Shown here in pieces: positions 1-43,263 of a DNA stretch of 43,263 bases (the stretch's first letter is position 1; every line of letters starts with the position of its first letter). This DNA comes from Akkermansiaceae bacterium (GTDB lineage: Bacteria; Verrucomicrobiota; Verrucomicrobiia; Verrucomicrobiales; Akkermansiaceae). The stretch is taken from the NCBI GenBank assembly GCA_029866215.1, contig JARWZU010000004.1, forward strand, positions 1 through 43,263, in the 5' to 3' direction. A program made the translations under genes and the position numbers. The notes beneath the pieces are model-generated. The model was given only the letters and a program-made list of their open reading frames with translations. It was not told the DNA's origin and did no database searches.

Positions 1-213
1 CGGCGGCTTGTGCGCGATGTAAAGTTGCCCGAACATCATGTTCGGGTGCTTGTGCGCGATGTAAAGTTGCCCGAACATCATGTTCGGGTGCTTGTGCGCG
101 ATGTAAAATTGCCCGTGCACGATGTACGGGCACTTGTGCACGATGTAAAATTGCCCGTGCACGATGTACGGGCACCCGTGCACAACGGGACGGACCCCCG
201 GTGCAGGAGGCAT
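1..213 (-). CDS. Candidate partial ORF of 14-residue repeats, runs off left edge
   Basis: On the minus strand an ATG at 213 is preceded, seven bases upstream, by GGGAG, one of the few Shine-Dalgarno-like sequences in this window. The frame stays open for 71 codons to the window edge. It reads MPPAPGVRPVVHG and then four 14-residue repeats, of types CPYIVHGQFYIVHK and HPNMMFGQLYIAHK. It would be the next gene after ftsH on the same strand, starting 140 bp beyond its stop. Against a real gene: the period makes several frames open at once, a plus-strand frame (10-291) is also open, and no known protein family is recognised. It could equally be a non-coding repeat array. Confidence 0.3.
   Translation of the reverse strand, partial: MPPAPGVRPVVHGCPYIVHGQFYIVHKCPYIVHGQFYIAHKHPNMMFGQLYIAHKHPNMMFGQLYIAHKPP
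7..174. repeat. Tandem array, four 42-bp units (two 21-bp halves each)
   Basis: Four head-to-tail 42-bp units lie at 7-48, 49-90, 91-132 and 133-174. A broken fifth unit starts at 175, and the array may continue past the left window edge. Units 1 and 2 are identical and carry a 9-bp inverted repeat around one base, CCCGAACATcATGTTCGGG. Units 3 and 4 carry CCCGTGCACgATGTACGGG at the same place; the inverted symmetry is largely kept, with two changes that would be G-T pairs. In units 3 and 4 the core GTGCACGATGTA recurs every 21 bp, so each unit is a diverged doublet of 21-bp repeats. The period is a multiple of three, and the array is open in two plus-strand frames and at least one minus-strand frame, giving 14-residue peptide repeats. 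It lies 180 bp beyond the ftsH stop codon. Function is unknown. Confidence 0.95.
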
Positions 214-324
214 GTAAAGGCTCCCGGAGAAGGCAGCGCCCTGCACTACAAACTTACCAACCAACCAAGGTCACTGCCACACGTAGATTGATAATCAACG
301 AGTCGCACATGAAACAGGTTGAGA

Positions 325-350
325 ATCATCTCGCCGGCTGCGACGATGAT
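325..350 (-). terminator. Hairpin just downstream of ftsH stop
   Basis: Read on the minus strand, ATCATC plus TCGC pairs with GCGA plus GATGAT, with one bulged G and a five-base loop. The stem of ten pairs begins four bases after the ftsH stop codon. Only a weak U-rich stretch follows, so it may act as a 3'-end stabiliser or a non-canonical terminator rather than a classical intrinsic terminator. Confidence 0.4.
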
Positions 351-353
351 CGC

Positions 354-2717
354 TTAAGCGGGTGCGCCGATGGCGCCTGGGATCGGGCCGGGGCCTTCTG
401 GGCGGTCCTCCTCCACGGCTTTGGGGACGGGCTTTTTCTTCAGCTCGTCTGGCACTGGGGGTGGCTTGGGCGCGGACGGTGGGTCACGCATTTCACCGGT
501 TTCGATCAGGTCGCGGAGATGGCTTGCATCGAGTGTTTCGTACTCGAGCAGCGCCTTGGCGATGAGCTCCACCTTGTCGCGGTTCTCGGTGAGGATCTGG
601 GTGGCGGTGGCGTAGGCTTCGTCGATGAAGCGCTTGATTTCCTCGTCGATGGCTTGGGCGGTGTGACCGCTGTAATTGGCGCGTCGGCCGCCCATGTCGC
701 CGCGTCCGAGGAAGACAGGTCCGTCGCCCTCGCCGTATTCCACCATGCCGAGTTTGTCACTCATGCCCCATTCGCAGACCATGTGGCGGGCGAGCGCAGT
801 TGCCTGGCGGATGTCGCCGGAGGCACCGTTTGAGACATCGTCGCTGTGGAAGCCCTCGGCGATGCGGCCGCCCATGGTGACGATGAGATTTGCGAGAGCC
901 TCTTTTTTCTGGGTCGAATACTTATCGCCGTCGGGCAAATACATCGTCGCGCCGAGATATGGGCCGCGAGGGATGATGGTGACCTTGTGGAGAGGATTGG
1001 TGTGGGGGATGACCATGTTGATGTAGGCATGGCCAGCTTCGTGCCATGCGGTGCCTGTTTTTTCCTCCTCCGACATGGCGAGGCTGCGGCGTTCGCGGCC
1101 CCAGCGGACTTTGTCACGAGCCTCTTCCATCTCGTCGAGCGTGACGGCGGTGAGTCCGCGTCGTGCGGCGAGCAGGGCGGACTCATTGATGAGGTTCGCG
1201 AGTTCGGCACCGGAGAAGCCTGGAGTTCCGCGGGCGATCTTCGAGAGGTCCACCCCGGCGGCCAGTTTGATTTTCTTCACATGGACGCGGAGGATTTCCT
1301 CGCGGCCATTGACGTCGGGCAGGGAGATCGTCACTTGGCGGTCGAAGCGGCCCGGGCGGAGCAGCGCGGGGTCGAGTACATCGGGGCGGTTGGTCGCGGC
1401 GATGATGATCACGCCTTCTTGCGTGTCGAATCCGTCCATTTCCACGAGGAGTTGGTTGAGCGTTTGTTCGCGCTCGTCGTGGCCGCCGCCCATGCCGTGA
1501 CCACGGTGGCGTCCGACGGCGTCGATTTCATCGATGAAAATGAGGCAAGGTGCGTTTTTGCGGCCTTGTTCGAACATATCGCGAACGCGAGAAGCGCCGA
1601 CGCCCACGAACATTTCGACGAAGTCCGAGCCCGAGATGGAGAAAAACGGCACGTCTGCTTCTCCGGCGATTGCGCGAGCGAGCAGGGTCTTGCCGGTACC
1701 GGGTGAGCCGACCATCAGCACGCCCTTCGGGATCGAGCCGCCGAGTTTCTGGAACTTGCGGGGGTCTCTGAGGAAATCGACAATTTCGAACAACTCCTCT
1801 TTCGCCTCTTGGATACCGGCGACATCCTTGAAGGTCACCTTGTTGCGGTCCATCGTGAGGAGGCGGGCCTTACTTTTTCCGAAGGACATCGCGCCACGGC
1901 CGGCGGATTTCATTTGTTGGCGGAACAGGAAGAAGAGAATCCCGATCACGAGCAGGAAGGGGAGGAAGGTGAAGAGTGCATTGCCGAGGTAATCCTTGCT
2001 GCGCTCGTAGGTCGCCTTGTCCTTGAGCAGCTTGCTGAGGTCTTCGCTTTGGATCGCGGCGGAAACGGGCACGCTGAAGGCCACGGCGGTGGCGGGCTTG
2101 CCTTGGGCATCGAGGATCGGGGTCGGAGCGGCGGCGGTGAATTGGGAACCGACGATCACGGCGTCATCCGAGCCGGCGGAGGTCAGCACGCGGAGCGGGT
2201 TCGTGGGGTCCTCGAGGTCGACCATTTTCAGGGCCACGAGCTTGCGGAGGTCGGCGAGCAACAGCGTCTCCGAGTCGCCTTCGAGAGGCAATGGGGACGA
2301 TGCATCGGCTTGCTGGACGCGGATTTGGCTGCCGAGAAGATCGTTGATTTCATCTCGCTGGAGGGCGAAATTCACCCGCACGCTGAAATTCTTTTTCGGG
2401 GCAGAGGTGTTAGGCGTGGGGAGCTCGGGGGTGATCCAGCCGGTGATGGTGGCATCGTAGGACGTATCCGTAGTGATCACCTTGAGCGGGAGTTTTGGGT
2501 CATTGATGACCACGCGTCCTTGGTCCCAAAGTTGGCGGAACTGCGAGTAGGTGACCGACTTGACGGCCTTGTTGGTGATCTGGCTGAAGAATGCAACTCC
2601 AAGGATCAGCGTGGCGATTCCCAGCAGAAAAAGCAGCTTCCAGTTGAAGCCGTTGGCATCGCCCGAGTTGCGTTTTGGGGAGTTTGAGGGTGGTGTTGCG
2701 TTCGGTGAGTCGGACAT
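354..2717 (-). CDS. ftsH: ATP-dependent zinc metalloprotease FtsH
   Basis: This is the membrane-bound AAA+ protease that extracts and degrades membrane and short-lived cytosolic proteins as a hexamer. The 787-residue product has an N-terminal membrane segment (about 27-45), a roughly 200-residue periplasmic region, a second membrane segment (about 247-266), and an AAA domain. The AAA domain has Walker A GSPGTGKT at 337-344 and Walker B LIFIDEID at 392-399. The pore loop region (MFVGVGASR) and an SRH-like stretch ([19 protein letters not shown]) are present. The M41 zinc site is HEAGH at 559-563, with the probable third ligand Asp635 in GASGD. The periplasmic part is longer than the roughly 70 residues of E. 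coli FtsH, and a proline-rich tail covers about 746-787. It starts at ATG 2717 without a clear ribosome binding site and is divergent from the ABC transporter gene. Identification is secure. Confidence 0.97.
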
Positions 2718-2864
2718 GGTTCGAGAAAGAAGTCCCAGTCGAGTGATTTGCAGTTGGTGAAATTTTGCTGCGCTGTCAGGTCTAGGTCACCGGACGATAG
2801 CCCAAGAGGGTAAAAAGCAAACCCCTTTTTTGCGAGAGTCTTGCGGGTGGTGCTTGGATATGCG

Positions 2865-5800
2865 ATGACAGCGCAAGTGGACCTTGTTCCGACACCTAAA
2901 GACTCATCCCAATGGCCCCAGTGGCGGTTGCGGGTGCTGGGCTGGCTGCGTGCCATTCCCGGGGTGGGGCGCCTGCGTGCATTGCGGCCAGGAACGGATG
3001 CGCACGTCGGCGTGTTGGTCGATGCGTTCGCGGCGTTTGCGACGGCGGATGACAATCTAAGCTCGTTGGAGGCGGATCTCATCCTCGACATGTTGCGGAG
3101 TGCGTTCCCCGAGGTCGATCATGGTTGGCTGGCGAGGCGGATGGAGCGGGCGGTGCGCAATCCGCATCCGTTGCAGGCCTTGGCCGTTGAGCTGAAGGAT
3201 AGTTTTGACGACGTCGGGAAACTGGCGCTCGGCTTGCAGTTGTTCACCTTGGTGGATGCAGCGGGTCGCTCCGAGCGCAACCGAACTAGCTTCGAGGTTT
3301 TCATGCGTCGCTTGGGCCGTCCGGATTACGGCTCGGCGATTTTGCGAGAAATGCGGGGGGATTCCGAGGAGCCTGCGGGTACTGAAGAACTGCCATTTGA
3401 GCGGTTGGTTTTCGGCAAGGATGATGCCGATGTCATCCTGCCTCCGGCGGCGAGTGATTACGAATTTCGGGTTTACCGAGCTGGGGATTTGATCTTGGTG
3501 AGAAACACCGGGAACTCGGCGCTGTGGATTCGTGGTAGATCGGTAGAGACCGGATCGTTTTTGCGGATGCGTGAGCGTCAGCCTTTGGTGGTGCCGGGAT
3601 GGACCTTGAGCCACGAGGATTTGATGTTCTTCCTCGACGTGAAACGCACCGGAAACCGCCCGGCGATTTACCTCGAATCGGGTTCGAATGGAATCACCGC
3701 GGAAAGGACACGCGGGCGGTTGAGTGGATTGCGCGTGAGCTTCGGGCTGCATGCGGTGGTCGATGCCTTGCGCGACACCGAGCTGCATGCGGGCAGTCGT
3801 GGGCCGTTGAAAAAAGGGGACTCGGTCATTTGCCGCAATCACGAGCGGCTTGGCGATATCTCAGGCTTCAGTCTTTCCATCAACGAACTTCGCCGCAAGG
3901 CAACGCAGTCGGGCAGGCGTTTCCGCTTGGCGGGCGATCGCCAAGAGTACCTCGTTTCTAATGATGCATCCTCATTATCGCCGGGGGATTTACTGTTAGG
4001 TCCCAAGCTGGCACCCAAGGCGGTGTTGTTCATACGCTACGACGCCGAGCGGGCGGAGGGCGAACTTGAGGTCCGTGAAAGCCACGGGACCATTCTCGTG
4101 GATGGCATGGTGGTCCGGCAATCGGCCACCCTGCACGATGGATCGCTGATTCGCTTGTCGGGCAGTCAGTCGGTTCGTTGTCGATTTGGTGAGGGGTTTC
4201 TGGATGAAGAGCGGACCTTGATCGAGTCGCTTCACGTGCAGGATTTGATTCACGACTTCGGTCCGGACGCGCGGGCCTTGGACCATGTGAGTTTCGAGGT
4301 GAAGCGTGGCGAGATGCTCTGCATCATTGGTCCGAGTGGCAGCGGTAAAAGCACCTTACTCAGGGTTCTATCAGGTCAGCGTGAACCGACGCGCGGCAAG
4401 GTGAGGTTGAACGGCATTCATTTGTACGATCGCCGTGAGCAGCTCGTGCCGTTCATCGCACACATGCCGCAGGAAGAAGCGTTGAATCCTCAACTCACGG
4501 TGCGCGAGCACTTGCGGCATGCGGTGACCATTCGGCGGCCGGCGCTGTCGTTGGCAGAGCACGAGCGGCGGGTGGATAGCATGTTGGCCGAGCTTGGATT
4601 GCAGTCGATCGCGCGGCGGCGGGTGGGAGCGCCTGGGGAAAAGACACTGTCGGGTGGCGAACGCAGCCGACTCAATCTCGGTGTAGACTTGGGCAGTCGT
4701 GCGGAGGTTTTCTTGTTTGATGAGCCGATCTCCGGGCTGTCCTCGAAGGACTCCGAGCACGTCGCGGAAACTTTGCGATCGTTGGCGCGCGAGAAAATCG
4801 TGATTGCGACGCTGCATCGCCCAGGTGCCCCGGTGTTGCGATTGTTCGACAAGGTGCTCTTGCTCGATAGTGGCGGGCGGCTGGCGTACTTTGGCACACC
4901 TGCGGGGATGGTCGGATATTTCCGCGACGCCTGCGAAGAGTTAGCGATTTCGCATCCGGCGGTCATGGCCAAATCTCCGTTGGGCGCCGATTTCGTTTTT
5001 GATGTGTTAGAGACACCGTTGAGTGCCATCGGTGGTGGTTCGAACACCGGAGCTGCGCGGCGATTTCCGCCATCGTTTTGGCAAGAGCGCTTTGAGAGTG
5101 TCGATCTCATGCAGTCGCTGCAGACCGTGAGTGGCCCGACAGCGATCGAAGAGGAAGGAGGGGTCAGCGGTCATTTGCCAGTGCCGCCGAAACCCACTCG
5201 GCGCTTGCGGGCAGTGTTCGCTGTGTTTGGCACGCATTTCCTGCGATCATTTGTGTCCAAGCTGAGGAACCGTGGCACCTTCTACAGTTCATGTTTGGAG
5301 GCTCCGTTGTTAGCGGCGCTCATCGCGATCACCCTGCGGTCCTCGGCGGAAGGTCCCTATCAGTTTTCCACGGCGCTTCACATTCCCGCGTACTTGTTCC
5401 TGAGTGCGACGGTGGCGATGTTTTTAGGTCTAACCAACTCGGCGACCGAGGTGCTGCGGGATCGTCCGATCTTGCGGAGGGAGAGAAATTGTCAGCCTGG
5501 CGCAAGTTCTTACATTATTGCCAAGATGTCGGCCTTGGGGTTGGTCGCAGCGGTCCAGTGTCTTGTCTATCTGATCGTCGGGAATTATTTCTTGGAGATT
5601 CGTGGGACACTGTGGCCCTTGTGGCTCTGGATGACTCTAACCGCTTGGACGGGCACCGCGATGGCGCTCGTTGTTTCATCGGTAGTGAGCAGTGAGCGTG
5701 CGGCTCTAACCGCTGTGCCGTTGTTGCTCGTGCCACAAATGTTGTTGGCGGGTGCGCTGGTGCCGTACAAGGAGATGAACCACGGATTGTTTGTGAATGC

Positions 5801-6443
5801 GAGTGGCGTGCGCGACCGAGGGGGGATTCCGGTTCCGGCGGCGATCATGCCACTGCGCTATGCCTACGAGGCGATGATCATTGCGCAGGCGACGCGCAAC
5901 CCATTCGAGATCGAGCGCTTGAGGCTTCAGCGCAACGTCGATCGGGTGCGATTGCACGAAGACTCGTTAGGTGCGGAGGAAGCCGAACGGTTCGACTTGG
6001 TGAAGGAGGGGCTCCGGCGCTTGTTGGCTGCCGGTGCGTCTTCGGCGGGTGAGGCTGAGGAGTTGATTTCGCGAATCCGGCGGATTGCGATGTCTGGGAC
6101 TCGGATCGAGGTGGAGACGATCAAGGTTTGGCCGGAGCATGAGCCAAAGGCGAAGCCAGCGTCGGAGTTCTTCGTGAACGAGCGGATCGATTTGTTAGTC
6201 CGTGAGGCTGAGACGTTCCGCAATGACTATCGGGACAAGGAGCGAAGAATGGTTTTCCATTCCTTGCGAAAGCCGATTCCATTCATCGGTCAGGTTGCGG
6301 AAAAGTCGATGGACGAACAGAAAGAGCGAGCCAATGAGGTAAGCACCCAGCGCTATTGCGGGCTGATGTTGGCGCTGATCATTATCGGTTGCGGGGTGGT
6401 GGCGACCTTGGTGATTTCCAGACAAAATCGTCAAACCCGCTGA
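2865..6443 (+). CDS. TerB / FHA-like / ABCG-type ABC transporter fusion
   Basis: A large half-transporter of about 1192 residues that begins with regulatory-looking domains. Residues about 45-155 resemble the helical TerB/DjlA-type domain. Residues about 340-455 look FHA-like (motifs such as TILVDGMVV followed by LHDGSLIRLSG). The ABC ATPase has Walker A GPSGSGKS near 489, signature LSGGE near 595 and Walker B LFDEP around Asp619. After about residue 785 comes an ABC2-type membrane domain with several hydrophobic segments. A charged soluble stretch of about 150 residues follows, then a last membrane helix near 1166-1184. The domain order ATPase then membrane is that of the ABCG/White class. 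Substrate is unknown. ATG 2865 is preferred; TTG 2841 and GTG 2847 or 2850 are in frame upstream. FHA domains bind phosphothreonine, so control by phosphorylation is possible but inferred. Confidence 0.9.
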   Translation: MTAQVDLVPTPKDSSQWPQWRLRVLGWLRAIPGVGRLRALRPGTDAHVGVLVDAFAAFATADDNLSSLEADLILDMLRSAFPEVDHGWLARRMERAVRNPHPLQALAVELKDSFDDVGKLALGLQLFTLVDAAGRSERNRTSFEVFMRRLGRPDYGSAILREMRGDSEEPAGTEELPFERLVFGKDDADVILPPAASDYEFRVYRAGDLILVRNTGNSALWIRGRSVETGSFLRMRERQPLVVPGWTLSHEDLMFFLDVKRTGNRPAIYLESGSNGITAERTRGRLSGLRVSFGLHAVVDALRDTELHAGSRGPLKKGDSVICRNHERLGDISGFSLSINELRRKATQSGRRFRLAGDRQEYLVSNDASSLSPGDLLLGPKLAPKAVLFIRYDAERAEGELEVRESHGTILVDGMVVRQSATLHDGSLIRLSGSQSVRCRFGEGFLDEERTLIESLHVQDLIHDFGPDARALDHVSFEVKRGEMLCIIGPSGSGKSTLLRVLSGQREPTRGKVRLNGIHLYDRREQLVPFIAHMPQEEALNPQLTVREHLRHAVTIRRPALSLAEHERRVDSMLAELGLQSIARRRVGAPGEKTLSGGERSRLNLGVDLGSRAEVFLFDEPISGLSSKDSEHVAETLRSLAREKIVIATLHRPGAPVLRLFDKVLLLDSGGRLAYFGTPAGMVGYFRDACEELAISHPAVMAKSPLGADFVFDVLETPLSAIGGGSNTGAARRFPPSFWQERFESVDLMQSLQTVSGPTAIEEEGGVSGHLPVPPKPTRRLRAVFAVFGTHFLRSFVSKLRNRGTFYSSCLEAPLLAALIAITLRSSAEGPYQFSTALHIPAYLFLSATVAMFLGLTNSATEVLRDRPILRRERNCQPGASSYIIAKMSALGLVAAVQCLVYLIVGNYFLEIRGTLWPLWLWMTLTAWTGTAMALVVSSVVSSERAALTAVPLLLVPQMLLAGALVPYKEMNHGLFVNASGVRDRGGIPVPAAIMPLRYAYEAMIIAQATRNPFEIERLRLQRNVDRVRLHEDSLGAEEAERFDLVKEGLRRLLAAGASSAGEAEELISRIRRIAMSGTRIEVETIKVWPEHEPKAKPASEFFVNERIDLLVREAETFRNDYRDKERRMVFHSLRKPIPFIGQVAEKSMDEQKERANEVSTQRYCGLMLALIIIGCGVVATLVISRQNRQTR

Positions 6444-6556
6444 TCGGGCGCTCTCATGCAGGGTATCACGCATGGCTCGCTTTTCTTTTGCGATGCGGGA
6501 TTGCGCTCAGTGAGAATCGTGCGAACAATCGCATTCACGTTCATTCTCCCAATCCG

Positions 6557-7264
6557 ATGACTGCTTTTCTTTTCAGCTGTGACTATGCGACCTGTGCGGT
6601 GCCGGAGGCTTACCGCGAAATTTTCCGTGGGTCTGAGGATGTGGTGAACTCGACGGAGGGCTGGGAGCCTGGTTCATTGAATTTGGCACAGGGCTTTGCG
6701 ATGCGGTTTCGGACGCCATTGGTTCATGGTGATGTCACGAGGTTATTGATCGACCTAGGCGTGGAGGGCGATGCTCGCTGGAGTCGATTTGCCATGAAGC
6801 TTCCCGAAGCGACTCGCGTGAAGGTGGCGGATCGTCATGAACGGCCTTATCGGGCGGCATTGAACCAACGGATCGCTGAAGACCTGCGGCGATACCCCGC
6901 CTTGTTGCACGTGATGATTCATGCCGATCCCACGACCGATGGGCTTATCTTGTTGGAAACGCCGGTGGGTGGGGAGTTGGCCGAGAAATTTGCGTTAGCG
7001 TGGCGTGCGCGTTTGGTTGCGGCGGATCTCGATGTTCGGCAGGTCAGTGGGGTTGCGCCAGCACCTCTAGCAGCTCTACTCCTCAATGCATTCCCTGCGG
7101 ATCGTTATGCGCAGATCCGTTTGTCCGTGTCGCAGACGTTCTTTCTCGAAGGTCGGCCATGGCGCTGGGAAACCCTCAAGAAACTTCTGCTAGACTCACT
7201 CGTGCTGGTAGGCGAGGAAGTCGTGGTCAGCGGCCCAGAAGGCTCTTCGACTGCTCAAGGCTGA
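6557..7264 (+). CDS. N-formylglutamate amidohydrolase-like protein
   Basis: The 235-residue product matches the layout of the N-formylglutamate amidohydrolase (HutG-type) family: an opening SCDYATCAVPE, then EGWEPGSLNLAQ, then a THGDVTRLL-like strand (here VHGDVTRLLIDL) and later HERPYRAAL and VMIHADPTTDG. Several positions where the family normally has histidines look replaced (for example Tyr in SCDYA), so catalytic activity is doubtful. No other histidine-degradation gene is nearby. ATG 6557 is chosen because the frame continues upstream into the ABC transporter gene without family-like sequence. The 3' end overlaps the convergent lipoprotein gene by 38 bp. The assignment rests on motif resemblance only. 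Confidence 0.75.
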   Translation: MTAFLFSCDYATCAVPEAYREIFRGSEDVVNSTEGWEPGSLNLAQGFAMRFRTPLVHGDVTRLLIDLGVEGDARWSRFAMKLPEATRVKVADRHERPYRAALNQRIAEDLRRYPALLHVMIHADPTTDGLILLETPVGGELAEKFALAWRARLVAADLDVRQVSGVAPAPLAALLLNAFPADRYAQIRLSVSQTFFLEGRPWRWETLKKLLLDSLVLVGEEVVVSGPEGSSTAQG

Positions 7265-7820
7265 GGCGGCGTTGTTCGTTCCAGTCGATGATGCGGGGCT
7301 GGATGAACACCTTGCGGCGTTTGTCGACGATGCTGTTAGAAGTTGTCTTGACTGGGTTTTTTCCCATTTCACCGGCGGCTTGGGTTGCGTAGTCCGAGGT
7401 CTCGAAGGGTTTGGAGAGGTCGGTATTGCGGGCGGCTTCTTGAGCGTCTTGGTGCTGAAATTTCGAGGCTTCCTTAAAGCGTGAGCCATCGGTTTTTCCC
7501 GTGTAGGATTTGCGATCGTATGACTTGTTGCCCCACCACGAGGTTTTGGCGTAGTCGTCCGTTTTGTACGCTGACTTTTGATAAGACTTCGAGGCGAATT
7601 GGGATTTGTCTTGGGTTTCGAACGAGCTTCGACGGTCGGTTTGGGGTTTCCAGTTGCCGGTAGCGTCTTGCTTGTAGCCGTTGCTTTCGCTCAGACGTTC
7701 GCTGAGCGTCCTGTGGGCTGCTGGGGCGGGGGAGGTGGAGGATTCCTTGGACGGGGCATCCTTGGCGCAGGAGCCTAACATCAAGCATGGCAAGAGTGCG
7801 ATGAGGCGGTTGCGTTTCAC
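7227..7820 (-). CDS. Lys/Ser/Tyr-rich lipoprotein, unknown function
   Basis: The product is a 197-residue predicted lipoprotein: a basic start (VKRNR), a hydrophobic segment and the lipobox LGSC with the lipidated Cys18. The mature part is hydrophilic and rich in Lys, Ser, Tyr and Thr, with loosely repeated patches such as KSYQKSAYKTDDY and KSYDRKSYTGK. No family is recognised. GTG 7820 is the start: its first bases overlap the stop of the upstream coiled-coil/TPR gene (GTGA overlap), which indicates translational coupling and a shared job, possibly at the outer membrane. An in-frame ATG at 7991 lies inside the upstream gene and gives no signal peptide. The 3' end overlaps the convergent amidohydrolase-like gene by 38 bp. 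Confidence 0.75.
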   Translation of the reverse strand: MKRNRLIALLPCLMLGSCAKDAPSKESSTSPAPAAHRTLSERLSESNGYKQDATGNWKPQTDRRSSFETQDKSQFASKSYQKSAYKTDDYAKTSWWGNKSYDRKSYTGKTDGSRFKEASKFQHQDAQEAARNTDLSKPFETSDYATQAAGEMGKNPVKTTSNSIVDKRRKVFIQPRIIDWNEQRRLSLEQSKSLLGR

Positions 7821-9991
7821 GGGGTGGCGAGGCGTTGTTCGAGCTTGGGGTCGGGGATCGCACCGTGTTCGAGTGCTTGGTGGTAGAAGTCCCGTGCAGC
7901 ATCGAGGCGTTTGTCTTTCGAGTAGAGCAGGGCAAGATTGTAGTAGGGCTCGCTCGGGGTGGGATCTGCAAAAATGGCTGCCTTGTAGCATGACTCTGCC
8001 TCACGGGTGTGGCCGAGGCGGTTCTCGATGATGCCGAGCAATAATTGGTTTTTGGCATCTTCCGGTGCAAGTTGAACGGCTTTTCTGATATTACGCACTG
8101 CATCGGTTAGGCGTCCTTGACTCATTTGAGCGAAGCCAAGCATGCGGTGGGCGTAGGGGTTTTCAGCATCGAGTTCGACAGCGCGGCGGAAGAGGTCGGC
8201 GGCAGCGACGGGATCCTTGAGGCGGAGTTGGACGACGCCGAGTTTGCAGATCGAGGGGACGTGGCCCGGATGTTTTTCCACGATCATTTGGAAGAGTTCA
8301 CGGGTGGGAAGTAGGCGTCCTGCGGCAAAGGATTTTTCGGCGGTGCGCTCGAACACCGCGATGTCGTGGTTCAGCTCGTCGGTGTTGCGGTTGACGGTGG
8401 TTCGGTCTTTCGCGAAGGGTGAAACGAATTCACCGTCCACATTTTTATCGGCAAGTAGGCGCTGCTCGTCGGGGGTCAATTGGACCTCCTCACCCTCGAA
8501 GAGTTGCATCGCCTCACCGACCCGCTCATCTTTGGCGCCCATGTCTTTGACTGCCTCGACGAGTAAATCTCGCGCTTGGCGGCGGCGATCTTGCACACGG
8601 AGTTGGCGTTGGATGATGTCGCGCAGCATGGCGACCTCGGCCGGATCCGTTGAAGTTTTACCATCGACGAGGGCGGCCTCTTCACCCTTGAGGCGAGACT
8701 CCATTTCCTCGATGCGGGTGTCTTGCTCGCGTTTTTCTAGTTGGAGTTTGTTGATCCTAGCCTTGGCGATGGCGAGGTCTCTCATCGCGCTGGTGATGTC
8801 GTCCTTGGTGGCATTGTTGTCGAGGTTGAGGCGGTCGACCTTCTCGTTTGCTTCGCGGAGGCTCTTGGCGAGGCCGATGTTTTGCTGGACGAGGTCTTGG
8901 ATTCGACCGTCTTGGTTGAGTTTGAGCATCGCGCTCAATTGGTCCTTTTCAAGGAGGAGTGAATCACGCTCCGTGCGGAGTTGGGCGAAGGCATCGTGGG
9001 TCTCTTGCAGTTCGTTCATTAAGCCGCTGATTTTCTCGTTGGCCTTGTCGAGTTCTCTGGACTTGTTTGCGAGGTCCTTCTCGAGGGCTTGGAGTTGGGT
9101 TCGTTGGCCAGCGACCACCGAGTTGGCGACGTTTCGCTCGGCTTTCAGGTCGCGGTCGAGGTTCGCATACTTCTGCTGCATCACCTTGAGGTCCGCCTCG
9201 AGGATGGCGTTGCGGGCGAGTGCCTCGGTATGAGAGCTGCGGCTCTGAGTGAGGGCGAGATTCATCGCCTCGCGTTCTTGTTCGAGCCCGGAAATCCGTT
9301 GGGCGAGGGACTTCATTTCATGCTCCATCGGGCGGGTGGCCAGTCGTGCGCGAAGGGACTGGACGTTTGCCTCTGCCGCGCGGAGCTGTGCTTGAATGGC
9401 ATCGCGCTGGCGCGTGAGGTCGCGCACGCGGGAGGCATCGCGAGAGGGGTCTTCGCTGGATGATTGGAGGGCGCGAAGTCGATTCACCTCAGCTTCCGCT
9501 TCTGAGAGTTTTCGGCTGGCGATGGGATCGACTTCGAGGATCCCGGGGGTCGGGGAAAGCGAGGGGTCTGCAGGATCCGCTGGGGTTCCGGAGCGTTTGG
9601 TGCCACCCTCGAGTTCGGCCACGACGCTGCGGCTTTTGCGGCGTTGCTCATCGGCCTTGGTGCGGATTTTTTCGATGGCTTCAGCATTTTTCGAACTGCG
9701 GCCAGCGACCATCTCAGGCTTCCAGTCGGGGTAGTAGCGCTTGATGGTGTCGAGCATCTTGCGTGCGCTTTGGAATTTCTCCGCAGCACCTGCGTAGTCC
9801 TCGCTTGCCTCGAGTTTTTCCGCTGCGCGAATTGCGAGGTAGCCTTGGAAATAGACGTCCGAGGGGTCGAACTGCGCGGGTGGGGTGGGTGCGGGCGTTT
9901 GGGCCAGAACCGATCCAGCAGCGAACAGGACGAGGAGGCCAGCCAATCGACCCATGGGCAGGCACGAGGTTTTTACGATCCGATCCAACAT
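7817..9991 (-). CDS. Exported coiled-coil protein with C-terminal TPR domain
   Basis: The 724-residue product starts with a signal peptide (hydrophobic GLLVLFAAGSVLAQ, likely cleaved after Ala or Gln near residue 31). A short helical region follows (about 40-120), then a very long coiled coil rich in Glu, Arg, Gln and Leu (about 150-480). The C-terminus has at least four TPR-like helix pairs (about 555-715; for example AADLFRRAVELDAENPYAH and AVRNIRKAVQLAPED). It is probably a periplasmic scaffold. ATG 9991 is chosen because it directly precedes the signal peptide; a frame extension to 10147 runs into the dnaJ-like gene, and ATG 9955 would also leave a signal peptide. It follows the DnaJ-like gene by 101 bp and overlaps the lipoprotein start by four bases. 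No specific family name can be given. Confidence 0.88.
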   Translation of the reverse strand: MLDRIVKTSCLPMGRLAGLLVLFAAGSVLAQTPAPTPPAQFDPSDVYFQGYLAIRAAEKLEASEDYAGAAEKFQSARKMLDTIKRYYPDWKPEMVAGRSSKNAEAIEKIRTKADEQRRKSRSVVAELEGGTKRSGTPADPADPSLSPTPGILEVDPIASRKLSEAEAEVNRLRALQSSSEDPSRDASRVRDLTRQRDAIQAQLRAAEANVQSLRARLATRPMEHEMKSLAQRISGLEQEREAMNLALTQSRSSHTEALARNAILEADLKVMQQKYANLDRDLKAERNVANSVVAGQRTQLQALEKDLANKSRELDKANEKISGLMNELQETHDAFAQLRTERDSLLLEKDQLSAMLKLNQDGRIQDLVQQNIGLAKSLREANEKVDRLNLDNNATKDDITSAMRDLAIAKARINKLQLEKREQDTRIEEMESRLKGEEAALVDGKTSTDPAEVAMLRDIIQRQLRVQDRRRQARDLLVEAVKDMGAKDERVGEAMQLFEGEEVQLTPDEQRLLADKNVDGEFVSPFAKDRTTVNRNTDELNHDIAVFERTAEKSFAAGRLLPTRELFQMIVEKHPGHVPSICKLGVVQLRLKDPVAAADLFRRAVELDAENPYAHRMLGFAQMSQGRLTDAVRNIRKAVQLAPEDAKNQLLLGIIENRLGHTREAESCYKAAIFADPTPSEPYYNLALLYSKDKRLDAARDFYHQALEHGAIPDPKLEQRLATP

Positions 9992-10092
9992 TGATGCAAA
10001 AACTGTAGAGCGGGCCGTGTGGGGGGGCAAGCGGGATTCCCTGTGCGGTCGGGGCGGTCCAATGAACTTGCAAGTCCGGCGGGAAGTCTTGG

Positions 10093-11058
10093 CTAAGGCG
10101 AGGTCGGCCGGGGGCTGAAGCTGGAGATTTCTCGGAGTTGCTCCCAAAGTGCCAGTTCCTCGTCGGTGGATTCCTTCGGTAGGTGGATGGTGATGGTGGC
10201 GAAGAAATCACCGCGGTCTGTGCCTTTTCCCTTGGGCAGGCCGCGGTTGCGCACGCGGAGTTGTTGGTCGGATTCGCTTCTGGCGGGGACTCGCAATTTG
10301 ATTGGCCCATCGAGGGTTGGCACGGTCACTTCGGCGCCAAGCACTGCCTCCCATGGGGCGAGGTTCAGCTCATAGAAAAGATCGGATCCCTCAGTGTGGA
10401 AAAACGGGTGGGCGGCGTGGCGGACTCGGAGGTAGAGATCGCCAGGGCCTGCGTTGCCGGTGCCGGGTTCGCCTTGGCCTGAGACGCGGATGCGCTTGCC
10501 GTGGATCACCCCGACCGGGATGCGGACGTGAAATGAATGTTTCTCGGCCTTTCCCGTTTTGGGATTGGTGATTTGAAGAGAGATCGGGCGGGTGTCCCCG
10601 TGCATCACCTCCTCGAGCGTGACGAGAATGTCGCCCTGGATGTCGTTGCCGCGCGTGTTCGGTGGGGGAGAGTTGGCGCCCCAGGGATCGGTGTTTGAAA
10701 ATCCACGACCTTCGCCGCCGCTAAAAAATTGTTCAAAGAAATCGCTGAAGCCCGTACCGCTGAAATTGAAGGATTGGCCTGATGTGCCGTTTGCGTTGCG
10801 TCCTTGCGCGTGTGGGGGCATTCCGTGGCCCTGCCAGTTTTCCCCGAGGTCGTCGTATCTCTGCCTTTTTTCCGGATCGCTCAGGACTTCGTTGGCTTCG
10901 TTGATCTCTTTGAATTTGGCTTCTGCCGATTTTTTATCCTTGGCGACATCTGGGTGATATTTCCGCGCGAGCTTGCGGAATGCCTTCTTGATCTCGGCGG
11001 CACTTGCATCGCGCGAAACACCGAGTGTGGCGTAATAGTCTTTGAATCCAGTGTCCAT
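10093..11058 (-). CDS. DnaJ-like co-chaperone (CbpA type, no zinc finger)
   Basis: A 321-residue J-domain protein that would stimulate DnaK ATPase and deliver clients. The J domain covers residues 5-70 with the essential HPD at 35-37. A Gly/Phe-rich linker (about 85-130, for example FSDFFEQFFSGGEGRGF) follows, then two beta-sandwich substrate-binding domains (about 145-310). The four CxxCxGxG repeats of canonical DnaJ are missing, so this is a type II J-protein like CbpA or DnaJ2. No dnaK or grpE is in the window. It lies between the sulfhydrylase gene (108 bp upstream) and the coiled-coil/TPR gene on the same strand. Confidence 0.95.
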   Translation of the reverse strand: MDTGFKDYYATLGVSRDASAAEIKKAFRKLARKYHPDVAKDKKSAEAKFKEINEANEVLSDPEKRQRYDDLGENWQGHGMPPHAQGRNANGTSGQSFNFSGTGFSDFFEQFFSGGEGRGFSNTDPWGANSPPPNTRGNDIQGDILVTLEEVMHGDTRPISLQITNPKTGKAEKHSFHVRIPVGVIHGKRIRVSGQGEPGTGNAGPGDLYLRVRHAAHPFFHTEGSDLFYELNLAPWEAVLGAEVTVPTLDGPIKLRVPARSESDQQLRVRNRGLPKGKGTDRGDFFATITIHLPKESTDEELALWEQLREISSFSPRPTSP

Positions 11059-11166
11059 GGTTGGGGTAGCGAAAAAACCGTCCCATGTTTAGCGGAGACC
11101 GAGGGGTTTGTCGAGGCTGCAAGATCCCCCCGAGGTGCAGCGGGCGTGGCAAACGCTTTGCCGGAT

Positions 11167-12444
11167 TTACGAGTTAGCCAATGCTTGATCGAGGTCGGCG
11201 AGAATGTCGTCGATGTGCTCGATGCCGATCGAGAGGCGGATCAGCTCCGGTGGGATTCCAGCTGAGAGTTGTTGGGCCTCGTTGAGTTGCGAGTGCGTGG
11301 TGGATGCCGGGTGGATTGCGAGTGATTTGGCATCGCCGACGTTGGCGAGGTGTTTGAATAGCTTGAGGGAGTCGATGAATTTCGTGCCGGCCGTGGCACC
11401 GCCTTTGATGCCGAATACCACCATCGAGCCGCCCTTGCCGTGGAGGTATTTCGCGTTGAGATCGGCTTGGGAGTCACCAGTTAGGCCGGGGAAGCGCACC
11501 CACTCGACGGCGGGGTGTTGCTGGAGGTGTTTGGCAGCGGCCAGTGCATTTTCGCAGTGGCGCTCCATGCGTAGCGGTAGGGTTTCGATGCCTTGCAGCG
11601 CGATCCATGCGTTGTCGGGCGAGAGGCAAGCGCCGAGGTTGCGGAGCGGTCCGGTGCGCATGCGGAGGATGTAAGCAAGTGGGGCGAGCGGGGCTGGAAG
11701 GTCGTGACCCCAGCGTAGACCATGGTAAGACGAATCGGGCTGGTCGAAGAGTGGGTGCTTGCCGGCTGCCCAGTTGAATTTTCCTGAGTCGATTACGATT
11801 CCGCCGATGGCCGCGCCATGACCGCCAAGCCACTTGGTGAGCGAGTGGACGACGATGTCCGCGCCGAAGGCGATGGGCTTCGTGAGATAGGGGGTGGAAA
11901 ACGTCGAGTCCACGATGAGTGGCAGGCCGATGGCATGAGCGGCAGCGGCGATGGCCTCGATGTCAGAAATTTCTAATGCAGGATTCGAAACCGATTCGCA
12001 GAAGAATGCGCGGGTCTTGGAGTCGGCTGCTGCCGCGAAATTTTCGGGGTTGTTTGAATCGACAAAGCGTACCTCGATTCCAAGCGCGGGCAGGATGTCT
12101 TTGAATTGAGTGTAGGTGCCGCCATACAGGTTGCGGGCGGAGACGATGTTGTCGCCTGCTTTGGCGAGGTTGATGATCGAGTAAAAAACTGCGGAGGTAC
12201 CAGAGGCGACAGCAAGTCCTGCGGCGCCACCTTCTAATGCGGCCACCCGTTGTTCGAGCACGTCGTGAGTCGGGTTCATCAAGCGCGTGTAAATGTTGCC
12301 AAGTTCACGCAAGGCAAAGAGGTTCGCGGCGTGTTCCGTGCTGTCGAATACGAACGATGCAGTCCGGTAAACTGGAACGGCACAGGCGTGGGTGGTTGGA
12401 TCCGAGGAGTAGCCGGCGTGGAGGCATTGGGTCTCTAACTTCAT
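11167..12444 (-). CDS. O-acetylhomoserine sulfhydrylase-type PLP enzyme
   Basis: A PLP-dependent enzyme of the Cys/Met metabolism family, most like O-acetylhomoserine aminocarboxypropyltransferase (MetY), which makes homocysteine from O-acetylhomoserine and sulfide. The 425-residue length fits MetY better than the shorter cystathionine gamma-synthases (about 380-400). The motifs seen are YTRLMNPTHDVLE, the SGTSA turn near 81-85, the conserved Asp in LIVDSTFSTPYL, and the PLP lysine Lys204 in HSLTKWLGGHG. The N-terminus (METQ-like start, LHAGYSSDPTT) is also typical. The 133-bp leader was inspected for a SAM-type riboswitch and none was recognised. Methionine gamma-lyase is a less likely alternative. 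Confidence 0.93.
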   Translation of the reverse strand: MKLETQCLHAGYSSDPTTHACAVPVYRTASFVFDSTEHAANLFALRELGNIYTRLMNPTHDVLEQRVAALEGGAAGLAVASGTSAVFYSIINLAKAGDNIVSARNLYGGTYTQFKDILPALGIEVRFVDSNNPENFAAAADSKTRAFFCESVSNPALEISDIEAIAAAAHAIGLPLIVDSTFSTPYLTKPIAFGADIVVHSLTKWLGGHGAAIGGIVIDSGKFNWAAGKHPLFDQPDSSYHGLRWGHDLPAPLAPLAYILRMRTGPLRNLGACLSPDNAWIALQGIETLPLRMERHCENALAAAKHLQQHPAVEWVRFPGLTGDSQADLNAKYLHGKGGSMVVFGIKGGATAGTKFIDSLKLFKHLANVGDAKSLAIHPASTTHSQLNEAQQLSAGIPPELIRLSIGIEHIDDILADLDQALANS

Positions 12445-12577
12445 GGTCGTCGATGGGTATATTCAGTTTGGATTTTGGCGAAAAGTGTATGGCCTGTGGA
12501 CCTCGTAGGTTAAGGGTTCCCCGGATTTCCGCAACTTGGAAAAGCACAAATCGTGGTTTGGCGCGTCTTCAGCTTCC

Positions 12578-13030
12578 TCAAGGAGTACCTTTCCAATCGC
12601 CGATGGGTTTCACGAAATGGAATCCCCAGATTTCAAAACCAAGGCGATGATAGAGGCGGTGGGATGCGCGATTTTCGGTGTAGCTGTCCAGCACCACCGT
12701 GTTGCAGCCTTCCTTTGCGGCGAGGGCTTCGAGCCACTGAATCAAGAGGCTGCCAACGCCCATCGACCGGTGGGTGGGCGCGACCACGAGATTGTCAATT
12801 TCAAGATAGAGCCCGCACCAAATCTTGGTGGCAACCCATGCGCTGGCCACGCCCACGAGAGTTTCTCCGATGAAAGCGCCAATGATCCGGTAGTGGTTAT
12901 GGTTGGTTAGAATCGTCTGAAGGCGCTCGACAATCGTCTGAAGCGGTGTCTCTGGATTCAGGAAGCTGAGTAACTTACTGGCGTCCTCAAGGTCCGCAGC
13001 TGTCAAAGGCCGTAGCGTCAAGGATTCCAT
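12578..13030 (-). CDS. GNAT family N-acetyltransferase
   Basis: A 150-residue single-domain acetyltransferase of the GCN5 fold that transfers acetyl from acetyl-CoA to an unknown amine. The acetyl-CoA binding motif A is visible around residues 82-98 (VVAPTHRSMGVGSLLIQW, with the R-x-x-G-x-G loop). The C-terminal ENRASHRLYHRLGFE strand-helix motif is characteristic of the family. It begins 15 bp after the M16 peptidase gene on the same strand, so the two are probably cotranscribed. Substrate cannot be predicted. Confidence 0.92.
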   Translation of the reverse strand: MESLTLRPLTAADLEDASKLLSFLNPETPLQTIVERLQTILTNHNHYRIIGAFIGETLVGVASAWVATKIWCGLYLEIDNLVVAPTHRSMGVGSLLIQWLEALAAKEGCNTVVLDSYTENRASHRLYHRLGFEIWGFHFVKPIGDWKGTP

Positions 13031-13045
13031 TCGAATCGGCTAGAA

Positions 13046-15979
13046 TTAGGGATTGCTTGGCTTGATCGAGATCAGCAATGCATTTCTAGCAGAAAGATAT
13101 TTTGCAGCCAGCTTGTTGATTTCCTCCAGCGTGATCGAGTGGTAATCGGCATCGCGGGTGCGTGCGAGGTCGAGTCGCGTTGGATCTTCTTGGGATTGGC
13201 TCATGACGGTGGTGATCCAGTAGGAATTGTCACGGAGGGATTTGGTGATCTGGTTGAGGGTGGGTTTGAGGGCACGGTCGAGTTCGTCGGCAGTGGCACC
13301 TTGACGGGCGAGGTTGTCGGCGAGCCTCCGCATAGTGCTTAGGAGTTTTTCGAGGTCTTCTGGCTTGCCGACGCTCTGGCCGATGATGTAGCCGACGTTA
13401 TCATATGCGTCTGAGCCAGAGGCACCCGCGTTCGGACTGTAGGATGCACCAAGCTTTTCACGGATTTCTTCGCGAAGGCGGTCACCGTAAATTTCTCCAA
13501 GAATGTTGAGGCGGCGGAATTCCTTTTGGTTGCCACGAATGCCAGCTGTCTTCCAAATCGTGGTGGCGATGCCTTGTGGTACTTTGGATTCGTAGGTGAA
13601 GGTTTTTTCTTCGGGTGCGTTCGGGAATTGGATCTTGCGGGCGTCCTGGCGCTCTGGGTTGCTTTGAGCTCGGGTGGCGAGGGCTCCGAAGGTGGCTAAC
13701 AAGTCAGAAAGGATTTTTTCCGAATCGAAATCGCCAACGACGCTCAGTTCAAGATATCCTTTGGTGAGCTCAGGAGTGAGCCAGTTTTTAACATCATTGA
13801 CGGTGTATGAAGTCAGAGTTTTCACTGGTGCGATCGTGAAGCGCGAGTCGCCACCGTTGAGCCACGCTTCCATTTCTTGGTTGGGGCCAGCGGGAGTGTA
13901 TTTGAGTTGTTGGTACATCATCGGCACCGCCTTTTGGAACTGCCACAGCGCTTCTTCGCGATAGCCGGGATCGATTAGAGTGGCACACATCAGTTGGGCC
14001 TGGAGGGTGAAATCTGCTGGGGTCGTCTTGCCGACAAGCGTGAAGGCGTCATCGCCAATGACGAGAGTGGAGCCGACATTTTTTCCTGCTAGGATTTGTT
14101 GGAGTTCGTCATTGCTGTGTTTGCCGAGCCCGCCACCTTCGAAAATCGAGGTGGCAAAGGTATCGAGCATGGGCATCCCCTTGGGCTGGGTAAGTTTTCC
14201 TGAGCCGATGCGGGCGACGAGGCGAATCACGCCTTTTTCGAAGTCGGTTTGTTTGAGGTTGATGCGGACTTGGTTCGAAAGCACTCGTTGGGTGATTCCA
14301 AGGTCCTTGACTTCCTTCGTGCTCGCGATGGTGCCAGCCACGCCGAAATCGGTGTAGCCGAATGGTTGGGTGGCACGCTGAGCAGGTGCTTCAACCGACT
14401 TGTCGCGTGAGTCTTCAAAAAGCGCCGCGAGGTCTTGCTTGGCATTTTCGGATGGCTCTTTGGTGGTTAGAATTAAGTGGTGACCGGTTGCATCCCAGAA
14501 CTTCAAGAACGCTTGGTGGCAAACCTCGGGATCGATCCCATCCAGTGCTTTTTGTGCGAGGCCAAGATCGGTTGCTGGGTCCGAGAAGACCGACTGGTCG
14601 TTGATCGACTTGGCCAAGGCGGTGGCGATGTTTTCTGATTTCCGGCTGTCCTTCTGTTTGACCTGTTGCTCGTAGGCGTTGAGGAGGTTCGCCTTGGCTT
14701 CGGCCAGTTCCGCTTCGCTAAAACCATAGGTCACTGCGGCGCGGAACTGCTGCTCGAGGATGGGGACCACTTCCTGCCAGCGGTCGTCTGCCGCCGTGAT
14801 ATCGATCGAGCCAATTGCGCAGTGATTAAAAAGAACGCTATTAGAAGCAGTGCCAGAAGCCACTGCGGAGCCTGCGATTTTCGATAAGCGCTCGAAGCGA
14901 CGACTCATGATCGAGTGCGCGATCTGGAGGGTGAGGTCCTCCGCGCGTTTCGCGGCAGTGTCGGGTTTTTGAGTGTAAGGCTTCACCACCACCAGAGAGA
15001 CATCGGTCGAGCTGACTTCTTTGTCGGCGAAGATTGCGGTTTCAATTCCCTCCAATGGCTTGATGGTGCCGAGATCCGGATTTTTGCCGGGTGCGGGTGG
15101 ATTGACCATGGAGGCGAAGGCGCTCTTGATGCGGCTTTGGACGTCCTTCGGTTCGATGTCGCCCACGACCACGAAGGTCATTCTGCTAGGGGTGTAGTAG
15201 CGGGTGTAGAGATCGGTGAATCGCTCGCGGGGCGCGGATTGGATCACCTTTTCCAACCCGATCGGTAATCGTTTACTGATGAGGGAATCCGGTAGAAGCG
15301 TTGTAAATTGTTGCTCCATGAGGCGATTGCTCACCGAGTCACGGCTGATTTTTTCCGATAGAATCACGCCGCGTTCTCTGTCGATTTCTTCGGTCGAGAG
15401 CAGTGCACCATCGGCAAAATCCCGCATCACCGTGAAGCCAAGTTTCAAAGTTTCCTCGGAGAGGTCGGGCAGATCGAGCATGTAAACGGTCTCGTCAAAC
15501 GACGTGTAGGCATTCAAATGAGCGCCAAATGCGATCCCGAGTCGTTGCATTTTCGGCACCAAGTCTTCGGGGGCGTATTGCTTTGAGCCGTTGAAAACCA
15601 TGTGTTCGAGGAAATGAGCGAGACCGCGCTGGTCTTCTGCCTCCATCAATGAACCCGAGGTGATGTGAAGCCGCAGGGAGACCCGCTTGGGCGGCTCGGC
15701 GTTTGGATAGACGATGTAGCGGAGGCCGTTTTCCAAAGCCCCGAAAGTAGCACCTGGGTCAGCAGGGATGTCGGATGCCTCATGGGGCCACGGTTGCGGA
15801 GTGACGGGAGCGGGGGCCGCTGCTTGGGCAGTTGCGGGCGGCTCGGAGGCGGGCGGCTTTTGGGTTTCCTCGGCGGATGGCCTTGAGGTCGCGAGCGCCG
15901 ACTTGGGCGATTGCACCGACAGAATGACTGAGGAGAGGCCGAGAATGAGGACGAGAATCAAAGGTGTTGCATTCTGCAT
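13046..15979 (-). CDS. M16 family zinc peptidase, PqqL-like, exported
   Basis: The 977-residue protein has a hydrophobic signal segment (about 5-22) and a Pro/Ala-rich linker (about 31-65). Two M16 halves of about 450 residues each follow. The first half is catalytic: the inverted zinc motif HFLEH at 122-126 with the third ligand Glu202, 76 residues after the second His. The second half lacks an HxxEH motif, as expected for the inactive M16C half that closes the chamber. The architecture resembles PqqL-type periplasmic or membrane-associated zinc proteases that degrade peptides. It is followed by the GNAT gene with 15 bp between, and is divergent from the tRNA gene. The substrate is not known. 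Confidence 0.93.
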   Translation of the reverse strand: MQNATPLILVLILGLSSVILSVQSPKSALATSRPSAEETQKPPASEPPATAQAAAPAPVTPQPWPHEASDIPADPGATFGALENGLRYIVYPNAEPPKRVSLRLHITSGSLMEAEDQRGLAHFLEHMVFNGSKQYAPEDLVPKMQRLGIAFGAHLNAYTSFDETVYMLDLPDLSEETLKLGFTVMRDFADGALLSTEEIDRERGVILSEKISRDSVSNRLMEQQFTTLLPDSLISKRLPIGLEKVIQSAPRERFTDLYTRYYTPSRMTFVVVGDIEPKDVQSRIKSAFASMVNPPAPGKNPDLGTIKPLEGIETAIFADKEVSSTDVSLVVVKPYTQKPDTAAKRAEDLTLQIAHSIMSRRFERLSKIAGSAVASGTASNSVLFNHCAIGSIDITAADDRWQEVVPILEQQFRAAVTYGFSEAELAEAKANLLNAYEQQVKQKDSRKSENIATALAKSINDQSVFSDPATDLGLAQKALDGIDPEVCHQAFLKFWDATGHHLILTTKEPSENAKQDLAALFEDSRDKSVEAPAQRATQPFGYTDFGVAGTIASTKEVKDLGITQRVLSNQVRINLKQTDFEKGVIRLVARIGSGKLTQPKGMPMLDTFATSIFEGGGLGKHSNDELQQILAGKNVGSTLVIGDDAFTLVGKTTPADFTLQAQLMCATLIDPGYREEALWQFQKAVPMMYQQLKYTPAGPNQEMEAWLNGGDSRFTIAPVKTLTSYTVNDVKNWLTPELTKGYLELSVVGDFDSEKILSDLLATFGALATRAQSNPERQDARKIQFPNAPEEKTFTYESKVPQGIATTIWKTAGIRGNQKEFRRLNILGEIYGDRLREEIREKLGASYSPNAGASGSDAYDNVGYIIGQSVGKPEDLEKLLSTMRRLADNLARQGATADELDRALKPTLNQITKSLRDNSYWITTVMSQSQEDPTRLDLARTRDADYHSITLEEINKLAAKYLSARNALLISIKPSNP

Positions 15980-16140
15980 GCCACAAGATGCTTGAGCCCG
16001 GGTGGTTTTGGCAACGCCGAAAACCGCCGCGATTCGGGAATCGGCGGGTGGGGGGTAGGGGGATTTGCGAAACTTTCGGAAAACAGAGTTGCATTCTGAG
16101 ATGCCGCATGATGGTTTTTCCTCCTACCCAATTAAGATGT

Positions 16141-16227
16141 GCGCGCGTGGCGGAATTGGTAGACGCGCTAGATTCAGGTTCTAGTGGGGGCAACCCTGTT
16201 CAGGTTCGAGTCCTGTCGCGCGCACCA
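16141..16227 (+). tRNA. tRNA-Leu(CAG)
   Basis: An 87-base tRNA with a perfect seven-pair acceptor stem (GCGCGCG with CGCGCGC) and D-loop sequence GGAATTGGTAGAC. The anticodon arm is CTAGA-TTCAGGT-TCTAG with anticodon CAG, reading CUG. A long type II variable arm (about TGGGGGCAACCCTGTT) is typical of Leu tRNAs. The T arm has GGTTCGAGTCC. The discriminator A is at 16224 and CCA is encoded at 16225-16227. It is the left border of an atypical segment that ends at pgi. Confidence 0.98.
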
Positions 16228-16285
16228 TTTCACTACAAAATGTGACGGGTTGGAATCCCGCCCAGTTGATCGCTCAACCTTACTC

Positions 16286-16420
16286 ATGAGCAAGGGTGGT
16301 GACAAACGTCAGATCTGGCTCTACAGTCCGCTCAGAGACAAGGCATTCCAGGGGTCTCCAGCAGAAGGCAAATTCTTAGAAGTGACTGAACCCTGGTTTC
16401 GTACCGCCAAAGCATTATGA
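16286..16420 (+). CDS. Candidate 44-residue small ORF coupled to membrane gene
   Basis: A short frame from ATG 16286 ends in TGA at 16418-16420, overlapping the ATG of the membrane protein gene at 16417 in the classic ATGA arrangement. The product is hydrophilic and reads MSKGGDKRQIWLYSPL at its start, ending TEPWFRTAKAL. It has no signal peptide or known motif. The overlap suggests translational coupling or a leader peptide. The frame also continues upstream into the tRNA gene, so an open frame alone is weak evidence. No clear Shine-Dalgarno is seen. Confidence 0.35.
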   Translation: MSKGGDKRQIWLYSPLRDKAFQGSPAEGKFLEVTEPWFRTAKAL

Positions 16421-17328
16421 ACCGCCGCACTATTCTCGACTTTTTTGACCGAAGCTTCTTTTCCGACGTCACGCGGGAAATGGTGGAGAGAATCATTCTC
16501 AGCCTGGCTCTAGTCGGGTTTCTGGTTCATCTGTTGTTGGTTTGGATGGCCGATCTTGGATTCATCGCCATCGGGGAGCATGCGGAGCTTTTGCGGAATC
16601 CGATTGCGGCGGCCTACACCCCTTTTTCCTTCATCCTCATTTATGAGGTTTATCTGTTGGTCTATTATCTGCCGCGTTCCATCACGACCTACATCCGTAA
16701 ACAGTACGAGATTATCTCTCTCATCATCATCCGCCGTTCGTTTAAGGATCTGGCCAGTCTAGAAATCTCCGCAAATTGGTTTGATATCAAGGGTGACCTG
16801 ACCTTCACCTATGACATTATCACCTCGCTCGTACTTTTCTATCTTCTCTATCTCTTTACCGTGGAAGCTAGAAAAACCAACATGCTCAAAACCGCCGAAG
16901 GGGACTTGGGGGCCAACCTCCTCAAGTTCATCCGCTTTAAAAAATGGATCGCTGTTTGTTTGATTCCTCTCCTGTTTGTCGTGGCCGTTTACACCCTCAC
17001 CGTCTGGACCTTGGGCACCTTGAATCCTGCAGCAAAAATCGCCACCTCATTTAGCAACATCAACAGCGTCTTTTTCGACCAGTTTTTCGGCATCCTCATC
17101 ATTGTCGACGTCATCCTTCTACTGTCCTCATTTTTCCTGACACGGGAATTCCACAAAGTCATCCGCAATTCCGGCTTTATCATTTCTACGATCCTAATCC
17201 GCTTATCTTTTTCCGCTGAGGGATTGACGAGCACGGTGCTGATCGTCACTTCCGTCTTCTTCGGGTTGTTGATCCTCTACATTCACAATCTCTATGAGGG
17301 CAAGCCCGAAGCGTTGGAACCGCGTTAG
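16417..17328 (+). CDS. Polytopic membrane protein of unknown function
   Basis: A 303-residue integral membrane protein with about six to eight hydrophobic segments, roughly at 25-45, 70-88, 98-110, 128-148, 177-198, 222-240 and 270-290. Between segments are basic stretches such as PRSITTYIRKQYE and IIRRSFKDL. No signature of a transporter or channel family is recognised; a voltage-sensor-like arrangement was considered but not supported. The coding strand is rich in C-ending codons (ATC, CTC, TTC, ACC) and poor in G, opposite to the G-rich coding strands of neighbouring genes. Lying just after a tRNA gene, it may have been acquired by transfer. Its start overlaps the preceding small frame. 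Confidence 0.85.
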   Translation: MNRRTILDFFDRSFFSDVTREMVERIILSLALVGFLVHLLLVWMADLGFIAIGEHAELLRNPIAAAYTPFSFILIYEVYLLVYYLPRSITTYIRKQYEIISLIIIRRSFKDLASLEISANWFDIKGDLTFTYDIITSLVLFYLLYLFTVEARKTNMLKTAEGDLGANLLKFIRFKKWIAVCLIPLLFVVAVYTLTVWTLGTLNPAAKIATSFSNINSVFFDQFFGILIIVDVILLLSSFFLTREFHKVIRNSGFIISTILIRLSFSAEGLTSTVLIVTSVFFGLLILYIHNLYEGKPEALEPR

Positions 17329-17458
17329 TCTGAGGCCTGAGCCCAGAAAGGTGTTAACTGGTTATTGAAGAATCGTGGCGAAGAACTTGTAGAGGTTTGT
17401 CAGTTGTCTGAAATCGACTCACTGTTCAAACTAATAGGTTAGTGACGGGGTTGAATGG

Positions 17459-17540
17459 GGAGGAGGAAATTGCATCCCCTTTCTTTGGTGTGAGGTGAGC
17501 CGAATCTTGGCTAATGAAAGGGGATGCAATCCCCTTCTCC
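17459..17540. repeat. Long imperfect inverted repeat (25-bp arms, 32-bp loop)
   Basis: The left arm at 17459-17483 pairs with the right arm at 17516-17540. The inner 15 bases (ATTGCATCCCCTTTC at 17469-17483 with GAAAGGGGATGCAAT at 17516-17530) are perfectly complementary. The outer ten positions have two mismatches and one G-T pair. The right arm also contains its own palindrome, AAGGGGAT-GCA-ATCCCCTT at 17518-17536, which looks like the motif of the array that starts 150 bp downstream. The structure could be a remnant of a small non-autonomous element or a folded RNA element. There is no run of T to suggest a terminator. Confidence 0.8.
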
Positions 17541-17691
17541 CTAGCTCAGGCAGTGGGCTTGGCGTTTCATTTTCGGTTTATTTGGTGGTTTAGGGGCGAT
17601 CGGAGGTCAGAAATTGACAAAAAGGCGGGTAAGATGACTCCATGCGTGGCAAGGGGAGGTTTTGGTGACGCGCGGGGCGTTTTTTCTGTGC

Positions 17692-17964
17692 CAGGGGGAA
17701 GATCCCGCGTCGTAGGGGGAGAGAAATCTGCGGCGCGGGATAAATCCCCTGCCTCAGGGGGAATTCCCCTTGCGGCAGAAAAACCATCCCCAGAGGCAAG
17801 GGATCTTCCCCCTAAGCCAAGGGATTTTCCCCCTGGGGTAAGGGATTTTCCCCCTGGCGTGAGGGATTTTCCCCCTGGCGTAAGGGATTTTCCCCCTGGC
17901 GCAAGGGATTTTCCCCCTGAGGCAGGGGAATGATCCCCTAGCGTTGGGGATTGCTTCACTTGGT
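17692..17964. repeat. 21-bp tandem repeat array, 12-13 units
   Basis: Units of exactly 21 bp start at 17692 and every 21 bp after. Units 7-11 (17818-17922) are nearly identical and share AGGGATTTTCCCCCTG, while the outer units are diverged. Most units keep a G-run, an A/T centre and a C-run, so each is an inverted repeat (for example AGGGGA-ATGA-TCCCCT in unit 12). The centre-conserved, edge-diverged pattern is what unequal exchange in a tandem array gives. The array is open in one plus frame (heptapeptide RDFPPGV) and two minus frames (GGKSLTP and ARGKIPY). It lies about 100 bp beyond the pgi stop codon. Confidence 0.95.
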
Positions 17965-18064
17965 GTGGAAAATGGGATTGAGAAGCAGCCCGTCGAACTC
18001 AGGTTCCGGCGGAAGCGCGTTGAAACCCCCTTCGGATACAAGCGGCCAGCGCTATCGGTGGTGC

Positions 18065-19618
18065 CTATACGTTGAAGCGATCATCTGCAGGCGTCATGCC
18101 GATGGTGGCCTGTGCCTCGCCATTCGCCGCGAGGTGATTGAGGCAGTGATAGACGTCCTCGGGATCGGCCTGAATGGCAGTCGCGACTTCTGGTGCGGTT
18201 TGGGCCTCGCTGCTGAGTTGCTTTCGAACTTGGCTAAGTGTGGTGAGAAATGTGCCAGCTGCTTTTTTACCTGCTTCAACGCCGGGCTGGTGGTATGCAT
18301 TGATGTTCACCAGTGACGCGTAGAATGAAACGGCGCGCTCGAAGAGGGCGATGAGTAGGCCGAGGTGGAAGGGAGTAACCTCGGGGATCGAGATGGTGAG
18401 CGACTTGCGTCCAGACTCGTGGAGCGCCTTGCGAGTTCCTCGTAAGAAGCCTTGGAGGTAGTCCGCAGTGGTGGTGCTTGGTTCTACCTCGATGCTGTGT
18501 CCAGCACGCCCTTTGCGGACTTCAAGGAACGAAACGAAGAAATTGTCCACGCCGTCTCGTAGCTGTTGGACGTAGGCGTGCTGGTCGGTGGATCCTTTAT
18601 TGCCATAAACGGCGAGTCCTTGGTGGACGACGTTGTCGTCGAGATCGCGCGCTTTGCCGAGCGACTCCATCACGAGCTGCTGGAGGTATTTCGAGAATAG
18701 CACGAGAGAGTCCTTGTAGGGGAGAACGACCATGTCCTTTTCGCCCTTGCCGTTGGAGGCGCTGTACCAAGCGATGGCGAGCTGCATGGCAGCGTTGTGA
18801 GAGGCATCGTTTTTCCGGGTTTCAGCATCCATGGCAGCCGCTCCGGCGAGCAGGGAGTCGATGTCGAGGCCTTGCAGTGCGGCTGGGACGAGGCCAACGG
18901 TCGAGAGGACCGACGTCCGGCCACCGATCCAGTCTTCCATGGGGAATCGTGCGATGAACTGGTGCTGCACGGCGTAGAGGTCCAGCTTGGACCCGGCGCC
19001 AGTGACGGCGGCGCAGTGGCGCCCGAAGTCGAGGCCTGCAGATTCATAGGCAGCCTTGGCTTCTAGCATTCCATTCCGCGTCTCTGCGGTGCCGCCTGAT
19101 TTTGAGATGACGAGGGTGAGGGTTTTTGCGAGTCCGACGGTGGCAAGCTTGGCGATGACTGCATCCATGCCAGCTGGGTCAGTGTTGTCAAAAAAGTAGA
19201 GTGGCAGGCTTGCGTTTTGGCCGATGGCTTCCGAGACCAGTTGTGGACCGAGCGCTGAGCCGCCGATGCCAATGAGGAGTACTTGTTTGAAATGGCCGCC
19301 AGTGGGTGGGGAGATTTCCCCGGTGTGAATTTTTTTTGCAAACTGCTTCAGGTCGGCGAGAGGCTCGGTGATCGCGCGTTTCAGAGCCTCGGTGGGTGCG
19401 AGGTTTGGGTTGCGCAGCCAATAGTGTCCGACCATGCGTCCTTCGTCGGGATTGGCAATGGCTCCCGCTTCCAGTGCCTCCATGTCGGAAAACGCTTTGG
19501 TAATCCTGGGTTGTAAGGTGGCGATTTGTCCGGCTTCGATACCCATGAGCGAAAGGTCGAGTGAGAAACCGTGTTGAGGGTAGCGAAGAAGGTGTTGTTG
19601 ATAGGATTGCCAAGACAT
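18065..19618 (-). CDS. pgi: Glucose-6-phosphate isomerase
   Basis: Interconverts glucose 6-phosphate and fructose 6-phosphate in glycolysis and gluconeogenesis. The 517-residue protein has the first SIS sugar-phosphate site IGIGGSALGP (116-125), SKSGGTAET at 172-180, the signature EDWIGGRTSVLSTVG around 228-242, GNKGSTDQHAYVQQLRDG with the catalytic His, and the C-terminal NAYHQPGVEAGKK with the catalytic Lys. The start ATG at 19618 gives the full N-terminus. It is separated by 107 bp from apt on the same strand. The 21-bp repeat array lies directly downstream. Confidence 0.96.
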   Translation of the reverse strand: MSWQSYQQHLLRYPQHGFSLDLSLMGIEAGQIATLQPRITKAFSDMEALEAGAIANPDEGRMVGHYWLRNPNLAPTEALKRAITEPLADLKQFAKKIHTGEISPPTGGHFKQVLLIGIGGSALGPQLVSEAIGQNASLPLYFFDNTDPAGMDAVIAKLATVGLAKTLTLVISKSGGTAETRNGMLEAKAAYESAGLDFGRHCAAVTGAGSKLDLYAVQHQFIARFPMEDWIGGRTSVLSTVGLVPAALQGLDIDSLLAGAAAMDAETRKNDASHNAAMQLAIAWYSASNGKGEKDMVVLPYKDSLVLFSKYLQQLVMESLGKARDLDDNVVHQGLAVYGNKGSTDQHAYVQQLRDGVDNFFVSFLEVRKGRAGHSIEVEPSTTTADYLQGFLRGTRKALHESGRKSLTISIPEVTPFHLGLLIALFERAVSFYASLVNINAYHQPGVEAGKKAAGTFLTTLSQVRKQLSSEAQTAPEVATAIQADPEDVYHCLNHLAANGEAQATIGMTPADDRFNV

Positions 19619-19725
19619 GATGAGTGGGTGGTGAGGGTTGATGCGTTAAATGCTGGATGGTGATTGGTGAGGGGAGAATTGGACTGCTAGAGTTTGTGAT
19701 GGATTCGTAATCTGAGTGATCGGAT

Positions 19726-20244
19726 CTAATACGATAAAATGGTGTGTACGGGATGAGGCTTTAGCTTTGCGCGGCCTTCAAGAAATGCGAGTTCGATCAA
19801 GACGGAGATTCCCACGACGTTGGCGCCTAGTTCATCGAGAAGTTTAAGGGCCGCGGCGGCGGTGCCACCAGTCGCTAGGAGGTCATCGACTAACAAAATG
19901 GATTCGCCGGGTCGGATGGCATCCTCGTGGAGTTCCACGATGGATTCGCCATACTCAAGCGAGTAAGCGGTTTGGCGGGTTTTCCATGGAAGTTTGCCTT
20001 TTTTCCGAATGGGAATAAAGCCGGCGCCGAGACGATCCGCCACGGCTGCGGCGAAGATGAAGCCACGAGCATCGATTCCGACGACTTTGTCGATGACGTG
20101 TCCACCTGCAGTTTCGCAGAGGAGGGAGATCGATTGGTGGAACAACTTTGCATCTGCGAGAATGGGCGTGATGTCCTTAAAGATGATTCCCGGTTTGGGG
20201 AAATCAACGACGTCGCGGATGGCAGAGCGTAAAGCTTCGGGCAT
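19726..20244 (-). CDS. apt: Adenine phosphoribosyltransferase
   Basis: Salvages adenine to AMP with PRPP. The 172-residue length is normal for Apt. The sequence shows the family opening IRDVVDFPKPGIIFKDITPIL, the GIDARGFIF loop near 57-64 and the PRPP-binding motif LLVDDLLATGGTAAA near 117-131. It follows nadA by 156 bp on the same strand. No regulatory element such as a purine riboswitch is seen in that gap. Confidence 0.96.
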   Translation of the reverse strand: MPEALRSAIRDVVDFPKPGIIFKDITPILADAKLFHQSISLLCETAGGHVIDKVVGIDARGFIFAAAVADRLGAGFIPIRKKGKLPWKTRQTAYSLEYGESIVELHEDAIRPGESILLVDDLLATGGTAAAALKLLDELGANVVGISVLIELAFLEGRAKLKPHPVHTILSY

Positions 20245-20400
20245 GATTAATTGATCGTACCAGCAGCTTGGGGAAATGGGAATCTCAAATCTGTATGGAG
20301 ATCGGCAGCCTCTGTGATGCGAGTTAAATTGGGCCTTTGCTTAAAATTCGCAGGATGGCGACTTCTTGGAAAGTTGGTAGATTCGCAGGGAGTGTGAGCA

Positions 20401-21336
20401 CTACTTTGATTGCTCTAACATCCGAAGGAGGGGTGCCTCTGCGCGGGCGCGGATGGATTCCTCCATCTCCACGCGAGGTTGCAGGATGTCTAGGCAATCG
20501 CGCAGTTTTTGGAGGGTATTCATTTTCATGTAGCGGCAGTCCGCGCATGCGCAGCGGTCGGTAGGACCCGCGATGAGATTTTTGTCGGGGCACTCCTTAC
20601 GCAGGCGGTGCAGCATGCCGCTCTCGGTGACGACGATGATGTCCTTGACCGGAGCGTTCTTGCAGTAAGTGACCATTTTTTCCGTCGAGCAAACTTCATC
20701 GGCGAGCAGGCGGACGGCTTGAGTGCACTCGGGGTGTGCGACCACGAGCGCGGTTGGGTATTCCGATTTGATTCGATTGATTGAGTCACGGGTAAACTCC
20801 ACGTGCACGTAGCAGTTGCCCTTCCATAAGTCCATTTTACGGCCCGTTTGTTCCATCACCCAAGCGCCGAGGTTTTCATCGGGCACGAAAAGAATCGGGC
20901 GATCTTTGGGTGCGAGGTTGACGATTTTCACCGCGTTTCCAGAGGTGCAAATCACGTCGCAGAGTGCCTTCACTGCGCCAGAGCAATTGATGTATGCGAT
21001 GACGTAGTAGTTCTTTTCAGCATTGGCATCGAGGAATGCCTTGAGTTGCTCGGCGGGGCATGATTGCTCGAGCGAGCAGCCTGCATCGGCGTCGGGAAGG
21101 ACTACGATTTTACTCGGGTTCACAATTTTGGCAGTTTCTGCCATGAAATGGACGCCGCAGAACACGATCACATCCGCATCGGTGGCCTTGGCGTGGTAGG
21201 CCAGTCCGAGTGAGTCTCCGACATAATCGGCTACGTCTTGAATGTCGCCCGTTTGGTAGTTGTGGGCAAGAATGACAGCGTTTCTGGCTTTCTTGAGAGC
21301 GAGGATGTCCTCCTTGAGGTCGAGGGTGGCAGGCAT
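20401..21336 (-). CDS. nadA: Quinolinate synthase NadA
   Basis: Condenses iminoaspartate with dihydroxyacetone phosphate to quinolinate, the precursor of NAD, using an oxygen-sensitive [4Fe-4S] cluster. The 311-residue protein has the expected three cluster cysteines: Cys87 in DADAGCSLE, Cys175 in WKGNCYVHVEF and Cys262 in DRCACADCRYMKMN. The spacings of 88 and 87 residues fit the family. The start region ILAHNYQ and HFMAETAKI are also diagnostic. nadB and nadC are not in the window, so iminoaspartate would be made by a gene elsewhere. It starts 50 bp after the zinc-ribbon bactofilin gene on the same strand. Confidence 0.97.
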   Translation of the reverse strand: MPATLDLKEDILALKKARNAVILAHNYQTGDIQDVADYVGDSLGLAYHAKATDADVIVFCGVHFMAETAKIVNPSKIVVLPDADAGCSLEQSCPAEQLKAFLDANAEKNYYVIAYINCSGAVKALCDVICTSGNAVKIVNLAPKDRPILFVPDENLGAWVMEQTGRKMDLWKGNCYVHVEFTRDSINRIKSEYPTALVVAHPECTQAVRLLADEVCSTEKMVTYCKNAPVKDIIVVTESGMLHRLRKECPDKNLIAGPTDRCACADCRYMKMNTLQKLRDCLDILQPRVEMEESIRARAEAPLLRMLEQSK

Positions 21337-21386
21337 GTGTCGGGTAGGTTTGGGTGAGCTGCTTAAATGATATGAGTCTGTGGGGA

Positions 21387-22217
21387 TTACTCGGATGGAT
21401 TGATCATTTCGATGGAGCCGGTGTGTTTAGCACCGGATTTTACGATGAGGGAAGAAGTGCGAACGAGTCCTTGGAGGTGGGCTCTTTTTTCGAGGGTTAC
21501 GGTTCCCGTGCAAGAGATCTGGCCGCGGACGTTGCCGTCGATCGAGGCAGAATTTGCGATCACTGGATGGAGGAACTCGACGCGGGATTTTTTTTCGACG
21601 CGGAGGGTTTGGCAGCGGATGTCACCGATGATTTTCCCATTGCTGCGGATGATGAGGTCGCCGGAGCATTCTGCGGTGCCTGAAAAGGTGCCGAAGATGG
21701 TGAGATGGTGGCAGCGCAGGGTGGCACCGGAGACCGCTCCTGATTTTTGGATGACGATGTTGCCGCAGGTTTCGACGAAGCGGTTCCAGCGCTCGTGGAT
21801 TTCGTAGTTCAGAAGGCTAACATAACCGCTGCATTTTGGGCATTGGGTCGATTGCGCGTCGCCTGAGGTTTCAAACGAATGGGCGCAGTTGAAGCAAGAG
21901 ATCGTCCTGTGTGGCTTCGTTGGGTTGAGAATCCGCATCAGCAATGACCGCGGTGCTGGAGGGCTGGGTCCTCTGCGCAGCGTGAGCTTGGGGCTCGTCA
22001 ATGGTGGGAGGACCGAGCTTTCCGAGTCCGAATCTAGTCCAGGGCTTGCGAAGCGTGCCGTTTGGATGGTTCGTGGGACGCCTTTGCCATCACGGACTTG
22101 GAAGTGAGCTCGACACGCGCGGCAATGGGTCGAAATGACCAATGCCGGTTCGATTTGAACGTTCCCGCACTCGGGACAAGCCAGCTCAATGCGCTGGCGA
22201 GTTGACTCATCGGCCAT
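21387..22217 (-). CDS. Bactofilin-like protein with two zinc ribbons
   Basis: The 276-residue protein joins two four-cysteine zinc ribbons to a polymer-forming domain. Ribbon 1 uses CPEC (14, 17) and CRAC (32, 35). After a proline/serine linker, ribbon 2 uses CFNC (108, 111) and CPKC (126, 129). From about 145 to 270 there is a right-handed beta-helix-like repeat pattern of bactofilins (GNIVIQKSGAVSGATLRC, GDLIIRSNGKIIGDIRC, ASIDGNVRGQISCTGTVTL). It is 41 bp after a plain bactofilin gene, so the two probably form a mixed filament. The zinc ribbons may bind a partner or nucleic acid; that is inference. Confidence 0.85.
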   Translation of the reverse strand: MADESTRQRIELACPECGNVQIEPALVISTHCRACRAHFQVRDGKGVPRTIQTARFASPGLDSDSESSVLPPLTSPKLTLRRGPSPPAPRSLLMRILNPTKPHRTISCFNCAHSFETSGDAQSTQCPKCSGYVSLLNYEIHERWNRFVETCGNIVIQKSGAVSGATLRCHHLTIFGTFSGTAECSGDLIIRSNGKIIGDIRCQTLRVEKKSRVEFLHPVIANSASIDGNVRGQISCTGTVTLEKRAHLQGLVRTSSLIVKSGAKHTGSIEMINPSE

Positions 22218-22258
22218 GGTGGTGCTGATGAGGTTTTGGTGCCTGCTGCCTTAACAAA

Positions 22259-22822
22259 TTAGGAAATGGTACCACTGAGAGTCCCTTGTTTCGGGGCTTC
22301 GGATGCCGATTTTGTGGGCTGTGTGGTCGGCGCAGGCGCTGCAGTGGGCTGCACCGTTGAAACAGGTGTTCCAACGGTCGATTTACCGACAAAAATGGCA
22401 CCGGCGTCAATGGCCAGAGTCTTGGCCTTGATGTCGCCGACGACTTCGGCGCTGGATTTCAGTTCGATGCGGTCGGTTGCGGTCAGGTTGCCCTGCACTT
22501 TTCCATAAACGATGATCGATGCGGTTCTAATTTCTGCTTTGATTCGAGCGTTTTCGCCGACGGTAAGGTTGCCGTCCGAGGTGATTTCCCCGTCGATTTT
22601 GCCATCGACGACGAGGTCGTTGCTAAACTTCACGGTGCCTTTGATCTCGACGTCCGATGAGAGGATGTTGCGGTTTGCGGAGGGTGCTGGGCGTGCAGGT
22701 GGAGAGACTTGGCCCGAGCCGTATGCAGGTGCAGGAGTTGTCTCTGCGCGGCGGGTGTCAGGAAGTGGAGGAGCGGATCGCTGGGACTCGCTGTTGTCTT
22801 GGCCGATTACTTTTTTAAACAC
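22259..22822 (-). CDS. Bactofilin (polymer-forming cytoskeletal protein)
   Basis: A 187-residue bactofilin, a cytoskeletal protein that polymerises without nucleotide. The central beta-helix domain spans about residues 52-150, with the typical strand repeats DVEIKGTVKFSNDLVVDGKIDGEI, GNLTVGENARIKAEI and ATDRIELKSSAEVVGDIKA. The N- and C-terminal tails are rich in Pro, Ala, Ser and Thr, as expected for the unstructured tails of the family. It lies between the TPR membrane protein (49 bp upstream) and the zinc-ribbon bactofilin (41 bp downstream), suggesting one operon. Confidence 0.95.
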   Translation of the reverse strand: MFKKVIGQDNSESQRSAPPLPDTRRAETTPAPAYGSGQVSPPARPAPSANRNILSSDVEIKGTVKFSNDLVVDGKIDGEITSDGNLTVGENARIKAEIRTASIIVYGKVQGNLTATDRIELKSSAEVVGDIKAKTLAIDAGAIFVGKSTVGTPVSTVQPTAAPAPTTQPTKSASEAPKQGTLSGTIS

Positions 22823-22871
22823 GACTTGGAAGAATGGTTGTGGGTTTTAAAATGTCAAATTGATTTAAGGA

Positions 22872-23645
22872 TCACTTCGCTGGAGCGGTTTTTGCTGGGG
22901 GCTGGAGAGGGTTTGAAGCGGGGCTCGTGGGTGTGAGAGTGCTGGAAGGAGTGTCGGCGGGAGGGGTTGGAGACTTTGGCGGCGCCGGTGGAGGCTCGAT
23001 TTCGGTGGGGGCCTTGGTCCTGAGCGTGGCGGCCCGGCGATTGGCGGTTTCTGCGAAGCTGCTGTCGGCAAAGTTGGTTTTCACTTTGTTGTAGGATGCC
23101 TCTGCCTTTGCGAGGTCACCGGCATTTTTTGCGATGTCGCCGAGGGAAATGAGGGCAAATGGTGCGATGAATGCGGCTTCAGAATCTGACGCGAGTGCCT
23201 CGAAGATTTTTACGGCATCGCCAGTTTTCCCTTGGGCCATCAATTTCGAGCCTAAGCTGGCTTTTGCGGTCAAAATCGCGGGGTGCGTGGGGGATTCCTT
23301 GATGAATTTCTCAAGGGTTGCGATGGCTTCGTCACGTTTCGCAGCGGCCCACTGGCTGTCGGCGAGAAGAACCATTGCGCTACCGGCGGCAAGGGTGTTC
23401 GGGTGGTCTGTGACAACCGATTGCAGGGAGGCGAGATTCTCGGCTTTCGTGAGTGAGGCACCAGCAGTTTGTTGACGGCTGGTTTCCACACCGCGGTAGA
23501 CGACAGTGGCGACTCCTGCGACTGCCAGAGCGATCGCGAAAATCACGATATTTTTCTGATTTCGGTCGAGAAATGCCTCAAACGCATTGGGCCCCTGGGA
23601 AATTTCTGCGAGCGGGACGGACGATTCTTGAAGGTCTGCGGACAT
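22872..23645 (-). CDS. Membrane-anchored TPR protein, YfgM-like
   Basis: A 257-residue protein with a cytosolic N-tail of about 30 residues, one membrane segment near 33-50 (IVIFAIALAVAGVATVVY) and an extracytoplasmic TPR-like helical region (about 55-205). A Pro/Thr-rich tail ends the protein. This arrangement matches YfgM-like proteins, which act near the Sec translocon in E. coli, but the match is by layout rather than by a diagnostic motif. It precedes the two bactofilin genes and so may anchor or scaffold them. Start ATG 23645 gives the expected N-in topology. Confidence 0.85.
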   Translation of the reverse strand: MSADLQESSVPLAEISQGPNAFEAFLDRNQKNIVIFAIALAVAGVATVVYRGVETSRQQTAGASLTKAENLASLQSVVTDHPNTLAAGSAMVLLADSQWAAAKRDEAIATLEKFIKESPTHPAILTAKASLGSKLMAQGKTGDAVKIFEALASDSEAAFIAPFALISLGDIAKNAGDLAKAEASYNKVKTNFADSSFAETANRRAATLRTKAPTEIEPPPAPPKSPTPPADTPSSTLTPTSPASNPLQPPAKTAPAK

Positions 23646-23759
23646 GGTGTGTAAGTTTGAGAAGCGGGAAGGCCAGTCAAAGCGGGCTCTGCATCGAAAT
23701 CAATGCAGAAGTCGGGGATTGGTGAGATTTTGGTCGGATGGGTGAAGGGTCGGGTCGGC

Positions 23760-24830
23760 TCAGCCGAGGACATCGTCCATGGCATCGATGAGTTCCTGCA
23801 TGGATGCTTCGGTTTCGTTGCCCATGTTTGAGATCCGGAAGGTGAGGCCTTTGATTTTGCCGTATCCGCCGTTGATGAGGAAGTTATGCTTATTTTTCAG
23901 GTTTTTGATGAATCCTGAAAGATCGAAGCCATCGGGAGTTTTGAAGCAGGTAAGTGCGAACGAGCGTCGGCCTTCGGGAGCGAAGAGCTCGAAGCCGTGC
24001 CGTGCGCCCCAAGCGGCAATCATGGCGTTGGTTTTTGCGTGGCGTTCTTGGCGTTGGGCGAAGCCTTCTTTTGCGATCTCGCCGAGAATGTGTTGGAGGC
24101 CGAAGAGGATTGAAATCGCTGGGGTCGACGGGGTGTTGTTGACCGCGGCGTTTTTGGCGAACTCAAGGAAGTCAAAGTAGTAGCCGCGGCTTGAATTGCT
24201 TTTGGCGCGCTCCATGCCGGCTTCGGAGACGGCGAAAACTGCGAGGCCGGGAGGAAGGGCGAGTGCTTTTTGGACGCCAGCGAGCATTACGTCGATGCCA
24301 TGGGTGTCCATGTTCATTGGGACGGTCGAGAGCGAAGAAACGGTGTCGACGATGAGAATCGTATCGGGGAAGGATTTCACCACTTTTGTAATTCCCGCTA
24401 GATCGTTGAGCACACCCGTGGAGGTTTCCGAGTGGATGAACGTGACGGTGTCGAACCCACCTTCTGCGAGTTTGGCACGTACCGCTTCGGGGTCGATGGC
24501 TTGGCCCCATTCGACTTGGACCGCCTCCGCCTCGAATCCGCATTTTTTCGCGACATCGAGCCATTTATCCGAGAATGCGCCGCAGCAGAGGCAGAGGACT
24601 TTTTTGCGGGCAAGGTTGCGGAGTGCACCTTCCATCACGCCCCATGCGGATGAGGTGGATAGAAAAACAGGGCGGCTGGTACCAAAAATTTCTTGGAGGC
24701 CGGGTTGGAGGGATGCGTACAGCGCCTCGAAGTCCGATCCGCGGTGGCCGATCATCGGATGGCACATTGCGGCGAAGGTTTCTTTCGAGACGTCGACGGG
24801 TCCTGGGGCGAAGAGTTTGGGAGTAGGCAT
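23760..24830 (-). CDS. Class V aminotransferase (serine/alanine-glyoxylate type)
   Basis: A fold-type I PLP enzyme of 356 residues, closest in layout to alanine- and serine-glyoxylate or phosphoserine-type aminotransferases. It opens with LFAPGPVDVSKETF and GHRGSDFEALY, typical of this subgroup. The conserved HSETSTGVLND lies at 133-143, the cofactor-pairing Asp162 in LIVDTVSSL, and the PLP lysine Lys188 in AGVQKALALPPGLA. The downstream GFELFAPEGRRSFALTC segment belongs to the small domain. It sits between dapA (41 bp upstream) and the TPR protein gene (114 bp downstream). The exact substrate cannot be told. Confidence 0.92.
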   Translation of the reverse strand: MPTPKLFAPGPVDVSKETFAAMCHPMIGHRGSDFEALYASLQPGLQEIFGTSRPVFLSTSSAWGVMEGALRNLARKKVLCLCCGAFSDKWLDVAKKCGFEAEAVQVEWGQAIDPEAVRAKLAEGGFDTVTFIHSETSTGVLNDLAGITKVVKSFPDTILIVDTVSSLSTVPMNMDTHGIDVMLAGVQKALALPPGLAVFAVSEAGMERAKSNSSRGYYFDFLEFAKNAAVNNTPSTPAISILFGLQHILGEIAKEGFAQRQERHAKTNAMIAAWGARHGFELFAPEGRRSFALTCFKTPDGFDLSGFIKNLKNKHNFLINGGYGKIKGLTFRISNMGNETEASMQELIDAMDDVLG

Positions 24831-24871
24831 GGGGTTGGTATTGGTGAGAGTTTGATCAGGATGTTTGCTTA

Positions 24872-25753
24872 TCAGAGCAATTGGTATGACTGAAGAAGCG
24901 CGGTGAGTTTAGCGGTATTTTCACGGCTGAGCGGGGCGAGGGGCAAGCGGAGTTCGTCGGAGCAATGGCCCTGGAGAGCAACTGCGGTTTTGATGGGAAC
25001 TGGGTTCACGTCCAGCGACATCAAGCCGCGCATCAGTGGATAGAATTGTTTTTGGAGGGCGAGGGCCTCGGGGAAATCTCCGGCGAGGCAGGCCTTGACG
25101 AGTGCCACGATCGCCTCGGGGATGAGGTTGGATGCGACGGATACCAATCCGGTGGCTCCGCAAGAAATGAACGGCAGAGTGAGTGGGTCATCGCCCGAGA
25201 GAATGGCGAAGTCAGCGGGAAGTGCTTGGACCAGCTGGTTGACGCGGTCGACCGAGCCGCCGGCTTCCTTGATCGCGGTGATGGTTGGACAATCTGCTGC
25301 GAGGCGGGCAGCGGTTTCGGGAGTGATTTCGATCGAAGAGCGCCCGGGCACACTGTAAAGCATGATGGGAAGGTGGGTCGATTCCGCGATTGCCTTAAAA
25401 TGGAGGTAGAGCCCTTCTTGTGAAGGCTTGTTGTAATATGGGCAAACTTGGAGTGAGCCCGTCGCGCCTACGGCTTCTGCGGCTTCTGTGAGTTCGATGG
25501 CCTCAGCGGTTGCGTTGGCACCGGACCCTGCGACGACTTGGCAGCGGCCAGCGGCAAATTCGACGGCGAGGCGGATCACCTCGATGTGCTCGTCGCTGTC
25601 GAGTGTCGGCGATTCTCCGGTGGTTCCGACGGGGACGATACCGTCGATGCCTGCGGCGATTTGGCGCTCGATAAGCGCCTGGTAGGCTGAAACGTCGATT
25701 TTACCGTCGCGAAACGGAGTGATGAGTGCGGTGTAGGTGCCAGAAAAGCGCAT
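24872..25753 (-). CDS. dapA: 4-hydroxy-tetrahydrodipicolinate synthase
   Basis: Condenses pyruvate with aspartate semialdehyde, the first committed step of lysine and diaminopimelate synthesis. The 293-residue protein shows the TGTYTALITPF-like start, Thr44-Thr45 in GTTGESPTL, Tyr107 in CPYYNKP, Tyr133 in MLYSVPGR and the Schiff-base lysine Lys162 in AIKEAGGS, all canonical. ATG 25753 is chosen because homology begins two residues later; an upstream ATG at 25792 adds only 13 unlike residues. It is 66 bp after the zincin-like gene and 41 bp before the aminotransferase gene. Confidence 0.96.
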   Translation of the reverse strand: MRFSGTYTALITPFRDGKIDVSAYQALIERQIAAGIDGIVPVGTTGESPTLDSDEHIEVIRLAVEFAAGRCQVVAGSGANATAEAIELTEAAEAVGATGSLQVCPYYNKPSQEGLYLHFKAIAESTHLPIMLYSVPGRSSIEITPETAARLAADCPTITAIKEAGGSVDRVNQLVQALPADFAILSGDDPLTLPFISCGATGLVSVASNLIPEAIVALVKACLAGDFPEALALQKQFYPLMRGLMSLDVNPVPIKTAVALQGHCSDELRLPLAPLSRENTAKLTALLQSYQLL

Positions 25754-25819
25754 GACGGGGCAGAAGATGGACGATCTTGGGCGAGCATCCAAGCCGTATC
25801 CGGTTTGGATGGCGAATTT

Positions 25820-26185
25820 TCATTCGAGACCGCGATTGGCGAGGTCTTCTTCGTCCCAACCCAGGTAATGTCCGAGTTCGTGGAGGAAGGTGGTACCGAC
25901 CTCGTCGCGGTAGTCGTGTTCTTCCTCGTCGGTCCATTCCCAGAGGTTGTTGAGGAAGAGGCGGATGCGTGGAAGTTCGCCAGCTTCGGCTTCGTCCATC
26001 GCGGAGGGTCCCTCGAATAGCCCGAGCTCGTCGCCATCCAATTGGTCGTCGGAGAACCCTTGGCCGGGTTTTTCCTCGAATGAAATCGAGACTTTTCCTG
26101 CGGCTTCTTGGATGTCCTGTGGCAGGACCTTCAAAAGAGCTTCCAGTTCCTCGCTCGCCCATGAGTTCAATGTTTCAAAGTCCAT
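25820..26185 (-). CDS. Zincin-like metallopeptidase family protein
   Basis: The 121-residue acidic protein carries an extended zinc motif HELGHYLGWDEEDL near residues 102-115 (HExxHxxGxxD type), preceded by the hydrophobic TTFLHEL helix. This matches the small minimal-zincin proteins of the MPN-like or DUF1025 sort, which are cytosolic and of unclear function. No signal peptide is seen. It is the first gene of the minus-strand run that includes dapA, 66 bp upstream of it. Confidence 0.9.
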   Translation of the reverse strand: MDFETLNSWASEELEALLKVLPQDIQEAAGKVSISFEEKPGQGFSDDQLDGDELGLFEGPSAMDEAEAGELPRIRLFLNNLWEWTDEEEHDYRDEVGTTFLHELGHYLGWDEEDLANRGLE

Positions 26186-26281
26186 GCGGAAGGATTAGCG
26201 AATGCTAGTGGCCGATACAAGGAACTTGAGAAAATCCTAAGCTTGCTTGCCACGGGATCTGCACCGAGTTTCGCAGCCGTC

Positions 26282-26746
26282 ATGACAATTCACACTCTCG
26301 AGCAAGAACAACGGCTGCCGATTTCGCTGGCGGAAGCTTGGCATTTTTTTTCCTCGCCGAGGAATCTTGATGAGATCACGCCTGGCGACCTTGGGTTTAA
26401 GATCGTCAGCCTGCCGGGTGAGTCGATGTATGAGGGTCAGATCATCACTTACAAAGTGATGATTTTTCCGGGGGTCTGGGTGCCATGGGTCACGGAGATT
26501 AAGTCGGTGAAGGAGGGGAGTGCCTTTGTTGATGAACAGCGGTTTGGGCCGTATAAATTTTGGCACCACCGCCACACATTTGAGGAAATTCCGGGTGGTG
26601 TGCTCATGCGTGACCACGTTCACTACGGGCTCGGTTTTGGCCCGTTTGGGGCGATTGCCCACGCGGTTTTCGTTCGCGCGAAGTTACGGACGATTTTTGA
26701 GTTCCGGAAGCAGACTCTTGCGAAGCGCTTCGGTGAAATCGATTAG
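26282..26746 (+). CDS. SRPBCC-domain protein (START-like ligand binding)
   Basis: A 154-residue single-domain protein of the SRPBCC (Bet v 1-like) superfamily that binds hydrophobic ligands in a deep cavity. The start TLEQEQRLPISLAEAWHFFSSPRNLDEITP and the later KEGSAFVDEQRFGPYKFWHHRHTF and HVHYGLGFGPFG are typical of the polyketide cyclase/dehydrase-like group. ATG 26282 is chosen because the homologous start lies there; a frame extension to 26243 adds 13 residues without similarity. Its TAG overlaps the TAA of the convergent coiled-coil gene (TTAG). Confidence 0.9.
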   Translation: MTIHTLEQEQRLPISLAEAWHFFSSPRNLDEITPGDLGFKIVSLPGESMYEGQIITYKVMIFPGVWVPWVTEIKSVKEGSAFVDEQRFGPYKFWHHRHTFEEIPGGVLMRDHVHYGLGFGPFGAIAHAVFVRAKLRTIFEFRKQTLAKRFGEID

Positions 26747-27702
26747 ACGGTTGCAGGGGCGCTTTCGGTGGTTTCCTCGGTTTGCGCTTCCTCTGCGGTG
26801 GTTTCGGCGACAGTTGTGACTTCTGGAGTGGATTCCCCGATTGCTTCGACTTCGGAGGTCGTTTCAACCGGCGCTGAGGTTTCTTCAATAAGCACTGCGG
26901 CTTCCTCGACAGTGTCAGAGTTTTCAGAAGTGGGTTCTGAGGCGGGGGTTTCGCGTTGCTTGTTCATCTCCACGAGGCGGATGACCTCGGCCTTGGCGGC
27001 AGCGATGCGGTCCGAGTCGCCAACGGGGCCGATCGTGCGGGATGCAGCGGGTGTGGCGGGGCGCGATGGGTCGCTGGGGTTGGCGATTTTTGCTTCGGCC
27101 TTTTCGAGCGCTTCGATCGCGGCAGCCTCGCGTTTGCGCATCTCTCCGGCGTAGCGAGTTGAGGCGGCGAGCGATTCGCGCAAGCGTTCGATTTCGCTTT
27201 CGAGAGGTGCGGTTTCGTCTGAGCGGTTTTGGAGGATCGCCAGTTGCTCGCGGGTTTTGGAAAGTTCGTTTTCGAGGGTGAAGCTGCGGTCCTTCTGGGC
27301 CTTTTCGCCCTCATTTAAGCGAGTGTTGAGTGTTTTGAGCGTGTCTTGGGCTTTTTTGAGGTCGGCTTCGAGGACCGAGATTCGTTTGGCCTCGGATTCC
27401 AGTGAGTTGCGTGCCGCATTGAGTTCGGATTTGGCTGATTCGAAGGTCGCCTTTGAGACCGAGGCCGATTGGAGTGCTTCGAGTTCGGCCTTGGCGGATT
27501 TGAGTGCGGTTTTGGTTTTTTCGAGCGAGGCCTCAAGATTTTTCGGGCGTTCGCTTTGCGGTTTGTCGTTTGTGGCGATTGGCTTGGCTGGAGTCGCTTT
27601 TTTGCTTGGGCCGCGCATGGACCAGCCGATGTAAATGCAGACGGCGGCGAGGACGGCCAACTGGGGTAGGGCCTTGGAAAAGAGAGCGAGAGTTTCAGTC
27701 AT
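26743..27702 (-). CDS. Membrane-anchored coiled-coil protein
   Basis: The 319-residue protein has one N-terminal membrane segment (about 12-29, LPQLAVLAAVCIYIGWSM), then a long coiled coil (about 50-215, rich in Glu, Lys, Leu and Ala with repeated LESAK and LEKTK-type heptads). A very acidic, Thr/Glu-rich tail (about 250-319) ends it. This looks like an envelope scaffold, but no family is identified. ATG 27702 is used because an upstream ATG at 27744 adds a 14-residue tail with no conserved character. The stop codon overlaps that of the convergent SRPBCC gene. Confidence 0.85.
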   Translation of the reverse strand: MTETLALFSKALPQLAVLAAVCIYIGWSMRGPSKKATPAKPIATNDKPQSERPKNLEASLEKTKTALKSAKAELEALQSASVSKATFESAKSELNAARNSLESEAKRISVLEADLKKAQDTLKTLNTRLNEGEKAQKDRSFTLENELSKTREQLAILQNRSDETAPLESEIERLRESLAASTRYAGEMRKREAAAIEALEKAEAKIANPSDPSRPATPAASRTIGPVGDSDRIAAAKAEVIRLVEMNKQRETPASEPTSENSDTVEEAAVLIEETSAPVETTSEVEAIGESTPEVTTVAETTAEEAQTEETTESAPATV

Positions 27703-27810
27703 GATGAAGATTTGGTTGGGCGATGGAAAATGTGTCCGCACCACTTAGCGTTGTGATGCTCTGCTGGTCAACTTCATTGCCAATGAGAATTTATAGGGCA
27801 TGATGTAGGG

Positions 27811-28599
27811 GTGATTTTGTTTCTTGGGCGTAGCATGTTGGGATTCCTGGTCTACCTCGGCGAGCTGGGTCGACTGGTGGGGGAGGTTTTTGACTCCTTT
27901 TTCAATGGGAAAATCCGCGGGCGGATCGTGCTTGAGCAGTTGGTGGAGACTGGTTTTCGTTCTCAGTCGGTGGTGATTTTGACCGGTGCCTTTACGGGAG
28001 CCGTGCTGGCGGCGCAGGCATTATTTCAGTTCAAGCCGCTGCACATGGAGACTGGGGGAGGGCCATTGGTGAGCATCGCGATGCTGCGAGAGTTGGGGCC
28101 ATCCGTGACCGCGTTGATGTTGGCGGGGCGTGTGGGGGCGGCGATGGCTGCTGAAATCGGAACCATGAGAGTGACCGAGCAAATCGATGCGCTGCGGTCG
28201 ATGGGAGTGCATCCGATTGACTACTTCGTCACGCCGAGATTTCTCGCAATGCTCGTTGCCATGCCATTGTTGATCGCGGAGTCGGCAGCCTTTGGGATTG
28301 GTGCCTCGTTGATCGTTGGAACAGCGACGTTCAACGTCAATGGCGCGTACTGGATGTATCAAATGAACCGACACACCGACTGCACGGACGTATCGATTGC
28401 GATGATTAAAGGCGTGGTGTTCGGTGTCCTTATTGTGATCGTGTCTTGTCACCAAGGCTTGAAGGCCGAACAGGGAGCGGTCGGGGTAGGGCGTGGGACC
28501 ACGCGAGCGATGGTCAATTCCTCACTCGCGATTCTCATCGTGAACTTTTTCCTCACGATGGTGCTGAATCTCGCGTTTCCAGCGCGGGCGGCGCATTAG
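27811..28599 (+). CDS. MlaE-type ABC transporter permease
   Basis: A 262-residue inner-membrane permease of the MlaE family, part of MCE/phospholipid transport between envelope membranes. The family block is clear: LRELGPSVTALMLAGRVGAAMAAEIGTMRVTEQIDAL with SMGVHPIDYFVTPR. Five or so membrane helices follow the amphipathic N-terminus. Unusually, no ATPase (MlaF) or MCE substrate-binding gene is adjacent. GTG 27811 is used; ATG 27835 is a possible alternative. Its TAG overlaps the stop of the convergent metallo-beta-lactamase gene. Confidence 0.93.
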   Translation: MILFLGRSMLGFLVYLGELGRLVGEVFDSFFNGKIRGRIVLEQLVETGFRSQSVVILTGAFTGAVLAAQALFQFKPLHMETGGGPLVSIAMLRELGPSVTALMLAGRVGAAMAAEIGTMRVTEQIDALRSMGVHPIDYFVTPRFLAMLVAMPLLIAESAAFGIGASLIVGTATFNVNGAYWMYQMNRHTDCTDVSIAMIKGVVFGVLIVIVSCHQGLKAEQGAVGVGRGTTRAMVNSSLAILIVNFFLTMVLNLAFPARAAH

Positions 28600-29957
28600 A
28601 TCACGTATTCGACGCCAGGTTCTGGTACGATCACCTCGGTATTCGGAAGGCGGCGTTGGATTTCTTGGCGGAACCATTCCACGGCTCCATCATCACCGTG
28701 GACCAGGAAGGTTTTCTTCGGAGCGACTTTGACGATGTAATCGGCGATGGCGTCTCGGGTGGAGTGGCCGCTGAAATCGAAGATGCGCATTTCACAGTTG
28801 AGCGGAACCGCCGAGTGTGCAGGGTCGAGGACCACGGAATCGCCTGGTTTCGCCATGCGGATTTTTCCGCCCGGTGTCTCGGGATCGGCATAACCGACGA
28901 AGAACAACCCGTGTTTGGCATTTTCCAAAACTCCTTGGCGAGCAAAGTTGTTGGAGACGGTCTTTTCGGACATCATGCCGCTGGAAAGCGCGTAGATGCA
29001 ACCGGGGTGGAATGGAATGGGCCCTTTGCGTTTTTTGCTGCCCGCTTCGAGTTCCATGTCCTTAAGGAAACGGAAATTTGGCAAGTGGCGGCGCGAAGTT
29101 GTGCTGAAGCGGTCGTAAACTTGGGTCATCTTGGTGCTGAGCCCGCCGATGTAAACCGGGGTGTGCTTCGGGATCAGCCCTTCCTTTTTGAAACGGTGAA
29201 GCATTCCGAGCACCTCTTGCGTTTTCCCCATCGCGAACACGGGGATCAACACGGAGCCCTTGCGCTCGATGACCCCCTTGATTGCCTCGGCGAATGCGTC
29301 TTCCTCCGATTGGCGATTGTAGCTTGGATCGCGGGCTTGTTCGCCGCGCGTGGTCTCGACAATCAATGCATCGACCGTGGAATCGGGAAAAAGTGCACCT
29401 TTTTGCAGCGTGCTGTGCTCGAAATTCACATCGCCGGTGTAAAAGATTTTTTTTCCTTCCGCCTCGATCGTCACTCCGACTGAGCCGAGAATGTGCCCCG
29501 CATCGTGGAAAGTGGCCCGCATGGAGCCAGCGGGATCGAGGTCGAACATGCGCTCGATGTTGCGGGTTTCGAAGTTTTCCTCGATTTCGTCCAGCTCGCG
29601 GTGTTCGAAGAGCGGATATTCGGAGATCCCGTGCTCGACCCGCTTCGATTGCATGACATTCACCGAATTGTGGAGCATGGCCGATGCAAGTTCGGCGGTT
29701 TCAGGAGAAAGGAAAACCTTCGCCTGTGGCTGTCCTTGCAAGAAAACCGGCAAGGTTCCCACGTGATCGAGATGGGAGTGAGTGATGATGATCGAGTCCG
29801 CCGAGCCCGATTCTAGAAACTCATAGTGAGGTACCGCTTCCGAGCCCTCGTGTTTCGGGTGCATTCCTGCATCGAGTACGACCCGAGCCGATTTGGTTTT
29901 GAGAACGTAGGAATTCGCGCCGATACCGGCGTGACGACAGAGACTTTGGAAGATCAT
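28596..29957 (-). CDS. Beta-CASP metallo-beta-lactamase family RNase-like protein
   Basis: A 453-residue protein of the metallo-beta-lactamase/beta-CASP class, which includes RNA-processing and CPSF-like nucleases. The zinc motif HSHLDH is at 60-65, and the second His is in FHDAGH (151-155). GDVNFEHSTL with Asp176 follows. The beta-CASP insert contains VPFA-type PVFAMGKTQEVL and GGLSTKMTQVYD. The C-terminal motifs FSGHSTRDAI and LVHGDDGAVEWF complete the site. It starts at ATG 29957, divergent from the flavoprotein gene. It is likely a cytosolic RNase, but a substrate is not shown. Confidence 0.92.
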   Translation of the reverse strand: MIFQSLCRHAGIGANSYVLKTKSARVVLDAGMHPKHEGSEAVPHYEFLESGSADSIIITHSHLDHVGTLPVFLQGQPQAKVFLSPETAELASAMLHNSVNVMQSKRVEHGISEYPLFEHRELDEIEENFETRNIERMFDLDPAGSMRATFHDAGHILGSVGVTIEAEGKKIFYTGDVNFEHSTLQKGALFPDSTVDALIVETTRGEQARDPSYNRQSEEDAFAEAIKGVIERKGSVLIPVFAMGKTQEVLGMLHRFKKEGLIPKHTPVYIGGLSTKMTQVYDRFSTTSRRHLPNFRFLKDMELEAGSKKRKGPIPFHPGCIYALSSGMMSEKTVSNNFARQGVLENAKHGLFFVGYADPETPGGKIRMAKPGDSVVLDPAHSAVPLNCEMRIFDFSGHSTRDAIADYIVKVAPKKTFLVHGDDGAVEWFRQEIQRRLPNTEVIVPEPGVEYVI

Positions 29958-30077
29958 GATAAATACAGGGGCAGCTAGGCTGCTGGCCGACCATGGCGAG
30001 AACCACGGGATCTGTCAACCCACCTGCACATGGTGATATTTGGGCGAGCGGCAAGGCGGGTTTCCCGCTCTTGAGCA

Positions 30078-31379
30078 ATGGTTTTTGGACTTTTGGGCCT
30101 TTTTGTGGTGGTATCGCGAGACGGCTGTTTTTTCGGTCACGATCCGAGAATTGACGACGAATCATCGGCAAGTAGACTGCCGACCTTGTCGCATCACACT
30201 CAACTCGCTGTAGTCGGCGGCGGCCCAGCGGGTCTCCGAGCGGCGGAAGTCGCGGCAACGGCGGGTTTGCAAGTGACGCTCTACGATGCCAAGCCGTCGG
30301 TAGGACGGAAGCTTCTTGTCGCAGGAAAGGGGGGGCTCAATCTCACCCACGGCGAGGGATTTGATTTTTTCGTCTCGCGATATTCTGGGCCGGATCAGCC
30401 TGCAGGGATTTGGCGGAACCTCGTTGGGGATTTCGGCGCAGACCAACTGCGCGCCTGGGCGGCCGAGCTTGGGGTCGAGACTTTTCAGGCAAGCAGCGGG
30501 CGGGTCTACCCGACGGCACTCAAGGCGGCGCCTTTGCTTCGGCGCTGGATTGAGCGGTTGCGCGCGCTTGGCGTGCGTTTTGAAATGGGGCATCGGATGG
30601 TCTCGCTCGAACGTGGAACCCCATATCGGCTGGGATTTTCTAATGGAAACTTCGTCTCGTCCGATGCCGTGATACTTGCGCTTGGCGGTGCCTCGTGGGC
30701 GAAGACCGGATCTGATGGAGCGTGGACGGCGATGATGGATGCGCTCGGGATCTCCCAGCACCCGCTGAAGCCCGCAAATTGCGGCTGGGAATGTGAGTGG
30801 ACGGCTGAAATTTTGCAGGAGGCCGAGGGGAAACCGCTCAAGAATCTCCGCGTTCGTGCGGATGAGTTGACCGCCATCGGCGAGTTGATGGTGACCCGAT
30901 ATGGTCTCGAGGGTGGGGCAATTTATCAACTGGGTTCGGTTTTGCGAAGCATGTCGGAGCCTTGGGTGAGCATTGATTTTAAGCCCACCTTTAGCCATGC
31001 GCAATTGGTGGCGAAGATGGAGTCTGTGCGACGAGGATTTCTCGCTGAGGCTCGGGTCCGGTGGAAGCTGAGTGAAGCGGCGTGTGCGATCCTTGGACGG
31101 AGTGAGTTTTCGGATGCCGAGTCGCTGGCCCGCGAGGTGAAAGACTGTGTGATTCCTTTGACGAGGCCTAGGCCGATCGATGAGGCGATTTCGTCGGCAG
31201 GCGGCGTGTGTTGGAGTGAGACCGATTTCACGCTGATGCTGAAAAAGTGTCCGGGGATCTTTGTGGCTGGCGAAATGATCGACTGGGAGGCACCGACCGG
31301 CGGGTACTTGATGCAAGGTTGCTTTGCCACCGGCACCCGCGCGGCGAATTCGGCGGTTGAGTGGCTGAATCGCTCATGA
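30078..31379 (+). CDS. HI0933-like NAD(P)/FAD-dependent oxidoreductase
   Basis: A flavoprotein of the HI0933/BaiN family. From about residue 44 it shows the dinucleotide-binding VVGGGPAGL, then the family hallmark GRKLLVAGKGGLNLTHGE. ALGGASWAKTGSDGAW and a C-terminal FAD motif ending VAGEMIDWEAPTGGYLMQGCFATG follow. The enzymatic reaction of such proteins is often unknown. The start is uncertain: ATG 30078 is given, but the first 36 residues have no family-like sequence and TTG 30186 would begin just two residues before the conserved region. It is divergent from the beta-CASP gene. Confidence 0.88.
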   Translation: MVFGLLGLFVVVSRDGCFFGHDPRIDDESSASRLPTLSHHTQLAVVGGGPAGLRAAEVAATAGLQVTLYDAKPSVGRKLLVAGKGGLNLTHGEGFDFFVSRYSGPDQPAGIWRNLVGDFGADQLRAWAAELGVETFQASSGRVYPTALKAAPLLRRWIERLRALGVRFEMGHRMVSLERGTPYRLGFSNGNFVSSDAVILALGGASWAKTGSDGAWTAMMDALGISQHPLKPANCGWECEWTAEILQEAEGKPLKNLRVRADELTAIGELMVTRYGLEGGAIYQLGSVLRSMSEPWVSIDFKPTFSHAQLVAKMESVRRGFLAEARVRWKLSEAACAILGRSEFSDAESLAREVKDCVIPLTRPRPIDEAISSAGGVCWSETDFTLMLKKCPGIFVAGEMIDWEAPTGGYLMQGCFATGTRAANSAVEWLNRS

Positions 31380-31428
31380 TTTTAAGGGCTTTTCAAACTC
31401 AGCTCCGAGGCTAAGATACTATCATTTA

Positions 31429-32391
31429 ATGAATGTTTCGGGGTGGCAGGTCTTGTTGTTGGGTGCGGTGATCGGCTTGTCCGGGTGTCAGCGGTCCCGG
31501 GAAACTCGGCCAGCCAAGGCAGTTCCGCTTCGGTCCGACGGCGTCTTGGATTTGCGCTTGATGAGCTTCAATGTGCGTTATGAGAATGTTGAAGACCGGG
31601 GCCAGCGAGCGTGGTGCGAGCGGGTGAGTGGGATTGTGCGGATGATTCGGCAGCAGCGGCCAGATTGCATTGGCGTGCAGGAAGCGCTGCATGGTCAGGC
31701 TGCGGACCTTTGGTCATCGCTGCCCGATTACGAGTTTTTCGGGGTTGGGCGGAATGATGGGCGGCGGGATGGCGAGTACTCGGGAATTTTCTTTCAGCAC
31801 GATCGTTTTCAGCGGGATCAGGAGGATAGTGGAACCTTTTGGCTCTCCGATCATCCAACCGTGCCGGGGTCCAAGACTTGGGGAAATGAGATTCCGAGGG
31901 TCGCTGCATGGGTGCGATTGATTGATCGGAGCACAGGGCGAGGGTTCTATCTCTTCAACACCCATTGGGACCACCGGAATCAGGAGTCGCGCGAGCGGGC
32001 AGCCAAATTGATCGCCATGCAAATCGACCGCCGGAGGCATCTCGATGAGCCCGTTGCACTGGTCGGTGATTTTAATTCGGTCGAGTCAAATCCCGCGATG
32101 AAGTATCTAACTGGAAGGGTGACTTCATTGGTTGGTGCGCAGGAAGTTTGGAAAAACGGCCTGGTCGATGCTTATAAGATCCATCATGCAGGTGAGAAAA
32201 ATCGGCGGACTTTGCATTTTTGGAAAGGCAACCGCGATGGTACCGTCAAGGTGGATCACATTCTCGTGAGCCACGGGGCTACCGTTGAATCCGCCGAGAT
32301 CCTTTCTGAGAACAAGCCGATGGTGTCAGATCACTTTCCCGTTACGGCACGTGTCTTGTTTGCGCAGGGTCGAGTTCGACCAGTCAATTAG
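31429..32391 (+). CDS. Endonuclease/exonuclease/phosphatase family lipoprotein
   Basis: A 320-residue lipoprotein with lipobox LSGC and lipidated Cys20, followed by an EEP-fold domain. The catalytic residues are visible: Asn48 (MSFNVRY), Glu85 (VQEAL), His179 with Asp181 (NTHWDH), Asp214 and Asn216 (GDFN), Asp276 (VDHILV) and His302 (SDHFPV). Such extracytoplasmic EEP proteins can be phosphodiesterases, phosphatases or nucleases; the substrate is unknown. Its TAG overlaps the stop of the convergent small membrane protein gene. Confidence 0.93.
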   Translation: MNVSGWQVLLLGAVIGLSGCQRSRETRPAKAVPLRSDGVLDLRLMSFNVRYENVEDRGQRAWCERVSGIVRMIRQQRPDCIGVQEALHGQAADLWSSLPDYEFFGVGRNDGRRDGEYSGIFFQHDRFQRDQEDSGTFWLSDHPTVPGSKTWGNEIPRVAAWVRLIDRSTGRGFYLFNTHWDHRNQESRERAAKLIAMQIDRRRHLDEPVALVGDFNSVESNPAMKYLTGRVTSLVGAQEVWKNGLVDAYKIHHAGEKNRRTLHFWKGNRDGTVKVDHILVSHGATVESAEILSENKPMVSDHFPVTARVLFAQGRVRPVN

Positions 32392-32711
32392 ATCAATCCC
32401 TGTTCACGGAGGGTTTCCTCCACCTCGTTGTACTCTGGAGCGACGATGCCAGCGTCCCGAATGCGCTGGATTTTCCGCCGCACTCCGACCTTACTGCGAG
32501 GTCCTGTGACGAGGTCGGTGACGCCCTCGACGACGAATGGAAGCAACGCTGAAACCCCTAGGATTCCCAGGCCGATTCCAATACCACGACGTGCTCCAGG
32601 GTGCATCATGTCACCCAGCAATAACCCCGCTGCGGCACCCAGAAGGGCGGGGGCGGTGAGTGTGCTGTGCTCAATCCACGCTGGGCTTGTGTCGGAATAC
32701 TCGTCAGTCAT
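32388..32711 (-). CDS. Small membrane protein, unknown
   Basis: A 107-residue protein with two hydrophobic stretches (about 18-36 and 42-62, rich in Gly, Ala and Leu) and a charged C-terminal tail (KVGVRRKIQRIRDAG and EVEETLREQG). No family is recognised. It starts at ATG 32711, divergent from the mannose-1-phosphate guanylyltransferase gene 104 bp away, and its stop TAA overlaps the TAG of the EEP lipoprotein gene. Confidence 0.75.
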   Translation of the reverse strand: MTDEYSDTSPAWIEHSTLTAPALLGAAAGLLLGDMMHPGARRGIGIGLGILGVSALLPFVVEGVTDLVTGPRSKVGVRRKIQRIRDAGIVAPEYNEVEETLREQGLI

Positions 32712-32815
32712 GAAACATTGCTAACCTTTTTTCTGCCTTTCGACAACTCCTGAAAATGAAATTGTTGTGTATTCCTGCTTTTCCAACGGGGAGCTTTCCG
32801 TCAGACTTCGATCGG

Positions 32816-33898
32816 ATGCTAACCTTTGAAAACACCTATGCACTGATCCTCGCTGGCGGATCAGGGACTCGTTTTTGGCCATTGAGCCGGAATTCGCGGC
32901 CCAAGCAACTGCTTGATTTATTCGGAAATGGAACCCTACTCGAACAAACGATTCGGCGCCTCGAGGGTCTAGTTCCATTGGAGAACATCTTGATCCTCAC
33001 GAATGCCCAGCAGGTCGAATCGGTGCGTGCGATTGCCAGCATGTTGCCGGCGGAGAATATTTTCGCTGAACCCGCCAAGCGGGATACCGCTCCCGCCGTG
33101 GCGCTGGGGGTCGGGTTGGTCGCAGCCCGCAACCCTGATGCGGTGATGATGGTGTTGCCGTCGGACCAATTGATCCAAGACACGGCGGCTTATCAGTCGG
33201 TGATGCGTGACGCCTTGGCGACAGCCGAAAAATCCGCAGGGCTCGTGACGATCGGCATTCGGCCGACGTGGGCCTGCCCGTCGTACGGCTACATCGAGCG
33301 TGGCGAATCCGCACGCATTCCGGGGTTGGAATGTGAACACGCAGCGGTCGAGGTGAAGCGCTTCCGCGAAAAGCCAAGTGCAGAGCTCGCTGCGGAGTTT
33401 CTCGCGCAGGGGCAGTTCTCATGGAATGCAGGGATGTTCGTGTGGTCAGTCTCCGCAGTGATCCACCAGCTTTCGATCCATGCGCCGCAACTCGCCGACT
33501 TCATCTCAGAGGTTCGTCAATCGAGGGATATCGACGCCACAGTTACCGCTCAATTTCCCGAGCTTACCCCGATCTCCATCGATTATGCACTCATGGAACA
33601 TGCGGACCGGGTGCTGAACATCGAGGCGACCTTCGATTGGGACGATGTGGGCTCATGGGTCTCGATCGCCAAGTATCTCGAAAAGTACGGTGCGGACAAC
33701 CGTTCCAATGAACCGATCAGTGAAATTGATTCTCAGCACAACATCGTCTACAACGCCCGCCCCGGAACGCGCATCGCATTGCTTGGCGTCGATGATCTCA
33801 TCGTGGTGCAGACGCCGGATGCTCTGTTGGTTGCAAATCGGCATCAGGCGGATGCGATCAAAAAACTCTCCGACATCCTGCCGGTGGAACTCCTCTAA
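32816..33898 (+). CDS. Mannose-1-phosphate guanylyltransferase
   Basis: Makes GDP-mannose from mannose 1-phosphate and GTP, for surface glycans. The 360-residue protein has the nucleotidyltransferase signature LILAGGSGTRFWPLSRNSRPKQ near 10-31, VLPSDQLIQD, PTWACPSYGYIERG, EVKRFREKPS and FSWNAGMFVWS. It resembles the GMP (ManC-type, single-domain) subgroup. ATG 32816 is chosen because the conserved part begins eight residues later; an upstream ATG at 32756 gives 20 unlike residues. A phosphohexomutase or other sugar gene is not seen near it; the next gene is ruvX, 56 bp downstream. Confidence 0.94.
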   Translation: MLTFENTYALILAGGSGTRFWPLSRNSRPKQLLDLFGNGTLLEQTIRRLEGLVPLENILILTNAQQVESVRAIASMLPAENIFAEPAKRDTAPAVALGVGLVAARNPDAVMMVLPSDQLIQDTAAYQSVMRDALATAEKSAGLVTIGIRPTWACPSYGYIERGESARIPGLECEHAAVEVKRFREKPSAELAAEFLAQGQFSWNAGMFVWSVSAVIHQLSIHAPQLADFISEVRQSRDIDATVTAQFPELTPISIDYALMEHADRVLNIEATFDWDDVGSWVSIAKYLEKYGADNRSNEPISEIDSQHNIVYNARPGTRIALLGVDDLIVVQTPDALLVANRHQADAIKKLSDILPVELL

Positions 33899-33954
33899 GA
33901 GTCCTTTGCCTGTTAGGTTTTTTGTTTCCTGTAACTTGAAACTCCGTTTCTCTC

Positions 33955-34389
33955 ATTCAGACGTACACTGACCATTCTCCGCATCCGGCGCTCGGCATCG
34001 ACCATGGTGATGCACGGGTTGGGATTGCTGCGACCGATGATTTTGGCATTCTTGCGCACCCCGTTGAGACGATCGACCAGTCCAAGGTGGATTCGATCGA
34101 GAGAATCGCTGAGATTTCGGCACTCCGTAAGATTCGCACGCTCGTGGTGGGGCTTCCGGTTCGGTTGGACGGGAGTGAGGGGACCTCTGCCATCAAAGTT
34201 CGGGCCTTCGCGGAGAAGATCCGGATGCGGCTGCCGGATATTCCGCTCGTATTCGTGGATGAAAGTCTAACCACGTCGAGTGCCGCGTCTAAGCTCCGTG
34301 ACGCGGGGCGCAATGCTCGTAAGCAGAAGGCGGTGATCGACCAAGTTGCCGCGATGGAGATCCTAAACTTATGGATGGAGAGGTGTTAG
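33955..34389 (+). CDS. ruvX: Holliday junction resolvase-like RuvX (YqgF), non-canonical start
   Basis: The conserved YqgF fold is evident: LGIDHGDARVGIAATDDFGILAHPVETI with the catalytic Asp, then LVVGLPVRLDGSEG, VFVDESLTTSSAA and KAVIDQVAAMEIL. RuvX acts in 16S rRNA 5'-end maturation and perhaps recombination. The problem is the start: from the in-frame TGA at 33937 to the conserved LGID there is no ATG, GTG or TTG. The first GTG (34087) would remove the catalytic Asp. The start is placed at ATT 33955, giving 144 residues, near the usual size. A one-base deletion or sequencing error is the alternative. It is six bases before truA. Confidence 0.85.
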   Translation: MQTYTDHSPHPALGIDHGDARVGIAATDDFGILAHPVETIDQSKVDSIERIAEISALRKIRTLVVGLPVRLDGSEGTSAIKVRAFAEKIRMRLPDIPLVFVDESLTTSSAASKLRDAGRNARKQKAVIDQVAAMEILNLWMERC

Positions 34390-34395
34390 AGTATC

Positions 34396-35154
34396 ATGAG
34401 ACTCAAACTTACAATCGCTTACGATGGTCGACCTTATAACGGTTGGCAGTCTCAGGCGTGCGGTAATACCGTGCAGGACATCGTTCAGTGTGCGATGGAA
34501 GAGGTGGCGAAGCAGCCGCTGCGCTTGCATGGATCGGGGCGTACCGACACCGGCGTGCATGCACTCGCACAGATTGCACACTTTGATGCACCGCCGGAGA
34601 TTTCGATGAATCCCTTCAATTGGGTTCCGGCGCTGAATTGCAAGTTGCCTGCGACGATTCGGATCATGGCATGTGACGAAGTTTCTGCTGAGTTCCACAG
34701 CCGTTTCTCGGCGACCGGGAAAATCTATCATTTCGATCTTTGCACTGAACCAGTGCTGCAGCCTCTCAAGGCGGGTTTGGCTTGGCATCTTCCGCGTCAA
34801 CTGGACGCTGATGTGTTGCGCCAGGCGTTGTCACTCTATCTGGGCCGACACAATTTCCATGCGTTTGCCGCCTATCGGGGTAATGAAACTCCAGAGATCG
34901 ATTGGTTTAGAACCATCCACTCCGCGGAGTTGGAGACCCTAGAGGACGGTTACCGCATTACTTATATGGGCGATGGATTTCTCTACAAAATGGTCCGACT
35001 TCTTACCGGCGGTGCCGTTCACGCTGCTCAGGGGCGCATTCGGTTGGATGACTTTGCGGGCTTGCTCGATCAGGGGCCTAGCTTGCCAAGAGGCAAATCA
35101 CCTCTGTGTGCTCCTGCCGACGGCCTTTACCTGAAGCATGTGATTTATGGGTGA
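34396..35154 (+). CDS. truA: tRNA pseudouridine(38-40) synthase TruA
   Basis: Isomerises uridine at positions 38-40 of the tRNA anticodon stem. The 252-residue protein has the catalytic Asp51 in GSGRTDTGVHA, the opening LTIAYDGRPYNGWQ, FHSRFSATGKIYHFDL, HNFHAFAAYRG and FLYKMVRLLTGG. These are the usual TruA motifs. It starts six bases after ruvX, so the two are probably cotranscribed. The palindrome at 35164-35181 lies just after its stop. Confidence 0.97.
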   Translation: MRLKLTIAYDGRPYNGWQSQACGNTVQDIVQCAMEEVAKQPLRLHGSGRTDTGVHALAQIAHFDAPPEISMNPFNWVPALNCKLPATIRIMACDEVSAEFHSRFSATGKIYHFDLCTEPVLQPLKAGLAWHLPRQLDADVLRQALSLYLGRHNFHAFAAYRGNETPEIDWFRTIHSAELETLEDGYRITYMGDGFLYKMVRLLTGGAVHAAQGRIRLDDFAGLLDQGPSLPRGKSPLCAPADGLYLKHVIYG

Positions 35155-35163
35155 ATGAGGTGG

Positions 35164-35181
35164 GGTGACAATATTGTCACC
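35164..35181. promoter_or_regulatory. Perfect 18-bp palindrome, candidate operator
   Basis: GGTGACAATATTGTCACC is a perfect 18-base palindrome located ten bases after the truA stop and 71 bases before the start of the glycosyltransferase-phosphoesterase gene. It has no following T-run, so a terminator is unlikely, and the continuous dyad with AT-rich centre resembles a binding site for a dimeric repressor. The regulator is unknown. Confidence 0.5.
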
Positions 35182-35252
35182 GAATCCAAACAGGCGGAGG
35201 GTGTCAGGTGTGATGCCCTTCTGGTGCGGGGCTGGTGCCCTTCGTTGCACTC

Positions 35253-37190
35253 ATGAAAATCGACATCGTTACGGATACCTTCGCACCGGATGTGAATGGG
35301 GTGGCCATGACCTTGGGGCGCTTGACCGAAGGATTGAAGGCGCTTGGTCATCGGTTGCATGTGACTCACACCGGTCAGTTTGCGAATGCTGGAGAAACCT
35401 GCGTGCAAGCGGTGCCTTTGCCAGGGTATTCGGAAGTTCGCGTGGGGTTGCCCGAGCCATTCAAGTTGCGCAAGCGCTGGCGCAAGCGGCGGCCGGATGT
35501 CGTCTATGTTGCGACTGAGAGTCTGTTAGGAAAATCGGCAATCAAGGTGGCAAATTCGCTAGGAATTCCCGTTGCAAGTGGATTTCACACCAATTTCCAT
35601 CAGTACATGGAGCAATACCGCATGGGGACTTTGCAACCGGTGGCCATGGCCTATCTCAAGCGGTTTCATCAGCGCACTGCATGCACATTGGCACCATCGC
35701 AAGAAGTGGTGGATCTATTGCTGGCGGAAGGTTTTGAAAATGTCTATCTACTGGGTAGAGGGGTCGATGCGAACCTCTTCATGCCGGCGAGGCGCTGTGC
35801 GGAGCTTCGTGCGGCGTGGGGGGCGAATGAAGAGGTGCCAGTGGCCATGGTGGTCGGCAGAGTTGCGGCAGAGAAAAATCTCGAGCTCGCGATGCAGACA
35901 TTTGACCATTTGCGTCGGTTGGTCCCCGAGCTGCGGTGCGTCGTAGTGGGTGATGGTCCGCTGCGTGAGAGGTTGGCTGAAAAACATCCTTGGGTTCATT
36001 TCACGGGTGTCCAGCTTGGTGATGACTTGGCACGGCATTATGCCTCAGCGGATGTTTTATTGTTTCCCAGCGAGACCGAGACATTTGGAAATGTCGTCTT
36101 GGAAGGCATGGCGAGTGGGTTGGTCACCGTGGCCTATGATTATGCAGCCGCTTCGCTGCATCTGAAGTCTGGTAACAATGGAATCAGCGTCTCCAAGGGC
36201 GATGTGCCAGGCTTCCTCGCAGCAGCCGCACAGGCCATCACCATGCGCCCCGATCATCCCGTTCGTCTTGCCGCCCGTGAATCTGCTGCCAAGGTGGGTT
36301 GGGATCAAGTGGTCCGTGATTTTGAATTTCGATTAAAATCGATCACTCTCAAAAATGCTCATCAAATCATGCGGTCCGAAAAAATTGCAAAACGCCCGAA
36401 GCTCCGCTGCAGGACACTGATTCTGTCAGACATCCATCTGGGCACCTATGATAGCAAAGCAAACGAGGTGGTGCACTTTCTCAAGCACATCCAATGTGAG
36501 AAGTTGATTCTCAACGGTGACATTATCGACGGTTGGGCGCTCAAGCGCGGTGGCAAGTGGAGCGGGCGGCATAGCAGATTCATCCGCAAGGTGTTAAAAA
36601 TGATGGAGCGTGACGACATGGAGGTGGTCTATCTACGTGGAAATCATGATGATATTCTCGAACGGTTTTTGCCACTGGCTTTTGGGCGACTGCAATTCAC
36701 CAAAGAGCACATTCATGTGACTCAGGCAGGCAAGCGTTACCTCGTCGTTCATGGTGATGGATTTGACAGTGTCTCGACGAATCATAAGTGGGTCGCATCC
36801 ATTGGGTCGGTCGGCTATGATTTCTTGCTGATGGTAAACCGGATTTATAATGTTTGGCGGGCTTCGCGAGGTAAGGACTATTATTCGATCAGTAAGCAGG
36901 TGAAGGCCAAGGTGAAATCTGCGGTGAGCTTTGTGGGTCGTTACGAAGAGCTACTTCAGAATCTGGCCCATCATAAAAAATGCGATGGCATCATTTGTGG
37001 CCATATTCATACGCCCGACGACAAGCAGGTGGGTGAGATTCACTACCTAAACTCAGGCGACTGGGTGGAGAGTTTAACTGCTATCATTGAACACACCGAC
37101 GGTCGAATGGAATTGGTTCAGTATGATTCTTTCATCAAGGCATTGGTAGAATCGGGGCCCCCACCGGCTGATGCTGGATTGGTGATTTGA
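35253..37190 (+). CDS. GT4 glycosyltransferase fused to LpxH-like phosphoesterase
   Basis: A single 645-residue frame with two enzymes. Residues 1-370 are a GT-B glycosyltransferase of the GT4 type (opening MKIDIVTDTFAPDVNGVA, AMVVGRVAAEKNLE, LFPSETETFGNVVLEGMASG). Residues about 388-640 are a calcineurin-like metallophosphoesterase resembling UDP-2,3-diacylglucosamine diphosphatase: SDIHLG (392-397), GDIIDGW with Asp423, GNHDD (463-467), VHGDGFD (499-505) and GHIHTP (583-588). Separate genes of these two types are often neighbours in other bacteria. An in-frame ATG at 36369 (residue 373) lies exactly in the junction and could give a free phosphoesterase. ATG 35253 is used as the start. A role in glycolipid or lipid A-like synthesis is inferred. 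Confidence 0.93.
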   Translation: MKIDIVTDTFAPDVNGVAMTLGRLTEGLKALGHRLHVTHTGQFANAGETCVQAVPLPGYSEVRVGLPEPFKLRKRWRKRRPDVVYVATESLLGKSAIKVANSLGIPVASGFHTNFHQYMEQYRMGTLQPVAMAYLKRFHQRTACTLAPSQEVVDLLLAEGFENVYLLGRGVDANLFMPARRCAELRAAWGANEEVPVAMVVGRVAAEKNLELAMQTFDHLRRLVPELRCVVVGDGPLRERLAEKHPWVHFTGVQLGDDLARHYASADVLLFPSETETFGNVVLEGMASGLVTVAYDYAAASLHLKSGNNGISVSKGDVPGFLAAAAQAITMRPDHPVRLAARESAAKVGWDQVVRDFEFRLKSITLKNAHQIMRSEKIAKRPKLRCRTLILSDIHLGTYDSKANEVVHFLKHIQCEKLILNGDIIDGWALKRGGKWSGRHSRFIRKVLKMMERDDMEVVYLRGNHDDILERFLPLAFGRLQFTKEHIHVTQAGKRYLVVHGDGFDSVSTNHKWVASIGSVGYDFLLMVNRIYNVWRASRGKDYYSISKQVKAKVKSAVSFVGRYEELLQNLAHHKKCDGIICGHIHTPDDKQVGEIHYLNSGDWVESLTAIIEHTDGRMELVQYDSFIKALVESGPPPADAGLVI

Positions 37191-37250
37191 TTTCTTGATT
37201 GTTCAAATTGTCGGGTTGCTCGTGGCAAGCATTGGAGTTAGGGGTAGGGC

Positions 37251-38126
37251 ATGCGATTGAGTTTGCCAGAACGGACGATTGAGTTTCCTAGGCGTCCGAT
37301 GGTCATGGGTATTGTCAATGTGAACGATGATTCGTTCTCGGGCGATGGGACTTTGGATTTTGGTCAAGCGATCGCCCAAGCCCGTGGGCAGGTCGAAGCG
37401 GGAGCGGATGTGATTGATGTGGGAGCCGAAAGCGCACGGACCAATCGGTCGGCGGTGCCGGTGGCGGAGGAGGTCCGTCGGTTTGCCGGGTTTATCGATC
37501 GCTGGGACGAGGTCTGGCAAGGGGTGGCTCCGCGCGATCAAAGCCAAATTTGGCCTCCCATTCTGTCCGCGAATACATGGCGTTCTGAGGTGGTGGAGCG
37601 GATTTTGCCGTCAGGAAAAATTGAGGTACTGAACGATATGGGCGGCTTGCCCGATGATCGAAATGCGCGGCTTTGCGCTTCTTATGGTGCAAGTTTGTTG
37701 GTGATGCATAGCGTCGGCGAACCGAAGGTCCCGCATTTTGAGCAAAAGTGGAGCGATATCATGGGCGAGATGGAGCGGTTTTTCGATGAGAAAATTCGTC
37801 TCGCAGAGGACGCGGGTCTTGGTGGGGATGCATTGATTTTGGATCCTGGCATCGATTTCGCAAAGCAGCGGGCTGACAATTTGACGGTTATCCGCGAGTT
37901 GGAGCGTCTTCAGCATTTTGGGCGGCCAGTGCTCGTTCCTGTCTCGCGCAAGACTGTCATCGGTGAAGTGTTAGGAATCTCAGATCCTTCGGCGCGGGAT
38001 GCCGGGACGGTTGCATGCATCAGCGCGTGCATGGTCCGAGGCGCACAAATTTTTAGAGTCCATGACGTCAACGCCGCGTGGCAAGCGGTCAAGACGCTAG
38101 CGGCGGTCTTGAAGGATCGCCTCTAA
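37251..38126 (+). CDS. folP: Dihydropteroate synthase-like protein
   Basis: Folate-pathway enzyme joining pterin pyrophosphate and p-aminobenzoate. The 291-residue TIM-barrel protein shows family motifs in order, but several are altered: MGIVNVNDDSFSGDG (usual NVTPDSFSDGG), DVGAESART (usual DIGGESTRP), NDMGG, LDPGIDFAKQRADN and PVSRKTVIGEVLG, with RVHDV at the end. The core residues for pterin binding are still present. It begins 60 bp after the glycosyltransferase fusion and converges on hisD, 37 bp away. folK and folB are not here. Sure of the family; activity as a DHPS is likely but less sure. Confidence 0.85.
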   Translation: MRLSLPERTIEFPRRPMVMGIVNVNDDSFSGDGTLDFGQAIAQARGQVEAGADVIDVGAESARTNRSAVPVAEEVRRFAGFIDRWDEVWQGVAPRDQSQIWPPILSANTWRSEVVERILPSGKIEVLNDMGGLPDDRNARLCASYGASLLVMHSVGEPKVPHFEQKWSDIMGEMERFFDEKIRLAEDAGLGGDALILDPGIDFAKQRADNLTVIRELERLQHFGRPVLVPVSRKTVIGEVLGISDPSARDAGTVACISACMVRGAQIFRVHDVNAAWQAVKTLAAVLKDRL

Positions 38127-38163
38127 CTATGGCAAGCTCGCGACTTTCAAGCCGTTCGTTAGA

Positions 38164-39453
38164 CTATTCTTCCAGTCGGATGGCGGTTGATCTGCCGTGA
38201 GCGTCGAGTCCCTCGATGCGAGCAAATTCCTCCACCACCGAGAGCGATTTTCGGACAGATGCCTTGTCGAGTCGGACGATGCTCGTGCGGCGCTGGAATT
38301 GGTCGGCGCGCAGGCCAGAGAACGATCGTGCAGCTCCGCCGGTTGGTAAGGTGTGGCTGGGGCCAGCGAGGAAGTCGCCGACTGCGACCGGTGAGTCGTT
38401 TCCAAGGTAGATCGCACCGGAGGTTCGGATCAATGGCAGCCAGCGATCCTCCTCGGTGGTGATAAGCGAGAGGTGCTCGGGGGCGAATGTGTTGGCGATG
38501 GCCACGCCCTCGGCAAATGATTTGACGTGGAGAAGGAAGGTTCCACGTTTCAGAACGTCGCGAATGATCTTTGCGCGCGAGAGACTTGGGAGTTGGCGGT
38601 CGATGGCTTTGATTACCTTTCCTAGTAGCGCTTTCGAGTCGGTGGCAAATCCCACCACGCTGTCACCGCCGTGTTCGGCTTGCGCGAGAATGTCAGCAGC
38701 GATGAACTCCGGGTTGCCGGTTTTATCGGAGAGGATGAGAATTTCGCTCGGTCCTGGGAGGAGGTCGATCGAAACGGCACCCACGAGTTGGCGCTTCGCC
38801 TCAACGACAAAGCTATTTCCTGGGCCGAAGATGCGCTCGACGGGGCGGATGGTTCGGGTGCCAAGGGCGAGTGCGGCGACCGCTTGAGCGCCACCGACGC
38901 GGATGGCTTCGGTCACACCTGCAGCCTTCAGAGCATAGAGCAGTGATGGATTCACCACGCCAGTTGGCCCGCAGGGGGTTGCTGCAAGGATTTCTGGGAC
39001 ACCGGCTGCTTGGGCAAATCCTGCAGTCATCAGGGCGGTGGAGACCAAGGGTGCCTTGCCCCCGGGGATGTAAACTCCGACGCGATCGAATGGCGTGAAG
39101 CGTTCACCAACGGTGGCACCTTCGCCATTTTTTGCGGACCAGTCCTTGCGTAGGCTCCGCTTTGCGAAGTTCCGAATGTTTTGCAGGCTGCGCGCCACGG
39201 CGATCTTGGTCGCTGGGGTTACGGCGGATTCTGCGGCTGCGAATTCTGCCTCGCTGATGAAAAGTTTCTTGGGGGTCAGCTTAGCACCATCAAAGCGCTG
39301 GGTGAATGTGACCAATGCCTCATCGCCACGGGCTGCTACTTCGGCAATGATTTCGGTGACTAAATCGCGGACTCCGGTCGTGGGCAGGGCACGGCGGTTC
39401 AGACGGCGAACAAAGGATGCGTAGCTAGGGTCTTGGTGACTAAGGACTTTCAT
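38164..39453 (-). CDS. hisD: Histidinol dehydrogenase
   Basis: Performs the last two steps of histidine synthesis, oxidising histidinol to histidine with NAD and a zinc ion. The 429-residue protein carries the motifs VGVYIPGGKAPLVSTALM, AQAVAALALGT, IFGPGNSFVVEAKRQL, IDLLPGPSEILILSD, AQAEHGGDS, FAPEHLSLI and FLAGPSHTLPTGGAARS. All are diagnostic. ATG 39453 is chosen because MKVLSHQDPSYASFVRRL is a typical start; a frame extension to 39573 overlaps the promoter region. It is not with other his genes. It is divergent from the lipoate-ligase-like gene, 94 bp away. Confidence 0.96.
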   Translation of the reverse strand: MKVLSHQDPSYASFVRRLNRRALPTTGVRDLVTEIIAEVAARGDEALVTFTQRFDGAKLTPKKLFISEAEFAAAESAVTPATKIAVARSLQNIRNFAKRSLRKDWSAKNGEGATVGERFTPFDRVGVYIPGGKAPLVSTALMTAGFAQAAGVPEILAATPCGPTGVVNPSLLYALKAAGVTEAIRVGGAQAVAALALGTRTIRPVERIFGPGNSFVVEAKRQLVGAVSIDLLPGPSEILILSDKTGNPEFIAADILAQAEHGGDSVVGFATDSKALLGKVIKAIDRQLPSLSRAKIIRDVLKRGTFLLHVKSFAEGVAIANTFAPEHLSLITTEEDRWLPLIRTSGAIYLGNDSPVAVGDFLAGPSHTLPTGGAARSFSGLRADQFQRRTSIVRLDKASVRKSLSVVEEFARIEGLDAHGRSTAIRLEE

Positions 39454-39547
39454 GCGTGGCTGGGGCAGGACTATGGCTGTGGGAGCATCATTCGCCAAGC
39501 TCGATCCGCAGGGAATACGCTCGAGGCAATTCAGTGGTTCCGATTGA

Positions 39548-40273
39548 ATGCCGATCAATGCGATTGCGGTCACAGGGCGAGCGGGGTATCACGCGGAGGT
39601 GATTTTCGCGAATTTGTTGGTTTGGTTTGATGCGGTTGCACGTCGTGGTGATGATGCAATGGCCGTGGACGAGTGGTTGTTAGAGGTGGCGGAGCTGCCG
39701 ATTTTGCGGGTTTATGGGTGGTTGGGTGACTGGGTGAGCGTCGGGTACTTCGGGGAAATCGCTTCGGCTGAGGAGAAATTTCCAGGGGTGAATTTGGTGC
39801 GGCGGTGGACAGGGGGTGGGATGGTGGATCATCGGCGGGACTGGACGTACACGCTGGTCGTGCCACAAGGCGAGGGGATAGCTCAGCGGCGTGGGGGCGA
39901 AAGCTACCTCCAGATTCATGATGCGCTTGCAGGTTGTCTCAATGCCGAAGGGATATCGACCCAGTTGAGCGCTGGTGCGGACCAGACAGGCGACGCGTTG
40001 TGTTTTGAAAACACGGTGGGCCATGATTTGATCGGTCCGGATCTGCGCAAGCTCGCTGGAGCAGGTCAACGGCGATCACGAGCTGGGTTATTGCACCAGG
40101 GATCGGTGGGGGTGAGTTGCGGCGATGAGCGGTTTTCGCGGGAGCGTGCCGAGTCATTTGCGCATCGCTTGGCGGCTCATTGGAGCGTTACGGAGTTTCA
40201 TCCAGATCCACAAGACATCGAACGCCGCGTGATCGCGAGATATGCTAATGAGACATGGACGCGGCGGCGGTGA
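39548..40273 (+). CDS. Lipoate/biotin protein ligase-like protein
   Basis: A 241-residue protein of the biotin/lipoate A/B ligase family. Typical elements are ARRGDDAMAVDEWLL, RRWTGGGMVDHRRDWTYTLVV (RRxTGGG) and LRKLAGAGQRRSRAGLLHQGSV, which contains the conserved Lys. It may transfer or scavenge lipoyl or octanoyl groups, but the sequence is divergent and the reaction is not certain. The start ATG 39548 gives about 22 leading residues that do not look conserved, so a downstream start near 39614 is possible. No lipA or lipB is next to it. Confidence 0.8.
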   Translation: MPINAIAVTGRAGYHAEVIFANLLVWFDAVARRGDDAMAVDEWLLEVAELPILRVYGWLGDWVSVGYFGEIASAEEKFPGVNLVRRWTGGGMVDHRRDWTYTLVVPQGEGIAQRRGGESYLQIHDALAGCLNAEGISTQLSAGADQTGDALCFENTVGHDLIGPDLRKLAGAGQRRSRAGLLHQGSVGVSCGDERFSRERAESFAHRLAAHWSVTEFHPDPQDIERRVIARYANETWTRRR

Positions 40274-40311
40274 GCTTCTGATAAATGCATTTCACAGCGG
40301 ACCTGCGTTTC

Positions 40312-41232
40312 TCATGGCATGCACATTTGCAATGCATCGCTTATTTGGGCCCCCATGGCGGGTTTGAGCAGCAAAAGGATTTTCAATTGTGCCGGATGAA
40401 GCGCGCTGATCTGTGAGATGAGCTCGGCGGCTGAGTCGTCTGTTAGGGTTTCGAGTGGATTGCCAGACTCTTTGAATTTCTGAATTGTTAGAAAAGGGAG
40501 AATTATATTGGCCGACATGAGCGAGGTGGGTGAGAGACGGCGGACAGATAAGATGTCGATGCTGTTAGGTTCAGGTAGGAGAAAACTTGAATTTGATTTG
40601 TTCTCCTGCCACTGCTTCCAAGTGACTTCTTCTTGCTCTAGCGTGAGGGTGCATAAATTCCATGGTTGTGCGGGGATCGTCGAATCAAACAACCATTGGT
40701 CGGCTGAAATGAACTCGTGAATGGTCTGGCTTTCGAGGGTGTCAATGCAGGTTTTCCCCGCGGATCTCGGGTGTTGTGCGGAATTGAGTGCCTCGATGAA
40801 GATCGATGCGGCCTGCACGAGGTTTTGGTTCAATCGCTGCATAGCCTGTCTGGATTGCACGCGATCGAGGCTCAATGCTTCAACCAGTGCGTCGTGGTAC
40901 CATTTATGCTGGGATCTTCGGAGATCGAAACAAGCATCACGGGTGGCCGCCTGCCCGGTAGAATCGATTTTGGCGGCCTTGAAATCATCGACAATCCAGC
41001 TGATTTCTGCCCGAGTGATCCCCATGCCACAGCGCATCGTGTAGGCTTCATCCGCCGAGGCTGATGGTCTCAAATGGGTGCTTAGGTGGCGGATTCTCGT
41101 GGGTGAAATGGGTTGATCCCACTCAGGCGGGTGGTTCGCATGTGCCGCGATGTTTGCCTGCCAAATGACGGTGCCGATGGCTACGCTAGCAAAGGCACTC
41201 CAGATGGTTGGAAATTTGAGATGCGCCGTCAT
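40312..41232 (-). CDS. Exported or membrane-anchored hypothetical protein
   Basis: A 306-residue protein with an N-terminal hydrophobic segment (about 8-30, FPTIWSAFASVAIGTVIW), probably a signal anchor or signal peptide. The rest is mostly helical, with dispersed cysteines (in MRCGMG, DACFDL, KTCIDT, LCTL and MCMP). No family is recognised and no repeats are visible. It stands alone between convergent and divergent neighbours: it converges on the lipoate-ligase-like gene and is divergent from the prepilin peptidase gene. Confidence 0.75.
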   Translation of the reverse strand: MTAHLKFPTIWSAFASVAIGTVIWQANIAAHANHPPEWDQPISPTRIRHLSTHLRPSASADEAYTMRCGMGITRAEISWIVDDFKAAKIDSTGQAATRDACFDLRRSQHKWYHDALVEALSLDRVQSRQAMQRLNQNLVQAASIFIEALNSAQHPRSAGKTCIDTLESQTIHEFISADQWLFDSTIPAQPWNLCTLTLEQEEVTWKQWQENKSNSSFLLPEPNSIDILSVRRLSPTSLMSANIILPFLTIQKFKESGNPLETLTDDSAAELISQISALHPAQLKILLLLKPAMGAQISDALQMCMP

Positions 41233-41349
41233 GATGAAGAAGCGACCCTGAGCTTAATCCACGTTTGATCGTCCCGCCAATTGATTCCGATCCTTTCTTC
41301 TTGGCAGGGACGCTTGACGGGCTTGAATGGGCGCATCTTGGACACCACG

Positions 41350-42480
41350 ATGATTTATCCGCCCGTTGAGCATTGGATCTGGCTGATTCCCGCTTTCTTT
41401 GTTGGTGCGTGCATCGGTTCCTTTCTGAACGTGGTCATTTATCGAGTGCCGCTTGGGCTTTCGGTCAATTCTCCAAAGCGATCGTTTTGTCCATCGTGCA
41501 AGAAGCCAATCCCCATGTGGTTGAACTTGCCGTTGATCAGTTGGTTGTCGTTACGTGGGAAATGCAAGGAATGCAGGGCACCGATCGCTTTTCGCTACTT
41601 TGGGGTGGAGCTGCTAACGGCCGTTTTGTTCACGGTGGTTTGGTGGTTGTTTGCATCTTCATCCTTTGCCGTGGTCCCATTGCTGTGGCTCTTGATTGCG
41701 TTGCTGGTTGCAATCACCTTCATTGATGCCGAACACCTGATTATCCCGATTTCGTTCACTTGGTCGGGAGCGGTTGCGGGCTTGATCGCATGTGCACTCT
41801 GGCCGCAATTGCCGGTGCTTGCCGGCGAAATGGGGAGTGCGCTTTCTGGAGTGCTTCATGGGGCAATCGGTTGGGGCGTGGGTTTTGTGGGTCTTTGGAG
41901 TGTGGTGGAATTGGGGAAAATCGCCTTTGGTAAGAGGTCCATGAAGTTCGATAAGCCGGTGGCGTGGTCACTGAGGGAGCCTACCCACGATCTTGAGCCG
42001 ATGCATTTTGTGATCGGCGATGACTTGATCCCGTGGTGGGATATTTTTTCGAGGAAGACGGATCGCCTTCTCATTGAAACGACGGCGATCGAAGTCAGTG
42101 GGGAGCCCGTGGGTGGTGGTTCATTGATGATTCGTGACACAGAAATCGAACTGCCTAATGGAAAGATCTATCAGATATCGGAGATGAGTTCGTTGGCGGG
42201 ACTCGCAACGTCGGCGGTGATTCCTCGTGAGGCGATGGGGATGGGAGATGTGCATTTGTTAGGGATGATCGGCGCGTTTTTTGGGTGGGGTGGCGTGTTA
42301 TTCACGCTTTTTGCTTCATCGATTTTCGCGATCATCGCCGCAGTAATTGGGCGCATCGGGTTCGGCCGACAACTGCCGTTTGGTCCATTTCTTGCGATGG
42401 GCGCGGTGGCTTGGATGGTGGGAGGCTGGCGGCTTTGGGAGTGGTACATAGACGCAATTGCACCGCTGGGTGCGCCCTAA
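41350..42480 (+). CDS. Prepilin peptidase (type IV / GspO), with large insert
   Basis: A membrane aspartic protease that cleaves and usually N-methylates type IV prepilin or pseudopilin leaders. The 376-residue protein has the GSFLNVVIYRVP motif (23-34), the cytosolic zinc-binding CPSC and CKEC pairs (47, 50, 72, 75), the catalytic Asp126 in TFIDAEHLIIP and Asp300 in GMGDVHLLGMIGAFFGW. About 105 residues (190-295) lie between the two catalytic halves, far more than usual, containing KFDKPVAWSLREPTHD and a beta-rich stretch. ATG 41350 is preferred to TTG 41281. It precedes a small membrane protein by seven bases. No pilin gene is in the window. Confidence 0.93.
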   Translation: MIYPPVEHWIWLIPAFFVGACIGSFLNVVIYRVPLGLSVNSPKRSFCPSCKKPIPMWLNLPLISWLSLRGKCKECRAPIAFRYFGVELLTAVLFTVVWWLFASSSFAVVPLLWLLIALLVAITFIDAEHLIIPISFTWSGAVAGLIACALWPQLPVLAGEMGSALSGVLHGAIGWGVGFVGLWSVVELGKIAFGKRSMKFDKPVAWSLREPTHDLEPMHFVIGDDLIPWWDIFSRKTDRLLIETTAIEVSGEPVGGGSLMIRDTEIELPNGKIYQISEMSSLAGLATSAVIPREAMGMGDVHLLGMIGAFFGWGGVLFTLFASSIFAIIAAVIGRIGFGRQLPFGPFLAMGAVAWMVGGWRLWEWYIDAIAPLGAP

Positions 42481-42487
42481 GATAGCG

Positions 42488-42772
42488 ATGACGGATCCGA
42501 AAAAAACTGGGAACTGGAGTGCGAGTTCGGACCTTGCCCGCGCGATTCTTTATGATCGTACGGAGCGCCGTAAGTGGCTTTTTGGAATGGCACTGGTGCC
42601 CCTCGGGATGCTTGTGATTGGATTATGGGTGATCGATGGATGGCTCTGGGATAGCGTTTGGCGGGTTGCGATTTGGTGGGGTGCATGCGCGTTGGTGACG
42701 GTTTTCGCAATGCTTTTCGCGCTTTACGATGCGCTTGCCGTGATTCGCGAGGAGCGGTCGAAGAAGGATTGA
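42488..42772 (+). CDS. Small two-helix membrane protein
   Basis: A 94-residue protein with two hydrophobic segments (about 33-51 and 57-79) and a charged start (MTDPKKTGNWSAS) and end (REERSKKD). It begins seven bases after the prepilin peptidase stop codon, so it is probably cotranscribed with it. No family is recognised. Confidence 0.75.
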   Translation: MTDPKKTGNWSASSDLARAILYDRTERRKWLFGMALVPLGMLVIGLWVIDGWLWDSVWRVAIWWGACALVTVFAMLFALYDALAVIREERSKKD

Positions 42773-42857
42773 ATTTGTGCTAGGATCAACGGGATCAGCT
42801 GTGGTGATGCCTGACTAGGCGCTGGTCATTGTGCATTCGTTCTGTTGCAATATCGGG

Positions 42858-43263
42858 ATGGAAGATATTGACATCGCAGCGAGCTTCACCCGACCGGTGA
42901 TCTATCAGCTCATGGTGCGAACCTTCGGGAATACCAATGAAACTCGAAAAATCGGCGGGACGCTTGTGGAAAATGGCTGTGGAACGTTTTCTGACATCAA
43001 TGAGAGGGCACTTGTGTCTCTGCGAGAGATGGGTTTCACCCACTTGTGGCTAACGGGTGTGATCGAGCAAGCAAGCGGTACGGCATATCCTAACAGGCCT
43101 GCCGACGACCCGGATGTCCTCAAGGGAATTGCAGGTAGTCCTTATGCAATTCGGGATTACTTCGACGTTTGTCCTGACTACGCAATCGATCCGGAGAATC
43201 GGCTCGGCGAGTTCAAGGATTTGGTGGCCCGTTGCCATGCCTTCGGATTCAAGGTCATTTTCG
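42858..43263 (+). CDS. GH13 alpha-amylase-family protein, N-terminal part
   Basis: A frame from ATG 42858 is open to the window edge (135 codons). It reads MEDIDIAASFTRPVIYQLMV, then FSDINERALVSLREMGFTHLWLTGVIEQAS, GIAGSPYAIRDYFDVCPDYAID and LVARCHAFGFKVIF at the end. This is the beginning of a glycoside hydrolase family 13 TIM barrel, just before the DxVxNH region. Substrate (starch, glycogen, trehalose and so on) cannot be told from this fragment. The gene is cut by the window edge. Confidence 0.85.
   Translation, partial: MEDIDIAASFTRPVIYQLMVRTFGNTNETRKIGGTLVENGCGTFSDINERALVSLREMGFTHLWLTGVIEQASGTAYPNRPADDPDVLKGIAGSPYAIRDYFDVCPDYAIDPENRLGEFKDLVARCHAFGFKVIF

Follow-up and report, generated by a model that had tools for sequence, protein, structure and literature searches.

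In the window (the whole analysed stretch of 43,263 nt, which is contig C54 of the 3.0-Mb, 88-contig genome G000), the ruvX reading frame lacks an ATG, GTG or TTG codon ahead of the catalytic Asp, and we propose, with a probability of roughly 0.78, that ATT 33955 is a genuine weak start codon, used independently of a Shine–Dalgarno (SD) sequence and giving a low output of RuvX. The closest named relatives of the window are recorded as Akkermansiaceae MAGs. The features concerned are listed in Table 1.

Table 1. Coordinates of ruvX, its proposed start codon and the neighbouring features in the window
Feature	Position	Strand	Remarks
ruvX (yqgF) CDS, ATT to TAG, 144 aa	33955..34389	+	Catalytic residues in GID, VDE, IDQ
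Proposed AUU start codon, 15 codons 5' of the catalytic Asp	33955..33957	+	Homologous codons in relatives
In-frame TGA, upstream end of the ruvX frame	33937..33939	+	
Leader, 56 nt, manC stop to ATT	33899..33954	+	No Shine–Dalgarno; pyrimidine-rich just 5' of ATT
manC (called so here; mannose-1-phosphate guanylyltransferase-like), upstream gene, ends CTC TAA	32756..33898	+	
truA (tRNA pseudouridine synthase), downstream gene, ATG start	34396..35154	+	Served as control

Reading of the in-frame codons of the forward strand showed that TGA 33937–33939 closes the ruvX frame upstream. From this stop to the Asp of the GID motif, the codons are AAC TCC GTT TCT CTC ATT CAG ACG TAC ACT GAC CAT TCT CCG CAT CCG GCG CTC GGC ATC GAC, and neither ATG, GTG nor TTG is present among the 20 codons between the stop and the Asp. 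The first canonical codon in the frame is GTG 34087, located 3' of the catalytic Asp, while TTG 33936 belongs to a different frame. The sequence-only reading had claimed each of these three points, and the codon reading confirmed them, the coordinates of the region lacking a canonical codon included. ATT 33955 is the best start of this frame. The product was identified as RuvX by its matches to Pfam PF03652 (4.3e-36) and TIGR00250 (7.1e-26), the equivalog score for the latter (90.8 bits) being above the curated cut-off of 43.25. The domain is complete, and the acidic active-site residues are all present. The pattern of the three acidic-residue motifs was matched in 68 of the 69 genus rows, with FADE in place of VDE in the remaining row.

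To read the homologous position in relatives, codons were numbered backwards from the catalytic Asp, so that ATT 33955 stands at −15. The ruvX gene was found in 139 of 145 genomes of the family and in 72 of 73 genomes of the genus, and its start region was read in 69 genus genomes and 116 genomes of other genera. From the genus set we left out G192, in which ruvX had no match, G117, whose gene is divided between two contigs, and two fragments (G168 and G185); from the non-genus set, six genomes without a match and one fragment (G138). Scanning of named genomes yielded 17 loci, among which L002–L017 duplicated genomes already searched and L018 (Clostridia) was left out.

Start codons at −15 were scored in 34 of the 69 genus species, and the other 35 were scored as starting elsewhere. 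The codon at −15 in the 34 rows was TTG (10), CTG (8), GTG (5), ATT (4), ATG (4) or ATC (3). In the 15 near-cognate rows among them (CTG, ATT or ATC), the stretch from −7 to −24 was free of canonical codons, but four of the 15 had one farther upstream that might serve as the start in place of the −15 codon: TTG at −31 in G135, TTG at −27 in G153 and G145, which are close kin of each other, and GTG at −31 in G111. A near-cognate codon was also present at −15 in seven of the 35 rows scored as starting elsewhere, with a canonical codon nearby, namely, CTG in G147, G036 and G141, ATC in G026, G154 and G163, and ATT in G144; in G147, for instance, the nearby canonical codon is TTG at −11. A canonical start was absent throughout −7 to −45 in 11 of the 69 genomes (the window and ten more), and every one of these 11 carried a near-cognate codon exactly at −15: CTG in six, ATT in three and ATC in two. 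In the same 11 rows, each of the other columns from −2 to −25 held at most three codons within one base of ATG, column −1 being excepted as the Ile codon of GID. When all rows were counted, 43 of the 67 that were long enough had a codon at most one base from ATG at −15. The ruvX near-cognate pattern thus exceeds what chance or error would produce, and the want of a standard ruvX start across the clade, accompanied by a near-cognate codon always at the same site, is real. The remaining 19 of the 34 rows were canonical (ATG, GTG or TTG) at −15, and so the weak codon is not indispensable.

Outside the genus, 111 of the 116 genomes had ATG (88) or GTG (23) at −7 to −20. Four of the five exceptions had CTG at −11 to −14, and in three of the five a canonical codon lay between −23 and −29. 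Loci L041, L052, L063 and L109, from other genera of the family, showed a ruvX lacking any canonical codon between −7 and −20 and with CTG 11–14 codons before the Asp.

The proposal of the sequence-only reading that translation begins at ATT 33955 was supported by comparison with relatives. The same ATT is found in two separate records (G135 and G176) that are 93–95% identical to the window, as asked of a conserved codon, and ATT recurs in the more distant G152, while in other species the homologous codon is ATC, CTG, TTG, GTG or ATG. Among the window, G135 and G176, indels were found 5' of the ATT, whereas the segment from the ATT to the Asp differed by substitutions and contained no indels. 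We then placed the codons on a quick IQ-TREE tree of ruvX DNA (69 rows, 411 columns), which represents one short gene. Seven codon states required at least 22 changes over the 69 rows, and at least seven changes between near-cognate and canonical were needed within the set of 34 rows that start at −15. The gains or losses were three for ATC, four for CTG (three forced by starred branches) and two for ATT (one forced). The window fell into a starred clade of 15 rows (SH-aLRT 97), in which 11 rows were scored as near-cognate, or 12 with G147.

A fixed-site weak start was not found in any of five control genes, truA, manC, ybeY, rbfA and the PolyA_pol gene. In the genus, truA was canonical in all 38 rows where it was found (33 ATG and 5 GTG), with the start exactly at aligned residue 1 in 37 of the 38. 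ATG occurred in 4 of 34 rows at the ruvX site, whereas truA had it in 33 of 38 (Fisher p 9e-11, computed without regard to relatedness). For ybeY, rbfA and PolyA_pol, which matched in 60, 59 and 57 genomes, respectively, the best 30 loci of each were read, and all 30 were canonical in each case: rbfA with ATG (24) or GTG (6) 2–4 codons before the profile match, ybeY with ATG (29) or GTG (1) 29–43 codons before the match, and PolyA_pol with ATG (27), or GTG or TTG in three rows. The idea that weak starts are common to genes of 30S maturation was thereby ruled out for ybeY and rbfA among these best 30. For manC, a canonical codon was sought within a range from an approximate anchor; it was present in 43 of 43 genus rows, a loose test that chance could satisfy, and four non-genus rows gave no start.

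In the 22 rows with ATT, ATC or CTG at −15, seven of them scored as starting elsewhere, none of the SD motifs GGAG, GAGG or AGGA was detected from −20 to −4 nt upstream of that codon. In G000, strong SD-type tetramers were depleted before the inferred starts (6 of 134, compared with 12.9% at random places), and so ruvX initiation is probably SD-independent. This depletion fits PMC10783764, which lists Akkermansia muciniphila as one of the SD-scarce bacteria whose anti-SD is conserved. No unusual local folding was detected around the ruvX leader (z 0.52), and an Rfam scan of 32000–36000 gave no match.

From these observations we infer AUU translation, low output and a possible reinitiation after manC. 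The initiator tRNA would read ATT 33955 as Met. In the genus, ruvX, often located behind manC, would start without an SD from a codon one base off ATG, rarely from ATG itself, and in some species ribosomes fresh from termination on manC may assist. A weak codon combined with the lack of an SD leads us to predict a low, steady output of RuvX. Coupling to manC is uncertain in the window, where stop and start do not overlap and are 56 nt apart, and most relatives likewise lack an overlap.

Among the 133 rows in which manC precedes ruvX, 25 showed an overlap between the manC TGA and an NTG in the ruvX frame, the NTG being ATG (10), CTG (8), GTG (4) or TTG (3). In the 11 genus rows of this type, the first base of the NTG is the third base of the last manC codon, because that codon is CTC, CTT, CTG or TTG. 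All ten ATG overlaps were outside the genus, with AGA as the last manC codon; these ATGA loci are L076, L079, L088, L093 and L098, together with L101, L104, L116, L119 and L121. In four of the eight CTG overlaps a canonical codon lies nearer the Asp, and these CTGs need not be starts. As a general cause of weak starts the overlap was rejected, since it covers only 6 of the 23 genus CTG, TTG or GTG starts at −15 (G069, G174, G179, G181, G170 and G183). It was also rejected as the cause of ATT and ATC, which occur where manC and ruvX lie apart: the gap from manC to the ruvX start is 52–171 nt in all seven ATT/ATC genomes.

The most serious alternative, which we place somewhat short of even odds, is neutral drift: few copies of RuvX would be needed, any codon one base from ATG would suffice, and the manC overlap would sometimes supply CTG, TTG or GTG. 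The wandering of the −15 codon among six codons agrees with this, as does the NTGA arrangement, in which the last base of manC's final sense codon dictates the first base of the start. The weak starts could mirror a relaxation of constraint instead of selection favouring low output. Drift also gains from a second gene of G000, described below; it accounts less well for the rarity of ATG at the ruvX site compared with truA, and for the near-cognate codon in 11 of the 15 rows of the window's clade.

This second gene (L168:8417-9355, on contig C80) is hydrolase-like and reads ATA at the position of an ATG in G135 and G176, its two closest relatives, with no canonical in-frame codon over more than 100 codons. 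The ATA is a candidate for a second non-standard start in G000, or else for a recent loss. A codon-usage scan for genes without a canonical start, covering 20 stretches of G000 and the window (353 kb in total), flagged 14 of the 232 genes kept, one of them strongly; ruvX was not among the 232, and thus the scan gives no genome-wide rate.

The gene infC of the genus seems to be the other exception to standard starts. At the conserved I-A-K position, 19 of the 30 loci read, from 53 matched genomes, had ATC and the other 11 had ATA, and 7–8 bases upstream lay GGAGG (26 loci) or AAAGGA (4 loci). We infer that this codon is the infC start, because of the SD upstream and the conserved residues between the codon and the next ATG. 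Against this stand an in-frame canonical codon located further upstream in 22 of the 30 loci, including that of the window's genome, and the downstream ATG itself. The apparent start behind an SD is seen at L169–L198 (L193 being the window's own genome), although the genome is SD-depleted. The analogy with infC drawn in the sequence-only reading therefore held in one part, infC of the genus being seemingly non-standard in all 30 loci read, and failed in another, since the infC start has an SD, ruvX has none, and the ruvX codon wanders.

An IF3-controlled switch, as at infC and at sigR of Streptomyces, would have IF3 reject AUU, AUC and CUG, with RuvX rising when IF3 activity falls. The state of infC in the genus suggests that IF3-type discrimination of starts may be in use; in addition, a GTC start in Streptomyces is repressed by IF3 (PMC5472188), and AUA and AUU starts are weak in Staphylococcus aureus (PMC13009471). 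We nevertheless consider such a switch unlikely for ruvX. TTG, GTG or ATG is used in 19 of the 34 relatives starting at −15, and therefore a tight dependence on IF3 is not conserved; moreover, ruvX lacks the SD of infC, and the 30S maturation genes ybeY and rbfA were canonical in their best 30 loci.

A bolder idea is that the near-cognate start acts as a sensor of ribosome quality, raising RuvX when 16S processing lags and so forming a homeostatic loop of one codon. PMC9601230 describes a role for RuvX/YqgF in the processing of 16S rRNA and its essentiality in several bacteria, and in PMC10250234 E. coli ribosomes made with a faulty 16S leader gave 2- to 4-fold more AUC starts. The idea appears improbable, given that ybeY and rbfA showed no weak start in the best 30 loci of each and that near relatives do well enough with TTG or ATG in place of a near-cognate start. 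Quite improbable, too, is a leaderless transcript beginning at or near the ATT. Such a transcript would explain the absence of an SD, but a consensus scan of 33500–34450, limited to the E. coli sigma-70 type, detected no promoter-like site, and to our knowledge leaderless initiation demands AUG.

Production of RuvX by frameshifting or readthrough from manC is highly improbable: in the NTGA overlaps, ribosomes shifting frame at the stop of manC would move into that of ruvX, but the manC of the window ends at 33898, the in-frame TGA 33937 precedes the ATT, and none of the ATT/ATC genomes has a gap below 52 nt. A sequencing or assembly error concealing an upstream canonical start, which the sequence-only reading had offered as a one-base alternative, is hardly credible, since the window is indeed one base shorter before the ATT than G135 and G176, but G176, which carries the extra base, likewise has no canonical start, the ATT agrees between separate records, and the pattern is common to 11 genomes.

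A weak, SD-independent start at ATT 33955 would have practical consequences, since gene callers restricted to ATG, GTG and TTG would truncate RuvX past its catalytic Asp or miss ruvX. Few bacterial genes are known to retain a non-standard start over evolutionary time, and ruvX would add an SD-free one. With six different start codons at the same homologous position, the genus also forms a natural series in which the evolution of start strength could be studied. Searches of one open-access library brought up no account of ruvX starting at a non-canonical codon.

The infC gene of E. coli starts at AUU. Like it, and seemingly like infC of the genus, ruvX keeps a near-cognate start in a gene of the translation apparatus; it differs from the genus infC, which has an SD with ATC or ATA, in having no SD and a codon that changes among relatives. 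For S. aureus, PMC13009471 describes infC starting at AUA and weak starts cutting reporter output to about a tenth in poor medium; ccpN (AUA) and cvfC1 (AUU), described there, have conserved weak starts that limit output, as predicted for ruvX, but differ in having extended SDs. In Streptomyces, sigR (PMC5472188) has, like ruvX, a non-standard start (GTC), and it belongs to a cotranscribed, translationally coupled gene pair; it differs in its extensive predicted ribosome binding site, which ruvX lacks, and in its demonstrated repression by IF3. In IF3-regulated weak starts of the infC and sigR type, an SD is usual but not strictly required, and ruvX is without one. Compared with the RuvX/YqgF family (PF03652, TIGR00250), the domain and the catalytic residues are alike and only the start codon is unusual. 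This type of start is thus already known from infC, sigR and ccpN, and ruvX appears to be new to that kind.
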